Assembly (NCBI RefSeq): GCF_012027635.1
Contig: NZ_SNUS01000001.1
Span: 1,426,001 to 1,490,000 of the forward strand
Direction of reading: 5' to 3'
DNA length: 64,000 nucleotides
Source of the DNA: Thermococcus sp. 21S9
GTDB lineage: Archaea > Methanobacteriota_B > Thermococci > Thermococcales > Thermococcaceae
Part shown: positions 1 through 64,000 of the stretch, one piece after another
How positions within the stretch are numbered: position 1 is the stretch's first letter
Layout of the letters: each line of letters begins with the position of its first letter
Made by a program: the position numbers and the translations under genes
Notes under the pieces: generated by a model
Database searches by the model: none
What the model was told of the DNA's origin: nothing
Seen by the model: the letters and a program-made list of their open reading frames with translations, nothing else

Positions 1-1
1 C

Positions 2-919
2 GTATTCTCCCACAACGCGACGAGTATGATTCCTTACATAAAGGATTACGAGGTCGTTCACGGGCAACACGCCTTCACTCCCCTGGCGCTTAAAGCCGTC
101 TCCGCAGGGAGAAAGGTGGGGAAAGCAACCCTAATCACGACGCACAGCATTAACTACGAGAACTCCTCCGCAATACGCGCCCTTGCCAGGATGACCTTCC
201 CCTATTTCAGGTACTACCTCCGCAACCCCCACAGGGTAATCGCCGTAAGCAAGGCATCAAGGGAGTTCATAAAACTTTTCACCCGGGTTCCCGTCGAGGT
301 AATCCAGAACGGGGTTAACGTCGAGTTCTTTGACGTCCCCCTCTCAAAGGAGGAAGCCAAGGAGAAGCTGGGCCTTGGGGAGAGGGTTATCCTCTACGTG
401 GGTAGACTTGAACCGAGAAAGGGTGTTAGCACGCTCATCAACGCAATGAGGCACGTGGATGGAACCCTCCTGATAGCAGGTCAGGGGAGCATGCTTCCCC
501 TCCTAAGGGAGAGGGCAAAGCTCCTCGGGGTTGCTGACAGGGTCAGGTTTCTCGGCATGGTCGAGTACTCGAAGCTCCCCTTACTGTACCGCGCGAGCGA
601 CGTCTTCGTCCTTCCGAGCCTGAGCGAGGCCTTTGGAATAGTCCTGCTTGAGGCAATGGCCAGCGGGACGCCCGTCATCGGAACGAGGGTCGGCGGAATC
701 CCCGAGATAATCGACGGCTGTGGTCTGCTCGTCCCGCCCGGGAACGCCCGGGAGCTCGCCAACGCAATAAACCTCGTTCTTGGCAACCAGAGCGTTGAGA
801 GACGCCTCGGCCGTCTCGGGAAGAGGAGGGTCGAGAGGGTCTACGACTGGAACGTCGTCGTGAGGAGGATAGTGGCGCTCTACCGGGAGGTTCTCGATGA
901 GGTGGCGGAGAATGGCTAA
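2..919 (+). CDS. GT4-family glycosyltransferase (5' truncated by window edge)
   Basis: Transfers a sugar from a nucleotide-sugar donor, probably to an envelope lipid or glycan. The reading frame is open to the left edge, so the true start lies outside the window. The visible part has the tail of the acceptor domain, the linker (VIQNGV), the donor-domain start (ILYVGRLEPRKG) and the GT4 EX7E motif in EAFGIVLLEAMASG. The stop overlaps the next gene, a polysaccharide deacetylase, by 8 bp, so the two are co-translated and probably act on the same glycoconjugate. Family assignment is firm; the substrate cannot be read from sequence. Confidence 0.9.
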   Translation, partial: VFSHNATSMIPYIKDYEVVHGQHAFTPLALKAVSAGRKVGKATLITTHSINYENSSAIRALARMTFPYFRYYLRNPHRVIAVSKASREFIKLFTRVPVEVIQNGVNVEFFDVPLSKEEAKEKLGLGERVILYVGRLEPRKGVSTLINAMRHVDGTLLIAGQGSMLPLLRERAKLLGVADRVRFLGMVEYSKLPLLYRASDVFVLPSLSEAFGIVLLEAMASGTPVIGTRVGGIPEIIDGCGLLVPPGNARELANAINLVLGNQSVERRLGRLGKRRVERVYDWNVVVRRIVALYREVLDEVAENG

Positions 920-1634
920 GGTGGTGATTCTGACCTTCGACGTTGAACACGACTGTCCCCCCTTTGCGGAAACCAGAATGGGCATGGAAGAGGGTCTTCC
1001 TCGCGTCATGGACCTCCTTGAGGAGTTTGAAATTCGGGGAACGTTCCTATTCACCGGCAGAATCGCGGAGGAATTCCCGGAGCTGGCGGGGCGCGCTGGA
1101 AAAAAGCATGAACTCGGCTGTCACGGTCTTGAACACGAACGCTTCGACAGGCTTTCCTTTGAGGAGGCGAAGCGCAGGCTTGAAGAGGCTAAAGAGATTC
1201 TCTCCCGCTTTTCCGAGCCAGTTTCTTTCCGCGCCCCCAACTTCCAGTTTCCAGATAGCTACTACCGCATCCTGGCCGAGCTCGGCTTTAGGGTTGACTC
1301 GACCAAGGCTCGCCACAAGGGCTGGCGCAAAGGAGTTACCGAAATCAACGGCGTTCTCGAAGTTCCCGCCACGACGACCTCTATAGTTACTCGCCTCCCG
1401 TGGGGGATACAGGAGAGGTTTCACCGGAAGTTTGAGAGTCCAATCGTGTATATCTTCCATCCCTGGGAGTTCGTGAGGATGCCCAAGCGCTTGAGGCCCG
1501 ACTGCTGGTTCGGGACCGGAGAAGGTGCCCTTGAAAAGCTCAGGAAGTTGATTGAGTTCCACCTCGATAACGATGCGAGATTTTTAACGCTCCGGGAGTT
1601 CTACGAGGGATACCAAAAGCTTAAACGTGGGTGA
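912..1634 (+). CDS. Polysaccharide deacetylase (NodB/CE4-type)
   Basis: Predicted metal-dependent amide hydrolase that removes an N-acetyl group from a sugar. NodB motifs are visible: TFDVEHDC near the N terminus (catalytic and metal Asp), HGLEH (metal His pair), SFRAPNF, and FHPWE near the C terminus. At 240 residues it is a bare catalytic domain with no signal peptide, so it should act in the cytoplasm. I chose ATG 912, preceded by GGTGG, over an earlier in-frame start because it gives a normal NodB N terminus. It overlaps the upstream glycosyltransferase, suggesting a transfer-then-deacetylate step as in glycolipid precursor synthesis (inference). Confidence 0.85.
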   Translation: MAKVVILTFDVEHDCPPFAETRMGMEEGLPRVMDLLEEFEIRGTFLFTGRIAEEFPELAGRAGKKHELGCHGLEHERFDRLSFEEAKRRLEEAKEILSRFSEPVSFRAPNFQFPDSYYRILAELGFRVDSTKARHKGWRKGVTEINGVLEVPATTTSIVTRLPWGIQERFHRKFESPIVYIFHPWEFVRMPKRLRPDCWFGTGEGALEKLRKLIEFHLDNDARFLTLREFYEGYQKLKRG

Positions 1635-1658
1635 ACGGACTTCTTCTGGGTGAGAGCC

Positions 1659-2708
1659 ATGAAGGAGGCCCTTTACTGGGAGCCCTTGGAGGAAGGTAAG
1701 GTTCGCTGTAAGCTCTGTCCCCTCAACTGCATCATAAACGAGGGCAAGCGGGGTTCCTGTAAGATTAGGAAGAACATCGGCGGAAAACTCTACACGCTCA
1801 ACTACGGCAAGGTTTCGGCAATCGGAGCCGACCCTGTTGAGAAGAAACCGCTCTTCCACTTCTGGCCCGGCTCGTGCGCACTCTCGATAAGCTCTGTCGG
1901 CTGTAACATGCACTGCAAGCACTGTCAGAACTGGGAGATAAGCCAGGCCGATGAGAGTTTCCCCTATCTCCACGACATGACGCCCGAGATGGTCGTTGCA
2001 ATAGCGAAGCGCTACGGCTGTGAGAGCATAGCCTACACCTACAACGAGCCCGTAATCTGGTACGAGTTCGTCCTCGACACTGCTAAACTTGCGAAGAAGG
2101 AAGGAATTTACAACCTCCTCATCACCAACGGCTACATCAACGAGGAGCCGTTTAGAGAGCTCGCGCCCTACATAGATGCGATGAACATCGACATCAAAGC
2201 CTTCAGCGACGAGTTCTACATGAAGATAGCCGGAGTTCCGAGCGGTGAGCCGAGCAGGAGGACGACAGTTATAGCGAAGAAAGAGTTTGGAATCCACGTC
2301 GAGCTGACCTACCTCATAATCCCGACGCTCAACGATAGGGAGGAAGAGATACGGGCATTCGCCCGCTGGGTTGTCAACGAACTCGGCGACGACACGCCGG
2401 TGCACTTCTCGCGCTTCTTCCCACACTACAAGCTCCTCCACCTTCCGCCGACACCGCTCGAGACGATAGAGATGGCCTACCGCGTAGCTAAAGAAGAGGG
2501 TTTAAAGTTCGTCTACATCGGCAACGTGCCGGGTCATCCGGGTGAGCACACCTACTGCCCCAAGTGTGGAAAGCCTTTAATAGTCCGCTATGGCTTTGAG
2601 ATTACCGAGTACAATATCACCGAGGACGGAAGGTGTAAGTACTGCGGTGAGAGAATCCCGATAGTTGGCACCTATAAGAAAAGGCGCTATCCGGGGATGT
2701 GGTGGTGA
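1659..2708 (+). CDS. amrS: AmmeMemoRadiSam system radical SAM enzyme
   Basis: Radical S-adenosylmethionine enzyme of the AmmeMemoRadiSam group, named for co-occurrence with AMMECR1 and MEMO proteins; the reaction is not established to my knowledge. The cluster motif CNMHCKHC (CxxxCxxC) lies about 90 residues in, after an N-terminal Cys motif (CKLCPLNC). A C-terminal rubredoxin-like pair (CPKCGK and CKYCGE) could bind zinc or iron. GGTGA at 1649-1653 points to ATG 1659 rather than GTG 1650. Neither AMMECR1 nor MEMO is adjacent here. The next gene starts 2 bp after this stop. Confidence 0.88.
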   Translation: MKEALYWEPLEEGKVRCKLCPLNCIINEGKRGSCKIRKNIGGKLYTLNYGKVSAIGADPVEKKPLFHFWPGSCALSISSVGCNMHCKHCQNWEISQADESFPYLHDMTPEMVVAIAKRYGCESIAYTYNEPVIWYEFVLDTAKLAKKEGIYNLLITNGYINEEPFRELAPYIDAMNIDIKAFSDEFYMKIAGVPSGEPSRRTTVIAKKEFGIHVELTYLIIPTLNDREEEIRAFARWVVNELGDDTPVHFSRFFPHYKLLHLPPTPLETIEMAYRVAKEEGLKFVYIGNVPGHPGEHTYCPKCGKPLIVRYGFEITEYNITEDGRCKYCGERIPIVGTYKKRRYPGMWW

Positions 2709-2710
2709 AA

Positions 2711-3505
2711 ATGGATAAGATTGAGGCGATTTTCTACATCGAAGGCCTTTCCAACGACAAGAAAGCTTTGGAAAGCGCTGTAGAGAATATTGTGAAAGAG
2801 CTGAAAAACGAAAAACTCGTTGAAGTTCTTGACGTTAACCCTGCCGAGATAATCGAGGATGAGGGAGTTTTGAAATACTCAACCGTCATAGAGGCAAGGG
2901 TCCGAGGGAATTTTGAGAATATGGTGAACGCAGTTCTCAAGTACGGCCCCGCGTTGGTGGAGGTGCTCGCCCCAGGTAGGCTTGAGCTGGACTCAAAGGA
3001 CCTCATGAAGATTCTTGGGGACGTTTCCCTTATAATGGGCAAGCTGATGAACAAATTCGGTAGTCTCGCAGCTTATCCGGACCTTAGCGAGGTTCCGGAA
3101 CCAAGGGTGGGCTACTCGAGGGAGGAAATTGAATCCCTCATCCTGGATGACAGGCACATAAGATATCGCCTTGTGATAGAGGTTTCCGGCAAAGACAGAG
3201 TTTCCGTTGAGGAAACCATGAAAAAGGCCCTGTCGCTGGAGGGATGTTTGATAAACGTCATGGCACTTGAGGGCTCGGAGGAAGACGGGGAGTTCAAGGG
3301 ACTCCTTGCGGTTGAACTCCTGTCAAACTTTGAGACCCTGTTCCAGCTGGTCGGCAAGTACGCTCCCATCGCCATCTCAATACTTGAGCCTGAGATTATA
3401 GACGTTACCGCAGGGGAGCTTCAGAACACACTCACTGACCTTGGTGGTTTCGTCAACGAGCTCACGGGCAGGCCGGTCAAGAAGGCTCTGATGTCGAACC
3501 AATGA
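2711..3505 (+). CDS. Unknown protein with an internal tandem duplication
   Basis: A 264-residue soluble protein that I do not recognise by name. The N-terminal half (residues 4-115) and the C-terminal half (about 150-260) resemble each other: each opens with a beta strand (IEAIFYIEG / YRLVIEVSG), a helix (ALESAVENIVKEL / SVEETMKKAL), a strand pair (VIEARVRGNFENM / LAVELLSNFETL), then KYGPALVEVLAPG / KYAPIAISILEPE and a closing helix. This suggests two copies of an alpha/beta ferredoxin-like domain. GGTGGTGA precedes ATG 2711, and the gene follows amrS by 2 bp, so they form an operon. Confidence 0.7.
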   Translation: MDKIEAIFYIEGLSNDKKALESAVENIVKELKNEKLVEVLDVNPAEIIEDEGVLKYSTVIEARVRGNFENMVNAVLKYGPALVEVLAPGRLELDSKDLMKILGDVSLIMGKLMNKFGSLAAYPDLSEVPEPRVGYSREEIESLILDDRHIRYRLVIEVSGKDRVSVEETMKKALSLEGCLINVMALEGSEEDGEFKGLLAVELLSNFETLFQLVGKYAPIAISILEPEIIDVTAGELQNTLTDLGGFVNELTGRPVKKALMSNQ

Positions 3506-3512
3506 TATTATC

Positions 3513-3590
3513 GGCAAAAGGCGAATTTGCCATAGGCATTTAGTTAAGCTTTCTTTTATCATTTACGGCAATCGGCGAGCTTTTTTTGGC
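3513..3590 (+). terminator. Hairpin plus T tracts ending the amrS operon
   Basis: A perfect 6-bp inverted repeat GGCAAA/TTTGCC (3513-3531, 7-nt loop) is followed by T-rich stretches, the longest about 7 T near 3584. Archaeal RNA polymerase terminates on T tracts, so the T run is probably the working part. It would separate the amrS operon from the strong S-layer promoter just downstream. Confidence 0.45.
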
Positions 3591-3608
3591 CAGTGAAAGG
3601 GTCTGAAA

Positions 3609-3626
3609 GCGAAAAGTATATATACC
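3609..3626 (+). promoter_or_regulatory. Strong BRE/TATA promoter of the S-layer gene
   Basis: A purine-rich BRE (GCGAAAAG) runs into TATATATA centred near 3620, one of the best TATA matches in the window. Start of transcription is expected near 3646, giving a leader of about 50 nt. The leader holds a small GGGC-TTTA-GCCC hairpin (3663-3674) and AAGGAGGTG (3683-3691), a near-complete match to the anti-Shine-Dalgarno sequence. Confidence 0.8.
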
Positions 3627-3698
3627 CTTTGGGCTCCAAATGACAGTGACAACACTTAGATGGGGCTTTAGCCCAACAACTTAAGGAGGTGTTGTGAA

Positions 3699-5567
3699 AT
3701 GAAGGTGAAGAAGATCGCGGCACTTGCTGTTGGTGCCGCAATGATTGGCGCCACCATCGGCTTCGCCAGCGCCACTACCGATGTTCAGAAGATACCGAAG
3801 AGCTTCTTCGTCAACTCTGACGGTACCCCGAACGTTAAAATCGTGGTTGGAAGCAACGCTGCTGCTATGGACGTTGCGAGCGCCGCTGACATAGCTGTCG
3901 CCCTTGGAAGCCTGCTCTACACCACCAAGCAGGTTGAGGCTCAGAACGCTTACGTTAAGATTAAGGAGGTCATCCCGCCGGCCACCGAGGCCATGTGGAC
4001 CATTTACGCTTACAACTACACCACCATAACCGAGGACCACGGTGTTACCAACATAACCGAGTGGGCTACCAGCTACGACCAGCTTCCGGGTGACTACTGG
4101 TACAACGGTGCCGCTTTCACCGCCAACTACACCGAGTGGGAGAGCAACTTCAACGTTCCGGTCACCCTCACCGGCAAGGACAAGGCTGGTGACTACAGCG
4201 TTGACTGGCACGTCACCATCGCCAACCCCGAGCTCAAGAGCATTGACCCCGCTGAGTGGAACATGACCGCTCCGCCGAAGAAGGCCGACCTCGTTGTCGA
4301 GCCGGGCAAGCTCAACATCCTCGTTGACTACGTCCTCTACAACTACAGCGTTACCACCACCGAGACCACCTACGAGGGCGAGCCCGAGTGGGGTGTCAAG
4401 GAGGTCACCACCACTACCACCAACTACTACATCGGCGACGCTGAGGAGGTTGCCGCCAACGGCGGTACCATCGTCCAGGAGGTCTTCCCGGGCGTCAGCG
4501 CCGGTATGGACTTCACCGTCTTCGGTAAGGAGTACCACGTCCTCGAGGTCGGCAACGGCACCTTCACCGCCGGTATGATACCCTCCGACAACCCGATGTG
4601 GTACGAGATTGGCCAGAGCAAGACCATTCCGGGAACCAACTGGGTCGTCACCGTCCTTGACATCAACCTCCAGGAGACCAGGGCCCTTGTCATAGTCAAG
4701 GATGCCGCCACCGGCGCCCAGACCGGCCAGGTCATCCTCGACAAGGACGCTCCGAAGTACTTCGTCGAGGAGAACGGCCAGGTCTACGCCTACGACAGCC
4801 TCGCTGACGCCGGCTACAAGGCTGACCTCGTGCTCACCCTCGAGGACACCTTCGTCGGTATCGACAACCACATCATCGCGAGCATCTCCGCTGAGTACGA
4901 CATCGAGACCCTTGGTCCGGTCTTCCACCCGGCCGACGGCTGGAACGCTACCATCAGCACCGCCCTCAAGGACGGCGTCTGGTACATCACCAACATAACC
5001 CTTGTCAACGACAAGACCCTCGAGGGCAACCCGATTGACGTCTTCGGCGTCTACGACCTTGCCTACAAGTACGTCGAGAAGGCCTACGACAAGTACTACA
5101 ACCCGGCCATCGACGACTTCGTCTACGCTCCTGAGGGAGAGCACTACATAGTCGCCTACGCCTACATCTGCCTCAAGGAGAAGGAGGGCCAGGTCATCGA
5201 GAAGGAGCTCAAGGTTGGCGACACCATACCTGACACCGACTACACCGTCGAGGGCATCTACGCCGACAACATCGTCATCAAGCCCGTCACCGAGCCGATT
5301 GTCTACATGGACTACGAGATTAACGTTAGCGACCCCGGAAGCAACCTCATCCTCGTTGGTGGCCCGGTTGCCAACAGCGTCACCAAGTACCTCGTCGAGC
5401 ACAACATCAGCAAGGTTGACTGGTACAACAGCCCCGGTGACGTTGAGTACCTCCAGAAGGCCCTTGGTGGCTACGACGTCGTCATCGTCGCCGGTGCCAC
5501 CAGGAACGAGACCAGGGTCGCCGCTGAGAAGCTCATGAAGTACATCGCCGAGCTCGCGAAGGAGTGA
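3699..5567 (+). CDS. S-layer protein (Thermococcales Slp type)
   Basis: Major cell-surface lattice protein. It has a classical signal peptide (MKVKKIAALAVGAAMIGATI, likely cut after ASA near residue 26), then FFVNSDGTPNVKIVVGSNAA, a signature start of Methanococcus/Thermococcus S-layer proteins. The C terminus repeats a cell-wall-binding-like fold (LILVGGPVANSVT and VVIVAGATRNET). Length is 622 residues and there are many NxT/S sequons. Codon use is extremely uniform (GAG, AAG, GTC, CTC, ACC), as expected for a very highly expressed gene. This bias makes a long spurious ORF on the opposite strand. Confidence 0.95.
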   Translation: MKVKKIAALAVGAAMIGATIGFASATTDVQKIPKSFFVNSDGTPNVKIVVGSNAAAMDVASAADIAVALGSLLYTTKQVEAQNAYVKIKEVIPPATEAMWTIYAYNYTTITEDHGVTNITEWATSYDQLPGDYWYNGAAFTANYTEWESNFNVPVTLTGKDKAGDYSVDWHVTIANPELKSIDPAEWNMTAPPKKADLVVEPGKLNILVDYVLYNYSVTTTETTYEGEPEWGVKEVTTTTTNYYIGDAEEVAANGGTIVQEVFPGVSAGMDFTVFGKEYHVLEVGNGTFTAGMIPSDNPMWYEIGQSKTIPGTNWVVTVLDINLQETRALVIVKDAATGAQTGQVILDKDAPKYFVEENGQVYAYDSLADAGYKADLVLTLEDTFVGIDNHIIASISAEYDIETLGPVFHPADGWNATISTALKDGVWYITNITLVNDKTLEGNPIDVFGVYDLAYKYVEKAYDKYYNPAIDDFVYAPEGEHYIVAYAYICLKEKEGQVIEKELKVGDTIPDTDYTVEGIYADNIVIKPVTEPIVYMDYEINVSDPGSNLILVGGPVANSVTKYLVEHNISKVDWYNSPGDVEYLQKALGGYDVVIVAGATRNETRVAAEKLMKYIAELAKE

Positions 5568-5602
5568 ACTCCTTCCCCTCTTTTATCTTCGCTTCTTATT
5601 CC
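5568..5602 (+). terminator. Pyrimidine/T-rich terminator after the S-layer gene
   Basis: Immediately after the stop the + strand is a pyrimidine run with several T clusters (CTCTTTTATCTTCGCTTCTT). This is typical of archaeal T-rich termination and has no hairpin. Confidence 0.45.
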
Positions 5603-5620
5603 CTCTGGGAGGTCTTCTGA

Positions 5621-6400
5621 ATGAGCAAAAAGGCGATTGCTTTAATCATCGCCCTGCTCGTTGTTCTGGCACCATTGTCATACCTTGCCTATGGCTACTC
5701 GCAGTTTTCCAAAGTTCTCAACCCCGGGAAACCAAAGGGTGAGTCCAACTACGTGGTGCTGTACTCCGGAGGTCAGTTCTACGTGTTTACCCCCCAGCAG
5801 TATCAGAACCTCCACGGCTCTCTTCCACCGGGCTCGAAGACCTTCAATATAACCCTTAAGAGCTACATAACGGGTAGCCCAGAAGTCGACCTGAACCTTA
5901 CCCTGAGGAGCTTCTACGACCGGTTTGTCATAGTGCTTGGTAATCCCAGCGTCAAGGAGTGTAAGACCAATCCCGAGCTGTACCCCGGAAGCTGTCAGTT
6001 CAGAACCGCGGCGGTTACTGAGATTTCAGCGTTGGTCTCGAGCATATTTTCAATGAACTACTACCTCAAGGCCAGAGAGAAAGGCTATGACAATAACAGT
6101 GCAAAGGAGTACGCGTACGAGCAGACCCAGCTGAGGCACGATGTTGCCTACCTCAGCTTCTGGACGAAGTTTGAAATCGGCAGGGGTGCGCTTGGAAACG
6201 AAAAGGTCCTAACGGTTCTTCTAATCGGACCCGCTGAAGGCGCGAAATGCAACTGCGTCTATGCTCCCCGCAAGGGACTTCTCGTGATTGAGGGCAAGAC
6301 CGACGAAACCCTCCGTGCGGAGATAGTCCTAATCGAAAACATCATAGGGTTCCAGTGGCCCGAGGGCAAAAATCCCCAGATAGTCTCGGCTACAGGCTGA
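5621..6400 (+). CDS. Membrane-anchored surface protein of unknown function
   Basis: A 259-residue protein with a short cytoplasmic N terminus (MSKKA), one hydrophobic helix (about residues 5-26) and an extracellular domain. There are four cysteines, two in KECKTNPELYPGSCQF and two in KCNCVY, which could form disulfides, and several sequons (NIT, NLT, NNS). GGGAGGT at 5607-5613 sets the start. It lies 53 bp after the S-layer gene in the same direction; partial read-through from that strong promoter is possible, and an S-layer-associated role is inference. Its 3' end overlaps the convergent radical SAM gene by 11 bp. Confidence 0.7.
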   Translation: MSKKAIALIIALLVVLAPLSYLAYGYSQFSKVLNPGKPKGESNYVVLYSGGQFYVFTPQQYQNLHGSLPPGSKTFNITLKSYITGSPEVDLNLTLRSFYDRFVIVLGNPSVKECKTNPELYPGSCQFRTAAVTEISALVSSIFSMNYYLKAREKGYDNNSAKEYAYEQTQLRHDVAYLSFWTKFEIGRGALGNEKVLTVLLIGPAEGAKCNCVYAPRKGLLVIEGKTDETLRAEIVLIENIIGFQWPEGKNPQIVSATG

Positions 6401-8135
6401 TTTTTCCCTCAAGGATTTCCCTTTTATCTTCCCCGATAATCCTGAAGAACTCATCCTCATCCCTAAAGGGCCTCTTCGCGAGAATTCTGGTTGCGGTCTT
6501 CTTTCCGATTCCAGGAATAAGCTGTAGGACTTTCGGACTCTCACGGTTAACGTTTACCGGGACAGGAATTCCTGTTATGCTCCTGAAGCCGTGGTCCACT
6601 ATGAGGACGTCGTAAAAGCGATTTAATGGAACCTCCTTTGGAATCCCAACTATAAGTGGATAGCTCCCTATCTGCCTCCCGTAGGTCAGGCCGTTGTCAA
6701 AGACTTCCGCCCGAACGTCCCTTAGCACCGTTCCAACGGGAACAATCCTCTTGAGCATCGGCAGGTCAATCTCGTGCCTTATCTTGTGCCGGTAGTGCTG
6801 AATTAGCCGTTTGTGCTTTTCAGTCCTGACCTTGTTCCGCATATGCCACAGGGGCGTTCCCGGGAAGACGACGACCTGCCTTATGTTTATCCTCCTCACC
6901 ATGAGGCCATCGTCGAGGAGCCTCTTGAGGAACTGGAAGGTTATCTCGTAGCTCTTCTTCGTCTCGCCCGGCAGGCCGAAGATGATGTTTATCCCCGGCA
7001 GGAGCCAGGGCATTCCGTTGTAGCCCCTTTTAGCTCCAACTTCGTTGAGAATCTTCACGGCTTCGTATGTCTCCTCCGCCGTTGCGTTCAGGTTGTTCAG
7101 CTTGGCAACCCTTGGGTCGGCACTCTCAAGGCCAAAAGCCACGACGTTGCCCGGCGTCCCGTACTTTATGAGTGCCTTCGCAATCCTAACGCTCTCCTCC
7201 GGGTAGTTGGCTATGACTGCTGGATTCGCGTTGTCCACGTGGAGCGTTTTAACGTCCGGGGCGACCGCGCGGATTCCGGCGAAGAGCCTCTCTATTGCAT
7301 CGGGATTGGGAACCGGAACGCGTCCGTTCGGCCTCGCCATGTAAGAGAATATACAGCTCTGCCTTCCAACCCTAAAGTGCCTTACGCCGAGGTTGTAAAG
7401 GGCTTCCACTTCGGCGACAACGTCCTCGATTGGCCTATCCTCAACGGTTTTATAGCGAACTGGCTCGGTGCAGAAGGAACAGCCCCCTATGCCCATCGCC
7501 TTCGGACAGCCACGCTGGGTTTCAATCTCCACGATGACAAAGTCGGGGTAATCGGGAAACTGCTTCACGACCTCTGCCCCAATAATCGCATAATCGCGTA
7601 ATTCGTTATAATCCCTGAACCTGAGGGGGTCGGCATCCTTCGGGTTGGTTAGGTAGTCAAAGAGAAAAGCCTCAAGGTCGCCGTAGACGATGTGGTCAAA
7701 AACGCCCTCAGCAAGTTGAAGCTCCCGGCTCGTGATTTTAACGCCTCCCATCGAGGCCGAACCCATGAATGCCGGTCCTCCGAGGATTTTGGTCGCCTTT
7801 ACGTCCCTTATGAAGCGCGCCACTTCCTCAACACTTCCAGGAACGGCGGAGAGGTATTTCCCGGGGGTGTGCAGACCACCGATGTAGACCACCAAATCGG
7901 CCTTCTCCAGAATCTCCTTGGTCTTTGGAAAGTTGGGAGTCTTGTTCCTCGTCTCTATACCTCGCTCGCCGAGGAAGGTTGCTCGCAGGTCATCAATCGT
8001 CAGGTAAAACACCTGAGCGTCCTTTCGGGCCTTCTTTATCGCTCCGTAGGCGTATCTGGGGTAGATTCCAAGGTATGGTGGAACGCCAAGACCCGCCGGC
8101 TCATCGGTGTAGCCGTCTATCAGCACTATCCGCAT
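6390..8135 (-). CDS. B12-binding-like radical SAM protein with C-terminal HhH (COG1031-like)
   Basis: Uncharacterised archaeal Fe-S oxidoreductase. The N-terminal ~190 residues look like a cobalamin-binding Rossmann domain ([31 protein letters not shown]). A radical SAM domain follows, with its cysteines in an unusual C-x8-C-x2-C array ([13 protein letters not shown]), and the C terminus has a helix-hairpin-helix ([19 protein letters not shown]), implying nucleic acid binding. ATG 8135 is chosen: upstream in-frame codons lie inside or beyond the TATA element at 8153-8166. That spacing implies a leaderless mRNA. An RNA-modifying role is plausible but unproven. Confidence 0.8.
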
Positions 8136-8152
8136 GTCCGGCCGTACGCGAT

Positions 8153-8166
8153 GGGTTTTAAAAACC
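8153..8166. promoter_or_regulatory. Shared divergent TATA element
   Basis: GGGTTTTAAAAACC is almost self-complementary and lies between two divergent genes. Its centre is 24 nt from the minus-strand ATG (8135), consistent with a leaderless transcript, and 36 nt from the plus-strand ATG (8195), giving a leader of about 10 nt. No other good TATA lies in the 59-bp gap. Confidence 0.6.
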
Positions 8167-8194
8167 AATCGGCCTACAAGTATGGGGATATTCA

Positions 8195-10150
<1,956 letters not shown>

Positions 10151-10180
10151 CCTCTCTCCCCCAGAACTTATTTTGGCCCG

Positions 10181-10198
10181 AAGTTTTTATACTTTCCT
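10181..10198 (-). promoter_or_regulatory. TATA promoter for DUF655-rsmA
   Basis: On the minus strand GGAAAGTATAAAAACTT forms a BRE/TATA centred near 10189. It predicts a start near 10163 and a leader of about 12 nt before the DUF655 ATG. It lies in the 70-bp gap after rpoF. Confidence 0.6.
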
Positions 10199-10220
10199 CC
10201 GCGTTAAGAAAAGGAGAAAA

Positions 10221-10589
10221 TCAATCGAGGGGCCGGTATTCGTCAACGAGCTTGACTATCTTCTCGGCCTCCTCCGGTGAGGGCATGTAGTCCTCCTTCG
10301 CGAAGATGACCCTGATATCAAGGTAGTCCTCGGGGAGGATGTCAGTTATCTTCGAGGCAATCCTCTCATCAATCCAGTCAAAGAGCTCCATGAGCTTCTC
10401 CTTGAGCTCCCTCGCTTTCTCGGGGCTGAGCTTGGCGAACTTCTCGGCATGCTCAAGGCTAACCCTTGCCTCGTAGAACATCGGCTCCTCGGGGTTTTCC
10501 TCCATGCCCTCTTCTTTCCTGCGCTCGAGGAGCTCCTTGGTCTCAGCTATCGTTAGGTAGTGCTCCCCGAGCTTTTTACGGCCTATCAT
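10221..10589 (-). CDS. rpoF: DNA-directed RNA polymerase subunit F (Rpb4-like)
   Basis: Archaeal Rpb4 homologue; with RpoE (Rpb7) it forms the stalk of RNA polymerase that aids open complex formation and RNA contacts. The protein is about 122 residues, acidic and helical, with the family pattern MIGRKKLGEHYLTIAETKEL, the HRDC-like segment EKARELKEKLMELFDWI and ILPEDYLDIRVIF. Two in-frame ATGs exist (10595 and 10589); 10595 forms an ATGA overlap with rpl21e, but 10589 gives the usual family start. Co-transcription with rpl21e is a known archaeal arrangement. Confidence 0.9.
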   Translation of the reverse strand: MIGRKKLGEHYLTIAETKELLERRKEEGMEENPEEPMFYEARVSLEHAEKFAKLSPEKARELKEKLMELFDWIDERIASKITDILPEDYLDIRVIFAKEDYMPSPEEAEKIVKLVDEYRPLD

Positions 10590-10591
10590 GC

Positions 10592-10888
10592 TCATCCCTT
10601 CTGTGGTCTGAGGTGAACCGGGTGTATGAAGAAGGTCTTAACCTTGCCCCCGTCCCTTATCTGGACGATGTAGGCGTCGCCACGCTTGCCGACGACGGTT
10701 CCGGTCCTTCCGTGGAACCTCGGGTCGGGCATACCCTTGTGGTAGCTCGGCTCGATGACTATGTGAACCTTCTGCCCGACCTCAAACTCCTGAAGGAACC
10801 TGGTGAGCGGGGGAAGGCCCCTCTTTCTCGGCTTCTTGCTGAGCTTCCCTCTGGTCTTCCTCCTAAAGCTGTGCGCCTTCTGAACCAT
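10592..10888 (-). CDS. rpl21e: 50S ribosomal protein L21e
   Basis: Eukaryote-type large-subunit protein, 98 residues and highly basic. Recognised from [16 protein letters not shown], the SH3-like core ([20 protein letters not shown]) and [29 protein letters not shown] immediately upstream selects ATG 10888. First gene of the rpl21e-rpoF unit. Its predicted transcript has an unusually long leader (about 115 nt) with possible hairpins. Confidence 0.97.
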
Positions 10889-11006
10889 TTTCACCACCTC
10901 TCAACTTTTACGGGCCCCAACGGCCAAACTCGGATTTACGACACGGGATTTTTCAAGGGGGAACGCTTTTCGCTCCGTTTAGACTTAGGACTAACCCCCT
11001 GGGAAT
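10889..11006 (-). other. Long structured 5' leader of rpl21e
   Basis: About 115 nt separate the predicted transcription start from the rpl21e ATG, long for this window where most leaders are under 30 nt. It can fold: GGAGCG/CGTTCC encloses an AAAAG loop, and AGGGGG can pair with CCCCCT across it. I find no tRNA T-loop and no clear box C/D motifs. An autoregulatory leader or an undescribed small RNA is possible. Confidence 0.35.
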
Positions 11007-11027
11007 CACTAAAACCTACAAGGGCCC

Positions 11028-11044
11028 CTTTATAAATCTTTCAC
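11028..11044 (-). promoter_or_regulatory. rpl21e promoter
   Basis: Minus strand GAAAGATTTATAAAGG, centred near 11033. The same GAAAGATTTATAAA core occurs in the tRNA-Ser promoter at 54278-54294, so it looks like a strong BRE/TATA type. Expected start near 11006. Confidence 0.65.
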
Positions 11045-11067
11045 TCGAAAGGTGGAAAAAGGAAAAG

Positions 11068-12585
11068 TCACTTACGCCTCCTCAGTGCAACGAGGAGCGT
11101 AAGGAGGAGAATAATCCCTGGCCCGCAGATGCTTCTCTTGGGTGAGCCCTCTGTGGTGACTACTCTGACCGGGACTTCTTTTGTCTTCTCGACGGTTACC
11201 AGTTCATCCACTGCCTTCACGCCGAGTTCTTCCCACGTAGCCCTCGGTCCAAGAGTTAGTTCAACGTTCACTGGCATTACGTTGACCCTGAAGCCGTACG
11301 TTCCAATGACGGAGCCCTCTGGTTTTGATTGCAGGTTGGACAGTATTGCAAAGCCCTGGAAGTGCAGTGTTGCCCCAGAGGCCGTTGTTCTCCTCCAGAG
11401 GGCTATAAAGGAATTCCCGCTTGCGCTCACCCCCTCTGGTTCGCCAAAGTCTCCAAGGGGTACAATCTCTTTCACGTCTTTCCCTTCTGTAACTGCTACA
11501 AAGCTACTCTCTACTATTCCCATCGTGTCGGTCTTGATGACCGCGTAGGTGGTGTTAAGTCCCCCGTCACAGGTCAGCTTGAACGCCTTGACCACAGTCG
11601 GCTGGAAAAGGAGGTAGTTCTCTGAAACGGTCAGCGCCGGTGCCGGTTCTGTTGAAAATGCACTCGTGCTCAGGATAGTGGTGTTTTCACTTTTTTCAGT
11701 GCAGGTTTTCTCAGGAATCATGGTGTACAGCTTGGCCCATATGGTGGAGTTCCCGACGATTGCCCCAAGAACCGTCCCGTTCGAGGAACCTCCGAGAAAG
11801 TAGACTGTATCCCCCAGCGAGAGCGCCGATTTTATGAAGAACCCATTGAGAGAACTCGTGACCCTCCACGCCCCGATGGGATTGCCCTCTTTATCGAGCC
11901 TTAGGTAGTACCAGTTCCTCTCATCGTGCAGTATCAGGTAGTATCCGTCTCTAACCTTTCCAATCGCCGTGCTGTAAAGTTCCCCGGGGCCATGAGGTAT
12001 CCTGTACTCTCCGGCCCAGAGGGGTTTCCCGTTTCCGTCGAGTGCCAGGACGACTGGAACCGTAACCTGTTTTTCTCCCCTGAAACTGTCAACGTGGGTC
12101 GCGATGAGTATCTGGTTTCCCGCTTGGACAATGTCGTCAACAGTCATTATCCAGCCTGGACTCACGTTGAGCAGGTAATCCTTGGACCACAGGAGCCTTC
12201 CATCTTCCCCGAGTTTAATCACCCAGACGTCCGTGTGGTTTCCCTCGTCGCTCTGTCCTATGAGAAGGATTGAGCCGTTGGCGGTTGCCTTGATAATTCT
12301 CGGTGAGGGATGCAATGGGGCACCTTTTACGTTCTCGCCCCACTTAAGCGAGCCGTTGGGGTAGAAGTCCCCTACCCAGGCCCCCGGAACCACTGGCGTT
12401 CCATTGGGGGTCATGTTGAACGGGACAACGACGATAAAGCCTCCGGCCCCATCGTTCCCTACACCTGCTATCACCTCTGGATACGTTGCCATACCTTCTG
12501 GCGGTGCAAGTATGACAGTAGAACTGCTGACGAGGCCAATCGTGAGCAATGCAACAAACACCGCTGGGAGAAGCCTCCATGACAT
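11068..12585 (-). CDS. CGP-CTERM-anchored surface beta-propeller-like protein
   Basis: Secreted protein of about 505 residues. It has a signal peptide (MSWRLLPAVFVALLTIGLVS) and propeller-like blades with recurring WAG/LW motifs (LLWSKDYL, PLWAGEYRIP, STIWAKLYT) and many sequons. The C terminus is CGPGIILLLTLLVALRRRK, the Cys-Gly-Pro plus hydrophobic helix plus basic tail of the Thermococcales CGP-CTERM sorting signal, thought to be processed and attached at the membrane. The low-complexity Thr-rich stretch often before CGP is short here. Start 12585 is set by GGTGG about 10 nt upstream. Ligand unknown. Confidence 0.85.
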   Translation of the reverse strand: MSWRLLPAVFVALLTIGLVSSSTVILAPPEGMATYPEVIAGVGNDGAGGFIVVVPFNMTPNGTPVVPGAWVGDFYPNGSLKWGENVKGAPLHPSPRIIKATANGSILLIGQSDEGNHTDVWVIKLGEDGRLLWSKDYLLNVSPGWIMTVDDIVQAGNQILIATHVDSFRGEKQVTVPVVLALDGNGKPLWAGEYRIPHGPGELYSTAIGKVRDGYYLILHDERNWYYLRLDKEGNPIGAWRVTSSLNGFFIKSALSLGDTVYFLGGSSNGTVLGAIVGNSTIWAKLYTMIPEKTCTEKSENTTILSTSAFSTEPAPALTVSENYLLFQPTVVKAFKLTCDGGLNTTYAVIKTDTMGIVESSFVAVTEGKDVKEIVPLGDFGEPEGVSASGNSFIALWRRTTASGATLHFQGFAILSNLQSKPEGSVIGTYGFRVNVMPVNVELTLGPRATWEELGVKAVDELVTVEKTKEVPVRVVTTEGSPKRSICGPGIILLLTLLVALRRRK

Positions 12586-12612
12586 CTCTGCCACCAAATC
12601 CAACTTTGCAGA

Positions 12613-12628
12613 GGAAATATAAAAAGAT
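12613..12628 (-). promoter_or_regulatory. Promoter of the CGP-CTERM protein gene
   Basis: Minus strand CTTTTTATATTTCC, centred near 12622, predicts a start near 12596 and a leader of about 11 nt that carries the GGTGG ribosome binding site. It lies in the 60-bp gap after pus10. Confidence 0.6.
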
Positions 12629-12645
12629 TTCCGAGGGAAACGTTT

Positions 12646-13806
12646 CTACTCGTCCAGGATGTTCAGCACGTCGAGCCTCTCGCACCAAGCCTTCTTCCCA
12701 AGCAAATCGCTAACGCTCGGCTTAGTTCTCCCCTTGTCGCCCGAAACCAGCTCCTTGATGTAGAGCCCGCCATCGGTGACGAGACGAAGCTCGAAGTGGT
12801 TCTCGTCAACCCACCTTGCCTCGGCCTCGTGAACCTTTTTCACCCTCACCTTGTCGGCCCTCGCCTTCCTGACGCGCCAGGGTGTTCTCTGATGTATCTC
12901 AAGGCCCCTAAGTTTCCTCGCAACTTCCTCGGCTTCCTCCGGCGTTACGCCCTCCTCGACAAGGACGAGCGCGAGGTATTCTTTCCTGTGGTTCTTAGTT
13001 AGGACTTCCTCTGCTTCCTTAGCCGAGACGAAGCGAAGATTGAGAACCTCCACCTTTCCGCTCTCGTTTATCTCTTCCGCTATTTTCTCCAGATCGACTT
13101 TCCTTCTCTTTGGGCTCTTTATCTCGACGATGAAGGGCCTTCCGTTGCCGAGGGTTCTAACATCAACGTCCTCTCTCCCCGCGCCTTTGAAGACGCATTT
13201 GCCCCCAAAGGCCTTTGAAAACACTCGGCAGATTATCGAGGCAACACTGTCTTCGAAATCAGGCAGGGGCGTCTGGGGAATCCCGCGCACGAGCTTTCTA
13301 TAACGCCCGTAAACGTAAACCGGGTTGATTTGAAGCTCAACCTTACCAGAGAACGGCTCGACTATGAAAACGACATCGGGGTTCTTCGAGGTTTCCTTTC
13401 CCGTTGCCCTCCCGAAGGCCTTGCCGAGCTCGCGGTTGAACTCACGGTTTATCGGCTCGACTGTGTCAATCTCGAACTCCCCCCAAAGGGCCTTTTCCTT
13501 CTCTCTGATTTCCGCAGGGAAGCGGGAACCGACGAGAAACGTCTCGAACTCAATCCCTTCGCTGGCTTTCTTCAGGACCTCCACGAGGTCGGGAATTCTC
13601 TCGAAGACGTTGTGGCAGAGCTCACACTTCTCGGGCTCAGCTATCGGTTCTAAGCCCTTCGCTGAGCGCTCCATGTTGAGGACGAACCTTATCGCCCTTC
13701 CACGCTCCTCGTTCGTCCCCTTACCGAGCTTTGCAAAGAGCCTGCCGAGGCAGTGGTCGCAGAGTTTGTGCTCCTCAAGAACCCTTTCGGCCTTCTCGAC
13801 TATCAT
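12646..13806 (-). CDS. pus10: tRNA pseudouridine synthase Pus10
   Basis: Isomerises uridine to pseudouridine at tRNA positions 54 and 55 in archaea, replacing bacterial TruB for U55. The N-terminal zinc module has CDHC (Cys16, Cys19) and CELC (Cys61, Cys64). A THUMP-like region follows, then the catalytic motif GREDVDVRTLGNGRPF with the active-site Asp near residue 213-215. Length (386) is typical. The start is preceded by GGGTGAGACG. It is divergent from a small regulator gene 44 bp away. Confidence 0.95.
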   Translation of the reverse strand: MIVEKAERVLEEHKLCDHCLGRLFAKLGKGTNEERGRAIRFVLNMERSAKGLEPIAEPEKCELCHNVFERIPDLVEVLKKASEGIEFETFLVGSRFPAEIREKEKALWGEFEIDTVEPINREFNRELGKAFGRATGKETSKNPDVVFIVEPFSGKVELQINPVYVYGRYRKLVRGIPQTPLPDFEDSVASIICRVFSKAFGGKCVFKGAGREDVDVRTLGNGRPFIVEIKSPKRRKVDLEKIAEEINESGKVEVLNLRFVSAKEAEEVLTKNHRKEYLALVLVEEGVTPEEAEEVARKLRGLEIHQRTPWRVRKARADKVRVKKVHEAEARWVDENHFELRLVTDGGLYIKELVSGDKGRTKPSVSDLLGKKAWCERLDVLNILDE

Positions 13807-13819
13807 CGTCTCACCCTAA

Positions 13820-13833
13820 AGCTTTTTATTTCT
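13820..13833. promoter_or_regulatory. TATA element between pus10 and the HTH/zinc-ribbon gene
   Basis: AAGCTTTTTATTTC is centred 25 nt before the + strand ATG 13851, so the regulator mRNA should be leaderless. On the minus strand GAAATAAAAAGCTT is the only AT-rich element ahead of pus10, about 20-25 nt from its ATG, and may serve both genes. Confidence 0.45.
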
Positions 13834-13850
13834 CCGCCCAAGTTCCTCCG

Positions 13851-14144
13851 ATGGCCACTCGAAAGGAACGGATAATAAGCCTTTTGGAGGGGCGGGACTA
13901 TTCCGTGAGCGAGTTAGCCCAGGTTCTCGGAATCCGGGGCAGGGGAAGCAAAAAGCTCATTCTGGAGGACCTTAAGGCAATTCAGAAAATCCTAAGGCGT
14001 GAGAGGAAGGTTCTGCTCGTCAAACCCGCCGAGTGCAGGAAGTGCGGTTTCGTTTTCAGGCCCGAAATCAACATTCCCTCCCGCTGTCCGCGCTGTAAGA
14101 GCGAGTGGATTGAGGAGCCGAGGTTTAAAATCTCGATTAAGTAG
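13851..14144 (+). CDS. Small transcriptional regulator: HTH plus zinc ribbon (COG3357-like)
   Basis: A 97-residue protein with a winged-helix-like N terminus (RIISLLEGRDYSVSELAQVL, then GRGSKKLILEDLKAI as the recognition region) and a C-terminal zinc ribbon (CRKCGFVFR ... CPRCKSEW). The domain order matches a predicted archaeal regulator family with HTH fused to zinc ribbon. A much longer in-frame ORF begins upstream inside pus10, but the TATA at 13820-13833 and the normal family length support ATG 13851. The stop touches the end of the next, opposite-strand gene. Confidence 0.85.
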   Translation: MATRKERIISLLEGRDYSVSELAQVLGIRGRGSKKLILEDLKAIQKILRRERKVLLVKPAECRKCGFVFRPEINIPSRCPRCKSEWIEEPRFKISIK

Positions 14145-15116
14145 CTATTGGCTGGTCATTATTTTGTATACATTCTTAAACCAATTCTTCATCAGCTTTT
14201 CGTGCTCCGGGTTTATTCTTGGAACTTTGTCGTAATGTTTAACGTAATATTTTAACTTTTCGACAAAATCCTCTTTATTTTTGTACAAATACTCTTTAGG
14301 TAGCAATTCAGGGAAGCTACAACAATCCGGAGCTAATACAACTGAATTATTCATTATCGCCTCGACTACTTGATATCCATAAGTTTCCTCTCTGCTCATC
14401 ATCAATACAACTTTTGCTTTGCTGAGCCCCCTATAATACTCTTCCCAGCTTTTGAAAAATGTCAATCTTGCCTTTAATCCCAAAGTTAAAACAGTATTCC
14501 AGAGCGTCTTGTTAAACTTCTGCTTCGTGAGTCTTCCCGCGTATAGCACGTCATACTCCTTCTTTTCACGGTATGTCTTGAACGGAGGTTTTGGCAAACC
14601 AACCACCCTTATTTTGTTTGCGAGATATTGTACTCCATATCTTCTAGATGATATTAATTTTGTCTTGTGATAATGAGAACTAACAAACACTCCATCTAAC
14701 ATTTTCATTATCCCCACTTCTTGCATAAACTTGCCCTTCCGTACTGGTGCGAAGTAGTCGTATCTGTTCAAGCTTGTTGCGTGGCAGAATCCAAACTTCT
14801 TCCCTTTTCTTTTGAGGTATATGACCTGGGGCACCAAACCTGCAAAACTTATATCAGCAAAAAACACATAGTCCGTATCCCGTATATCCTGTTTTGTGAA
14901 CTTCTTCAACTGCTCTGCTTCAAATTCAATGGTTTCATCAATCGGGCTAAACAGTTCTTGGGGAGCTTCTTTAATTCTCACTGCATCAGGAGCTATAACG
15001 ATAACCTCATCAAAATATTTTTGAAATCCTTTGGGCAAGTACCAGTACCACCATTCCTGGTACCTCATCTTTGCAGGATACTGTGGGACAAAATACAGCC
15101 TCTCCACTTCAGACAT
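14145..15116 (-). CDS. AT-rich GT4-like glycosyltransferase, probably acquired
   Basis: A 323-residue protein with the C-terminal fold of GT4 glycosyltransferases: DVLYAGRLTKQKF opens the donor domain, and SREETYGYQVVEAIMNNSVV carries a variant EX7E (Glu near TYGYQVVE), followed by APDCCSFPELLP. Base composition stands out: the coding strand is about 38-40% GC against about 55% around it, with AAA, ATA and TTT codons rare in neighbours. ATG 15116 fits the TATA centred at 15152; an ATG at 15143 would be too close. Horizontal transfer is inference from composition. Confidence 0.8.
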   Translation of the reverse strand: MSEVERLYFVPQYPAKMRYQEWWYWYLPKGFQKYFDEVIVIAPDAVRIKEAPQELFSPIDETIEFEAEQLKKFTKQDIRDTDYVFFADISFAGLVPQVIYLKRKGKKFGFCHATSLNRYDYFAPVRKGKFMQEVGIMKMLDGVFVSSHYHKTKLISSRRYGVQYLANKIRVVGLPKPPFKTYREKKEYDVLYAGRLTKQKFNKTLWNTVLTLGLKARLTFFKSWEEYYRGLSKAKVVLMMSREETYGYQVVEAIMNNSVVLAPDCCSFPELLPKEYLYKNKEDFVEKLKYYVKHYDKVPRINPEHEKLMKNWFKNVYKIMTSQ

Positions 15117-15144
15117 TTCCCCAACCCGCAGGTATTTAGGCAAA

Positions 15145-15158
15145 AGCCCTTATAAGCC
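15145..15158. promoter_or_regulatory. Perfect-palindrome divergent TATA element
   Basis: CTTATAAG (15149-15156) is a perfect palindrome flanked by GCC/GCC. It is centred 36 nt from the minus-strand glycosyltransferase ATG (15116) and 30 nt from GTG 15183 of gatD. No other TATA is evident in the gap, so one element probably directs both transcripts. Confidence 0.6.
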
Positions 15159-15182
15159 GAGCCCCTATTCTCATCGGTTGAA

Positions 15183-16520
15183 GTGAACGAGGCGATGCTT
15201 ATGAGGAAGGTTGAGGAGTTCATGAAGAGACATGGACTTGAGGTAGGCGACCTCGTGAGGGTCGTCAAAAGGGAAGGGGACGAGAGAATTACCTTTGAGG
15301 GCCTCGTGATGCCACCGTACGAGCTTTCGCCGGGCGAAACGCTGACGATAAAGCTCGACAACGGCTACAACGTCGGCGTTCTCATCGATGCGATTGAAAG
15401 CATTGAAATCATTGAGAAGGCCGTCGAGAAGCCGAAGATGGAGTTCAAGGAAGTTCTTCCGCGGAAGGAGGGCCTCCCGAACGTCAGGATTCTCGGAACC
15501 GGTGGAACGATAGCGAGCAGGATTGACTACAAGACCGGAGCGGTTCACCCGGCTTTTACTGCCGAGGAGCTTGCGAAGGCCGTTCCAGAGATATTCGAGA
15601 TGGCCAACGTTACGCCCGAGCTCATAATGAACATCCTCAGCGAGGACATGAAGCCGGCCTACTGGGCGAAGATAGCGGAGGAGGTTGCAAAGGCCCTCAA
15701 CGGCGGTGAGGACGGCGTTGTCATAGCGCACGGAACTGATACAATGGCCTACACCGCATCGGCCCTGAGCTTCATGCTGAGGAACCTGACAAAGCCCGTC
15801 GTCCTTGTTGGCGCGCAGAGGAGCTCCGACAGGCCCAGCAGTGATTCTGCTATGAACCTCACCTGTGCCGTTAAGATGGCGACGAGCGACGTTGCCGAGG
15901 TCATGGTGGTGATGCACGGCGAGACGAGCGACACCTACTGTTTAGCCCACCGCGGAACGAAGGTCAGGAAGATGCACACCAGCAGGCGCGATGCTTTCAG
16001 GAGTATAAACGACGTCCCGATAGCAAGGATATGGCCCAAGGGTGAGATAGAGTTCCTCAGGGACGATTACAGAAAGAGAAGCGAGGGAGAAGTCATAGCC
16101 GACACCAGGATGGAGGAGAAGGTCGCAATCCTAAAAATCTACCCCGGAATCAGCGGTGAGCTCCTCGACTTCCTCGTTGATAAGGGCTACAGGGGTGTTG
16201 TGATAGAGGGAACGGGCCTCGGCCACGTTCCGCAGGACTTCATCCCCCACGTCCAGCGCGCGGTTGAGGAGGGCGTGGCAGTTTGCGTCACGAGTCAGTG
16301 CCTCTACGGCAGGGTGAACCTCAACGTCTACTCCAACGGCAGGAAGCTCCTCAAGGCTGGAGCGATACCCTGCGAGGACATGTTGCCAGAGACGGCCTAC
16401 GTCAAGCTCATGTGGGTCCTCGGCCACACCAAAGACCCAAGCGAGGTAAGGAAGATGATGCTGACGAACTACGCCGGTGAGATTACGCCCTACACGAGGT
16501 TCGACACATTCTTGAGGTGA
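15183..16520 (+). CDS. gatD: Glu-tRNA(Gln) amidotransferase subunit D
   Basis: Asparaginase-like subunit that releases ammonia for GatE to turn Glu-tRNA(Gln) into Gln-tRNA(Gln), the archaeal route. After an N-terminal beta-barrel ([16 protein letters not shown]) comes the L-asparaginase fold with LGTGGTIAS (catalytic Thr) and [16 protein letters not shown] (second Thr-Asp). About 445 residues, as in the family. The start is uncertain: GTG 15183, ATG 15195 and ATG 15201 are all in frame; the first fits the promoter spacing and the last best fits the family N terminus. Confidence 0.95.
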
Positions 16521-16525
16521 TGAAG

Positions 16526-18418
16526 ATGACCGAGAAGTTCGATTACAAAGAGCTCGGCCTCAAGGTCGGCCTTGAGATTCACAGACAGCTCGATACCAAA
16601 AAGCTGTTCTCGCCCGTTCCGAGCGAGCTGACCGAGAAGGTGGACTTCACCTTTGAAAGACGCCTCAGGCCCACGATGAGTGAGCTCGGCGAAATCGACC
16701 CCGCGGCACTTGAGGAGTTCAAGAAGGGGAGGAAGTACATCTACGAGGGCAACTACGAGCTGAGCGACCTCGTTTACATGGACGAGGAACCGCCAAGGGG
16801 ACCGGATAGGGAAGCCCTTGAGGTTACCCTCCAGATTGCCTATCTGCTGAACGCCAAGCCCGTTGACGAGGTTCACTTTATGCGTAAAATCGTCATTGAT
16901 GGCTCGAACGTCTCCGGCTTCCAGAGGACGGCGATAATAGCGCTCGACGGAAGGGTTGGCACGCCCTGGGGAAGCGTTGGAATCCCAACGATATGCCTTG
17001 AGGAAGACGCCTGCAGAATCGTCGAGAGGAAGGAGAAGGAGGTAATCTACCGCCTCGACCGCCTCGGCATTCCGCTCGTTGAGATAAGCACGACCCCGGA
17101 CATACACCACCCGGAGCAGGCTAAGGTGGTCGCTAAATACATCGGTGACGCCCTGAGAGCCACCCGGAAGGTCAAGCGCGGTCTCGGAACGATAAGGCAG
17201 GACCTCAACGTCTCGATTAAAGGTGGCGCCCGTGTCGAGATTAAGGGAGTGCAGGAGCTCGACATGATTCCGCTCATCATCGAGCGGGAAGTTGAGAGAC
17301 AGCTCAACCTGCTCAAAATCCGCGATGAACTCCGCGAGAGGGGCGTTAAGCCTGAAGACATCAAGGAGGAGTTCTACGACGTTACCGATGTCTTTGAGAA
17401 CACCGGGTCAAAGATAATCGCCCGGACGATAAAGAAGGGCGGGAAGGTTTTGGCAGTCAAACTGCCAAAGTTCAGGGGTTTAATCGGCAGGGAAATCCAG
17501 CCCGGCAGGAGGCTCGGCACGGAGATGGCCGACAGGGCCAAGAAGTACGTGAAGGGCATATTCCACATCGATGAATTGCCGAATTATGGAATTACTGAAA
17601 AAGAGGTTAATGCGGTTATTGAAAAACTCGGCCTCGGAGCGCTCGACGCCTTCGTGCTGGTCGCGGCGGACAAGGAGACCGCAAAGAAGGCCCTCCGCGA
17701 GGTGATTAAGCGCGCGAGGGAAGCCATAGAGGGCGTCCCCGAGGAAACGAGGAGGGCCTTGCCTGACGGGAACACTCAATACATGCGCCCGCTCCCAGGA
17801 AAGGCGAGGATGTATCCTGAAACAGACATACCATCGATTTTCATTCCGCCGGAGGAGAAGGAGAGGATTAAGGCAAACCTGCCCGAGCTCCCGCAGGAGA
17901 GGGTCGAGCGCTACGTGAAGGAGTACAGGATTGACAAAAGTCTTGCCGAGACCCTCGTAAACGACGAGCGCGACGAGCTCTTCGAGGAGCTCGTGGAGAA
18001 GGGGGTCAAGCCGTCTTTAGCGGCTTCAATCCTCGTGGTCGTCCTCAAGGGCCTCAAGAAGGAGGTTCCGATTGAGAACATCACGGACGAGCACATCAGG
18101 GAAGCCTTCGAGCTCTACCTCAACGGTAAGATTGCCAAGGAGGCCTTTGAGGAGATATTCAAGGAGCTTGCGAAGAACCCGGAGAAGACCGCCGAGCAGG
18201 TGGCTGAGGAGAAGGGTCTGACGCTCCTAAGCGAAGAAGAGGTCGAGAAAATCATTGATGAGGTAATTCAGGCCAACATCGAAGTCATTAAGGCCAAGGG
18301 AATGGGAGCGATGGGCATGATAATGGGAAGGACAATGGCAAAGCTCCGCGGAAGGGCCGACGGCAAGCTCGTGAGCACCTTGGTGAGAAAGAAGATTCAA
18401 GAACTGAGCGGGAGCTAA
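16526..18418 (+). CDS. gatE: Glu-tRNA(Gln) amidotransferase subunit E
   Basis: GatB-family subunit that phosphorylates Glu-tRNA(Gln) and performs transamidation. It begins [20 protein letters not shown], the GatB/GatE signature, and has [17 protein letters not shown] and the [12 protein letters not shown] segment, then an AspRS-like insertion and a helical YqeY-like tail. About 630 residues. GAGGTGA at 16514-16520, overlapping the gatD stop, selects ATG 16526, 5 bp after gatD. The pair forms one translational unit. Confidence 0.96.
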
Positions 18419-18448
18419 CTTTTTAAGTCCCTTTTCTTACTTTTCTCG

Positions 18449-18952
18449 ATGGTTAAGGCGAAGTTCGTTGTCTACTATTACGAGCTTGAAGACGATGCCG
18501 GGCTGAGAAGGACCCTCAAGGGTTACCTCACGCTTTTCTCTCCTGACTTAACAACGCTAACGGACGCGCTCCTTCAGGTTTCGTATTCGAGCCCGAAGAT
18601 AACGGTTGTAAAAACGCCGAAGGCCATCTACATCGCTCCGGGAGAGTATGAAATTGAAGGGAAGGCCTACGAGTTCCTCGTTTCAAGCGAAAACGGCCTC
18701 AGAAAAGTCGCCGAGGAAATCCTCGGTGTGAAGAGGCTCAAGCTCGACACCGTTGTGAACATCGTTCAGGGCGCTCTCTGGGCGCTGGTCCTTTTGCTCG
18801 GCTACCTTGGCTACAAAAACGACGTTCTCCGGGAGGTCTCTTCCTACATGTTTTTCCTCCTCGCGCTTTCGTGGGCGATAGAAAACTTCAGGAGGGGCTA
18901 CAAAAAGCGGAAGCGGGTCAGAGCATCGGCTCCTCATCACGCCTCAGAGTGA
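18449..18952 (+). CDS. Small membrane protein, unknown
   Basis: 167 residues: a soluble alpha/beta N terminus (about 1-105), two hydrophobic helices (VVNIVQGALWALVLLLGYLG and SSYMFFLLALSWAIENF) separated by a short loop, then a basic tail (YKKRKRVRA). Both termini should be cytoplasmic. ACTTTTTAAGTCC sits about 26 nt before the ATG, so the mRNA is probably leaderless. I do not recognise the family. Confidence 0.7.
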   Translation: MVKAKFVVYYYELEDDAGLRRTLKGYLTLFSPDLTTLTDALLQVSYSSPKITVVKTPKAIYIAPGEYEIEGKAYEFLVSSENGLRKVAEEILGVKRLKLDTVVNIVQGALWALVLLLGYLGYKNDVLREVSSYMFFLLALSWAIENFRRGYKKRKRVRASAPHHASE

Positions 18953-19061
18953 GGGAAAAGCGCTCATCATCCCCTTTTTCCGTTTTCCCTCTGCCCTTTT
19001 AAAGCCTGCCTTACTAACGTGGAGCGAAAACCATTTAAGGCGTGAAGTTGTTTTCTTTCCG

Positions 19062-19646
19062 ATGAAGTTAATCAACGCCGTCCCAATCCTCTACTACGAG
19101 CTCAACGTTCCGCCGGAGAGGGTTAGGGAGGCCTTTCCTTCGGCGCTCGAGTTCAAGAACCCTACTCCAGAGAGCTTCTCAATCGTGCAACCACCCGGAA
19201 AGAACGCGGGCCTTCTCGTGATTGATGTTAAAGGAGAGAACCGCTACGTCTTCGTCCTCCCGGTTAAGGACGAGCTAATTCTAATCAACGAGACCCTGCC
19301 GAGGGTCTTTGTAATCTCACCGGCGGGCCTCGATGAGTTTTTTAAAGCCCTCGTGGAGGACAACATCGAGGGAATTCTGGACAAGGGCATCGAGAGGAAG
19401 GGCAAGAAGTGGCGCTTCCTCATAGACTTCGTCGCGACTTTCATCGTCGTCTCAATTGAGAACCAGCTCCACATCGGTCTCTGGAGCGCGGTGCTTCTCG
19501 GCGCTGTTTTCACCACCGTGGAATACCTGTTCGGCCCCAGGAAGGCGAAATTCCGGGTCATGGCGACGGAACTGAGTGAGAAAAGCGTTCGTAGGATGTA
19601 CGAGGTTTCGGAGAAGAATGGAAAGGTGGTGAAGGTCTTCCTTTAG
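19062..19646 (+). CDS. Small membrane protein, unknown
   Basis: 194 residues: a soluble N-terminal domain (about 1-125), two adjacent hydrophobic helices (FLIDFVATFIVVSI and IGLWSAVLLGAVFTTVEYLF), and a basic, soluble C terminus of about 40 residues. The layout resembles the previous gene, but I see no sequence similarity. The TATA-like CCATTTAAGG lies about 26 nt before the ATG, implying a leaderless transcript. The last 4 bp overlap the convergent hmgA. Confidence 0.7.
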   Translation: MKLINAVPILYYELNVPPERVREAFPSALEFKNPTPESFSIVQPPGKNAGLLVIDVKGENRYVFVLPVKDELILINETLPRVFVISPAGLDEFFKALVEDNIEGILDKGIERKGKKWRFLIDFVATFIVVSIENQLHIGLWSAVLLGAVFTTVEYLFGPRKAKFRVMATELSEKSVRRMYEVSEKNGKVVKVFL

Positions 19647-20863
19647 CGCCCCAGCTCTTTATGGGCCTTCGCGAGGTGCTTCGCCGCTATCGCCGCGAGG
19701 AGCGAGAGTTCTCCAGCCAAAACTGCTCCCGCAACTATCTCCGCGAACTTCTTGGCGTTGGTTCCCGGCGGGTCGCCTCCTCCGGCGACGCCCATAATGC
19801 TTAAAGCCTCCCTCTGGGTCGGGACGCGCGTTCCTCCACCGACGGTTCCGATTTCGAGGCTCGGCATTGTTATGCTGATGTAGAGGTCTCCCTCAGGCGT
19901 AACCTCCGCGAGGGTTATGCCGTGCGAACCCTCGGTAATCTGCGCTTCATCCTGCCCCGTGGCAAGGAAGATAGCCCCAACTATGTTCCCGAAGTGGGCG
20001 TTGAAGCCGTAAGAGCCGGCCTGGGCGGAGCCGACGAGGTTCTTGCGGTAGTTCACCTCGGCTATGAGTTCCGGCGTGGTCTTCAGCTTCCTCTCGACTA
20101 TCTCGCGCGGAATTATTGCCTCCGCTATTACCGTCTTACCGCGCCCGTTGATGAAGTTCATCGCGTTGGGTTTCTTGTCAACGCAGAGGTTACCAGAGAG
20201 AGCGAGATAGCGAACGTCCGGGAACTTCTCTTCGATGACCTTCATTATCTCCTCGCTCGATATCGTCACCATGTTCATTCCCATGGCATCGCCGGTCTCG
20301 AACTCGAAGCGCAGGTAGAGGTTGTTGCCCACTATGAAGGGCTTAACATTGCGAAGCTTGCCGTGTCTGGTGACCTTGCTGACGGCCTTCTCCTGGAGGT
20401 AGTCGATGTTCTCCTTTACCCACTCCGCGACTTCTCTAGCTCTCCTCGCGTCTGGACACTTGAGTAAAGGAGCGCGCGTCATTTTGTCGTCGATGAGCGT
20501 CGTTTTGACACCACCGGCCTCAGTCAGGGCGGAGCAACCGCGGTTCACGCTCGCAACGAGCGCGCCCTCTGTGGTTGCGAGGGGTATGTAGAACTCGCCC
20601 TTTGCATATTCTCCGTTGATTTTGAGCGGTCCGGCAACGCCCATCGGTATCTGGACGACGCCTATCATGTTCTCGATGTTCCTGCCGATGACCTGCTCGG
20701 GGTCTATGCTGTAGTGCCCGATGTGCTCAAGCTTCACGCCGAGCTTCTTCTCAAGGGCCTTCCTCCTGACCTCAGTCGCGGTTCTCTTGTCCGTGTATTT
20801 CTCAACCTGGTGGAGCTTTACCTCTCCCTTAACGACTTTCTCAACGAGCTCTTCAAACTCCAT
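19643..20863 (-). CDS. hmgA: 3-hydroxy-3-methylglutaryl-CoA reductase
   Basis: Reduces HMG-CoA to mevalonate with NADPH, the committed step to archaeal isoprenoid lipids. Class I features: ENMIGVVQIPMGVAGP, catalytic Glu99 in TTEGALVAS, DAMGMNM (Asp192) for the nucleotide, Lys231 in DKKPNAMNF, Asp305 in GQDEAQI, and the C-terminal His401 in KAHKELGR. It is 406 residues, without the membrane anchor of eukaryotic enzymes. Start and stop are unambiguous. Confidence 0.97.
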   Translation of the reverse strand: MEFEELVEKVVKGEVKLHQVEKYTDKRTATEVRRKALEKKLGVKLEHIGHYSIDPEQVIGRNIENMIGVVQIPMGVAGPLKINGEYAKGEFYIPLATTEGALVASVNRGCSALTEAGGVKTTLIDDKMTRAPLLKCPDARRAREVAEWVKENIDYLQEKAVSKVTRHGKLRNVKPFIVGNNLYLRFEFETGDAMGMNMVTISSEEIMKVIEEKFPDVRYLALSGNLCVDKKPNAMNFINGRGKTVIAEAIIPREIVERKLKTTPELIAEVNYRKNLVGSAQAGSYGFNAHFGNIVGAIFLATGQDEAQITEGSHGITLAEVTPEGDLYISITMPSLEIGTVGGGTRVPTQREALSIMGVAGGGDPPGTNAKKFAEIVAGAVLAGELSLLAAIAAKHLAKAHKELGR

Positions 20864-20879
20864 TTCAACACCCCCAGAA

Positions 20880-21623
20880 TCAGCCGAAAATCCATTCCTC
20901 GAGGACTTCTCCGATTTCCTTGAACGCGACGGCGGCGTCGCTGTTGGGAAGGTACTTGATTATCGGGATTCCAACGTTGATGGATTCGGGAACGTTGTAG
21001 TCAAAGGGAACCCAACCGAGAACGGGGACGTCCAAATCCTCCTCGATGGCCTCGATTATCTTATCAACGACATCGGCGCTCTCGCGAACTTTGTTGAGCA
21101 CAACGCCGATGTTGAGGTTGTACTTCTCTCCAAGGGCCTTCAGCTTTTCTATCTCGTTCTTCACCATAGTCTCGAACGAGTAAATCGGAGAGCGCTCTAT
21201 TTCAACGACTATAAGCTGATAGTTGGCGACCTGAAACGTGGGGAGGGTATCAAATGGGACGCCGGTTGGAGAATCTACGAAAACGACGCCGAACTTGTAT
21301 TTCACCCTTTCAAGGATGTCAACGAGTCTCCTTGGAGAGATTCCAAGGACGTCCTGAAGCTGTGTGCTCCCCGGCATCACGTAGACGCCGGTTTCCTTGT
21401 GGCGGTATATAGCCCACTCCGGGTCAACGTCAGGGTTCTTCAGGAGGGTGTGAACGGTGTATTTAACGGTATCGAGGGCAAAGTGAAAACCAAGGTTGGG
21501 CAGGTACAGGTCTCCGTCAACCGCCAAAACTCGATACTCCTTCATGGCGAGGTAAGAGCTAAGGTTCGCCGTCGTGGTTGTTTTGCCGGCTCCGCCACGC
21601 CCCGTTACGACTATCAGTGCCAT
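20880..21623 (-). CDS. MinD/ParA-type P-loop ATPase with altered signature lysine
   Basis: Deviant-Walker-A ATPase of about 247 residues. The P-loop reads TGRGGAGKTTTTANLSSYLA: the usual MinD/ParA KGGxGKT signature lysine is Arg here. Other motifs are VDGDLYLPNLGF and VFVDSPTGVPFDTL (Walker B region). I see no amphipathic membrane-binding helix at the C terminus (EVLEEWIFG). ATG 21623 is chosen since the upstream extension has no homologous look. It precedes hmgA with a 16-bp gap, so the two may be co-transcribed. Partner and cargo are unknown. Confidence 0.8.
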   Translation of the reverse strand: MALIVVTGRGGAGKTTTTANLSSYLAMKEYRVLAVDGDLYLPNLGFHFALDTVKYTVHTLLKNPDVDPEWAIYRHKETGVYVMPGSTQLQDVLGISPRRLVDILERVKYKFGVVFVDSPTGVPFDTLPTFQVANYQLIVVEIERSPIYSFETMVKNEIEKLKALGEKYNLNIGVVLNKVRESADVVDKIIEAIEEDLDVPVLGWVPFDYNVPESINVGIPIIKYLPNSDAAVAFKEIGEVLEEWIFG

Positions 21624-21758
21624 CGCTACCCCTCTAAGCTTCTCTGTGGGGAGTTGAGGATATAAGGTTTCCGATTGAACTTCCGTCGGTACGTCGCTTT
21701 CTGCGTATGTACCTACACAATTCTGTCCAGTGATGGGCCTTGGCGACTCGATGAACAC

Positions 21759-21774
21759 AAAAGGTTTATATCGT
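21759..21774 (+). promoter_or_regulatory. tdh promoter
   Basis: AAAAGGTTTATATCG, centred near 21768, predicts a start near 21794 and a leader of about 23 nt with AAGGAGATGA (21802-21811). Confidence 0.65.
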
Positions 21775-21816
21775 CCCCGTTTAGATTCCCATTGTAAGGT
21801 TAAGGAGATGATTGCC

Positions 21817-22866
21817 ATGGCTGAAAAAATGCCCGCTATTATGAAGACCAAACCCGCTTACGGTGCCGAGCTCGTTGAGGTTGACGTTCCCAAGCCCGGT
21901 CCGGGCGAGGTTCTCATCAGGGTTCTCGCGACGAGCATCTGTGGAACCGACTTGCACATCTACGAGTGGAACGAGTGGGCGCAGAGCAGGATTAAACCGC
22001 CCCAGATTATGGGCCATGAGGTTGCCGGTGAGGTCATTGAGGTCGGCCCCGGCGTTGAGGACCTTCAGGAGGGTGACTACATAAGCGCCGAAACCCACAT
22101 CGTCTGTGGCAAGTGCTACGCCTGCAAGCACAACCGCTACCACGTCTGCCAGAACACCAAGATTTTCGGCGTTGACATGGACGGTGTCTTCGCGACCTAC
22201 GCCATTGTTCCAGCCCAGAACGCCTGGAAGAATCCCAAGGACATGAAGCCCGAATACGCCTCACTCCAGGAACCCCTTGGTAATGCTGTTGATACCGTTC
22301 TTGCCGGCCCTATAGCGGGGAGGAGCACGCTCATAACCGGAGCCGGCCCGCTCGGACTGCTCGGCATAACCGTCGCGAAGGCGAGTGGTGCTTACCCTGT
22401 CATCGTGAGCGAGCCGAGCGAATACAGGAGAAAGCTCGCCAAGAAGGTCGGTGCCGACTACGTCATCAACCCCTTTGAGGAGGACCCGGTTGAGGTCGTC
22501 ATGAGCATAACCGACGAGGCAGGCGTTGAGGTCTTCCTCGAGTTCAGCGGTGCTCCCAAGGCCCTTGAGCAGGGTCTTAAGGCGACGACTCCGGGAGGAA
22601 GGGTCTCCCTGCTCGGTCTCTTCCCGAGGGACGTTACGCTCGATTTCAACAACCTGATAATCTTCAAGGCCCTTGAGGTTCACGGCATCACCGGAAGGCA
22701 CCTCTGGGAGACTTGGTACACCGTCTCAAGCCTCATCCAGAGCGGAAAGCTCAACCTCGACCCGATTATCACCCACAAGTACAAGGGCTTCGACAAGTAT
22801 GAGGAAGCCTTCGAGCTGATGAGGGCAGGAAAGACCGGCAAGGTCGTCTTCTTCCCGAAGGAGTGA
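21817..22866 (+). CDS. tdh: L-threonine 3-dehydrogenase
   Basis: NAD-dependent zinc medium-chain dehydrogenase converting threonine to 2-amino-3-oxobutyrate. Catalytic zinc ligands are in SICGTDLH and GHEV; the structural zinc lobe [15 protein letters not shown] has four cysteines; the Rossmann loop is GAGPLGLLG. 349 residues, matching Pyrococcus enzymes (about 348). GGAGATGA at 21804-21811 favours ATG 21817 over ATG 21808. A T-rich terminator follows. Confidence 0.95.
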
Positions 22867-22890
22867 TTTTTCTCCCTCTCTTTTTACCGC
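22867..22890 (+). terminator. T-rich terminator after tdh
   Basis: TTTTTCTCCCTCTCTTTTTACC follows the stop directly: two T5 runs with no hairpin, the usual archaeal terminator type. Confidence 0.5.
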
Positions 22891-22934
22891 AATTCTTAAG
22901 TAAACCCTTCCCCACTTCCCCCGGAGGTGTTGGA

Positions 22935-24434
22935 ATGGAGCTGAGCTATCAGGAGAAGCTCACCCTCATCAAGCTCAACGAGCTGAAAAAGGCGAAATTC
23001 GAAGAGCTCGTCAAAGAGGCCGGTCTCGAGCAGGTAGCGGTCATGCGAGCGATTCTCGGCCTGCAGGCGAAGGGCTTAGCTAAGCTCCACGAGAGAAGCG
23101 AGAATGTCGTTAAACTCACCGAGACCGGAAAGAAGTACGCCGAAATCGGCCTTCCTGAGTGGAGAGCCTTAAAGCTCCTCCGCGAGAGGGGAAAGGTTAC
23201 GCTCGACGACCTCAGGGAGGTTCTCAGCGACGACGAACTCAAGCCCATAGTCGGCCTCCTCAGAAAGGAGGGCTGGGCGAGCGTTAGGAAGGAGGACGGT
23301 AAGCTCGTCCTTGAAATCACCGAGAAGGGGCTTGAAGCTGAGGAGAGGTCTATTGATAAGGCCTTAAAGCTCCTCGCCGAGAAGGAGGTCGTTCCGGTTA
23401 AGGAAATCGAGAAGCTCGTTCCCGTCAAGGAGCTCAAGAGGAGAAAAATCGGTGAGGAGGAAACGGTAACCGAGAGGGAAGTCGAGATTACTCCGGAGGG
23501 CGAGGAGCTTGCTCCAAAAGTCGAGCTGAAGCGAGAGGTTTCCGTTTTAACCCCGGAACTCATAAAGTCCGGCAAATGGCGCGAGGTCGAGTTTAGAAAG
23601 TTCGACATAAAGGCCCCCGTGAAGAGGATTTACCCGGGTAAAAAGCAACCCTACAGAGCGTTCCTCGACAAGATAAGGAGAAGGCTTATCGAGATGGGCT
23701 TCATTGAGATGACGGTTGAGAGCATGATTGAGACCCAGTTCTGGAACTTCGACGCCCTCTTCCAGCCCCAGAACCACCCGGCGAGGGAGTGGACCGACAC
23801 ATACCAGCTCAAGTACCCGAAGAGCGGATTCCTGCCGGAGGAGGAGCTTGTTGAGAGGGTTAAGACCGCCCACGAGCGCGGTCTGGCCGGCTCGCGTGGC
23901 TGGGGATACGTCTGGTCTCCGGAGAGGGCGATGCTCCTCATGCCGAGGGCTCACGGTACTGCCCTTGACGCGAGACAGTTGGCGAAAGGTGTCGAGATTC
24001 CTGGGAAGTACTTCACGATTCAGCGCGTTTTCAGGCCGGACGTCCTCGACAGGACGCACCTCATTGAGTTCAACCAGATTGACGGCTTCGTCGTCGGCGA
24101 AGAGCTGAACTTCAGGCACCTCCTCGGAATACTCAAGCGCTTCGCGGTGGAAATCGCCGGGGCCAAGAAGGTGAAGTTCCTGCCAGACTACTACCCGTTC
24201 ACCGAGCCGAGCGTTCAGATGAGCGCATACCACCCTGAACTTGGTTGGGTTGAGTTCGGTGGCGCTGGAATCTTCCGCGAGGAGATGACTAAGGCTTTGG
24301 GCATTGACGTCCCGGTCATCGCATGGGGAATCGGAATCGACAGATTAGCTATGTTCAAGCTCGGAATAGACGACATACGCTACCTCTTCAGCTATGACTT
24401 GAGATGGCTGAGGGAAGCGAAATTAGTGTGGTGA
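22935..24434 (+). CDS. pheS: Phenylalanyl-tRNA synthetase alpha subunit
   Basis: Catalytic subunit of the (alpha-beta)2 enzyme charging tRNA-Phe. It begins with archaeal/eukaryal winged-helix repeats ([20 protein letters not shown] and later) for tRNA binding, then the class II core: motif 2 around [20 protein letters not shown] and motif 3 [16 protein letters not shown]. 499 residues. GGAGGTG (22923-22929) sets ATG 22935. The beta subunit is not adjacent: two small toxin-antitoxin-like genes lie between. Confidence 0.96.
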
Positions 24435-24439
24435 GTTCG

Positions 24440-24712
24440 GTGGTTCACTACACCAAACATGCCGAGATTCGAATGAGCCAGTATGGCATTTCAAGGGAAG
24501 AAGTGGAGAATACCCTCCGCAGTCCCCTCCGTTTGTTTTTTGACTTTAGCTCAAACCGCTACGTGGCCATCGGAACAAAGAACGGACACGGCTTAGTCGT
24601 GGTTTACGAAGTGGTTCATGGTGAAAAGGTCGTCGTTACCACCTACCACACAAGCAAGGTTGATAAAATCATTAGGGCTAAACTGTCATCTGGGAGGTGG
24701 ATTGAGTTATGA
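24440..24712 (+). CDS. DUF4258-like protein, putative toxin
   Basis: About 90 residues resembling DUF4258, a family often found as the toxin half of small toxin-antitoxin pairs. It opens with YTKHAEIRMSQYGISREEVE, the family's HaexRm pattern, then beta strands (RYVAIGTKNGHGLVVVYEV) and a final VVTTYHTSK strand. GGTGA at 24430-24434 sits 5 bp before GTG 24440, my preferred start; longer in-frame starts would overlap pheS. It overlaps the DUF2283-like gene by ATGA. Its target is unknown, but RNase-like folds are common in such toxins. Confidence 0.75.
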   Translation: MVHYTKHAEIRMSQYGISREEVENTLRSPLRLFFDFSSNRYVAIGTKNGHGLVVVYEVVHGEKVVVTTYHTSKVDKIIRAKLSSGRWIEL

Positions 24713-24939
24713 GCGAGGAAATCCTTGTTAGGTACGACCCTGACGTTGATATCCTTTACGTTCAGCTCTCAAAGAAGAAGCCCGTTGATGCCGATATGAA
24801 AGGGGATGTGGTCATAGACCTCGATGAAAACGGAGAGGTCGTTGGCTTCGAGATATGGCGCGCGAGGGAGCTAATCCTGCCGGAGTTCATGAAGTTCATC
24901 GAGAAGATAAAGGCTGAGAAGGCCCACGTGGAGGGTTGA
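24709..24939 (+). CDS. DUF2283 protein, putative antitoxin
   Basis: 76 residues with the DUF2283 pattern: VRYDPDVDILYVQLS near the start, then DVVIDLDENGEVVGFEI and a final helix (LPEFMKFIEKIKAEKA). DUF2283 members frequently follow DUF4258 or RelE-like toxins and are treated as antitoxins. Start overlaps the previous stop (ATGA), and its stop is 2 bp before pheT ATG. Expression should be locked to the pheST transcript. Confidence 0.8.
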   Translation: MSEEILVRYDPDVDILYVQLSKKKPVDADMKGDVVIDLDENGEVVGFEIWRARELILPEFMKFIEKIKAEKAHVEG

Positions 24940-24941
24940 AG

Positions 24942-26648
24942 ATGCCAAAGTTCGACGTGTCAAAGTGGGATTTGGAGAGGCTCGTCGGCAGGGAATTCAC
25001 GGTCGAAGAGTGGGAGGATCTCTTCCTCTACGCCAAATGCGAGCTCGATGATGTCTGGGAGGAGAACGGTGAAATCTACTTCAAGGCCGACTCGAAGGAT
25101 ACGAACAGACCCGACCTCTGGAGCGCCGAGGGGATAGCAAGGCAGATACGCTGGGCGCTCGGCTTCCAGAGGGGCCTGCCGAAATACGAGGTCGAGAAAA
25201 GCGACGTTACCGTTTACGTTGACGAGAAGCTGAAGGATATTCGTCCATATGGTGTTTACGCAATCGTTGAGGGCCTTGAACTGGACGAGGAAGCGCTAAA
25301 GCAGATGATTAACCTCCAGGAGAAAGTTGCTCTGACCTTTGGAAGGAGGAGAAGGGAGGTAGCGATAGGCATCTTCGACTTCGACAAGGTGAAGCCCCCG
25401 ATATACTACCGGGCAGGGGAGAAGACCGAGAAGTTCGTCCCGCTCGGCTTCGAGGAGGAGCTTACGCTGGAGGAAATCCTTGAAAAGCACGAGAAAGGGA
25501 AAGAGTACGGCCATCTGATTAAGGACAAACCCTACTACCCGCTCCTCGTGGACAGCGAGGGTAAGGTACTCTCGATGCCCCCGATAATCAACTCCGAAAC
25601 GACCGGCAGGGTGACGACGGAGACGAGGAACGTCTTCGTCGACGTCACCGGCTGGGATTTGAACAAGGTCATGCTCGCTCTCAACGTCGTCGTTACAGCT
25701 TTAGCGGAACGCGGAGGAAAGATTAGGAGCGTTAAAGTCGTTTATCCGGACTTTGAGATTGAAACGCCCGATTTAACGCCGAAGGAGTTTGAGGTCGAGC
25801 TGGACTACATAAGGAAGCTCGCCGGCCTCGAGCTGAGCGACGGCGAAATCAAAGACCTCCTCGAGAGAATGATGTACGAGGTGAAGCTTGAGGACGGCAA
25901 AGCAAAGCTCCTTTATCCAGCTTTCCGCGACGACATAATGCACGCCAGGGACGTTTTAGAGGACGTTCTCATCGCCTACGGCTACAACGAGATTGAGCCC
26001 GAGGAGCCGAAGCTTGCCGTCCAAGGCAGGGGCGACAAGTTCGTCGAATTTGAGGATGCCGTTAGGGAACTTATGGTCGGCTTCGGCCTTCAGGAGGTCA
26101 TGACCTTCAACCTTACCAACAGGGAGGCCCAATACGAAAAGATGAATCTCCAATACGGAAGGGACTACCTCAACAACCCGCCGGCTGAACTCGTCGAGAT
26201 AGAGAACCCGATAAGCCCGAAGTGGTCGGCGCTGAGAAACTGGCTTCTGCCGAGTTTGCTCGACTTCCTGAGCCAGAACACCCACGAGGAGTACCCGCAG
26301 AGGCTCTTCGAGGTCGGCAAAGCAACGCTCATCGACGAGGGCAGGGAAACGAAGACGGTCAGCGAGAGCAAGCTTGCCGTCGTGCTGGCCCAGCCGAGGG
26401 TTACCTTCACAGACGCGAAGGAAATCCTTGACAGCGTGATGAGGCATCTTGGCTTCGAATACGAGCTTGAAGAGGTCGAGCACCCGAGCTTCATCCCCGG
26501 CAGGGTTGGAAAGGTAATCGTAAACGGAGAAACCATCGGCGTAATCGGCGAAATCCATCCAGCGGTTTTAGAAAAGTGGGGAATCGAGATGCCCGTTGCG
26601 GGCTTCGAACTGTTCCTAAGGCCACTCTACACTGAGCCCTACCTTTAG
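24942..26648 (+). CDS. pheT: Phenylalanyl-tRNA synthetase beta subunit
   Basis: Editing and tRNA-binding subunit. Features: N-terminal B1-like region (MPKFDVSKWDLERLVGREF), B3/B4 editing domain around YGVYAIVEGLELDEE, B5 domain (IETPDLTPKEFEVELDYIRKL), and a class II-like pseudo-catalytic fold. 568 residues, the archaeal length. ATG 24942 is preferred over TTG 24936. The stop overlaps that of a short opposite-strand ORF at 26645. Confidence 0.96.
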   Translation: MPKFDVSKWDLERLVGREFTVEEWEDLFLYAKCELDDVWEENGEIYFKADSKDTNRPDLWSAEGIARQIRWALGFQRGLPKYEVEKSDVTVYVDEKLKDIRPYGVYAIVEGLELDEEALKQMINLQEKVALTFGRRRREVAIGIFDFDKVKPPIYYRAGEKTEKFVPLGFEEELTLEEILEKHEKGKEYGHLIKDKPYYPLLVDSEGKVLSMPPIINSETTGRVTTETRNVFVDVTGWDLNKVMLALNVVVTALAERGGKIRSVKVVYPDFEIETPDLTPKEFEVELDYIRKLAGLELSDGEIKDLLERMMYEVKLEDGKAKLLYPAFRDDIMHARDVLEDVLIAYGYNEIEPEEPKLAVQGRGDKFVEFEDAVRELMVGFGLQEVMTFNLTNREAQYEKMNLQYGRDYLNNPPAELVEIENPISPKWSALRNWLLPSLLDFLSQNTHEEYPQRLFEVGKATLIDEGRETKTVSESKLAVVLAQPRVTFTDAKEILDSVMRHLGFEYELEEVEHPSFIPGRVGKVIVNGETIGVIGEIHPAVLEKWGIEMPVAGFELFLRPLYTEPYL

Positions 26649-26737
26649 TCCCTCTTTTTCCTCTTCTCAAGGAGGGCGCACATGAGCTCGAAGTTTGTAA
26701 CGCTTATGAGCACCTCAACGTCAAAGACTTCCTCCAT
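26645..26737 (-). CDS. Putative 30-residue small protein
   Basis: A short ORF not otherwise annotated: it starts MEEVFDVEVLISVTNFELM and ends with a basic tail KRKKRD, 30 residues in all. Codons are Thermococcus-like (GAG, AAG, CTC, GTT) and AGGTGA lies 4 nt before the ATG, as in real genes here. The stop overlaps that of pheT by 4 bp, convergent like its neighbours. The promoter is unclear. It might be a small regulatory protein; a chance ORF cannot be excluded. Confidence 0.45.
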   Translation of the reverse strand: MEEVFDVEVLISVTNFELMCALLEKRKKRD

Positions 26738-26852
26738 TCTCTCACCTCAATTTTAGGTTCTCGTGCCCCTTTATCAACTTTGTGCGAATTTTTTCGTATT
26801 TCGTTCGAATTTTGGGTTTACAAAAGTCAAGAAACTTGGAGGATTTTCGGGG

Positions 26853-26868
26853 AAGGCTTTTTATACCC
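26853..26868 (+). promoter_or_regulatory. truA promoter
   Basis: AAGGCTTTTTATACCC is centred 25 nt before ATG 26887, implying a leaderless truA mRNA. About 50-70 bp upstream an AT-rich patch holds two copies of CGAATTTT (near 26786 and 26807) of unknown meaning. Confidence 0.65.
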
Positions 26869-26886
26869 TCCACTAAAGCGCCAACC

Positions 26887-27690
26887 ATGAAGCTGGCTCT
26901 CCGCGTGGCCTACGACGGAACTGCATTCTACGGCTTCCAGAGACAACCCGGAGTGAGGACGGTAGAGGGAGAACTCATCCGCGTTTTGACCAAACTAAAA
27001 ATCATCAAAAGCCCTGAAGAGAACGACTTTAAAGGTGCTTCCCGGACGGACCGCGGAGTTTCCGCGTTCTTCAACGTGGTTTCGTTCGTTCCCGGCGAAA
27101 GGGCAGACCTGGCAAGGCCCGAGGTGCTGAATCATCATCTCCGCGACGTATGGGTTCTCGGCGTTGCCGAGGTTCCCGCTGACTTCCACCCGAGGTTCTG
27201 GGCGACCTCGAAGACTTATCGCTACTACCTCGTCGATGAGGGCTTCGACCTTGAGAAAATTCGTGAATGCGCCAGGCTCTTCGAGGGAACCCACGACTTC
27301 TCGGCCTTCGCGAAGCTCGAACCCGGCAGGGAGCCTGTTAGGGAGATAACGCACATCGGCATCATTCCAAGATACGGCTACTACGTGGTTGAAATCACGG
27401 GCAAAAGCTTCCTCTGGGAGATGGTGAGGAGAATCGTCAACGCGCTCCGCTTCTGCGGACTCGGGCTTCTGGAGCTTGAGGACGTTAAGGCTATGCTCGC
27501 GGGGACTTACAGGAAGAAGGTTCCACCAGCTCCGGCGGAGAACCTCGTTCTGTGGCGCATAGAATACCCAAACGTTGACTTCAAGACCGACGAGAAGGGC
27601 CTTGCAAAGGCCAAACGCGACCTCTTTGAGCGCTACTCAAGAGCTCTGACGAGAGCGGCGCTTTTTGGGGACTGCATCGTTGAGCTTTGA
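26887..27690 (+). CDS. truA: tRNA pseudouridine synthase A
   Basis: Forms pseudouridine at tRNA positions 38-40. It begins MKLALRVAYDGTAFYGFQRQ; the catalytic Asp55 is in ASRTDRGVSAF; FLWEMVRRIVNAL is the conserved C-terminal motif. 267 residues. An in-frame upstream ATG (26782) is rejected because the TATA box lies inside that extension. Its last 54 bp overlap the convergent helicase gene. Confidence 0.95.
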   Translation: MKLALRVAYDGTAFYGFQRQPGVRTVEGELIRVLTKLKIIKSPEENDFKGASRTDRGVSAFFNVVSFVPGERADLARPEVLNHHLRDVWVLGVAEVPADFHPRFWATSKTYRYYLVDEGFDLEKIRECARLFEGTHDFSAFAKLEPGREPVREITHIGIIPRYGYYVVEITGKSFLWEMVRRIVNALRFCGLGLLELEDVKAMLAGTYRKKVPPAPAENLVLWRIEYPNVDFKTDEKGLAKAKRDLFERYSRALTRAALFGDCIVEL

Positions 27691-29031
27691 TTCTTTGTCG
27701 TAGTACTTCCCGTAGTACTGCTTGAGCGCTTTCTGCCTCTCGATGAAGTGCGTGTAGAGGAGCGGGTCGTCGTCGGCTACGTCAACTATAACCGCCCTCA
27801 TGCCCTTCTTCGGCCTCAGGGCCCTTCCTATGGTCTGTATCGTCATAATGTCGCTCTTTCCGCCCCCGGCGAGGATTATCGCGGAAATCTCAGGTATATC
27901 AACCCCTTCCTTGAGCAGGGTCGAGATTAAAACCGGAATCTCGCCGTTCTTGAAGGCCTCAAGAACCTCCCAGCGGTTCTGACTCTTGGAACTGAGGAAC
28001 TCGGCCTTTACGCCCTCCTTTTCAAGCATCTCCTTCAGGATTTTGCCGTGCTCTATGCGCTTTACGTCGATGAGGACGCGGTGACCCTTCCTGACGAGCT
28101 CCTTGGCCTTCGCCACTATCGCCCTGTTCCTCTCATCGTTGTTCATGACGACGTCCTCGTAGAGTTCCTTGTAGCGCTCGCTAAAGGACGGCATGCTCGA
28201 CTCGTAGGTTATCACCTCGAAGCGGGGCTTGGCCAAGAATCCCTCCCGTATCAGGTCCTCGGCTTTCACCTCGTAGATTATCGGCCCAACGACGGCCTCA
28301 ATCTTTATCTCCTCACCGCGAACGCGCCTCCACGGCGTTGCCGAGAGCCCGAAGCGGTAAACCTGCGGGAGGCTTATTCCCAGCTGGTAGAACTTTTCAG
28401 CTGCTGAAGTCCTGTGGCACTCGTCGAACATGACTATCGCGTAGTCGTTCTTCAGCTTGTCAACGCCCCTCGAAAGAAGGGTCTGTATCATGGCCACCGT
28501 TACGTTCTCCTCGTTCCACTTGTTGTCGCCGACGATTCCGGCTTTAACGCCGAGGAGCTCTTCAACCTTCTCGGCCCACTGGTAGAGGAGTTCCTTCGTG
28601 TGGACGACGATGAGCGCTGAAAGGTCAAGTTCGTGAATGATTCTCAGCCCAACGACGGTCTTTCCGCTTCCAACGGGCAGGGCCAGAACGCCCATCTTCT
28701 CCTTCAGGGCCTTCCTAACGGCCCGTTGCTGATAGCGCCTCAGGGAGTATTCCTCGTTCCACGTTGAGTTGAGCTTGACCCCGCGAACCTGCCGTTCGTC
28801 TTTGATTCTAACGCGGTAGCCCTTGCTGTTGAGGAACTTTTTGACCCGCGGAAGAAGGCCGACGGGAAACGTCTTCTCGTAGGGGTCGTAGAGGCTTTCC
28901 GGCTTCTCCCACTTGCCGTAGTCCTTCTTGTAGGTGAGCAGGTCGTAGATTTTGAAGTAGACGCTCGGCTCCGCCTTCTCGACCTTAACCAGTGCTGAAC
29001 CATCTGGAATCCTGAGGACAACCATGGGCAT
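27637..29031 (-). CDS. XPB/Rad25-like DEAH-type helicase
   Basis: Superfamily 2 helicase of the archaeal XPB type, linked to nucleotide excision repair. An N-terminal damage-recognition-like region (about 1-95) is followed by RRYQQRAVRKAL (Q-like motif), Walker A ALPVGSGKTVVG, the DECH box (VMFDECHRTS), SATPWR (motif III), then SSKSQNRWEVLEAFKNGE, STLLKEGVDIP and QTIGRALRPK (motif VI). About 464 residues. ATG 29031 (MPMVVLRIP) is used. The nuclease Bax1, a common XPB partner, is not adjacent. Confidence 0.88.
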   Translation of the reverse strand: MPMVVLRIPDGSALVKVEKAEPSVYFKIYDLLTYKKDYGKWEKPESLYDPYEKTFPVGLLPRVKKFLNSKGYRVRIKDERQVRGVKLNSTWNEEYSLRRYQQRAVRKALKEKMGVLALPVGSGKTVVGLRIIHELDLSALIVVHTKELLYQWAEKVEELLGVKAGIVGDNKWNEENVTVAMIQTLLSRGVDKLKNDYAIVMFDECHRTSAAEKFYQLGISLPQVYRFGLSATPWRRVRGEEIKIEAVVGPIIYEVKAEDLIREGFLAKPRFEVITYESSMPSFSERYKELYEDVVMNNDERNRAIVAKAKELVRKGHRVLIDVKRIEHGKILKEMLEKEGVKAEFLSSKSQNRWEVLEAFKNGEIPVLISTLLKEGVDIPEISAIILAGGGKSDIMTIQTIGRALRPKKGMRAVIVDVADDDPLLYTHFIERQKALKQYYGKYYDKESKLNDAVPKKRRSRQSS

Positions 29032-29055
29032 GGCCAATCAGAGCGAGTCTGGAAA

Positions 29056-29070
29056 AAGCCTTTATAGACC
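29056..29070. promoter_or_regulatory. Shared divergent TATA element
   Basis: AAGCCTTTATAGACC reads GGTCTATAAAGGCTT on the other strand, so each strand presents a TATA. The centre (about 29064) is 33 nt from the helicase ATG and 35 nt from the UbiD ATG. The 67-bp gap has no better element. Confidence 0.55.
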
Positions 29071-29098
29071 TTTTGGAACAAAGGTCTAAGGTGGTGGC

Positions 29099-30364
29099 AT
29101 GCTGAGGGAAATTCTTCAAACTTTCGACGACCTGATTGTCATAAAGGAACCCGTGAGCAAGGAACTCGAGGTGACGCGCTACCTGCTGAAGTACCGCGAC
29201 AGGCCGGTTCTCTTCGAGGACGTTGACGGCTGGAGGGTCGCCGGAAACATCTGGAGCACCCGCGAGAGGATAGCCCGCTTCCTGAACACGAGCAGGGAGC
29301 GCCTGATGCACGTTGTGGCGGACGCGATGGAGAATCCCGCCCCTTATAAAATCGTCGAAAGCGCCCCGTTCCTGAAGAACTCGACGGAGGACTTTTCTCT
29401 CCTCGAGCTCCCGGTTCCGAAGTACTATCCCAAGGACGGCGGGCCGTACTTCACCTCGGCGATGGTCATCGCAAAGGACGACAACGGCTTCGTCAACATG
29501 TCATTTCACAGAATGATGGTTCGAGACGAGAAGACCGTTGCGATAAGGCTCGTCCCGAGGCATCTCTACGCGATGTGGAAGGACAGGGCCGAGCACGGAG
29601 AAGAGCTGGACGTTAGAATCGTCGTGGGAAATCCAATTCACCTGCTCTTGGCTGGAGCTACCAGCACGGCCTACGGAATCAGCGAGCTTGAGATAGCCTC
29701 CAAACTCAGCGAGCTCGCCTTCGGGAGGCCCGTTAAAGTCGTTGACTTGAATGGAATTCCCGTGCCGGTCGAGAGCGAGTTCGTCTTCGAGGCGAAAATA
29801 ACTCCGGAGCTGGTCAATGAGGGGCCGTTCGTGGACATAACGGGAACCTACGACTACGTGAGAAAGCAACCGCTGGTCGTCTTTGAGAGGATGTACCACG
29901 TTGACAACCCGATTTTCCACGCCCTCCTGCCAGGTGGCTACGAGCACTTCATGCTCATGGGTCTTCCAAAGGAGCCTCAAATATACGCGAGCGTCAAGCG
30001 CGTTGTTCCAAAGGTTCACGGGGTAAGGCTGACGGAAGGAGGTGCCATGTGGCTTCACGCAGTTGTTTCGATAACCAAACAGCACGACGGCGACGGCAAG
30101 AACGCGATTTTGGCGGCCTTCGCCGGCCACCCGAGCCTTAAACACGTGGTCGTCGTTGACGAGGACATAGACATCTACGATGACCGCGACGTGGAGTGGG
30201 CGATAGCGACGCGCTTCCAGGCCGACAGGGACCTCGTGATAGTCCCCAACGCCCGCGGTAGCTCCCTCGACCCCTCAGCGGAGAGGAGCTTAACCGCCAA
30301 GTGGGGCATCGATGCGACGAAGCCCCTCGACAGAAAGGAAGAGTTTGAGAGGGCTAAGCTTTAG
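29099..30364 (+). CDS. UbiD-family decarboxylase (candidate anhydromevalonate phosphate decarboxylase)
   Basis: Prenylated-FMN-dependent decarboxylase family. Motifs include [18 protein letters not shown], the E-rich FDVxG-like region ([15 protein letters not shown]) and [26 protein letters not shown]. At 421 residues it is shorter than UbiD (about 490), like archaeal homologues that act in the modified mevalonate pathway on trans-anhydromevalonate 5-phosphate. That assignment is inference from the archaeal clade and from the absence, in general, of a classical mevalonate diphosphate decarboxylase in these archaea. GGTGGTG precedes the ATG. Confidence 0.8.
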
Positions 30365-30944
30365 CCCCCTCCGCTTTTCTCACCATCTTCCCCTCCAGCA
30401 GGTCTATTATCTCCACCTTCTCGTAGAGGTACCAGAGGGCGAGGAAGCTGAGCCCCGTCGAGAGGAACGGGTTGATTAGGTAGAGCGGGCTGAGGGCGAT
30501 GAAGACCGCGTAGCCGAGCAGGAACGCAGAGAGCGAGTAGAGAACCTTCCCCGTTCCGAGCCTGTAGGCTGCGTAGAGGCCGGCAACCGCTATCGGGACC
30601 TCCCAGGGGACGAGTATGAACTTGCCCCAGAGGTGCCAGCCGAGCCTTGGAAAACCGTACCAGATGCCGTTCGGGAGGAATGGAATCCCTCCTGTGAAGA
30701 AGTCAGCGAGCAGGTGCAGGCCGTTGCCCAGAATTCCAAGCGGGCCGAAGGGGAGCATGTAGATGAACGAGACGAAGCCGTGGTTGAAGAATGTCCTCGT
30801 GAAGTCGCCGGTGGCGAGAAGCATCTGAATGAAGCTGTAATCCGGTGCGGAGTTTGCTATGACGAACAGCCCGAGGAGCTTCCTGTTCCATCCCCTCCAG
30901 GCTCCTATGAGGTAGGCAACGAAGATGTGCATCGGAAGTAGCAT
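30354..30944 (-). CDS. Multi-pass membrane protein, DUF457/YdjM-like
   Basis: 196 residues with about five hydrophobic helices. His/Asp residues lie near membrane edges ([45 protein letters not shown]), the pattern of the YdjM/DUF457 group annotated as membrane-bound metal-dependent hydrolases. GAGGTG precedes the ATG. Activity is unproven. The 3' end overlaps the UbiD-family gene by 11 bp. Confidence 0.65.
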
Positions 30945-31023
30945 TCGAACACCTCAGGATTCTTCGAAAATAAAACCTAAAAAGTTTTCTGAACAAAATT
31001 GAGAAGTTGAAAACAGAACAAAG

Positions 31024-31941
31024 TCACTTCACGAGGGTTAGGAAGATTTCTTCGAGGCTTGGCTCTTTCACCTGCATTGTCAGAATCTTCGCCCCCTGGG
31101 AAGCAACGTAGTCGTGAAGCTCCTCGCGAATGTCCTCCGAGGCAACGACCCTGTACTTGTTCTCCCCGAGGGGCGTAACGTTCCAGGGGGCGGAACTCCA
31201 GTCCACGGGCCTGTTCGTCTCGATGATAATCGTGTAACCTGCCTTTCTCAGAAACTCCCGCTTGATGTTCTCGATGCTGTCCTCCAGCACAAGCCTGCCC
31301 TTGACGATGACGCCAACGGTATCGCAGACCTCTTCAACATGCGCGAGAATGTGGCTCGAAAAGAAGACCGTCTTTCCAGCCTTCCTCTGTTCTTTAATAA
31401 TTTCCTTGAATTCCGCAATCCCAGTCGGGTCGAGTCCAGTCATCGGCTCGTCGAGGATTAAAAGCTCGGGGTCGTTTATCAAAGCCTGAGCGAGGAGAAG
31501 CCTTTGACGCATTCCCTTTGAGAACTTGCCGACCTTCTTGTTCCTGACCTCCCAGAGGTTGACGAGTTTTAAAAGCTCTTCACTCCTCTTCTCGCGCTCC
31601 ACCTTTGGAATCTTGAAGGCCTTGCCGATTATGTCAAGGGTCTGCATTGGAGTCAAAAACTCCCATAGGGTAGCGTGCTCGGGCATGTAGCCGATTCTCG
31701 CCTTGGCTTTAACGAGTTTGCCCTCGTCGAACTTCCCGTTCCTGAAGACCTCCTCACCGAGGAGTTCTATTCTTCCCTCTTGGGGAAAGACGAGGCCGAG
31801 GAGGCTCAGTATCGTCGTGCTCTTTCCTGCTCCATTCGGCCCGAGGAAGCCGTAGACGACACCATTGGGAACCTTGAGCGTGAGGCCATCGAGGGCCCTA
31901 ACGTCTTTGTAAACCTTAACCAAATTCTCAACCACAATCAT
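31024..31941 (-). CDS. ABC transporter ATP-binding protein (ABC-2 exporter type)
   Basis: Nucleotide-binding subunit. Walker A GPNGAGKST, Q-loop GYMPEH, signature FSKGMRQRL, Walker B LLILDEPMTGLDP, switch His in SSHIL. The C-terminal ~80 residues (after LEDSIENIKREF) form the extra domain typical of exporter ATPases. GAGGTGA overlapping the permease stop selects ATG 31941. Paired with the permease gene just upstream. Substrate unknown. Confidence 0.92.
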   Translation of the reverse strand: MIVVENLVKVYKDVRALDGLTLKVPNGVVYGFLGPNGAGKSTTILSLLGLVFPQEGRIELLGEEVFRNGKFDEGKLVKAKARIGYMPEHATLWEFLTPMQTLDIIGKAFKIPKVEREKRSEELLKLVNLWEVRNKKVGKFSKGMRQRLLLAQALINDPELLILDEPMTGLDPTGIAEFKEIIKEQRKAGKTVFFSSHILAHVEEVCDTVGVIVKGRLVLEDSIENIKREFLRKAGYTIIIETNRPVDWSSAPWNVTPLGENKYRVVASEDIREELHDYVASQGAKILTMQVKEPSLEEIFLTLVK

Positions 31942-31946
31942 GACCA

Positions 31947-32837
31947 TCACCTCAAATCCATGCGGAGGAAGCGCCAGGTTGCGATGCCGAGGTAGACGAG
32001 GGTCATGACGATGAGGAGGGCAACGTTTACGGCTCTCTTTTTCATTGCCCTTCCTATTCCGGCGTATTCAGCCGTGTACGTGGGATACGTATGCGTTTCA
32101 CCGTTGATTTCAATGGTTTCAGTGGTCTTCTTGTACTCGTTAACATCCTTTAGGATTACAGAGAACTGGGCGTTTGGGGCAAAGAACAGATACTTGGTGT
32201 AGTACTTTGCCATATAGTCGTTGGCCTGCTGGGGGGTCATGTTGTCGGAGGCATTTACCGTGGCTTTGTAAGCTACAACCGACGGGAGGAGTATGTAGAG
32301 CAGGAAGAAGACGCCAAGCGCAACGCCGAGGGACGCACCGGACGAGCGAATGAACGTCGAGATAATGTAGCCGATAGAGATGAACTCCACCATGACGAGC
32401 AGGAGAAGAAGGTTGAGCAGGAAAATGTCAGCGGTTATCTTTGATATAGAGATTCCAACCCACTTAAGGCCTGCAAGGGTAACAAGGCTCGTTAGGAGAA
32501 GCGCCATCGCAAACACGACGAACTGGCCCGCGTACTTTCCAAGTATATAGCCAAGCCTCGTCACGCTCTTGCTGAGGGCTATCCTGATTGTACCGTCTTC
32601 AATCTCCTTGTTTATCGCCCCTGCCCCAAAGATTATCGCGAGAATCCCAAGGAAGAAGAGCGCCGTTTTGCTGGAAAAGGCTATTATCGTTGCTATGGCT
32701 TCAAGCTCATCCTGCACCCCGGTTTGCTTCATGAAATAAAACGCGGGTATGTACAGACCGATTATAATCAACAGTATTGCCCAGAGCTTTTTGGTTCTTA
32801 TCCCCTTCATAAACTCGACCTGGAATCCCCAGAACAC
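31947..32837 (-). CDS. ABC-2 type transporter permease
   Basis: About 296 residues with six hydrophobic helices and a large extracytoplasmic loop (about 190-255, from YKATVNASDNMTPQQANDYM) between the fifth and sixth. GTG 32837 is chosen because GGAGGTG lies six bases before it; the longer frame starts inside that ribosome binding site. Forms an exporter with the ATPase gene that follows, separated by 5 bp. A TATA lies about 45 bp upstream. Confidence 0.85.
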   Translation of the reverse strand: MFWGFQVEFMKGIRTKKLWAILLIIIGLYIPAFYFMKQTGVQDELEAIATIIAFSSKTALFFLGILAIIFGAGAINKEIEDGTIRIALSKSVTRLGYILGKYAGQFVVFAMALLLTSLVTLAGLKWVGISISKITADIFLLNLLLLLVMVEFISIGYIISTFIRSSGASLGVALGVFFLLYILLPSVVAYKATVNASDNMTPQQANDYMAKYYTKYLFFAPNAQFSVILKDVNEYKKTTETIEINGETHTYPTYTAEYAGIGRAMKKRAVNVALLIVMTLVYLGIATWRFLRMDLR

Positions 32838-32875
32838 AGGGAACACCTCCACTCGCTCTCGGTAGAACTAAACTA

Positions 32876-32890
32876 AGGAGTATAAAAATT
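32876..32890 (-). promoter_or_regulatory. Promoter of the ABC-2 exporter operon
   Basis: Minus strand AATTTTTATACTCC, centred near 32883, predicts a start near 32857 and a 20-nt leader carrying GGAGGTG before GTG 32837. Confidence 0.6.
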
Positions 32891-32913
32891 TTGTCATAGG
32901 AATTGGAATGAAA

Positions 32914-33702
32914 TTAGAGTCTCCTAAGTTCGAGAACCAGCTCGGCCTTCTGGCAGTGCGCCTTGAGCCTCCCGAGAACTTCCTCCTTGCCACCAAGGAC
33001 CGGCCAGAGGATTGAATCAATGTGGAGCGGTGGAATTCCTGTCCTCTCTGCAATCCTGTTCCAGAAGCTAACCGGCGGTTCGCTGGTGAAGCGCTTGGTG
33101 TAGGCGTTTATCCTCACGTCGTCAGGAATTTCGAGGGCCATTGGGTAGGGAACGAAGGCATTAAAGGCAATCCTCCCCGCGTAGCCGAACATCTTCACGG
33201 CGAAGACTATCGTTTTCGCGCTTTTCTTAGCCTTCATGGTCCTCGCGAGGTCATCTCTAAGCCTTTCCATGCCGTTGAAGTAGTAATCCCCCAGCTCGTC
33301 CATCGAGAGGGACTCTAAGAAGGGCTCGACCCGCTCGATTCTCTTGAGCTTTCCGGCAACGAGGCGCCTGTTGGTTCTTGAGTTGGGGAGAAACTGGGTG
33401 TAGGCCTCCGTTATTCTCTCCGGCGGGTTCTTCGAGAAATACCCTGAGAACTCCCACCACCAGTCCTCGCCCTTCCCGCTCAGCTGGTAGCTGACGAGCG
33501 CGTTGGCTATAACAAGTTTGATGAAGAGTTCGTCGTCCTTCAGGTTTTCCCGGAGGTTCTTGAGGGCATCGAACTGCAAATCAACCTTCTCCTCAATGGT
33601 TCTCGCGCAGTCGAGGCCGAGCTCCCGCAGTATTTCCACGAGCCTCTCGATTTTATCTTCCTCTTCCCGATATTTTATCTTCACGAAGCGGTCGAGCGTC
33701 AT
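32914..33702 (-). CDS. Archaeal 8-oxoguanine DNA glycosylase/lyase (AGOG)
   Basis: Removes 7,8-dihydro-8-oxoguanine and nicks the abasic site, in base excision repair. The helical HhH-GPD-like fold has candidate catalytic Lys163 in SAKTIVFAVKMFGYAGR and Asp195 in EIPDDVRINAY; the 32-residue spacing matches that reported for Pyrobaculum AGOG. The C terminus carries HIDSILWPVLGG. 262 residues, as in the family. Start overlaps the RFAP synthase stop by ATGA. Confidence 0.92.
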   Translation of the reverse strand: MTLDRFVKIKYREEEDKIERLVEILRELGLDCARTIEEKVDLQFDALKNLRENLKDDELFIKLVIANALVSYQLSGKGEDWWWEFSGYFSKNPPERITEAYTQFLPNSRTNRRLVAGKLKRIERVEPFLESLSMDELGDYYFNGMERLRDDLARTMKAKKSAKTIVFAVKMFGYAGRIAFNAFVPYPMALEIPDDVRINAYTKRFTSEPPVSFWNRIAERTGIPPLHIDSILWPVLGGKEEVLGRLKAHCQKAELVLELRRL

Positions 33703-34667
33703 TGCGCCACGCTCCTTATCAACCTTTCCAGGAAGGCGTTCTCGCTCACAATTTCTGCTCCGGTGTTCCTCGGAAGGCCAAGCTCGACCTTCGCCCTTAT
33801 TCCGTGCTCCTTGAGGTGGTCGTTAAGCTCGGCAGAAAGCCTCTGGAACTCCGCCTTCAGGATTAGGCCGTAAACCGTCGGCCCCCAACTGCTCTGGCCT
33901 GCGCCGTGGGTTTTCTCACCCAGCCAGTTGAGGATTAACTTGACATCCTCCCTGAACTCGCCCCCCTGAAACTCCGCAAAGTGCCTGCCGACGAGCCTCT
34001 GTATCGCCGAGAGGTGCTCACCGAAGGCCCTGACGTTCCTCTCCTTCAACGCGGGCAATAAGCCGAGTAAAATGCGATGGCTTATCTCCCTGGCCACGTT
34101 GACGTTCCCGAAGTTTCCGCTCATTATAGGCTTCTCCTCCTCTTCATCGAGGCCCGGCTTTACCTCGGGAATCACGAGCAGGAAGGCCCACTCCTCGGGA
34201 AAATCCTCGCGGAGTATCAGCGGGGGGATTCCTTCTTTAACCCCGCCATCGAGGACGAAGCCTCCGTGAGCGAAGGCGTAAATCCCGGCCCCACTGTTCT
34301 TTCCCCTTCCGAGGACCTCGGCGAGCCTTTCAACCGGAATGTTCAGGTTGTTGAGCCCCGCTATTGCGGTTCCAACGGCCAAGCTCAGCTGAGTAGTCGA
34401 GCCGAGGCCGACGTGCCTTGGAATTGCCTTTCGAACCTCAATTAGGTAGCCGGTTCCCGTTCCAAAGGCCGAGTTCATTCTCTCCACGGCCTTCCTTATG
34501 GTTTCAACGTCCTCACCTTGGGCCTTTACCTCGAGCCGTTCAGCGGGCAGAACCTTTACCTCGTAGCCACCTTCGAGCGCCACCCCGAGGCTCCCGAAGC
34601 GCCTTCCAAGCGAGCCCGTTGGGTCTATCAGGCCGAGGTGAAGCCTTTTCGGCGTCCGGATTATCAT
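33699..34667 (-). CDS. Beta-ribofuranosylaminobenzene 5'-phosphate synthase (GHMP fold)
   Basis: RFAP synthase condenses p-hydroxybenzoate/p-aminobenzoate with PRPP at the start of methanopterin-type cofactor synthesis. Signatures: MIIRTPKRLHLGLIDPTG at the N terminus and the GHMP loop PRHVGLGSTTQLSLAVG. About 322 residues. GGGTGATG precedes ATG 34667. In Thermococcales it implies a tetrahydromethanopterin-like or modified folate cofactor. Divergent to a DHPS-like gene 48 bp away, which fits the same pathway. Confidence 0.88.
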   Translation of the reverse strand: MIIRTPKRLHLGLIDPTGSLGRRFGSLGVALEGGYEVKVLPAERLEVKAQGEDVETIRKAVERMNSAFGTGTGYLIEVRKAIPRHVGLGSTTQLSLAVGTAIAGLNNLNIPVERLAEVLGRGKNSGAGIYAFAHGGFVLDGGVKEGIPPLILREDFPEEWAFLLVIPEVKPGLDEEEEKPIMSGNFGNVNVAREISHRILLGLLPALKERNVRAFGEHLSAIQRLVGRHFAEFQGGEFREDVKLILNWLGEKTHGAGQSSWGPTVYGLILKAEFQRLSAELNDHLKEHGIRAKVELGLPRNTGAEIVSENAFLERLIRSVAQ

Positions 34668-34715
34668 GCCCATCACCCTTTTATTGACTCCCGAGAAGCA
34701 TAGGCGGTGATGCTA

Positions 34716-35534
34716 ATGAAGTTTGCGGGAGTTAATCTTGACGAGCCGAGGATAATGGGAGTAATAAACGTCTCGCCCGAGAGCTTCTACAAGGGGAGCG
34801 TGAGGAACGATGAAAAGGCTTTGGCAGAGACCGCCGTTAGAATGGTTGAGGAAGGGGCGAGCTTCATAGACATCGGGGCGAAGTCAACGGCTCCCTACCT
34901 TGAGACACAGATTCCGCTCGAGGAGGAAATTAAAAGGGCCGTTTGGGCCGTCAAGGTCGTCAAGGACGCGGTTGATGTCCCCGTGAGCATCGACACCACG
35001 AGCGCGAGGGTTGCTGAGGAAGCCCTGAAGGCCGGCGCGGACATTATAAACGACGTAACCGGCTTCAAGGGCGACCCGGAGATGGCGAGGGTTGCCTCTG
35101 AGTACAGCGCTCCGGCCGTTCTCTGCGCCCACGGGAAAGTGAGGGACTTCTCGGACCCGGTCAGGACTGTCATTGAGTTCCTCGGGGAGAGTCTGACGAT
35201 AGCAAAGGAGCACGAGGTTGAAGATGTTGCCGTTGACCCCGCTATCGGTTTCCTTCGTCCGGAGTGGCCACCCTGGTACGAGTGGGACTCGAAGGTAATA
35301 GCGAACCTCAACATACTCAATCTCTTTGGAAGGCCAATCCTCATCGGCGTTTCTCGGAAGTCCTTCATAGGCGCGATAACGGGCAGAGAGAAACCGGAGG
35401 AAAGGCTCGCCGGCAGTTTATCGGCAACAGCAATAGCCGTCCTGAAGGGTGCGAGAATAGTGAGGACCCACGACGTGAGGGAAACGCTCGACGCGGTGAA
35501 GGTCGCCGGGTTCATCGGGCGGTTTTCGCCTTAG
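34716..35534 (+). CDS. Dihydropteroate synthase-like protein
   Basis: TIM-barrel pterin-binding protein. DHPS motifs: IMGVINVSPESFYKG, SFIDIGAKSTAPY, VPVSIDTTSARVAEEALKAG, and ILIGVSRKSFIGAITG with THDVRETLDA at the end. In archaea that use RFAP synthase the enzyme may join pterin to an RFAP-derived moiety rather than to p-aminobenzoate (inference). GGTGATG selects ATG 34716. The 3' end overlaps the AI-2E family gene by 23 bp. Confidence 0.88.
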   Translation: MKFAGVNLDEPRIMGVINVSPESFYKGSVRNDEKALAETAVRMVEEGASFIDIGAKSTAPYLETQIPLEEEIKRAVWAVKVVKDAVDVPVSIDTTSARVAEEALKAGADIINDVTGFKGDPEMARVASEYSAPAVLCAHGKVRDFSDPVRTVIEFLGESLTIAKEHEVEDVAVDPAIGFLRPEWPPWYEWDSKVIANLNILNLFGRPILIGVSRKSFIGAITGREKPEERLAGSLSATAIAVLKGARIVRTHDVRETLDAVKVAGFIGRFSP

Positions 35535-36516
35535 AGTTCTTCGCCCTCTTCCATTCTTCGAGGAGCGTTATCAGGAGCGACAGCGAGACGGGTCCGATGA
35601 TGATTCCGACGAAGCCAAAGGCGATGTAGCCCCCGAAGATTCCCACGAGGCTTACGAGCGCGTTAACGCCCCACTGCCTCTTGCCGAGCCTCTTGGAGAG
35701 CAACAAATCCGGTAGGGGTGAAACAAGGGCAAAGCCGAGAATCCCCATAGCGAGGGCCCTTCCGGGGGACCCTGACGTAAACAGGTAAATCGCACTTGCA
35801 CCCCACACCATCCAACCGCCAACCACCGGCAGGAGCTCTAGGATAACGGTGAGTATCCCCGCCGCTATCGAGCCCCCGGCGTCCGACATCCCGAGGGCGT
35901 AAAAGAGGAACGCGAGTATGACCCCTTTGCCAACGCTGACGAGAAGCCATCCGCGCAGTAGGTGGTGGAGGGTTTCCGTTGCACTGTTTATGAGCTTTCT
36001 CGCGAGTTCTTCCCTGCTCGGGGGAAGGAGGGCGTATATCTCGTCTTTTATCGCCCTTGCATTCACGAGGACGCCGTAAAAGGCAAAGACCGCAACGATA
36101 ATCTGAAGGGACAGTTTGGGCAGGGAGTATGTGTACCCAAGGACGTAGGAATTAAAGCGCTCCGCTATCGCGCTTGAGAGCTTGTTGAGAAGGTCGTAGA
36201 CCCCGGATGGAAGGTTGAGGCCGAGGAGCCAGGTAAAAAAGGTATCCACGTAGTCGGTGAGGGAGTGCTTGATGTCATTCATCCACAGGGCAAAGCCGAG
36301 GATGAAGAGGAAAGAGAAGACCGTCAGGAGCCCCGTGAGTAGGAGGGCTGACCAGCGGTTGCCCATTCTGGTACTGAGCCTTTCGTGGACGGGATACAGG
36401 ATGTAAGTCAGGGTTACAGCGACGATAAGGGGGGAAAGAACGGGACTAACCGTCTGCCACGTGAGGTAGAGGATTACCAGTGAAACGCCAATCCAGACCG
36501 CTGTTTCAAGCTCCAT
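35512..36516 (-). CDS. AI-2E family transporter-like membrane protein
   Basis: 334 residues, seven to eight hydrophobic helices, and a conserved C-terminal half (ILELLPVVGGWMVWG, GIFGGYIAFGFVGIIIGPV) typical of the AI-2E/UPF0118 family, some members of which are Na+/H+ antiporters or exporters. Overlaps the next upstream gene (36506-36985) by 11 bp, so the two are co-translated. Substrate unknown. Confidence 0.85.
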   Translation of the reverse strand: MELETAVWIGVSLVILYLTWQTVSPVLSPLIVAVTLTYILYPVHERLSTRMGNRWSALLLTGLLTVFSFLFILGFALWMNDIKHSLTDYVDTFFTWLLGLNLPSGVYDLLNKLSSAIAERFNSYVLGYTYSLPKLSLQIIVAVFAFYGVLVNARAIKDEIYALLPPSREELARKLINSATETLHHLLRGWLLVSVGKGVILAFLFYALGMSDAGGSIAAGILTVILELLPVVGGWMVWGASAIYLFTSGSPGRALAMGILGFALVSPLPDLLLSKRLGKRQWGVNALVSLVGIFGGYIAFGFVGIIIGPVSLSLLITLLEEWKRAKNSKAKTAR

Positions 36517-36985
36517 CGAGCATCCCCAGGTACTTCAGGATTAGCTCCCTCGCGCTCGGCTTGCTGAAGACTATGAGGTAGCCCCTCTCGTCGAGGATGA
36601 AGTCCTTTCCGAGCGCGAGCAGAGTCTTCTTGAGCTTCACGATTTCGGCCCTCTCGAGGTCAACCCGCTCCTTGACTTCAGCAGGCGCATCTATCTCGTT
36701 TAGGGTCTTCTCGAGCCTGTTGAGGACGCTCCGGTTGACGAACTTAACCGGACTGAAGTTCGGCTCTTCCGCGGTTATCTCGCTCGGGTCAAGGTATATT
36801 CCCCAGTGCTCCTTGGCGCACTCAAAGGGGTATACGTAGTCCTCCCCGTAGTCGGGGAGGTAGAGCTCCCTTATCACCGCGAGGAGAAGCCTTCTGGCGT
36901 CTTTCCCGTAGAACTCAACCCTGAGCTTGAACTTCCCGTCGTCGAAGCCGTTCTCGAAAACCTCAAGCTTCTCCTCGCAGAGCAT
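36506..36985 (-). CDS. Unknown soluble protein
   Basis: 159 residues, charged, with no membrane segment. The N-terminal part is beta-rich (KLEVFENGFDDGKFKLRVEF) and the C-terminal part is helical (LNRLEKTLNEIDAPAEVKER). I do not recognise the family. It sits between sppA (4-bp gap) and the AI-2E-type gene (11-bp overlap) in one transcription unit, so an envelope-related accessory role is possible. Confidence 0.65.
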   Translation of the reverse strand: MLCEEKLEVFENGFDDGKFKLRVEFYGKDARRLLLAVIRELYLPDYGEDYVYPFECAKEHWGIYLDPSEITAEEPNFSPVKFVNRSVLNRLEKTLNEIDAPAEVKERVDLERAEIVKLKKTLLALGKDFILDERGYLIVFSKPSARELILKYLGMLDGA

Positions 36986-36989
36986 CCAA

Positions 36990-37976
36990 TCACCCCCTCA
37001 GGTAGGGTTTGAGGTAGTTCGGGTCTATGTAGAGGGCCTCGCTCCCGTAGACGCCGAAGTCGCTCGGGGTTTCAAGGTTCTTGTATATCACAACGTTTGC
37101 GCTCGTAACGTTCATTAACTTTTCGAGGGTCGCTATGGCGGTGTCCATTCCTCCGGTCTCATCCACGAGCGTTCCCGTGACGTTCTCTGCGAACCACGTC
37201 CTTCCGGTGGCAAACTTCTTGACCTCTGAGACGCTCATGTTCCTGCCCTCACTGACCGCCTGAAGGAACGCCTGGAAATATGTGTTGACCATGTTGGCGA
37301 TTATCTTTTTCTCCTCGGGCGTTAGGTCGCGCCACTCGGCTCCCATATCCTTGTAGGGGCCCGTTTTGAATACCTCAACTTTGATTCCGTTTCTCTGGTA
37401 GTTCTCCTGCAGGTCGTAGTGGACGTAGATGACACCGATGCTCCCCACCTCCGCGAGGGGACTCGCGACGATTTTATCGGCCCCGCTGGCTATGTAGTAG
37501 CCACCAGATGCCATTATTCCGCCGGAATACGCAACTACAGGCTTGACGAGGGCGAGCTTCTTGACGGCGGAGTAGATGTCCATGACCGGGCCGACGTCAC
37601 CGCCGGGGCTTTCAATCCACAGGAGCACCCCTCCGATTGAATCGTTGCTCGCGAGTTTCCGCAACAGGGGGACGACTTCAAGGGCAGTGTACTCATTTAT
37701 TATTCCGAAAATCGGGACAACGGCTATTTTCTCCCCACCAGTTCCGTTGATTAACGAGCGCAGGTAGGCAACCTCGTCCTTCAGCTGGCTGAGCTGGTAG
37801 CTTGACGTCCCGTTGCAGGTGACGTTCAGCGGGTTTTCCACCACCGTTGGGGTCGTGGTGTTCGTTGAAACCGCTATCGGGGAAGTTGCCTGGTAGAGCA
37901 CCGCTATTGCCACCACTGAGAGAGCGAGCAGAAGAGCGAGGATAGCCGAGACGTACTTCCAGATGTTCTCCCTCAT
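36990..37976 (-). CDS. sppA: Signal peptide peptidase SppA
   Basis: Membrane-anchored serine protease of the S49 family that degrades leftover signal peptides. A helix at residues 9-30 anchors it, with the protease domain outside. Catalytic Ser157 in SGGIMASGGYY and Lys209 in GPYKDMG are 52 residues apart, exactly as Ser162/Lys214 reported in Thermococcus kodakarensis SppA. WIESPGGDVG forms part of the substrate groove. 328 residues. GGTGAGAGG precedes the ATG and a TATA (AGGTTTAAAAG) lies about 35 bp upstream. Confidence 0.95.
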   Translation of the reverse strand: MRENIWKYVSAILALLLALSVVAIAVLYQATSPIAVSTNTTTPTVVENPLNVTCNGTSSYQLSQLKDEVAYLRSLINGTGGEKIAVVPIFGIINEYTALEVVPLLRKLASNDSIGGVLLWIESPGGDVGPVMDIYSAVKKLALVKPVVAYSGGIMASGGYYIASGADKIVASPLAEVGSIGVIYVHYDLQENYQRNGIKVEVFKTGPYKDMGAEWRDLTPEEKKIIANMVNTYFQAFLQAVSEGRNMSVSEVKKFATGRTWFAENVTGTLVDETGGMDTAIATLEKLMNVTSANVVIYKNLETPSDFGVYGSEALYIDPNYLKPYLRG

Positions 37977-38027
37977 CCTCTCACCTTAGACCCCTTGTCG
38001 GGCCAACTTTTAAACCTACCCTCGCTA

Positions 38028-38060
38028 AGCTTTTTATATTACCCCGAGAAATTCGGGGCA
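38028..38060 (+). promoter_or_regulatory. Promoter with dyad operator-like element
   Basis: GCTTTTTATATTACC (TATA centred near 38036) is followed at once by a perfect dyad CCCCGA-GAAAT-TCGGGG (38042-38058), lying between TATA and the expected start near 38062. A repressor bound here would block polymerase; if transcription starts earlier the dyad would be a leader hairpin. GGTGAT (38061-38066) precedes ATG 38070. Confidence 0.5.
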
Positions 38061-38069
38061 GGTGATTGC

Positions 38070-38876
38070 ATGGAGATTGGGGTGACAATATATCCCCATT
38101 TCGTTACGAAGGACAAGAGCCTCGCGTCAATCCTGGCGGACGTCAAGATTAAGGACTACGACTTCGTTTCAATCTTCCCGCACACGCTCGGGCTAATCAA
38201 GAACGGTCTCGTCGTCGAGAAGAAGCTCAGGAACATCGAGACGACCCTTAGGGGAGTTGGAATAAGCTACATCGTCAGGATGCCGACGTCGGTCAACCTG
38301 CGCGACCACATCTACTACACACGCCACTTCCGCGTCGCCAAGGCCGTCGCCGATGTTGCAATCAAGCTCGGCGCCAAGGTAATCGTCATGCAGAGCGGTA
38401 GAACCGGAAGGCTCGACCTCGAAATCGAGGCCATACAGCAGTTAGCTGATATGGTCGGGCCCTTTGGTATAAAGATAGCCCTCGAAAACACCTTCAGCGT
38501 CAAGGACACGCTCTACGTTGTGGACAACGTTGACAGGGAGAACGTCGGCTTCGCCCTTGACGTGGCCCACGCCTTCCTCAGCGCCCAGGGTAACGAGGAG
38601 AAGCTCCTTGAGGACGTCAAGCTCGGCACCGACAAGACGGTAATCCTGATGATACACGACAACTTCGGAAAGCTCTTCCCGCAGGTCGAGCCAGAAGATG
38701 CCCTCGCCTACGGTGTCGGCGACCTCCACCTGCTCCCCGGAGAAGGCAAGATACCCTTCGGCAAGGTTCTCCGCCTGTTTGGCGATGTCCCACTGCTCCT
38801 GAAGGTCAAGGACCCGGACAAGTTCGTCAAGATACCGAGCAAGCAGGGGCTGATAGAGCTCCTTACGAGTCTCTGA
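38070..38876 (+). CDS. Xylose isomerase-like TIM-barrel protein
   Basis: 268 residues of the AP endonuclease 2/sugar isomerase-like fold. Metal-ligand candidates: Glu in KIALENTFSV, Asp/His in FALDVAHAFL, His in ILMIHDNFG, and HLLPGEGKIPF near the C terminus, matching the family's barrel pattern. Whether it is a sugar phosphate isomerase/epimerase or a nuclease relative cannot be decided. A longer in-frame extension to 37995 is rejected as it spans the promoter. Confidence 0.8.
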   Translation: MEIGVTIYPHFVTKDKSLASILADVKIKDYDFVSIFPHTLGLIKNGLVVEKKLRNIETTLRGVGISYIVRMPTSVNLRDHIYYTRHFRVAKAVADVAIKLGAKVIVMQSGRTGRLDLEIEAIQQLADMVGPFGIKIALENTFSVKDTLYVVDNVDRENVGFALDVAHAFLSAQGNEEKLLEDVKLGTDKTVILMIHDNFGKLFPQVEPEDALAYGVGDLHLLPGEGKIPFGKVLRLFGDVPLLLKVKDPDKFVKIPSKQGLIELLTSL

Positions 38877-38878
38877 TT

Positions 38879-39283
38879 TTAAACTCCTATCCTCTTCCCT
38901 ATCTCCCCGTAGAGAACTGCGAGGGCCTTTCCTATTGCCTCTTTCTTTCTCGTGAAGTGGGTAACGTCGTCGCTCAGGTTCTCGCGGATTAGCTTGACGG
39001 CTTCTTCAATCGTTATCAGCCCTTCGAGCCACGCGTAGGCGAATATGGCCTCGGCAACGTCGCCCCTCGCGTGCTTGTCGCTCCTTGGCGGGGCGAGTCT
39101 CCTTAGACCGGACATCTCAAGGGCTATACTTAAAGAAGCGTTCGGAACCCTCTCCCCGGTCGGCCTTCCGAGGTACTCGCTCAGGGCAAGGGAGAAGACG
39201 AAGTTGAGGAGAGAATCGCCGAATTTGGCGAGCCCCTTGTCGGTGAAGTCCTTAGGATAGGGAAAAGGGGCCAAGGGCTTCAC
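38879..39283 (-). CDS. RNase III-fold protein, Mini-III-like
   Basis: 134 residues with the two RNase III signatures and nothing else: [22 protein letters not shown] (equivalent to the LEFLGDxxL box) and [16 protein letters not shown] (equivalent to the second acidic box). The first Glu of the classical signature is Ala, as in bacterial Mini-III, and there is no double-stranded RNA-binding domain. It ends the csl4-DUF2067-rpoL operon (ATGA overlap with rpoL), so a role in RNA processing with the exosome is attractive but untested. Confidence 0.75.
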
Positions 39284-39567
39284 CCTTCGAGGGCCTTCTT
39301 CCAGGCGTCGAGAAGAACCCTCGCGCGGTCGAATATCTTCTGCGCGGCCTCCTCAAGGACTTCCTCGGGCTTGACCTTGCCGTCGGTAACGACCTTGAAG
39401 CGAGGTTTTCTGGCCATCAGAACGGGGTGCTCGATGGTGTAACCGGCGAACTTGACGTGCTCGTTCTCGTGGAGCACCTCGTTGAGCAGGTTGGCGAAGG
39501 TGTGGTCCTCTCCTTCAAGATAGAACTCCAGCAGGTTCTCCTCGCGCTTTATAACCTCAATCCTCAT
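39280..39567 (-). CDS. rpoL: DNA-directed RNA polymerase subunit L (Rpb11-like)
   Basis: Assembly-platform subunit pairing with RpoD. 95 residues with the Rpb11/RpoL motif [20 protein letters not shown] and [19 protein letters not shown] selects ATG 39567. It overlaps DUF2067 by 11 bp and the RNase III-like gene by 4 bp. Confidence 0.95.
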
Positions 39568-40186
39568 CAGCATCACCCGATAAAGCTTTCAACAGCTCTT
39601 CTAAGGCCTGCTCCTTGTTCTTGACCAGTTCGTATTTAAACTTATCCTCCTTCCACTCCGCCAGGCCGAGCTCGACCAGCTTTTCTATCACCTCGTCGGG
39701 CTCAAGGTTGAAGGCGACGCTGACCGGAACCACTACTTCTCTAATCTGCCTCGTCGTCTGAAGGGCTATCTCCGAAAGGGCCTCGCCGAGCTTTCTCACG
39801 AGTTCAACAGCCTCGCCCCAGGGGAGGGAAGTTACGAGCTCATTATCCCTCAGCTCCGCCGTTTCGCCGAGGAGCTCAAAGGCCTTGAGGATTATCGGCG
39901 TTGATACGCTCGTTCCGGCCTCGCGCAGGAGGTCGTCTATCGTGTAGTGGTAGAGCCCGCGCCTGTCAGGGTAGAGCTTGGCCCTTACGCGGTTGTGAAT
40001 CTCGCGTATCTTTCTTATGGCTTCTCTAATGTCGTCCTTCGTTCCCTGGACGTTTATCTTGATGGAGTCGAGCTTGCCGTGGACGTAGATGAAAGCCGGC
40101 AGGCGGAGCCTCTGGAGCTCTTTCATGAACTCCTCCTTTTCCACGTCGCTCTTGACGTGAATCGTTATTACCTTCTTGGCCCTCAT
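39557..40186 (-). CDS. DUF2067 family protein
   Basis: 209-residue archaeal protein of DUF2067. The N terminus resembles an RNA-binding ferredoxin-like fold ([37 protein letters not shown]), followed by helical and winged-helix-like parts ([40 protein letters not shown]). It sits between csl4 and rpoL with ATGA-type overlaps, which suggests RNA metabolism. Function is not established. Confidence 0.8.
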
Positions 40187-40776
40187 AGAGACACCTTCAT
40201 CTTCCTGTAGTAGGGCGAGAGCTTCCTCGTCTCGACGTTTCCACAGCGCGGGCAGATTAACTTGTCCCCGCGCCTGATGAGGGGCGTTCTACAACGGGAG
40301 CAGAGGGCGTAAACGACGCCGAGGTCCTTTCCGCGGGTGGTGAGCTGTATCGGGCTCTTCTCGTTGGCTATAACCTTCGCCCTGACCACGTCGCCAATCT
40401 TGAATTCCTTTGTTATGTCCTCAACAAAACCTTCCTTGACTTGCGAGATGTGGATTCCAGCCAGTTTTGAAGTCGCTATCTCCCTGTCGTTCTCGCGACC
40501 CTCTATCTGAAGGAGCTGAACTATAACGGCCTGTGGCTTGACCTCTATGACCCTCGCCAGAACTATGTCCCCGACCTGCGGGAGGGGCGGGGTGTCGGTC
40601 ACGGGTTCGACGCTTATCTCCATTTTCTCCGGGTTGATTCTAACCTTGCCCGCTCTGGTTGCGTAGAGTTCGCCGTTCTCCTCTCTAACCCCCTCGCCGG
40701 GCATGAACTCTTCTATGACCCCGAGGTAATCTCCGGGGAGGACGAGGTCACCGTTTTTAACCTTCCTGTCTTCCAT
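40183..40776 (-). CDS. csl4: Exosome RNA-binding protein Csl4
   Basis: Cap subunit of the archaeal exosome (3'-5' RNA degradation). Order: N-terminal beta domain (NGDLVLPGDYLGVIEEFMPG), S1 RNA-binding domain (VGDIVLARVIEVKPQAVIVQ ... GDVVRAKVIANEKSPIQL), then a zinc ribbon (CSRCRTPLIRRGDKLICPRC). 197 residues. GGAGGTGAGGGG precedes the ATG. First gene of a four-gene operon. Confidence 0.95.
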   Translation of the reverse strand: MEDRKVKNGDLVLPGDYLGVIEEFMPGEGVREENGELYATRAGKVRINPEKMEISVEPVTDTPPLPQVGDIVLARVIEVKPQAVIVQLLQIEGRENDREIATSKLAGIHISQVKEGFVEDITKEFKIGDVVRAKVIANEKSPIQLTTRGKDLGVVYALCSRCRTPLIRRGDKLICPRCGNVETRKLSPYYRKMKVSL

Positions 40777-40887
40777 CCCCTCACCTCCGAAGATTTTCCG
40801 ACGCCTTCTTTTTAAGCGTTCCCCAACGTTTATAGGCCGAAGGAAAAAGTTTTAGTAATTCGAAACGATGGAAGGGTGGTGGTAGGA

Positions 40888-42768
40888 ATGAGAATGCTTC
40901 TGATACACGCCGACTACCTCGAGTACGAGGTCAGGGACAAGGCCCTGAAGAACCCTGAGCCCATAAACGACGAGCAGAAGAAGGGCAGGCTCGACGAGGT
41001 GCTGGCGGTTTTCATAAGCGTTGAGAAGGTTGACGAGACAAACCCCGACGAGGTCGTCGAGAAGGCCATAGCCGAGATAGAGGACGTTGCGAAGCAGGTA
41101 AAGGCCGAGAGGATATTCGTTTACCCCTTCGCCCACCTCAGCAGTGAGCTGGCGAAGCCGAGCGTCGCCCTTGAGATACTCAAGAAGATAGAGGAGAAGC
41201 TGAGGGAGAAGGGCTACGAGGTCAAGCGCGCTCCCTTCGGCTACTACAAGGCCTTCAAGCTTTCCTGCAAGGGACACCCATTAGCTGAGCTCAGCAGGAC
41301 GATAGTCCCTGAGGAGGGCGTTTCAAAGGAGGAGCGCAACATAGCCCTTGAGAAGGAGGAGAAAGAGCTCGTCAGCTACTGGTACATCCTCACCCCCGAG
41401 GGAGAGCTCATAGAGGTTGACAAGTTCGACTTCACCGGTCACGAGAACCTGAGGAAGTTCGTCAACTACGAGATAGCCAAGAACAGGATAGCCGACAGAG
41501 AACCACCGCACGTCAAGCTCATGCTGGAGCACGAACTCGTTGACTACGAGCCGGGAAGCGACGGCGGAAACCTCCGCTACTACCCGAAGGGACGCCTTAT
41601 AAAGGGCCTCCTCGAGCAGTACGTCACCGAGAAGGTCGTCGAGTACGGAGCGATGGAAGTTGAGACCCCGATTATGTATGACTTCGAGCACCCAGCGTTG
41701 GAGAAGTACCTCAACCGCTTCCCCGCGAGGCAGTACATCGTCAAGAGCGGTGACAAGAAGTTCTTCCTCCGCTTCGCGGCATGCTTCGGCCAGTTCCTCA
41801 TCAAGAAGGACGCGATAATCAGCTACCGCAACCTCCCGCTGAGGATGTACGAGCTTACAAGGTACTCCTTCAGACGCGAGAAGAGCGGTGAGCTTTCAGG
41901 TTTGAGAAGGCTCAGGGCCTTCACGATGCCCGATATGCACACCGTGGCTAAGGACCTCAAGCAGGCGATGGACGAGTTCAAGAAGCAGTACAAGCTCAGC
42001 ATGGAGGTTCTCAGGGGCGTTGGGCTCACTCCTGACGACTACGAGGTTGCCATAAGGTTCACCCGCGACTTCTGGGAGGAGAACAGGGACTTCATCGTCG
42101 AGCTGGCGAGGATAATCGGCAAGCCCGTCCTAATAGAGATGTGGGACCAGAGGTTCTTCTACTTCATCCTCAAGTTCGAGTTCAACTTCGTTGACAACCT
42201 TGACAAAGCTGCTGCCCTCAGCACCGTCCAGATTGACGTGGAAAATGCGGAGCGCTTCGGCATAACCTACTACGACGAAGAAGGAAAGGAGCGCTACCCG
42301 CTCATACTCCACTGCTCGCCGAGCGGAGCCATAGAGCGCGTCATGTACGCCATCCTCGAGAAGCAGGCGAAACTCCAGGCCCAGGGCAAGAAGCCGATGT
42401 TCCCGCTCTGGCTCAGTCCAATACAGGTTAGAGTGATTCCGGTCAGCGAGGACGTCCTTGACTACGCGCTCTACGTGGTAGGAAAGCTCGAGGGCGCGAA
42501 AATAAGGGTGGACGTCGACGACACCAACGACAGGCTCAATAAGAAGATAAGGAAGGCTGAGAAGGAGTGGATTCCCTACATCATCGTCGTTGGCAGGAAC
42601 GAGAAGGAGCAGAACACCGTCACAGTCAGGAGGAGGGAGGACGGCAAACAGGTCGAGATGCAGTTGGAGGACCTCATCAGGGAAATCCGGCAGAAGACGG
42701 AAGGCTTCCCATACAAGCCGAGGCCCCTACCGCTTCTCCTCAGCAAGCGCCCCAAGTTCAGGGGCTGA
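40888..42768 (+). CDS. thrS: Threonyl-tRNA synthetase (archaeal type)
   Basis: Charges tRNA-Thr. It has the archaeal N-terminal editing domain resembling D-aminoacyl-tRNA deacylase ([20 protein letters not shown], about 1-145), a class II core (motif 2 near [20 protein letters not shown] and motif 3 [16 protein letters not shown]) and an anticodon-binding C terminus ([20 protein letters not shown]). 626 residues. GGTGGT at 40876-40881 selects ATG 40888. Its 3' end overlaps the convergent gene by 42 bp. Confidence 0.96.
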
Positions 42769-43488
42769 AAGCTTTTTCAGCATTATCTTTTCTCTTCCAC
42801 TACTTACCTTGAGGGAGTAGACGACCGGTTCAAAATCGGCGTAAGGTGCCTTCAGGAAGTAGAGGAGCTCCTTGACGTGGTCCTCCATTATCCAGGACTT
42901 CGCGAGGAGAACGTAGTCGCTGACGTTGGAGACCCACGCCACAAAGCGCCTTGATACCATGTCGGCGTTGAGGGGCAGGAGGAGGGTTGATTCCGGGAAG
43001 CGGATGCTCTTGTGGGCTATCGTTTGGTTGAGCAGTTTCAGCGTCTGCTCTTCCCCGAGCATGAGTGAAGCTCCATCGAGGGTGTAAATCATCCGTATGG
43101 CCTTTCCCGATTTCAGTTTGTCCCGGAGTGGCCCGCAGTAAATCATGTCCACCTTGGGGTTTATCGTCTCGGGCTCAACCCTGTCAAGGTAGAAGACGTT
43201 TTCAATCTCGGTTCTCAGGGGGGAGTAACGGGAGCCGAAGACGTCTATTATTGCCATTTTTGAGCTATTAAGCGCTTTTTCGGCGTCGAGCCCAACGCTG
43301 GCGCACCTGTGGAGTAGACTGCGAAGCGGGACGCTGTAGTTTGATATCACCGTGAAGTATCCGCTCTCAATGGCCCGTCTCAGGAAAAGGAACAGAATCT
43401 GCCATGCGGATGAATAGGCGTCGAAGATGACGGCAACGGTAGAGCCCTTCATCCTGGAGGGAGGAAAAACGTCAAGGAGGGTTTCCAT
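42727..43488 (-). CDS. RecA-like-fold protein, DUF257-like
   Basis: 253 residues that look like the Thermococcales-restricted DUF257 group: a RecA/KaiC-like alternation of strands and helices ([44 protein letters not shown]) without a Walker A P-loop. It follows the TIP26-like gene by 3 bp, so they are co-transcribed. No enzymatic motif is seen. Confidence 0.6.
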
Positions 43489-43491
43489 GCC

Positions 43492-44166
43492 TCACCCCCC
43501 GGGATGCGTCCCTGAGAACACCTCGTTCAGGAACTCCCTCGCTTCTTCGCTGAACTGGTCAAGCTTGACCTCCTTGCCGAACTTGTCGTAGACCTTCCCG
43601 TCCCTGAAGTTGAGCTCGAATATCTCGTAGTGCTCCTCGCTCTTCTCGTGGAGCTTTATCCCGTGACCCTTCAGGTGGTTTTCAAGGTTCTCGATGTCAA
43701 CGTACTTACCGCACTCCTCGCACTTATAGAACTGCCAGAAGATGTAGTCCTGGCCCGCTAAAACGTTAGCCTTTATGTGGTTTATCAGCGCACCGCCGAG
43801 GTACTCGTAGATGTCCTCCTGAACGAGCTTGCCGTTGTCGTCAACGACCTTAAAGCCTGCCCAGACTATGTGGTCGTTTATGTCGGCGAGAGTCGCCTTG
43901 AGGTAGCGGTAGGTCAGCACGAAGCTCCCGTTCTTGATGTAGAAAACTCCCTTGTCGGGGATGGCCACGATGTGGATTCCCTTAACGTCCTTCCCGGCGA
44001 GCGAATCCGCCTCGTCCTTGTTCCTGGCCACATCGATGAAGACTTCAACGTTGCTCTTCTTGTGGGTTCCGATTATGGTGCTTCCCTCTATCCGCCAGTG
44101 GTAATCGTCGAGGTAGCGGACTTGCGTGTACACCTTCTTAACGCCGGGACTCAGTTCGCTGTACAT
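43492..44166 (-). CDS. TBP-interacting protein TIP26
   Basis: Matches the Thermococcus TBP-interacting protein of 26 kDa, which binds TATA-binding protein and hinders its DNA binding in vitro. It starts [20 protein letters not shown], has a nuclease-like N-terminal half ([20 protein letters not shown]) and a C2H2-like zinc motif ([20 protein letters not shown]) near residue 150. 224 residues, the reported size. GGTGGTGAG selects ATG 44166. Its promoter overlaps an inverted repeat at 44201-44222. Confidence 0.82.
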
Positions 44167-44200
44167 GCTCACCACCTGAGAAGGTTCTCGCGGGTGTTAA

Positions 44201-44222
44201 TAAGCTTTAGCGGAAAAGCTTA
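44201..44222. promoter_or_regulatory. Perfect 8-bp inverted repeat at the TIP26 promoter
   Basis: TAAGCTTT-AGCGGA-AAAGCTTA is a perfect dyad. On the minus strand it carries the TATA (AAAGCTTATTAACACC) about 36 nt upstream of the TIP26 ATG and begins 4 bp after the uppS stop. It could be an operator for TIP26 or part of the uppS terminator. Confidence 0.5.
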
Positions 44223-44226
44223 AAAA

Positions 44227-45021
44227 CTACCGCCCAAAGCGCCTCTGCCTCTTCTGGAACTCGCGGATGATTCTGAGGAAGTCAATCTTCCTGAACTCTG
44301 GGAAGTAGACGTCCACGAAGAACAGCTCGCTGTAGGCTATCTGGTAGAGGAGGAAGTTGCTTATCCTTATCTCTCCGCCTGTCCTTATCACAATGTCAGG
44401 GTCGGGCATGTTGGGATAGTAGAGGTAGCGCTTTATCAGGTCCTCGTCTATCTCTTCCGGTTTGAGTTTTCCAGCCAAAACGTCGCTCACTATCTCCTTC
44501 ACCGCATCTGCAATCTCGCTCCTTCCGCCGTAGGCCAGGGCGATGTTGAGGGTGTAGTTGCTGTACTTTCTGGTAACCCTCTCGGCTTCCTCCGCCGCCT
44601 TCCTGACGTTCTCCGGGAGCATCTCCTTTCGGCCCAGAACGTTCACCCTTATGCCGTACCTGTGAACCCTCTCGTCCTCAACGAGTTCCTTGAACTTCTC
44701 CTCGAAGAGGTTCATGAGAGCGTTTACCTCCTCGGGGGAGCGCTTGAAGTTCTCGGTCGAGAAGGCGTAGACGGTAAGGGTTCTTATCCCGAGCTCCCGG
44801 CACCACTCGAGGATTTCTTCAAGCTTTCGCGAGCCGAAGAAGTGGCCGTACCAGGGGGGCTTTTCAAGCTTCCTGGCCCACCGCCGGTTCCCGTCCATTA
44901 TGATTGCCACGTGCCTTGGAATGTTCCCCGATTTAACCTTCTCCAGGAGATAGCGCTCGTAGAGGTCGTAGGCGGGCTTGAAAATAATATGGGGGATGTG
45001 GGAGAGGAGCCTGTAAATCAT
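44227..45021 (-). CDS. uppS: Cis-prenyltransferase (undecaprenyl/dolichyl diphosphate synthase)
   Basis: Extends farnesyl- or geranylgeranyl-diphosphate with isopentenyl units in cis to give the polyprenyl carrier for glycan synthesis. Motifs: HVAIIMDGNRRWARK (catalytic Asp), TVYAFSTENFKRSPEE, IVIRTGGEIRISNFLLYQIAYSEL. About 264 residues. ATG 45021 starts 5 bp after the gamma carbonic anhydrase stop. In archaea the product is probably the dolichol-type carrier for N-glycosylation. Confidence 0.93.
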   Translation of the reverse strand: MIYRLLSHIPHIIFKPAYDLYERYLLEKVKSGNIPRHVAIIMDGNRRWARKLEKPPWYGHFFGSRKLEEILEWCRELGIRTLTVYAFSTENFKRSPEEVNALMNLFEEKFKELVEDERVHRYGIRVNVLGRKEMLPENVRKAAEEAERVTRKYSNYTLNIALAYGGRSEIADAVKEIVSDVLAGKLKPEEIDEDLIKRYLYYPNMPDPDIVIRTGGEIRISNFLLYQIAYSELFFVDVYFPEFRKIDFLRIIREFQKRQRRFGR

Positions 45022-45026
45022 GGCCC

Positions 45027-45551
45027 TCACTCAAGCCTCTTCCTTGATTTGAGGTGCTTCTCGGCGAGCTCCATGTAGATTTCCGCGTTCTTCTTAGTCC
45101 ACTCGATTTCCTCCTCGGTGAGCTGTCTTACGACCTTGCCAGGGACACCAAGGACGAGGCTGTAATCGGGAATCTCCTTGCCCGGCGGAACGAGCGCTCC
45201 GGCTCCAATGACGACGTGCTTCCCTATCTTCGCGCCATCGAGGATTACCGCGCCCATGCCGATGATGACGTAATCACCTATCTCCGCCCCGTGAACGACG
45301 GCGTTGTGGCCGATGGTGACGTACTTGCCTATAATCGTTGGCTGGTTGTGGGAGGTGTGTATGCTCACGTTGTCCTGAACGTTGGAACAGCAACCGATGT
45401 AAATCTGCTCGATGTCGCCCCTGAGGACAGCCGAAGGCCAGACGCTCGTCTTCTCCTCCAGAACGACGTCTCCAATGACAGACGCGCTCTCGTCAACAAA
45501 AGCGGTCGGGTGAATCTTCGGCTTCTTTCCGTTGAACTCATAAATCGCCAT
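45027..45551 (-). CDS. Gamma-class carbonic anhydrase-like hexapeptide protein
   Basis: Left-handed beta-helix trimer of 174 residues, matching Pyrococcus gamma-CA in size. Metal-ligand histidines are in SIHTSHN and IGHNAVVHG; hexapeptide repeats run through the core and a helix closes the C terminus. The acidic loop of Methanosarcina Cam is absent, so it is CamH-like. GGTGGTGAAA precedes ATG 45551; an upstream extension is rejected. Carbon dioxide hydration is likely but unproven. Confidence 0.88.
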   Translation of the reverse strand: MAIYEFNGKKPKIHPTAFVDESASVIGDVVLEEKTSVWPSAVLRGDIEQIYIGCCSNVQDNVSIHTSHNQPTIIGKYVTIGHNAVVHGAEIGDYVIIGMGAVILDGAKIGKHVVIGAGALVPPGKEIPDYSLVLGVPGKVVRQLTEEEIEWTKKNAEIYMELAEKHLKSRKRLE

Positions 45552-45578
45552 TTTCACCACCGGGTTATAGTCCCGGGG

Positions 45579-45593
45579 AGAACTTATAAAGAT
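45579..45593. promoter_or_regulatory. Symmetric divergent TATA element (gamma-CA / hjc)
   Basis: AACTTATAAAGAT reads CTTTATAAGTT on the minus strand. Its centre (about 45586) is 35 nt from the gamma-CA ATG and 36 nt from the hjc ATG, so one box can drive both genes with equal leaders of about 9-10 nt. Confidence 0.65.
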
Positions 45594-45621
45594 AACCGGC
45601 CAACTTAACCGGGGAAAGGCC

Positions 45622-46020
45622 ATGAGGTACAGGAGAGGTGCCAGCGCCGAACGGGAGCTGATACGACTCCTTGAAGGGGCGGGGTTTGCGGTCCTCCGCT
45701 CGGCGGGGAGCCACAGGGTTGACCTCGTCGCGGGCAACGGACGGGACTACCTGTGCATCGAGGTCAAGAGCACCCGCTCGAAGAGGCTTTACGTATCCTC
45801 GGAGGACGTTGAGAAGCTCGTCTCGTTCGCGGAGCGCTTCGGCGGGAAGCCCCTCTTGGCTGTCAAGTTCATAAACGTGGGCTGGCACTTCTACTTCCCC
45901 GACGAGCTCAGAAAAAGCGGTAAGAACTACCGTGTTGAAGTCGGTGACGCGTTCCATACCCTTGAAGAGCTCGTCGGGAAGCAGAGAACCCTTGATGGGG
46001 TGATTGGCGATGAGGATTAA
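45622..46020 (+). CDS. hjc: Holliday junction resolvase Hjc
   Basis: Dimeric nuclease that cuts four-way junctions during recombination. Catalytic residues: Glu10 in GASAERELI, Asp34 in HRVDLVAG, Glu47 and Lys49 in CIEVKST. 132 residues. Its final 11 bp overlap the following surface-protein gene, an unusual pairing. Confidence 0.95.
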   Translation: MRYRRGASAERELIRLLEGAGFAVLRSAGSHRVDLVAGNGRDYLCIEVKSTRSKRLYVSSEDVEKLVSFAERFGGKPLLAVKFINVGWHFYFPDELRKSGKNYRVEVGDAFHTLEELVGKQRTLDGVIGDED

Positions 46021-47557
46021 ATTTTACTCTCTCCTGCTGGTCACGCTCCTGCTCGTTCACCTGCCAGCCGTTTCGTCTGAGGGCTCATCCCTTCTGAGCG
46101 TCACGGTTCTCAACGACAACATTCCCGCACTTCCTGGGAGCACCATTGTCGTTCCGTTTTCCATAACCAACCTTGGAAACGAGACCATAAACAACGTTAC
46201 CGTTTACGTTACCGGGCCGGCCCAGGGCTTTCAGTACAGTGTTAAGGTGATACGAACTCCAATAGAGCCTGGAAAGAGCGTGAACGACACGATAACGGTC
46301 AACGTTCTCAACGTTCCGCCCGGAAAGTACAACTTGACACTTGTCGCGAGGGCAGGGAACTTCTATTCAACGGCCAATTTCGTGGTTTCCGTTGGCGTTC
46401 TCTCGGACTATAGTCTCTCCGTGGATGTGGGAAGCAGGTACATATACGGAAACGATGTCGTCATTACCCTGAAGGCAATCTCCAAGTCCAACGGCGTTCT
46501 CCTGGGCTCCCTTGGCTACAAAATAGTCAGGGAAGGCGTTATCCTGAAGAGCTACGAGAACTCGACGTACCTGAACCCGGGCGAGGTCTGGGAGAAGGTA
46601 ATCGTTCTGAAAAAGCCCGATGTTGGCAACTACACTGTGGTTCTCTGGGCGAACTTTGGAGGTAAATACAAGAGGGTCGTGAAAACGTTTGAGGTGTACC
46701 AGAGAAAGCTTCAGTATGAGGTCTACTTCCGCGACGGAGCCATCTACGTTCGGGTCTTCAACGCCACAGGGGGAGTCCCAGGCATAGCGGTCTCCATAGA
46801 CAACGTTACCTTCAAGACTGACGTTGACGGTGAGGTTTCTTACCTCGTTAACGAGCCCGGCGTTTACAGGGTAACCCTCAACCTCGACGGTAGGATTGTA
46901 ACGACCTTCGTGGACGTCAAGAAGCTAATCGTCAGCCCGCGCGTCCTCAACGGCTCCATCGTGGTCAGGGTCATGGATTCAACCGGTGTTCCGGTTTCCA
47001 ACGTGACGGTCGTGGCATCGGGACCGCTCGGCACGGACTACGCGGTGACCAACTCCTCTGGTATTGCCGTCGTGAACCTTAACAAGACAGGTTACGGAAG
47101 CATCGTCATCAAAGCCGAGAGCGACCGCTACCTCCCGGGCGAGGCCGTGATTACCGTTTCAAAACCCGCTCCCAAAACGACCACAACGGGGACCCCGACC
47201 AACGCATCACCCACGAACTCGACTGCTCCCGTTCCTCCCGTCACCTCGGAGACGACCCGGGGAGGCTCAGGTCCCCTTGGGATAATTTTAATCCTCGCTG
47301 GACTCATTCTCGCCGGGACCTCGTACTTTGCCTTTGCCGTTCCAATAGTCCACGAGGAAACCCTTGACCGCTACTACTTCCTCAAGGTTCGCGCGCCAAG
47401 ACTTCGCCCTCTGAAGAACTACCGGGTTGAGAGGGCGGTTAACGCCGTTGAGGTAAGGGCTACAAAGGGCAACGCAAAACTCGAGAACGGAAGGCTCGTC
47501 TGGGAGCTCGACCTTGAGCCGGGTGAGGAGGCCTATCTCCAGGCCGTTCTCGGCTGA
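46010..47557 (+). CDS. Large surface protein with Ig-like domains and a cytoplasmic tail
   Basis: About 515 residues: signal peptide (MRIKFYSLLLVTLLLVHLPA), several Ig-like/CARDB-type beta domains (VPFSITNLGNETINNVTVYV; then TFKTDVDGEVSYLV and VTNSSGIAVVNL, carboxypeptidase-regulatory-like), a Thr/Pro linker (about 390-415), a transmembrane helix (LGIILILAGLILAGTSYFAF) and about 70 cytoplasmic residues. GGGGTGA (45997-46003) selects ATG 46010. Function unknown; perhaps adhesion or envelope structure. N-glycosylation sequons are frequent. Confidence 0.8.
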   Translation: MRIKFYSLLLVTLLLVHLPAVSSEGSSLLSVTVLNDNIPALPGSTIVVPFSITNLGNETINNVTVYVTGPAQGFQYSVKVIRTPIEPGKSVNDTITVNVLNVPPGKYNLTLVARAGNFYSTANFVVSVGVLSDYSLSVDVGSRYIYGNDVVITLKAISKSNGVLLGSLGYKIVREGVILKSYENSTYLNPGEVWEKVIVLKKPDVGNYTVVLWANFGGKYKRVVKTFEVYQRKLQYEVYFRDGAIYVRVFNATGGVPGIAVSIDNVTFKTDVDGEVSYLVNEPGVYRVTLNLDGRIVTTFVDVKKLIVSPRVLNGSIVVRVMDSTGVPVSNVTVVASGPLGTDYAVTNSSGIAVVNLNKTGYGSIVIKAESDRYLPGEAVITVSKPAPKTTTTGTPTNASPTNSTAPVPPVTSETTRGGSGPLGIILILAGLILAGTSYFAFAVPIVHEETLDRYYFLKVRAPRLRPLKNYRVERAVNAVEVRATKGNAKLENGRLVWELDLEPGEEAYLQAVLG

Positions 47558-47576
47558 CCTTTTCTTTCCATTAGTA

Positions 47577-47592
47577 AACCTTATTAAGCCGG
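47577..47592 (+). promoter_or_regulatory. Promoter of the M42 aminopeptidase gene
   Basis: AAACCTTATTAAGCC, centred near 47585, predicts a start near 47611 and a 22-nt leader bearing AAAGGAGGCG ahead of ATG 47633. Confidence 0.55.
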
Positions 47593-47632
47593 CCGAATAC
47601 ATTCAGATGACAGTCTAAAGGAGGCGAAAGCC

Positions 47633-48673
47633 ATGGTGAACCTCGAACTGCTGAAGAAAATCGTCGAGGCTCCGGGCGTTTCTGGATTCGAGTTCCTGGG
47701 AATCAGGGACGTCGTTGTGGAGGAGCTCAAGCCCTACGTTGACGAGATTAAGGTTGACAAGCTCGGAAACGTCATAGCGCACAAGAAGGGAAGCGGTCCA
47801 AAGGTCATGATTGCGGCTCACATGGACAAGATAGGCGTCATGGTCAACCACATAGACAAGGAGGGCTACCTCCACATCGTCCCCGTCGGTGGCGTTGACC
47901 CGAGGACGCTTGTTGCCCAGAGGATAAGGTTCTTCACCGATAAGGGCGAGCGCATCGGTGTCGTCGGCCACATTCCGCCCCACCTCCAGAAGCCTGAGGA
48001 CAGGAAGAAGCCCGCTGACTGGGACACAATCGTCGTTGATGTCGGCGCCGACAGCAAGGAAGAGGCCGAGGAGATGGGCTTCCGCGTTGGAACCGTCGGC
48101 GAGTTCGCCCCAGCTTTCACCCAGCTCACCGAGAACAGGATTGCGACTCCGTACCTCGACGACCGCGTTTGCCTCTACGCCATGATAGAGACCGCCAAGG
48201 CCCTCGAGAGCCACGAGGCGGACATATACTTCGTTGGAAGCGTCCAGGAGGAGGTCGGCCTCCGCGGTGCCAGGGTTGCGAGCTACGCCATTGACCCGGA
48301 GATAGGCATAGCGATGGACGTCACCTTCGCCAAGCAGGTCGGCGACAAGGGCAAGATTGTGCCCAGGCTCGGTGGCGGACCGGTAATGGACGCCGTTGGC
48401 CCGAACATCCACCCCAAGGTCCGCGCATTCGCCGAGGAGGTCGCCAAGAAGTACGACATTCCGCTCCAGGCCGAGGCCAGCCCGAGGCCGACCGGAACCG
48501 ACGCTAACATAATGCAGATTAACCGCGAGGGCGTCGCGACCGCCGTGCTGAGCATACCGATACGCTACATGCACAGCCAGGTCGAGACCGCGGACATAAG
48601 GGACATCGACCTTACCATAAAGCTCGCCAAGCACCTCCTCGAGGAGCTCAGGCCGATGGACCTCACTCCGTGA
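47633..48673 (+). CDS. M42 aminopeptidase, TET3-like (lysyl aminopeptidase)
   Basis: Self-compartmentalising tetrahedral aminopeptidase that trims peptides released by the proteasome. Zinc ligands: [25 protein letters not shown] (catalytic Glu and ligand Glu), AMDVTFA and YMHSQVE. The sequence resembles Pyrococcus horikoshii TET3 (Lys/Arg specificity), for example in [20 protein letters not shown] and [17 protein letters not shown], more than TET1 or TET2. 346 residues. Confidence 0.92.
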
Positions 48674-48750
48674 GCGACCTCACTCCGCGATGGAGTTCCG
48701 TGATGGAAAGGTTTATTGGCTTTTCTTCCCTTCTTATACCCGGTGACCCG

Positions 48751-49314
48751 ATGATAGCGGTCGTTTCAGTTGGCCCCATCGAGCGGGCACTCGTTGAGGG
48801 GGTCGTTGACTTCGTAAGGAATTACTACTCACGCTTCGGAATTAGTGTCGAGTTCGTTGGAGAGGTTCCGGCCGAGCCCTTCTCGGTTGCCTTCAACGCC
48901 ATGAGGAACCAGTACCTCGGAAGGGTTTTCCTGCCAACGCTCTCCGCCCTTCGGGAGGAGCTTGGGGCAGTAGCTATTCTCGGCATCACGGAACTCGACC
49001 TCTACGAGGAGGGGCTGAACTTTGTATTCGGTCTGGCAAACCCCTCCCTGAGGAGCGCCATCGTCTCGGTTCACAGGCTCAGAAACGAGTTCTACGGTCT
49101 TGAGCCCGACGACACGCTCCTTCTTGAGCGGACCGTCAAGGAGGCGATGCACGAGCTCGGCCACGTTTTCGGTCTCAAGCACTGCCCGAATCCGAGGTGC
49201 GTCATGCACTTCTCGAATTCCCTCCTCGATACCGACGCCAAGGGGCCCCTCTACTGTCCGAGGTGCGAGGGGATGCTTGAGGAAAACCTTAGGAAACTGG
49301 GGGTGTTGTCGTGA
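48751..49314 (+). CDS. Archaemetzincin
   Basis: Zinc metallopeptidase family with the motif HELGHVFGLKHC (HExGHxxGxxH plus Cys) and a downstream second zinc site (CPNPRCVMH ... CPRCEG). 187 residues, single domain, no signal peptide. Physiological substrate unknown. GGTGA selects ATG 48751; the frame is open upstream to 48670, but the TATA (GGTTTATTGG near 48714) lies inside. It overlaps the CYTH gene by GTGA. Confidence 0.93.
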   Translation: MIAVVSVGPIERALVEGVVDFVRNYYSRFGISVEFVGEVPAEPFSVAFNAMRNQYLGRVFLPTLSALREELGAVAILGITELDLYEEGLNFVFGLANPSLRSAIVSVHRLRNEFYGLEPDDTLLLERTVKEAMHELGHVFGLKHCPNPRCVMHFSNSLLDTDAKGPLYCPRCEGMLEENLRKLGVLS

Positions 49315-49847
49315 TTGAGGTTGAAGTCAAGGGCTACGCCGACGATAAGGTCTTTGAGAGGGTTCGAGAAAGCTTCAGGCTCATACGGAAGGAGTACCAC
49401 GAGGATACCTACTACCAGCATCCGTGCAGGGACTTTTCAAAGACGGACGAGGCCCTGAGGATTCGTGTGAGGCGCTTTAACGGCCACTTTGAGGCTTTCT
49501 TGACCTACAAGGGGCCGAAACTCGACTCGGTCTCGAAGACGAGGGAGGAAATCGAAGTCCCAATAGAGGACCCCGATGCCCACGCGAGGATTCTTGAGGC
49601 GCTGGGCTTCCGCGAGGTTCTGACCGTCGAGAAGGTTCGCGAGAAGTACTACGTCGAGAAGGGCATCACCCTGACCCTCGACGAGGTTGAAGGCGTCGGG
49701 AAGTTCGTGGAGATTGAGGCTCTGACCGACGACAGGGAGAAGGTTCCCGAGCTGGTTGAGAAACTGAAGGAAATTCTCCTTGAGCTCGGCGTTACGCGCT
49801 TCGAGAGGCGTTCCTACCTTGAGCTACTGCTCGAGAAGGGGGGCTGA
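49311..49847 (+). CDS. CYTH-domain protein (class IV adenylate cyclase/triphosphatase-like)
   Basis: 178 residues of the CYTH fold: MIEVEVKGYADD at the start (ExExK), then RIRVRRFNGHFEAFLTYKGP (basic triphosphate-binding residues), KYYVEKGITLTLDEVEGVGKFVEIEA. The family includes CyaB, thiamine triphosphatase and inorganic triphosphatase; which activity applies here is not evident. GTG start is coupled to the archaemetzincin stop. Confidence 0.88.
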   Translation: MIEVEVKGYADDKVFERVRESFRLIRKEYHEDTYYQHPCRDFSKTDEALRIRVRRFNGHFEAFLTYKGPKLDSVSKTREEIEVPIEDPDAHARILEALGFREVLTVEKVREKYYVEKGITLTLDEVEGVGKFVEIEALTDDREKVPELVEKLKEILLELGVTRFERRSYLELLLEKGG

Positions 49848-50699
49848 ATGGGGAAGCTGGACGAACTGTTTGGTGTAATCAAGGGAAAGCGACCGGATAC
49901 AGAAGTACTCGCCGAGATAGAGGACCGTCTGCTCGTCGATGACATCCCCGGTGCGATAGCACTCCTGGAAGAGCTTGAAAAGGAGCAGAACGTTGTCATT
50001 GCAGTCAGGATGATTCTCCGGAAAATTCTCCGCGCCAAGGAAGCGGAGGATGGACAGGAGGGGCGGTTTGTCCCCCTTCTCAAAGGGCTCGTCCCCTACA
50101 TCAACGGCATAAAAAACGAACGGTACCGCGCTCTCCTCCTCGGGGAACTGGCGATGGGTTTCTACATAATCGGGGCCGAGCTCGAGGGGGACTTTGCCCT
50201 CAAGGCCTCAATAAACCTTGCCCTCAATCATCCGGACGTTCTGAGGGACATAATAATGGGCCTCATCAACGCGGGCCTCTTCCCAAAGGCTGGCTACGCA
50301 ATGAAGTTCGTCAAGGACAGGGAAAAGCTTGACGTTGTTCTCGTGCATCTCGCAGAGGTTCTCTATGAGAGAGGGGAAGAAGAAAAGGCTTTGGCAGTAA
50401 TCGGCCACATAACGAGCAACTTCCACCGGGCCGTTGCGCTACTTCACCTGGCCCAGTTTGAGAAGGACAGGGACCGGGAAAAGGCCCTTCAGTTCGTTGA
50501 CTGGGCAATAAAGCTCGCCGAGAGGATAGAAGACCCCGACGCGAGGTTCGAGTTAATGCTCAAGCTCTACGACCTTAGGCACGAGTTGCTCGGTGAACAG
50601 CTCAGCCTTTTCGAACTGCTGAGACGGGAAACTCCTGAGGAGAAAGGGCCGGCGGAAGACCAAGGGCCCTCGAAAGAAGGAGGGAATGTGGAACCCTAA
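49848..50699 (+). CDS. TPR-like helical-repeat protein, unknown
   Basis: 283 residues of paired helices (PGAIALLEELEKEQNVVIAV, RYRALLLGELAMGFYIIGAE, VVLVHLAEVLYERGEEEKAL, VALLHLAQFEKDRDREKAL), TPR- or prenyltransferase-like, ending in a low-complexity acidic tail. The ATG follows the CYTH stop directly. Its last 98 bp overlap the convergent ABC ATPase gene, the longest overlap in the window. Probably a scaffold. Confidence 0.75.
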   Translation: MGKLDELFGVIKGKRPDTEVLAEIEDRLLVDDIPGAIALLEELEKEQNVVIAVRMILRKILRAKEAEDGQEGRFVPLLKGLVPYINGIKNERYRALLLGELAMGFYIIGAELEGDFALKASINLALNHPDVLRDIIMGLINAGLFPKAGYAMKFVKDREKLDVVLVHLAEVLYERGEEEKALAVIGHITSNFHRAVALLHLAQFEKDRDREKALQFVDWAIKLAERIEDPDARFELMLKLYDLRHELLGEQLSLFELLRRETPEEKGPAEDQGPSKEGGNVEP

Positions 50700-51431
50700 C
50701 GCCCAGCTCGACGAGTTCATCGACCCGTTCCGCCACTTCACAAGGTTTCCCCTGGAGTACTACCCTCCCATCGTTTAAAACCACGAGCCTGTCAGCTTTT
50801 CTGAAGAGGAAGCGCGAATCGTGCTCGACCATAACGACCGTTGTCCCAGCCCGGTGTAGCTCTTCTATTACCCTCAGGACTTCCCGCTTTCCCTTCGGGT
50901 CGAGCTGGGACGTCGGCTCATCGAGGACGAGGTGGCTCGGTTTCATCGCTATTACGGACGCTATGGCCAGCCTCTGCTTCTCTCCTCCGCTGAGGTTGGG
51001 GGGAAACTCGTTTTCGAGGCCCTCAAGACCAACTACCTTAAGGGCCCACTCGACCCTCTCCGCTATCTCCTCCCTTGGAAGGCCGAGGTTTTCAAGGGCA
51101 AAGGCAACCTCGTCCTCGACGGTCATGTTAAACAGCTGGCTCTCCGGGTTCTGGAGGACGAGACCAACGAGCGTTGAAAGCTTCGAAACCGGCGTTTCCG
51201 TCGTTTTGAAGGTCTTCCCCGTTCTCGGGTCTCGGACAATGACTTCTCCCGAGAACGCTCCCCTAATCGAGTTGGGGATTATTCCGTTCAGCGTCAGTGC
51301 GAGCGTTGACTTCCCGCTCCCGCTTGGGCCGAGGATTCCCACGAATTCGCCGTCTCCTATTTTTAAGTCCACATCCCTCAGGGCAGGGTTTTTTGAGCGT
51401 GGGTACCTGAACGTCACATCCCTGAGTTCAA

Positions 51432-51435
<4 letters not shown>
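50602..51435 (-). CDS. ECF/CbiO-type ABC ATPase coupled to trkH
   Basis: About 277 residues: Walker A GPSGSGKSTLAL, Q-loop LVLQNPESQLF (the ECF-ATPase variant), signature LSGGEKQRLAIA, Walker B HLVLDEPTSQLDP, switch His VEHDSR. ECF ATPases normally work with an EcfT membrane subunit and a second ATPase, none of which is here; instead the gene is translationally coupled (ATGA) to trkH. ATG 51435 starts MIELRDVTFRYPRS, the normal family N terminus. Confidence 0.85.
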
Positions 51436-53888
<2,453 letters not shown>

Positions 53889-54171
53889 ACTCCCTTCTCT
53901 TTTGTTTGTTCCAGAATGACCACAACATCTCGAGTCCTGCACTTCTATTGTGGACGTAAGGGAAGTATAGGAAGGGAACCCCTAAGAGGTATGGAAAAGT
54001 CCGCATCCCTTTTTCCAACTTTGGCGCTAAGTTGTGGGGGTTCTTTCAAACACGCGGAATTGAGTTATGTTTTCTATTTCCACGTCCGAAGGACGTTTTT
54101 GATGGTTGAAAACGATAGAAGGGTAGAAATTTGAGTAGGAACCCCCTCAACGGGCTCGGCAGTTTGTTTGG
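53889..54171. other. Disordered intergenic patch beside tRNA-Ser
   Basis: 283 bp without a convincing gene, and less GC-rich than the surroundings. It holds: a copy of ATCTCGAGTCC (about 53933-53943), identical to the tRNA-Ser anticodon region; an inverted repeat CCAACTT...AAGTTGTGG; and a perfect ACGTCC-GAA-GGACGT hairpin followed by T4 (54082-54100). A 47-codon ORF (about 53993-54134) has codon use unlike its neighbours. Possibly a remnant of an integration event at the tRNA gene. Confidence 0.4.
54082..54100 (+). terminator. Hairpin followed by T run
   Basis: ACGTCC GAA GGACGT TTTT is a perfect 6-bp stem with a T tail, like a bacterial intrinsic terminator, unusual in this window. It lies on the + strand downstream of map, 200 bp past its stop. 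Confidence 0.4.
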
Positions 54172-54255
54172 CGCCGGGGCAGGGATTTGAACCCTGGTGG
54201 GCGGACGCCCACGGGATCTCGAGTCCCGCGCCTTCCCAGGCTAGGCTACCCCGGC
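54172..54255 (-). tRNA. tRNA-Ser (anticodon CGA)
   Basis: Reading the minus strand from 54255: acceptor GCCGGGG pairs with CCCCGGC, discriminator G at 54172. The anticodon loop CTCGAGA lies within a CGGGA/TCCCG stem, giving anticodon CGA (codon UCG). A long variable arm (TGGGCGTCCGCCCA) is the class II hallmark of tRNA-Ser. The T arm is CAGGG-TTCAAAT-CCCTG. No intron; CCA is not encoded. 84 nt. Confidence 0.95.
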
Positions 54256-54276
54256 GCGGTCTTTGGTTTGCTAACC

Positions 54277-54294
54277 GGTTTTATAAATCTTTCC
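54277..54294 (-). promoter_or_regulatory. tRNA-Ser promoter
   Basis: Minus strand GGAAAGATTTATAAAACC, centred near 54284, predicts a start near 54258, 3 nt before the mature tRNA. It shares the GAAAGATTTATAAA core with the rpl21e promoter. Confidence 0.75.
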
Positions 54295-54391
54295 GCGAAA
54301 ACTTTATTAACCTAAGTTAACTAAAATGTCGCCGGTTGCAAAGGTTTAAATCCCAGGAGAACTAATATATAAATTGCAGGAGGTGGCAGAA

Positions 54392-55567
54392 ATGGTCGGA
54401 ATTCAGGTGCAGGAGGTAATGACGGACAGGTTCCAGAAGATAGACATCGACGCCCCCCTTTCTGAGGCGATAGGAATCTTCGAAAAGGAAGACCCCGACC
54501 TCATTCTGGTGTTTGATGGAAACCTGTACAAAGGCGTTCTGACCCAGGACTTGATTATCCGCTCCCACCTCAAGTGGGACCCAACCAAAGCTAAGGTTAG
54601 GGACGTTTACAAGCCCGCTCCCGTCATAGAGCCCGATGAGGATTTGAGCAAAGCGGCAAAGCTCATGATGGAGGTTGACCTCCGCTCCCTCCCCGTTGGG
54701 GAGAGCAAGGCTGAAATCATCGGTGTTATAAACGATATAGCCGTTCTTGAGAGGGTAGCTGAGACCGACTTCGGTAAGAAGAAGGTTGAGGAGTTCATGA
54801 CCAAGGACGTCATAACCCTCAAACCCGAGGACACCGTGGCCAAGGCCCTTGCGACGATGCGCGACCACGCGATATCGAGGATTCCGATAGTTGACGAGGA
54901 GGGAAGGCTTGAGGGTCTCGTCACGCTCCACGACCTAATCGTCAGATTCATCAAGCCCCGCTTCAGGGCCAAGGCCGGTGAGCTTGCCGGCGAGAAGATA
55001 CCGCCCTTCAGCATGCCCCTCCGCGACGTGATGATTAGAGGAGTCATCACGATTCTCCCAGACGCGAAGGTCAGGGAAGCGGTCGCCACGATGAAGGACA
55101 ACGACATAGATGGCCTTGTCGTCGTCAACGAGAACAATAAGGTCGTCGGAGTCCTCACCGTCAAAGACCTGCTCCTGCCCATCTCGAAGATGACGGAGAA
55201 GGAGGCGAGGTTCTACCTCCAGCTCGGCGGAGATGCCTCGATACTCAGCGACTTCACGAGGGAGAGAATCATAGAGGACATCAAGCGCTTCGTTGACGGC
55301 TACGAGGATTTACTCGGCCAGGAGGGCATAATCTACCTCTACATCAGGCGCTTCCCCGAGAAGTTTAGGGGAGTCCACCTCTACCAGGCCAGGATGAGGG
55401 TCGTCACAGACAGGGGCGTGTTCGTTGCCACCGGTGAAACCTGGGGAGCGATACAGGCGGTTCACGACGCTTTGAGGGCCATCGAGAGACAGCTCCTCCA
55501 GAAGGCGGAATTGGAAAAGGACACCCGCTACGCCAAGAGGTTCCTCGAGAAGCTCGGCCTCAGCTGA
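54392..55567 (+). CDS. Four-CBS-domain protein with C-terminal HPF-like domain
   Basis: 391 residues. Four CBS motifs: IQVQEVMTDRFQKIDIDAPL, KVRDVYKPAPVIEPDED, KVEEFMTKDVITLKPEDTV and PLRDVMIRGVITILPDAKV. The final ~100 residues (IIYLYIRRFPEKFRGVHLYQ, then ARMRVVTDRGVFVATGETWG and AIQAVHDALRAIERQL) resemble the beta-alpha fold and end of HPF/S30AE hibernation factors. CBS pairs bind adenine nucleotides, so the protein could tune ribosome hibernation to energy state (inference). GGAGGTGGC selects ATG 54392. Confidence 0.8.
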   Translation: MVGIQVQEVMTDRFQKIDIDAPLSEAIGIFEKEDPDLILVFDGNLYKGVLTQDLIIRSHLKWDPTKAKVRDVYKPAPVIEPDEDLSKAAKLMMEVDLRSLPVGESKAEIIGVINDIAVLERVAETDFGKKKVEEFMTKDVITLKPEDTVAKALATMRDHAISRIPIVDEEGRLEGLVTLHDLIVRFIKPRFRAKAGELAGEKIPPFSMPLRDVMIRGVITILPDAKVREAVATMKDNDIDGLVVVNENNKVVGVLTVKDLLLPISKMTEKEARFYLQLGGDASILSDFTRERIIEDIKRFVDGYEDLLGQEGIIYLYIRRFPEKFRGVHLYQARMRVVTDRGVFVATGETWGAIQAVHDALRAIERQLLQKAELEKDTRYAKRFLEKLGLS

Positions 55568-56675
55568 GCTCCTCGAACTCTCTCTCTATTATCCTTCTCT
55601 GCTTCTCGTTGAGGACTTCCAGGTTTATCACGAGAACGAGCGTTCCACCTTCCGAAACGACCCTGTCCTTGAGGTTCAGCAGGAACTTAACCGCGTTCTC
55701 GAAGCCGTTCTCAAGCATTAGGTACTCGAAGGCCTCGACGTATATCGTTCTGTAACCCTGGGCCAGCGCACGGGCTATCAAATCGGTGAGGATTTCAATT
55801 TTCGTCGGGCTTATGGCGTAAACCTGTGGCCTCTCCTCTAGCTTGCCCTCCTTCGCTCGCGTAACCCAGAACACAAGGGTTTCGGGGTTGAGGGAACTCT
55901 TGAGCGTTCTAAGGTCCTCTCTCGTGAGGACTACTGTTCCCGGCATGGACCAGAGCTTGCCAAGCTTCCTGAAAGCCTCTTCCCTGGAACGGAAGAGGAA
56001 AACACCCCTCTTGGGTGGGATTTCACCTTCTGTACTAACCGGAGTCACAGGATAGAACACGAACTTCACCGCACCAATCGCGGCCATCAGACGGAATATT
56101 CCTCCGAGGAAGAACCCGATGGGAGCGAACCAGTCTATGAACCTCGTGACCGGATACGTCAAGTTGAGCACACCGAGCAGGATGAGGCCCCAGGGGAACA
56201 TCGCCTCTGGGGTTCCACGTGAGATTACGTAGTGGTCCAAAACCCAGCCAAGGTACACGAGTGAACCTCCAAGAACGAGGGAAGGAAGGATTGACTCCTG
56301 CGTCGGGCTCTTGAACACATCGGTGGCAAGAAGGAAGAGCCAGATGTACGAGGCAACGGCCAGAACTGATATGTAAACTGTGTGTCTGAAGTCCGTTTTT
56401 CCATACCTGAGGTGAAACGCCCCCCAGATTAGCAGGATTCCAAAGAAGAAGTTGGGAATCTTCGCGGCTATGACGTACGCCTGCTGGTTTATGTGAACCC
56501 CAAGGGGATTAAGTATGTAGTCCTCTATCCCAAGGGCGTCTATGAAAAACGCAGTGCTAATCAAAACCCACCCCTTGTCCCTCGTCTGGTATGCCTTATA
56601 TGCAACTGCTATGAAGAGTACCCACCTTGAGATAAAGTTGAGGTAGGGGATTAGGTAGCTCCCTGGAATGCTCAT
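55560..56675 (-). CDS. DUF835 membrane protein
   Basis: 371 residues: seven hydrophobic helices in the N-terminal ~215 residues, then a cytoplasmic DUF835 domain (FLFRSREEAFRKLGKLW; YRTIYVEAFEYLMLENGFEN; GGTLVLVINLEVL) found in Thermococcales sensory and unknown proteins. Overlaps the nucleotidyltransferase gene by ATGA, so it is co-translated with it. A sensor or regulator role is a guess. Confidence 0.82.
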   Translation of the reverse strand: MSIPGSYLIPYLNFISRWVLFIAVAYKAYQTRDKGWVLISTAFFIDALGIEDYILNPLGVHINQQAYVIAAKIPNFFFGILLIWGAFHLRYGKTDFRHTVYISVLAVASYIWLFLLATDVFKSPTQESILPSLVLGGSLVYLGWVLDHYVISRGTPEAMFPWGLILLGVLNLTYPVTRFIDWFAPIGFFLGGIFRLMAAIGAVKFVFYPVTPVSTEGEIPPKRGVFLFRSREEAFRKLGKLWSMPGTVVLTREDLRTLKSSLNPETLVFWVTRAKEGKLEERPQVYAISPTKIEILTDLIARALAQGYRTIYVEAFEYLMLENGFENAVKFLLNLKDRVVSEGGTLVLVINLEVLNEKQRRIIEREFEELS

Positions 56676-57928
56676 TTCTCCATCACCAGCTTCTCCTGCC
56701 TCACTACCACGAGGCTGTTGGGTGGGACGTTGCGGTCAACGATAACACCTGGCCCTATAAAAGAATTACTCCCTATCTTCCTGCCAGGATAGATGCTGAC
56801 GTTGATACCAACCTTTACGCTGTGTCCGATGATTGCTCCGAGCTTGTGCCTGCCACTGTCCTCAAGCCTTCCCTTGATTTCGACCTTCACATTGCCCCTG
56901 TCGTGCCTCAGGTTTGCCGTTATCGTCCCTGCTCCAAGGTTCGTGTTCTCGCCGATTATTGAGTCGCCGACGTAGTTGAGGTGAGGCGCGTTGCTGTTGT
57001 CCATTATGATGGAGTTCTTAACCTCAACCGCGTTGCCGATGTGGCAGTTGTCGCCTATGCTTGTGTACGGCCTTATGAAGCAGTTCGGCCCTATCCGGGA
57101 GTTTCTGCCAATCTTCACGGGGCCGATTATGTAGGCCCCGCTCCGGACCACCGTCCCCTCGCCGATTTCAACGGGAGGAACTATCACCGCCCCTTCCTCG
57201 ACCGTTCCCCTAATCTCGTGCCTGAGCTTGTTCTTGAGCAGGTACTCGTTGAGCTCAAGTAAATTCCACGGCCTTCCAACGTCGTTCCAGTAGCCGTCGT
57301 AGGGAACCGCCACAACCTTAAGCCCGGCTTCAATCATGAGGTTAATCGTGTCGGTTATTTCGTACTCCCCGCGCTCACTCAGGCCAGTTTTCTCTATGAA
57401 TTCGAAGACGCTCGAACGGAAGGCGTAGATGCCGAGGTTGGCGTAACCCGGTATTTTGCCCGGCTTTTCTGCTATGCGCGTTACCCTTGAGCCTTCAACC
57501 TCGACCTTGCCGAAGTGGCTCAAATCTTCGAAGTGCTTGACGACGATGGCGACGTCCGCTTTCTCCCTCCTGAAGGCCGAGACGAGCTCCCTCACCGCTT
57601 CCTCCTCGAAGTAGATGTCACCGTTGGCCACTATGAACTCGTCCTCCACGCTCTCCCGGGCGCTCTCTATGGCCTTCGCCGTTCCCTCTCCGGGCAACTG
57701 CTCCACGTAGGTTATCGGTTTGCCCCCGAACTCGTCTCCAAGGGTTTTCTTTATCCACTCGCTCCTGTATCTAACCACAATCACAAACTCGTCAACGAAC
57801 GGGTACAGGTTCTCGAGGACGTACTCGATTATCGGCCGGTTGGCGACCTTGAGAACAACTTTCGGCCTGTCGTCCGTGAGGGGGCGAAGCCTTTCACCCT
57901 TTCCAGCTGCCAGGATTACACCCTTCAC
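56672..57928 (-). CDS. Bifunctional sugar-1-phosphate nucleotidylyltransferase/acetyltransferase
   Basis: 418 residues. The N-terminal nucleotidyltransferase domain has LAAGKGERLRPLTDDRPK, NGDIYFEEE and GRPWNLLELNEY; the C-terminal left-handed beta-helix has hexapeptide repeats (GTVVRSGAYIIGPVKIGRNS onward), as in archaeal GlmU-like proteins that make UDP-GlcNAc or dTDP-sugars. It is coupled by ATGA to both neighbours. Precise sugar unknown. Confidence 0.9.
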   Translation of the reverse strand: MKGVILAAGKGERLRPLTDDRPKVVLKVANRPIIEYVLENLYPFVDEFVIVVRYRSEWIKKTLGDEFGGKPITYVEQLPGEGTAKAIESARESVEDEFIVANGDIYFEEEAVRELVSAFRREKADVAIVVKHFEDLSHFGKVEVEGSRVTRIAEKPGKIPGYANLGIYAFRSSVFEFIEKTGLSERGEYEITDTINLMIEAGLKVVAVPYDGYWNDVGRPWNLLELNEYLLKNKLRHEIRGTVEEGAVIVPPVEIGEGTVVRSGAYIIGPVKIGRNSRIGPNCFIRPYTSIGDNCHIGNAVEVKNSIIMDNSNAPHLNYVGDSIIGENTNLGAGTITANLRHDRGNVKVEIKGRLEDSGRHKLGAIIGHSVKVGINVSIYPGRKIGSNSFIGPGVIVDRNVPPNSLVVVRQEKLVMEK

Positions 57929-58698
57929 ATTATCACCTCCAGAGCGTAGACAACGATGGCGACCATCCCAAAGAGGATTAGGAAGTACCTTCCGTTTTTC
58001 TCGGCCATGCGCTCAAGGAGGGGCATCAGCAACAGGCTCCCAAAGAAAGCCGAGGCAAAGGCAGTGAAGGGAACCCACGCCGGGTCGCTCGACTGCCAGC
58101 TCCCGAGCTGGACGAGACGAAGGATTAGGTAAGCGGGCGCCACCATAAAACCCCACTGGAGGGCTTTCTTGGCGCTGTGGCCAGGCAGGAGGAGCCCGAG
58201 GGTGACTGTGCCCGTTCTTGTGAGGGGACCGAGCAAAGCAAACCCCTGAAGGATTCCCCCCGATAGGGAATCGAGTATGCTTGGCTGTTCAGGAAGCTTC
58301 TTGTCGAGTTCCTTGAGCGGATTCCTCGCCGGATTGAGTGTCGCGAGGAGAACTATTGTCACTCCAACAAGGGTGTTGATTACCGCGGAGACCTCGGCCG
58401 AAATCCTGCAGGAAAACCTTGAGATGGGAAGCCCGATGAGGACTGTGAACAGGGTCGCGAAGAAGAGATACTTGAGCTCGGCCTCGTAAACCCCCCTCAT
58501 CGCCTTGAGGAGGAGGGTTGAAAACCTCTCTCTAAAGCGAAACAGGACGGCAAAGGTTACGCCAAGGTAAGCAGGAACGAGGAATGATGAATAGCCTCCA
58601 ACCAGGGAGGAAACCGTGTTTCCCTCGGGGCTGAGGGGAAGCCACGACGTCAGCGCAACGATGAGCCCCGAGATTAACGCTTCTATCGGCGTACCCAT
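57925..58698 (-). CDS. BacA/UppP-like membrane phosphatase homologue, active site altered
   Basis: About 257 residues and seven to eight hydrophobic helices. The fold and motifs follow BacA/UppP, but at the position of ExxxEFLPVSSTGH it reads VALTSWLPLSPEGN, so the two Glu and the His are replaced; the second motif GPLTRTGTVTLG keeps the Arg of PGxSRSG. It may hydrolyse a dolichyl diphosphate by a variant mechanism or only bind it. Overlaps the nucleotidyltransferase gene by ATGA. Confidence 0.75.
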   Translation of the reverse strand: MGTPIEALISGLIVALTSWLPLSPEGNTVSSLVGGYSSFLVPAYLGVTFAVLFRFRERFSTLLLKAMRGVYEAELKYLFFATLFTVLIGLPISRFSCRISAEVSAVINTLVGVTIVLLATLNPARNPLKELDKKLPEQPSILDSLSGGILQGFALLGPLTRTGTVTLGLLLPGHSAKKALQWGFMVAPAYLILRLVQLGSWQSSDPAWVPFTAFASAFFGSLLLMPLLERMAEKNGRYFLILFGMVAIVVYALEVIM

Positions 58699-58710
58699 AG
58701 CTACCACAGC

Positions 58711-58738
58711 TTGATTTAAAACGGTGAGAACATAAACT
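58711..58738. promoter_or_regulatory. Overlapping divergent promoters
   Basis: TTTAAAA (about 58714-58720) is placed 26 nt before the expected + strand start, ahead of the COG1237 gene. GTTTATGTT on the minus strand (about 58729-58737) suits the BacA-like gene. The two TATA boxes face past each other within 25 bp. Confidence 0.4.
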
Positions 58739-58754
58739 TTTCGTGGTGGTGGAA

Positions 58755-59549
58755 ATGAAGGTTACCATCATCTACGAAAACCATTCGGGTTTCCGGAAGG
58801 GCCTCCTTGGTGGGCACGGCTTCTCGGCCCTCGTGGAGCGTGGAGGCGTTAGGGTGCTCGTTGATACCGGTACGGACGGGAGGGTCCTCCTCAACAACAT
58901 GGAAGCTCTGGGAATCGAGCCGGACTCGATAGACTACCTCTTCATCACCCACGGTCACTACGACCACACCGGGGGCTTGAAGGCCCTCTTGGAGGCACGC
59001 TCGAAGCCGGTAAAGGTAATCGCCCACCCTGGAATCTTCCAGAGGAGGATTGCCCTGAAGCCGAGGAGAAGGGAGATTGGGATTCCCTTCACGCGGGGGG
59101 AGCTTGAGGAGCTCGGCGCCGAGTTCGTTCTGAAGGAAAAGCCCTTTGAGTTCGCCGAGGGATTAATGAGCTCCGGCGAGATTGAAAGAATGACTTGGGA
59201 CAGGGCCGTCGGCTACTTTCCAGATGGAACGAAGGACCCAGTGAAAGATGACATGGCGCTTATCATCGACCTCGGCGATGCAACGGCCGTAATCACCGGT
59301 TGCGGGCATTCTGGAGTTATTAACATCGTCAGGCACGCCGAGAAGGTCAGCGGAAAGCCGGTGAAGGCCCTAATCGGCGGACTCCACCTGATTGGCGCGA
59401 AGGGGGACCTACTCGAGGACATTGTCAAAAACGTCAACGCCAGGCTCTATGCGGGCCACTGCACAGGGCTTGAGAGCTTTTCCCACCTCCGTTGCCGGCT
59501 CGGGGAACGGGCCAAACCCCTGCACGTTGGCAAGACCATCGAGTTTTAG
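58755..59549 (+). CDS. COG1237-type metallo-beta-lactamase-fold hydrolase
   Basis: 264 residues. Metal motif HGHYDHTGG, then TGCGHSGVIN and a final AGHCTG, the pattern of COG1237, whose methanogen member has been linked to pterin/RFAP chemistry. Given RFAP synthase and a DHPS-like gene 24 kb away, a role in the modified pterin pathway is possible; a general phosphoesterase is the alternative. GGTGGTGG sets ATG 58755. Confidence 0.85.
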   Translation: MKVTIIYENHSGFRKGLLGGHGFSALVERGGVRVLVDTGTDGRVLLNNMEALGIEPDSIDYLFITHGHYDHTGGLKALLEARSKPVKVIAHPGIFQRRIALKPRRREIGIPFTRGELEELGAEFVLKEKPFEFAEGLMSSGEIERMTWDRAVGYFPDGTKDPVKDDMALIIDLGDATAVITGCGHSGVINIVRHAEKVSGKPVKALIGGLHLIGAKGDLLEDIVKNVNARLYAGHCTGLESFSHLRCRLGERAKPLHVGKTIEF

Positions 59550-59553
59550 CGAT

Positions 59554-59567
59554 ACGTTTTTATATTT
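59554..59567 (+). promoter_or_regulatory. Promoter of small membrane protein gene
   Basis: ACGTTTTTATATTTTC, centred near 59561, predicts a start near 59587 and a 26-nt leader with GGAGGGTGG. Confidence 0.6.
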
Positions 59568-59612
59568 TCGCACCAATTCGGTTTTTAGAACACACCAAGG
59601 GAGGGTGGAAAT

Positions 59613-59822
59613 ATGGGACTTGGGGCGATAGTTGACAAACTTAACCGGTACGAAGGTCTCTTCGAAAAACTCGGCCTTCTCCTTGTCGCGGTGTTCTTCC
59701 TGATGGTGATAGCCGGCTTCACCGATTCGTCGCACGTCGGGAAGCTGATGAGCCTCGTGTTGCTGTTCCTCGTTGCCCTTGCGTCGCTGATTGGGGTAAT
59801 CATCTACCGTTCGCTCGATTGA
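59613..59822 (+). CDS. Small two-helix membrane protein
   Basis: 69 residues with two hydrophobic helices (LGLLLVAVFFLMVIAGF and LMSLVLLFLVALASLIGVII), an N-terminal amphipathic segment (IVDKLNRYEGLFEKL) and a short basic end. Good ribosome binding site (GGAGGGTGG) and its own TATA support reality. Function unknown. Confidence 0.7.
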   Translation: MGLGAIVDKLNRYEGLFEKLGLLLVAVFFLMVIAGFTDSSHVGKLMSLVLLFLVALASLIGVIIYRSLD

Positions 59823-59880
59823 ATACCTTTTTAAGGCCCCTCCCCAACCTTTTCTCCGCGAGATTGAGGGAGGGGTGAGA

Positions 59881-60954
59881 ATGAAGAATCCGTTTGAAAA
59901 GATGCCGACGGTTCTTACCGCTGACGAGCTCATCGACAAGGCCTTCAGGAGGGCCGAGAGGGCTGCATCTGCCTACAACCCGCCCGGCGGGAAGGTCGCG
60001 AAGGCGAGACAGAGGGAAGAGCTCAGAGTTAGGACCGTCTCGAACGTCGTTCGCGACAACCTCAGGAAGATACTCGACAGAACGCCTGGCGTCTCGACGC
60101 TCCCGAGGTTCTATCAGGAGCTGGTTGACACCCTCGTCGACCGCGACCAGTTCCACCGCTCGCTGGCCAGGGTGAACTGGGCGATAAAGACCATCAGGAA
60201 CCTGGAGCAACGCTACGTGGAAAAGATACGTTATGAGAGGGACCCGAAGGAGATAGCCAAGCTCAGAAGGGCCTTTTACGGTAGAGTTGCGGATATACTC
60301 CACGAGATTGACGACGATTTGCGCTATTTAAATCAGGCCAGAAACGTTCTCAAGGAGTTGCCAGTCGTCGATTTGGAGCTCCCGACGGTCGTCATAGCCG
60401 GCCACCCGAACGTTGGCAAGAGCACACTCCTTCGTGCTCTGACCAACGCCAAGCCCGAGGTTGCGAGCTATCCCTTCACGACGAAGGGCATAAACGTCGG
60501 CCAGTTCGAGGAGCACTACCTCCGCTACCAGGTTATAGACACCCCTGGTCTACTCGATAGACCGCTCAGCGAGAGGAACGAGGTTGAGAAGCAGGCGATA
60601 CTCGCTTTGAAGCACCTCGGAGACGTTATCGTTTACATCTTCGACCCGAGCGAGTACTGTGGCTTCCCAGTCGAGGAGCAGATGCACCTCTTCGAGGAGA
60701 TACTGAACGAGTTCGGGGAGTTCCCGTTCATAGTCGCGATAAACAAGGTGGACATAGCGGACGAGGAGAAAACTAAGGCCGTCGAGGAGTTCGTCAAAGC
60801 AAAAGGACTTGAGCCCGTTAAGATTTCCGCTCTGACGGGAGATGGCCTCGACGAGCTGAAGAAGAGGGTAATAGCAGTCGTCGAGCCGAAGGCAAGAGAA
60901 CTCGCGAGGAAGATTATGGAGAAGGAGCTTTCGAAGTTCAGAGAGGGAATTTAA
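59881..60954 (+). CDS. nog1: Nog1-like GTPase
   Basis: Ribosome-biogenesis GTPase of the Nog1/Obg-related family. After a helical N-terminal domain (about 160 residues) come G1 GHPNVGKST, G3 DTPGLLDR, G4 NKVD and G5 SALTGDG. At 357 residues it is the short archaeal form, lacking the long eukaryotic C terminus. GGGGTGAGA selects ATG 59881; TATA CCTTTTTAAGG lies near 59829. Confidence 0.93.
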   Translation: MKNPFEKMPTVLTADELIDKAFRRAERAASAYNPPGGKVAKARQREELRVRTVSNVVRDNLRKILDRTPGVSTLPRFYQELVDTLVDRDQFHRSLARVNWAIKTIRNLEQRYVEKIRYERDPKEIAKLRRAFYGRVADILHEIDDDLRYLNQARNVLKELPVVDLELPTVVIAGHPNVGKSTLLRALTNAKPEVASYPFTTKGINVGQFEEHYLRYQVIDTPGLLDRPLSERNEVEKQAILALKHLGDVIVYIFDPSEYCGFPVEEQMHLFEEILNEFGEFPFIVAINKVDIADEEKTKAVEEFVKAKGLEPVKISALTGDGLDELKKRVIAVVEPKARELARKIMEKELSKFREGI

Positions 60955-61035
60955 TTTTCTTTTCTGACGATACTTTTCTTCCATTGTTGTCCGGAAATCC
61001 CTACAGGCTCTATCAAAGGCAAATTAGAAAAGGGT

Positions 61036-61428
61036 TCAGGCGTTCTCCCCCTTGAGGAGAACCGCGTTAACAACTCCGTCCTGGCCGGGCCTGCTGGTGA
61101 CGACGGCCTTACCAATCTCGGTCTCGATTATCGCTCCCTTGGTGATGATGTTTCTCCTCGCGTACTGCCTGTTGGCCGGGTTCTCAACGACGTTGAGTAT
61201 CTTGACCTTCTTGCCCTTTCCACCGTCGAAGACGTTCGCGTAGAGTGCCTCGACGAGGCGGACCTTCCTGTTACCGCCGTAGGTCCTGATTATCTTCCTC
61301 TTCTCCCTCTCCTCGGCGACCCTGGTGTTGGCGGGCTCTCTTCCGAGCTCCCTCTTCCTCTTCTTCCTCGCGAGGACAATCCTTCCACCTGAGGGCTTCT
61401 TGAGTGACCTTCCCTGCCAGATAGCCAT
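61036..61428 (-). CDS. rps8e: 30S ribosomal protein S8e
   Basis: 130 residues, basic: [20 protein letters not shown], then [16 protein letters not shown] and [30 protein letters not shown] precedes the ATG. Monocistronic, with its own strong TATA. Confidence 0.97.
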
Positions 61429-61476
61429 TTATCTCACCTCGATTAGCCTGATGAACCCATCGCCACTTTCGGGGGT

Positions 61477-61491
61477 TCGTTTATAAGCTTT
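61477..61491 (-). promoter_or_regulatory. rps8e promoter
   Basis: Minus strand AAAGCTTATAAACG, centred near 61484, predicts a start near 61458 and a 29-nt leader carrying GAGGTGAG. Confidence 0.65.
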
Positions 61492-61502
61492 TCTTAGGGA
61501 CA

Positions 61503-61515
61503 ACGCTTTTAAATC
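61503..61515 (+). promoter_or_regulatory. Promoter of the 61546 membrane protein gene
   Basis: ACGCTTTTAAATCC, centred near 61509, predicts a start near 61535, so the leader would be about 11 nt and contain GGTGGTG. Confidence 0.5.
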
Positions 61516-61545
61516 CTCCCGTCGTTACTAACCTCGGTGGTGTAT

Positions 61546-63998
<2,453 letters not shown>

Positions 63999-64000
63999 CT

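Follow-up and report, generated by a model that had tools for sequence, protein, structure and literature searches.

A stand-alone RNase III-fold protein (PF11469) encoded beside rpoL and csl4 in Thermococcus sp. 21S9 and in distant archaeal lineages

The nearest described relatives of the protein considered here are class I RNase III (PF00636), bacterial Mini-III (MrnC), which reportedly cuts pre-23S rRNA in 50S particles in a uL3-dependent manner, and 1ZTD, a 2005 structure of a P. furiosus "hypothetical protein." Excerpts of earlier papers describe RNase III in archaea as only sporadic (PMC7758197), as apparently acquired by transfer in some mesophilic Euryarchaeota (PMC4571572), and as having no homologue in S. 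acidocaldarius (PMC12817955); the transferred euryarchaeal enzyme is a different family from PF11469 (Ribonucleas_3_2), to which 1ZTD belongs. In an excerpt of PMC8416519, arCOG05836 is a distant RNase III homologue that marks the surroundings of VARTIG islands as a landmark beside them, and by name and clade fit it is probably the same archaeal family as PF11469. Our searches of the open-access PMC literature found no functional characterization of a PF11469 protein or of 1ZTD, nor nuclease activity or other biochemistry of any PF11469 member.

The overlapping gene chain, its neighbors, and its spread among archaea

We analyzed a 64,000-nt stretch of DNA (the window) from Thermococcus sp. 21S9, whose genome measures 1.92 Mb. 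Four genes of the window, for Csl4, a DUF2067 protein, RpoL, and a 134-residue RNase III-fold protein, lie head to tail on the minus strand with overlaps of 4, 20, and 4 nt (Table 1), in agreement with a preliminary description of this DNA that had them chained by overlaps. The nearest named relative of the 134-residue protein in a scan of GTDB 220 is from Thermococcus sp. (93% identity). A bacterial-type scan gave one promoter-like site (0.5 in shuffles) and three terminator-like sites (3.0 in shuffles), figures that are not meaningful for an archaeon.

Table 1. Genes and catalytic-site codons of the locus, in window coordinates
Feature	Position	Strand	Remarks
TIM-barrel gene	37995-38876	(+)	End 2 nt away from the stop of the nuclease-fold gene
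Stand-alone RNase III-fold gene	38879-39283	(-)	134 aa, GTG start; PF11469 Ribonucleas_3_2, E 1.8e-57; 1ZTD homologue
Glu78 codon	39050..39052	(-)	E. coli E117 / Aquifex E110; 125/125; on Aquifex GDVFEA
Asp75 codon	39059..39061	(-)	E. coli D114; D 113, N 12 of 125
Asp23 codon	39215..39217	(-)	E. coli RNase III D45 / Aquifex D44; 125/125; on Aquifex GD motif
Ala19 codon	39227..39229	(-)	Place of the first catalytic Glu (E41) in RNase III
rpoL, RNA polymerase subunit L	39280-39576	(-)	NCBIfam subunit L, E 3.1e-55
DUF2067 protein	39557-40186	(-)	PF09840, E 1.1e-50
csl4, archaeal exosome cap subunit	40183-40776	(-)	NCBIfam Csl4, E 1.9e-66
thrS	from 40876	(+)	Divergent to csl4

The GTDB 220 scan covered one genome per species and used two motifs spanning the D23 and D75/E78 stretches, a match to one of which sufficed; it gave 101 relatives, of which the best 80 were kept, and since a motif match was required it is no proof of absence. 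Among these 80 loci (Thermococci, Bathyarchaeia, Methanomethylicia, Hades-, Hydrotherm-, and Asgard archaea), rpoL lies at most 1.5 kb away in 73, on the same strand in 58 and on the opposite strand, tail to tail, in 15, all of them Bathyarchaeota. The seven loci without rpoL are five from the Methanofastidiosum clade (two with less than 0.7 kb upstream) and two from Thermococcales, one of which starts 125 nt upstream. All 30 of the highest-scoring Asgard loci carry rpoL (27 same strand, 3 opposite); these are top scorers rather than a random draw, and six come from genomes already within the 80. The linkage is not universal and is looser within the Thermococci phylum, to which the window belongs: rpoL was present in the fetched stretch of 36 of 63 loci there, 13 of the 30 that had 1.5-kb flanks and 23 of the 33 whose flanks were longer. 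The ten misses with longer flanks belong to the Methanofastidiosum family (eight) and to genus g3 (two), and rpoL was absent from the flanks of all eight loci of genus g3 (seven genomes), which we infer to be Pyrococcus by likeness to 1ZTD.

Neighboring genes were also clustered for 66 loci of other lineages, in which some genomes appear twice and each cluster is named from one representative. RpoL (53 loci), Csl4 (52), a methyltransferase (42), and a diphthamide synthesis protein (40) were the most frequent, followed by Endo_dU (33), TFS (29), PCNA (26), Gins51 (22), PriL (20), L44e (19), PriS (17), and aIF2-alpha (17). This neighborhood resembles the archaeal replication-translation gene context, which in excerpts of PMC2643942 mixes genes of replication, transcription, and translation; RNase III, csl4, and rpoL have no occurrence in the main text of that paper. 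The arrangement is far from chance, with neighbors recurring across archaeal phyla, and the linkage of the PF11469 gene is old and strong. What the gene is linked to is a whole information-processing cluster and not just the exosome, and because the neighbors include replication, transcription, and translation genes, the context singles out neither the exosome nor rRNA. The exosome connection of the preliminary description thus survives as a real linkage to csl4 and rpoL and is weakened as a specific tie, the nearest constant neighbor being rpoL within a large cluster.

Profile searches found PF11469 in 106 of the 115 genomes of the Thermococci phylum, in 171 of 195 sampled Asgard genomes with the clean profile A3 (184 with profile A2), and in 105 of 398 sampled Thermoproteota genomes. 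Profile A2, the first used phylum-wide, carried the NUDIX tail of a fused protein (L109), and NUDIX-only matches were removed by hand; the Thermoproteota figure is 120 matches less 15 that were NUDIX-only by model range. There was no match in the other 293 of 398 Thermoproteota genomes, so the gene is probably dispensable in many archaea, and none in the 14 control genomes. Canonical RNase III (PF00636) was matched in 5 of the 115 Thermococci-phylum genomes, with no match in 110, and in one of 32 further genomes that have PF11469. A possible displacement of PF11469 by canonical RNase III was examined in families f3 and f4 of the class, where PF00636 occurs in three of four genomes without PF11469 vs two of 11 with it (Fisher p 0.077, among close relatives).

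The best 80 of the 101 GTDB relatives carry titles of Thermococci, Bathyarchaeota, Methanomethylicota, Culexarchaea, Odin-, Baldr-, Loki-, Heimdall-, and Freyarchaeota, Hades-, Hydrotherm-, and Theionarchaea, Methanofastidiosa, and one Thermofilum, together with MAGs titled as Asgard group (one), Euryarchaeota (one), and Methanomicrobia (two). Apart from the two Methanomicrobia MAGs, which group with Thermococci-class MAGs in the gene tree, no title among these best 80 is of Halobacteriota, Methanobacteriales, Methanococcales, Thermoplasmatota, or DPANN. The gene tree of 78 of the 80 loci clusters by lineage, with 13 label changes (minimum 10, shuffled mean 38.4), and many of its deep forks are unresolved. 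Together, the rpoL linkage (73/80 loci and 30/30 in Asgard) and the lineage-wise gene tree point to an old housekeeping role. Neither the near-ubiquity in Asgard archaea nor the deep synteny of PF11469 was met in the open-access papers returned by our searches.

Fold and catalytic residues of the 134-residue protein

The protein matches PF11469 with 193.4 bits against a cut-off of 25, over model positions 1-118 of 119. This is its sole Pfam match at E ≤ 10, and a dsRBD was not found, as the preliminary description had said. Among 34 PF11469 members, PF00636 is the second commonest Pfam family (9/34 at E ≤ 0.1, best 1.3e-4) and every other Pfam family is matched by one or two; for one member, the PF00636 score was 18.3 bits, below the cut-off of 27. 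A phmmer search against the PDB (E ≤ 10) returned 1ZTD as the sole relative (E 2.4e-41). An AlphaFold2 model built with 18 family sequences reached a pLDDT of 94.2, and Foldseek alone, at E ≤ 0.001, matched it to 1ZTD only (61% identity).

The Foldseek candidates were re-compared with VIA-align, a tool that cautions that Z values below 13 may arise by chance in helical proteins; it gave Z 20.4 for 1ZTD, 8.9 for Aquifex RNase III (109 residues, 3.6 Å), 7.1-7.2 for human and mouse mitoribosomal large-subunit chains, which we take to be mL44, and 6.4 for Mini-III (4OUN and 6TNN, 93-94 residues). All matches above Z 5 are taken to be of RNase III type, in part by title, and the first row judged to lie outside the superfamily has Z 4.3. 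A lokiarchaeal member, modeled separately with a pLDDT of 92.4, ranked the structures alike (1ZTD 18.6, Aquifex 8.9, Mini-III 6.5; 4.2 for the first row judged unrelated), and Foldseek alone at E ≤ 0.001 again matched 1ZTD only. The fold is convincing because the top rows are uniform in identity, a gap in Z separates them from those beneath, and the motifs align; on prediction and homology to 1ZTD the 134-residue protein almost certainly has the RNase III fold. The earlier reading of a bare RNase III-fold protein is accordingly well founded as to PF11469 membership, homology to 1ZTD, and model matches; the predicted fold is not unrelated to RNase III, its best match after 1ZTD being the Aquifex enzyme. 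As for the suggestion that an archaeal counterpart linked to the exosome would be new, the protein family itself is not, being already in Pfam (PF11469) and the PDB (1ZTD).

Residue counts were taken over 125 distinct sequences, after removal of duplicates from 144 aligned rows (loci L001-L143 and the window). Five positions are invariant in all 125: G22, D23, N27, S31, and E78. Conservation in the 80 motif-scanned loci is biased, because the scan motifs contain those residues; where sequences were collected by profile search alone (62 distinct), those five residues, and D75 as well, are found in 62/62. In alignment with Aquifex RNase III, D23 falls on the Asp of the GD motif and D75/E78 on the GDVFEA motif, and D44 and E110 are named as mutated residues in Aquifex RNase III PDB titles. 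The pattern GDxxxNxxxS followed by [DN]xxE was present in all 30 top-scoring Asgard sequences, 24 of which are from further genomes. With reference to the four acidic residues of class I enzymes (E41, D45, D114, and E117), the equivalents of D45 and E117 are kept in 125/125, that of D114 in 113/125, and that of E41 in 4/125. Position 19, the place of E41, holds A in 70 sequences, S in 49, E in 4, and K in 2, so that Ala and Ser together account for 119, and D69 is D in 103 of the 125. The preliminary description had the first Glu missing as in Mini-III, and Ala19 bears this out, Ala also standing there in Mini-III (B. subtilis, 1u61, and 2gsl); its expectation of conserved Asp/Glu metal residues holds for D23 and E78 throughout and for D75 in most orthologues.

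D45 and E117 are the residues that RNase III can least spare for catalysis. Their equivalents, D23 and E78, never vary in the archaeal sequences compared, which favors an active enzyme, and the sequences suggest that the PF11469 protein is quite probably an active nuclease. A non-cleaving member is conceivable given the lost first catalytic Glu and the Asn at D75 in 12/125.

Helix 98 of 23S rRNA as a candidate substrate

According to excerpts of PMC7758197, the 23S rRNA of P. furiosus is circularized and loses helix 98 (41 nt), the order of these events not being settled. The cuts fall at U2926/C2927 and A2967/C2968, with a 5'-phosphate shown at C2968; the excising enzyme is stated there to be unknown, and Pyrococcus is annotated with an RNase III-domain protein. 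We located the complement of the published H98 probe in a genus g3 locus (L189), where the U|C and A|C sites are exactly 41 nt apart. The basal stem at this locus consists of the U2926-A2967 pair followed by seven further pairs, and the released hairpin has a predicted 1-nt 3' overhang. RNase III classically leaves a 2-nt 3' overhang, so excision would need the trimming of one nucleotide. As predicted from the sequence, the cut geometry fits RNase III within 1 nt.

Helix 98 was found in 48/48 Thermococcaceae loci, representing 24 distinct sequences, none of which has a non-standard pair among the eight basal ones, the U of the basal pair being fixed by the search pattern. Three basal pairs are changed on both sides among the 24 sequences, one of them to G-U. 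In the comparison of helix 98 with gene presence, 60 of 97 queried genomes gave an SRL match. A tiny helix 98 hairpin occurs in five gene-bearing genomes of the Methanomethylicia group (L256, L258, L259, L261, and L262) and likewise in L255, L257, and L260. Of the Thermoproteota in which the gene was not matched, eight carry a helix of ∼30-40 nt (L252-L254 and L267-L271) and another four next to none (L263-L266). Two genomes of the Methanofastidiosum family without a gene match (G008 and G014) have helix 98 (L219 and L223) nearly as in their gene-bearing relatives (L217, L218, and L220-L222). The helix does not follow the distribution of the gene in archaea, and we rejected helix 98 as a family-wide substrate.

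Excision of 23S helix 98 by the PF11469 protein is thus a candidate limited to Thermococcales, and a doubtful one. Removal by FAU-1, or by FAU-1 with trimming, is quite possible, if short of probable. Its deletion gives LSU rRNA ∼50 nt longer, roughly the length of H98 (Ikeda et al. 2017, as given in excerpts of PMC7758197); against this, the same excerpts describe a 5S substrate of FAU-1 without obvious resemblance to the H98 flanks, and the excised piece is a double-stranded hairpin of which one cut leaves a 5'-phosphate, as RNase III would.

Proposed role and comparison with known RNase III families

The explanation that we favor, with modest confidence in it as a whole, is a metal-dependent endoribonuclease with a bare catalytic domain that serves housekeeping RNA processing. 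The gene product would be a small member of the RNase III superfamily, working as a dimer as the superfamily suggests, cutting double-stranded or hairpin RNA, and produced together with Csl4 and RpoL. It would carry out a housekeeping RNA-processing step, most likely the maturation of rRNA or other stable RNA, and the exosome could afterwards clear the cut-off pieces. The substrate is probably structured RNA, and the role in stable-RNA or rRNA maturation, which is suggested by gene context, is tentative.

The same context can be read differently. In many TACK and Asgard loci, the PF11469 gene lies between rpoL and Endo_dU, TFS, PCNA, primase, or GINS genes, and in the Methanofastidiosum family the Endo_dU adjacency is kept with rpoL not in the fetched stretch; these positions would suit a nuclease that degrades duplex or antisense RNA, or one that acts on the RNA of replication or transcription intermediates, instead of an enzyme of rRNA processing. 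Such clusters, however, mix information-processing genes generally, those of replication, transcription, and translation among them (PMC2643942, in excerpt), so adjacency says little about substrate, and we consider this role somewhat unlikely. Less likely again is a non-catalytic RNase III fold acting as a dsRNA-binding or scaffolding dimer in the manner of mitoribosomal mL44: the loss of the first Glu, the replacement of D75 by Asn in 12/125 sequences, and the human and mouse mitoribosomal matches at Z 7.1-7.2 are set against the invariance of D23 and E78 (125/125) and the GD and D/N..E motifs of 30/30 top-scoring Asgard sequences.

If the proposed housekeeping endoribonuclease is active, PF11469 would be an indigenous archaeal RNase III, standing beside rpoL in very distant lineages, and the presence of a distinct RNase III-fold family in 106/115 Thermococci-phylum and 171/195 Asgard genomes contrasts with the description of RNase III as sporadic in archaea. 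The gene also bears on the enzyme of helix 98 removal, a question left by PMC7758197 in its excerpted text, and T. kodakarensis is genetically tractable. The proposal can be extended to an ancestral archaeal RNase III that stood beside rpoL and csl4 before the Thermococci, TACK, and Asgard lineages split, that is active without the first Glu, and that in Thermococcales excises helix 98 from the circularized 23S rRNA, at the same large-subunit corner as bacterial Mini-III; all of these together are improbable.

In comparison with known systems, 1ZTD and the PF11469 family show no difference in kind from the 134-residue protein. Class I RNase III (PF00636; Aquifex 2NUG and 1JFZ) resembles it in fold (Z 8.9), in having the GD and DxxE motifs in register, and, in the Aquifex enzyme, in the N at +4. 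It differs in that PF11469 has no detected dsRBD and that the equivalent of E41, mostly Ala or Ser, is E in only 4/125 sequences. Mini-III (MrnC; 4OUN, 6TNN, 1U61, and 2GSL) shares the bare RNase III domain, a similar size, the dsRBD not found, and the absence of the first Glu with retention of the Asp and the C-terminal Glu; of the Mini-III proteins with PDB structures, those of B. subtilis, B. cereus (1u61), and 2gsl have Ala at the first-Glu place. The signature of these three sequences, E27 and R31 (+4 and +8 from Asp23) and T103 (3 before the Glu), is replaced in PF11469 by the invariant N27 and S31 and by D/N75. By hhalign, PF11469 and Mini-III gave 1.6% probability over 24 columns, which is not significant and was obtained with a Mini-III alignment of only three rows, and PF11469 and a small class I set of four rows gave 1.2% over 77 columns, likewise not significant, although GD and DxxE lined up in register. 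Between Mini-III and class I RNase III, the mutual recognition was at 95%. With alignments of three and four rows, the PF11469 scores mean distant rather than unrelated. In fold, class I (Z 8.9) is nearer than Mini-III (Z 6.4-6.5) for the window and Loki models alike.

Mini-III orthology was rejected on the signature mismatch and the order of fold similarity, together with the non-significant profile similarity. A true archaeal Mini-III, that is, an orthologue of bacterial MrnC that matures 23S rRNA ends, is highly improbable despite the equal size, the dsRBD not found, the Ala at the first-Glu place, the GD...E core, and the presence of Mini-III structures among the fold matches (Z 6.4), given N/S instead of E/R at +4/+8, D/N rather than T at the equivalent of D114, the nearer fold of class I, and the hhalign result (from small alignments) of 1.6% vs 95% between Mini-III and class I. 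The label Mini-III-like, given to the protein in the preliminary description, is apt for its bare-domain architecture and missing first Glu and fails as a statement of membership. The description that suits PF11469 best is that of a separate RNase III-superfamily branch with two reductions in common with Mini-III.

Gene order around the RNase III-fold gene

In 15 Bathyarchaeota loci (L095, L098-L100, L102, L104-L107, L111, L114, L115, L126, L133, and L138), the RNase III-fold gene is inverted but remains a tail-to-tail neighbour of rpoL, with a gap of ≤50 nt in most cases, indicating that the adjacency of the two genes outlasted the loss of their co-transcription. Where DUF2067 was seen in loci of the window's phylum, it follows csl4 and is positioned directly upstream of rpoL; in many lineages it was not detected. 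The window's DUF2067 protein gives a sub-threshold match to the PARP14 KH-domain model (E 0.048). Within the fetched stretches of the Methanofastidiosum family (L045, L046, L054-L057, and related loci), neither rpoL nor csl4 was found, and the RNase III-fold gene is followed by an ORF that clusters with Endo_dU (PF01949). Some Thermococcus-related genomes (L041, L042, L062, L063, L066, and L085) possess a membrane-protein-like ORF of 360-460 aa that separates rpoL from the RNase III-fold gene.

NUDIX fusion and other RNase III-like proteins

An in-frame fusion of the RNase III-fold domain (PF11469, E 5.4e-24) to a NUDIX hydrolase domain (PF00293, E 1.8e-22) was identified at locus L109. The downstream ORFs of L124 and L140 were grouped with the fused protein by clustering and, on the basis of that grouping, presumably encode NUDIX proteins. 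At locus L148, a Lokiarchaeal genome encodes a further, separate RNase III-like protein (245 aa), and two genomes of f4, a family within the window's class, encode short PF00636 proteins (L144 and L145) with Arg at the first-Glu position.

Coordinates of the features discussed
Feature	Location	Source
DUF2067	window 39557-40186	Thermococcus sp. 21S9
RNase III-fold/NUDIX fusion	L109:3090-4043	Hydrothermarchaeota MAG
Separate RNase III-like protein	L148:1369-2106	Lokiarchaeal genome

Helix 98 of 23S rRNA

Genome G023 contains two SRL-bearing rRNA places (L224 and L241), the first of which carries, in the interval separating the SRL from helix 98, a direct duplication of ∼30 nt; this represents either a divergent copy or an assembly artefact. 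Across 24 distinct Thermococcaceae sequences (e.g., L189 and L226), compensated base pairs are maintained in the basal stem of helix 98. Judged from these sequences, the pairing looks as if it were retained as a processing signal in this family; according to one study (PMC7758197), helix 98 is excised from the mature ribosome of P. furiosus.

Follow-up and report, generated by a model that had tools for sequence, protein, structure and literature searches.

A probable HibA ribosome hibernation factor, its HPF-like fold and its conserved control region in Thermococcus sp. 21S9

Results

The hibA locus and its distribution

The window analysed here, a 64,000-nucleotide stretch of the Thermococcus sp. 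21S9 genome, carries an intact open reading frame of 391 codons plus stop, whose product joins a module of four CBS domains to a C-terminal domain of the HPF/RaiA kind (Table 1). The mechanical start of this frame is an in-frame TTG at 54374, which lengthens it by 6 codons; the start of hibA was placed at the downstream ATG because the orthologues and the P. abyssi chain start there, with a conserved MVGI. Ahead of this ATG lies a Shine-Dalgarno sequence, AGGAGGTGG, which is kept in the orthologues. The reading frame is genuine, well past chance expectation.

Table 1 Features of the hibA locus, with coordinates given as window positions
Feature	Position	Strand	Basis
Distal BRE/TATA-like element GCGAAAAC TTTATTAA	54295..54310	+	kept in most of 60 loci
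Imperfect dyad TTTATTAAC CTAAG TTAACTAAA, candidate Phr-like operator (inferred)	54303..54325	+	overlaps distal element
Proximal BRE/TATA: BRE GCAAAGG 54338-54344, TATA TTTAAATC 54345-54352	54338..54352	+	
Shine-Dalgarno sequence AGGAGGTGG	54378..54386	+	sequence; orthologue conservation
hibA, 391 aa, CBS module and HPF/RaiA domain	54392..55567	+	ORF; 84.6% identity to P. abyssi HibA
CBS1, residues about 7-65, degenerate nucleotide motif GVLTQD	54410..54586	+	Pfam CBS; 60 orthologues compared
CBS2, residues about 68-127, without nucleotide motif (GVIND; variants in orthologues)	54593..54772	+	Pfam; orthologues
CBS3, residues about 130-189, GLVTLHD; half of AMP/ATP site by homology	54779..54958	+	
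PTC loop RFRAKAGELAGEKIPPFS, residues 190-207	54959..55012	+	15/18 identical to P. abyssi; role published
CBS4, residues about 210-268, GVLTVKD; second half of AMP/ATP site by homology	55019..55195	+	
HPF/RaiA-like domain, residues 270-391, 30S-binding by homology	55199..55564	+	Foldseek; 108/121 identity to P. abyssi HibA

Orthologues of hibA were found in 79 of the 81 Thermococcaceae genomes sampled, the other two being incomplete assemblies, and full-length relatives that are about 31–35% identical occur in another family of the same class. A peptide-pattern scan of named genomes for HibA, using narrow patterns, returned Thermococcus/Thermococci records only; the published figure is that HibA occurs in 47% of archaeal genomes (PMC13324472). 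One relative genome (G077) holds two full hibA copies (G077:C27:97921-99090 and G077:C28:2643-3812), which are 93% and 90% identical to the window protein, a pair that could be a duplication or a mixed assembly. Downstream, a minus-strand gene at 55560-56675 overlaps the stop region of hibA tail to tail, and its product has a DUF835 domain and an N-terminal half that is apparently membrane.

Kinship with published HibA

A phmmer search against the PDB matched the window protein to chain H of 9sr9 (E = 8e-219), a chain that equals the protein of a relative genome (G007) at every residue (390/390). The PDB record names this chain ‘Dehydrogenase’, probably a remnant of a former IMP dehydrogenase misannotation. 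HibA was described by Madru et al. 2026 (PMC13324472), who presented structures and a gene deletion, and appears under several names, namely Q9UYR4, Pab0961 and PDB 9sr9 for P. abyssi, F0LKU5 for T. barophilus and TK1186 for T. kodakarensis. Aligned without gaps, the window protein and P. abyssi HibA are identical at 330 of 390 positions (84.6%): the CBS module accounts for 222 of 269, with 15 of 18 in the PTC loop, and the HPF domain for 108 of 121.

The features that define HibA were found in the window protein. These include four tandem CBS domains (residues 1–269), detected as four stretches of the Pfam CBS profile (E = 9e-45), a long PTC loop (190–207) aligned gap-free with that of P. abyssi, a C-terminal HPF/RaiA-like domain (270–392) recovered by fold prediction, fold search and identity, and the near kinship to a characterised HibA given above. 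The window and P. abyssi proteins are alike in length, domain order, PTC loop, CBS3/CBS4 nucleotide motifs and HPF domain, whereas they, and T. barophilus HibA, differ by orthologue-level substitutions only. We put the probability that the window gene encodes HibA, a ribosome hibernation factor composed of a CBS module and an HPF domain, at about 0.94, which bears out an earlier sequence-only reading of this DNA that had proposed such a CBS/HPF fusion. The family was described in 2026, and the finding itself is real.

A further PDB entry, 9l96, is a haloarchaeal-looking CBS protein that matches the window protein in both its CBS and HPF parts, and is probably the HibA of a different archaeal lineage. 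Together with 9znf, 9zng and 9zni, it belongs to a set of recent entries containing CBS-domain chains with labels usual for large complexes.

An HPF fold that escapes sequence profiles

Sequence comparison alone scarcely reveals how the C-terminal domain is related, hence the kinship with HPF required a fold search. Pfam and NCBIfam searches of the window protein gave no S30AE match, and Pfam found nothing significant in the last 120 residues. The S30AE profile (PF02482), against which the sequence-only reading would have searched its C-terminal segment, left this protein unmatched and weakly matched four of 16 relatives (best E 0.02). Using hhalign, the domain was compared with E. coli RaiA and HPF as the bacterial sequences, giving a probability of 55% and a P-value of 1.2e-4 over 41 columns. 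A profile of the C-terminal domain searched against the PDB retrieved just two proteins, both CBS fusions (9sr9 and 9l96), and bacterial HPF was absent from the matches.

The predicted fold of the 122-residue domain is a confident βαβββα arrangement (mean pLDDT 91.2), and its 29 best Foldseek matches in the PDB are all HPF/RaiA/YfiA/pY proteins, as is every one of the 19 matches at E ≤ 0.001, so the structural match to HPF on which the earlier proposal depended was found. The HibA domain shares its fold with bacterial HPF, RaiA (YfiA) and pY, but at about 9–20% identity in the fold matches, and the bacterial proteins are without a CBS module; furthermore, the HPF domain of archaeal HibA has two insertions relative to bacterial HPF (PMC13324472). 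The earlier HPF call from sequence was a good one, because sequence methods almost miss this relation, and raw sequence here confirms a hibernation factor whose HPF part escapes standard profiles.

The CBS module and its nucleotide site

CBS3 is the best Pfam CBS stretch, and its GLVTLHD motif is kept in every common variant among the 60 orthologues compared. In both the window protein and these orthologues the G-h-x-T-x-x-D motif is kept in CBS3 and CBS4 only, therefore two motifs and one nucleotide site are expected rather than four. The ‘four CBS motifs’ of the sequence-only reading, described there as commonly binding AMP/ATP, stand as four CBS domains, but the nucleotide motif narrows to the CBS3/CBS4 pair. 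This retention agrees with the published nucleotide site of P. abyssi HibA at CBS3/CBS4, one per module, which binds AMP (Kd 12 uM), ADP (65) and ATP (113), ITC on the P. abyssi CBS module favouring AMP over ATP about tenfold (PMC13324472). In the full-length model, pLDDT was low at residues 191–201 (PTC loop) and 269–271 (hinge), as expected if these parts are mobile off the ribosome.

The tenfold preference for AMP and the motifs kept across 60 orthologues would suit an energy switch, in which AMP at CBS3/CBS4 favours ribosome hibernation by HibA and ATP counters it. However, nucleotides caused no clear change in the ribosome binding or conformation of P. abyssi HibA: the native complexes were without visible nucleotide, and adding AMP or ATP left the distribution of states unchanged, except for one extra, weakly populated state with ATP (PMC13324472). 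The ‘energy-sensing’ of the sequence-only reading is hence upheld for nucleotide binding and not for a clear effect on ribosome binding, and we regard the switch as a tentative proposal that is rather more likely to be wrong than right. AMP, ADP or ATP at CBS3/CBS4 may tune HibA availability or release.

The same genome also encodes a stand-alone four-CBS protein in a 281-aa open frame (G000:C1:1059246-1060073), possibly of the CM-3/HhpR kind or of another CBS-module family.

Action on the ribosome

P. abyssi HibA has been seen on ribosomes by cryo-EM, where its HPF domain occupies the mRNA/tRNA channel of the 30S and its CBS module adopts three positions on the 50S. The complexes are 70S monomers, on which the abundance of HibA approaches that of ribosomal proteins. 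HibA inhibits translation in extract, and deletion of hibA in T. barophilus cuts the 70S content of stationary cells by about 60% and makes the lag twice as long (PMC13324472). Read from these orthologues, the window protein would likewise bind ribosomes and inhibit translation. Its four-CBS module would shift on the 50S among the peptidyl-transferase centre, the P/E region by uL5 and the L1 stalk, with the loop at residues 190–207 as the putative contact with the peptidyl-transferase centre. Plugging idle ribosomes under stress, HibA would bar mRNA and tRNA binding and hold the 70S together, its active sites presumably shielded until regrowth.

Pab0961 and TK1186 also co-purify with GINS23, GAN and RadB (PMC3820547), as would be seen if HibA served chiefly as an adaptor linking GINS/GAN to RadB in replication or recombination and bound ribosomes in a secondary capacity. 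The near-ribosomal-protein abundance on 70S, the cryo-EM structures, the in vitro inhibition and the loss of 70S on deletion argue against this, as does the identity of the C-terminal domain as HPF, which was unrecognised in the 2013 paper (PMC3820547). We consider an adaptor as the chief function very unlikely; a second role for HibA is possible, given the co-purification with RadB and GINS23.

Less probable still is that HibA is a ribosome dimerisation factor of the aRDF or long-HPF type, the one argument for which is a mention, in the sequence-only reading, of reports on archaeal dimerisation factors with CBS domains. That mention conflates aRDF, which dimerises 30S subunits, with Dri, which has CBS modules; HibA complexes are instead 70S monomers, and the window protein is without a long-HPF dimerisation domain because the HPF fold ends it. 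Both aRDF (Pyrococcus) and HibA are archaeal ribosome-silencing factors, but aRDF drives 30S–30S dimers and the term ‘CBS domain’ is absent from the aRDF paper. Dri (Pyrobaculum calidifontis) resembles HibA in placing a CBS module on the ribosome and reaching the peptidyl-transferase centre, but has two CBS modules (eight CBS domains, against four in the window protein), no HPF domain and the reverse orientation at the PTC. A role in transcription regulation resembling that of HhpR, itself a four-CBS protein that stands alone, has a negligible probability, as the weak NCBIfam match to HhpR comes via the CBS repeats and scores 63 against a cut-off of 520, and the window protein carries an extra HPF domain and is closely identical to HibA.

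Promoter elements and a candidate heat-shock operator

With the protein family already known, the value of the present analysis lies mostly in the hibA control region. Two points are raised by the HibA identification, a possible cellular role of the AMP/ATP site at CBS3/CBS4, and a putative heat-shock operator and second promoter that may set the amount of HibA. The gene does have its own promoter, as the first reading held. The conserved proximal BRE/TATA (GCAAAGG-TTTAAATC) is kept about −52 to −41 from the ATG in related Thermococcaceae genera, with a predicted transcription start at about 54371–54376. The distal BRE/TATA-like element persists at loci with differing upstream genes.

In 52 of the 60 loci the dyad was found with ≤3 mismatches; it lies there at −83 to −107, also where the upstream gene differs, and shuffled upstream regions gave a mean of 6–7 mismatches and a minimum of 3. 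The evidence for the dyad is its positional conservation and not the mismatch count, because the templates came from the same alignment. Genome-wide, only two other places matched at ≤3 mismatches and the reversed control gave none. One of the two look-alikes overlaps the hsp20 promoter of the same genome, and the other lies 20 bases ahead of the start of a pbaA-type PAC2-family gene; both gene classes are reported as Phr targets in P. furiosus (PMC10746257). The HibA paper, citing earlier work, places hibA under Phr control (PMC13324472). The two-element layout of hibA resembles the arrangement at P. furiosus PF0321, which has two start sites with the distal alone under Phr (PMC10746257), a likeness of layout only. 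Taken with the dyad, hibA would probably be expressed from the proximal promoter and from a distal element under a Phr-like heat-shock operator. The fuller scheme for Thermococcales, a steady proximal promoter and a distal one under a Phr-type operator through which heat stress adds HibA, we rate slightly short of an even bet.

The tRNA-Ser noted beside the gene is a tRNA-Ser(CGA) at 54169-54255 on the minus strand, confirmed by Rfam, divergent from hibA and with its own TATA at 54280-54287 (minus strand). By our own count it stands beside hibA in 33 of 60 related loci, and it is absent from the sampled Pyrococcus-like loci. We rejected a functional role for the tRNA-Ser/hibA adjacency: many orthologous loci lack the tRNA, and the region between the two genes resolves into a promoter for each.

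A TATA-box mutation in an evolved strain

In genome G026, which we take to be T. kodakarensis KOD1, hibA starts at 1042471, and base 1042430 is the final T of the proximal TATA box TTTATAT (G026:C1:1042361-1042490), corresponding to window position 54351. ALE22, a T. kodakarensis strain evolved in the laboratory, carries 12 mutations, among them a T to C change at 1042430 ‘upstream of tk1186’; it also has EF-2 R715G (PMC12628685). The section concerned makes no remark on the change upstream of tk1186 (PMC12628685). This TATA-box change may be adaptive or a passenger, and selection may act on how the proximal TATA box tunes hibA.
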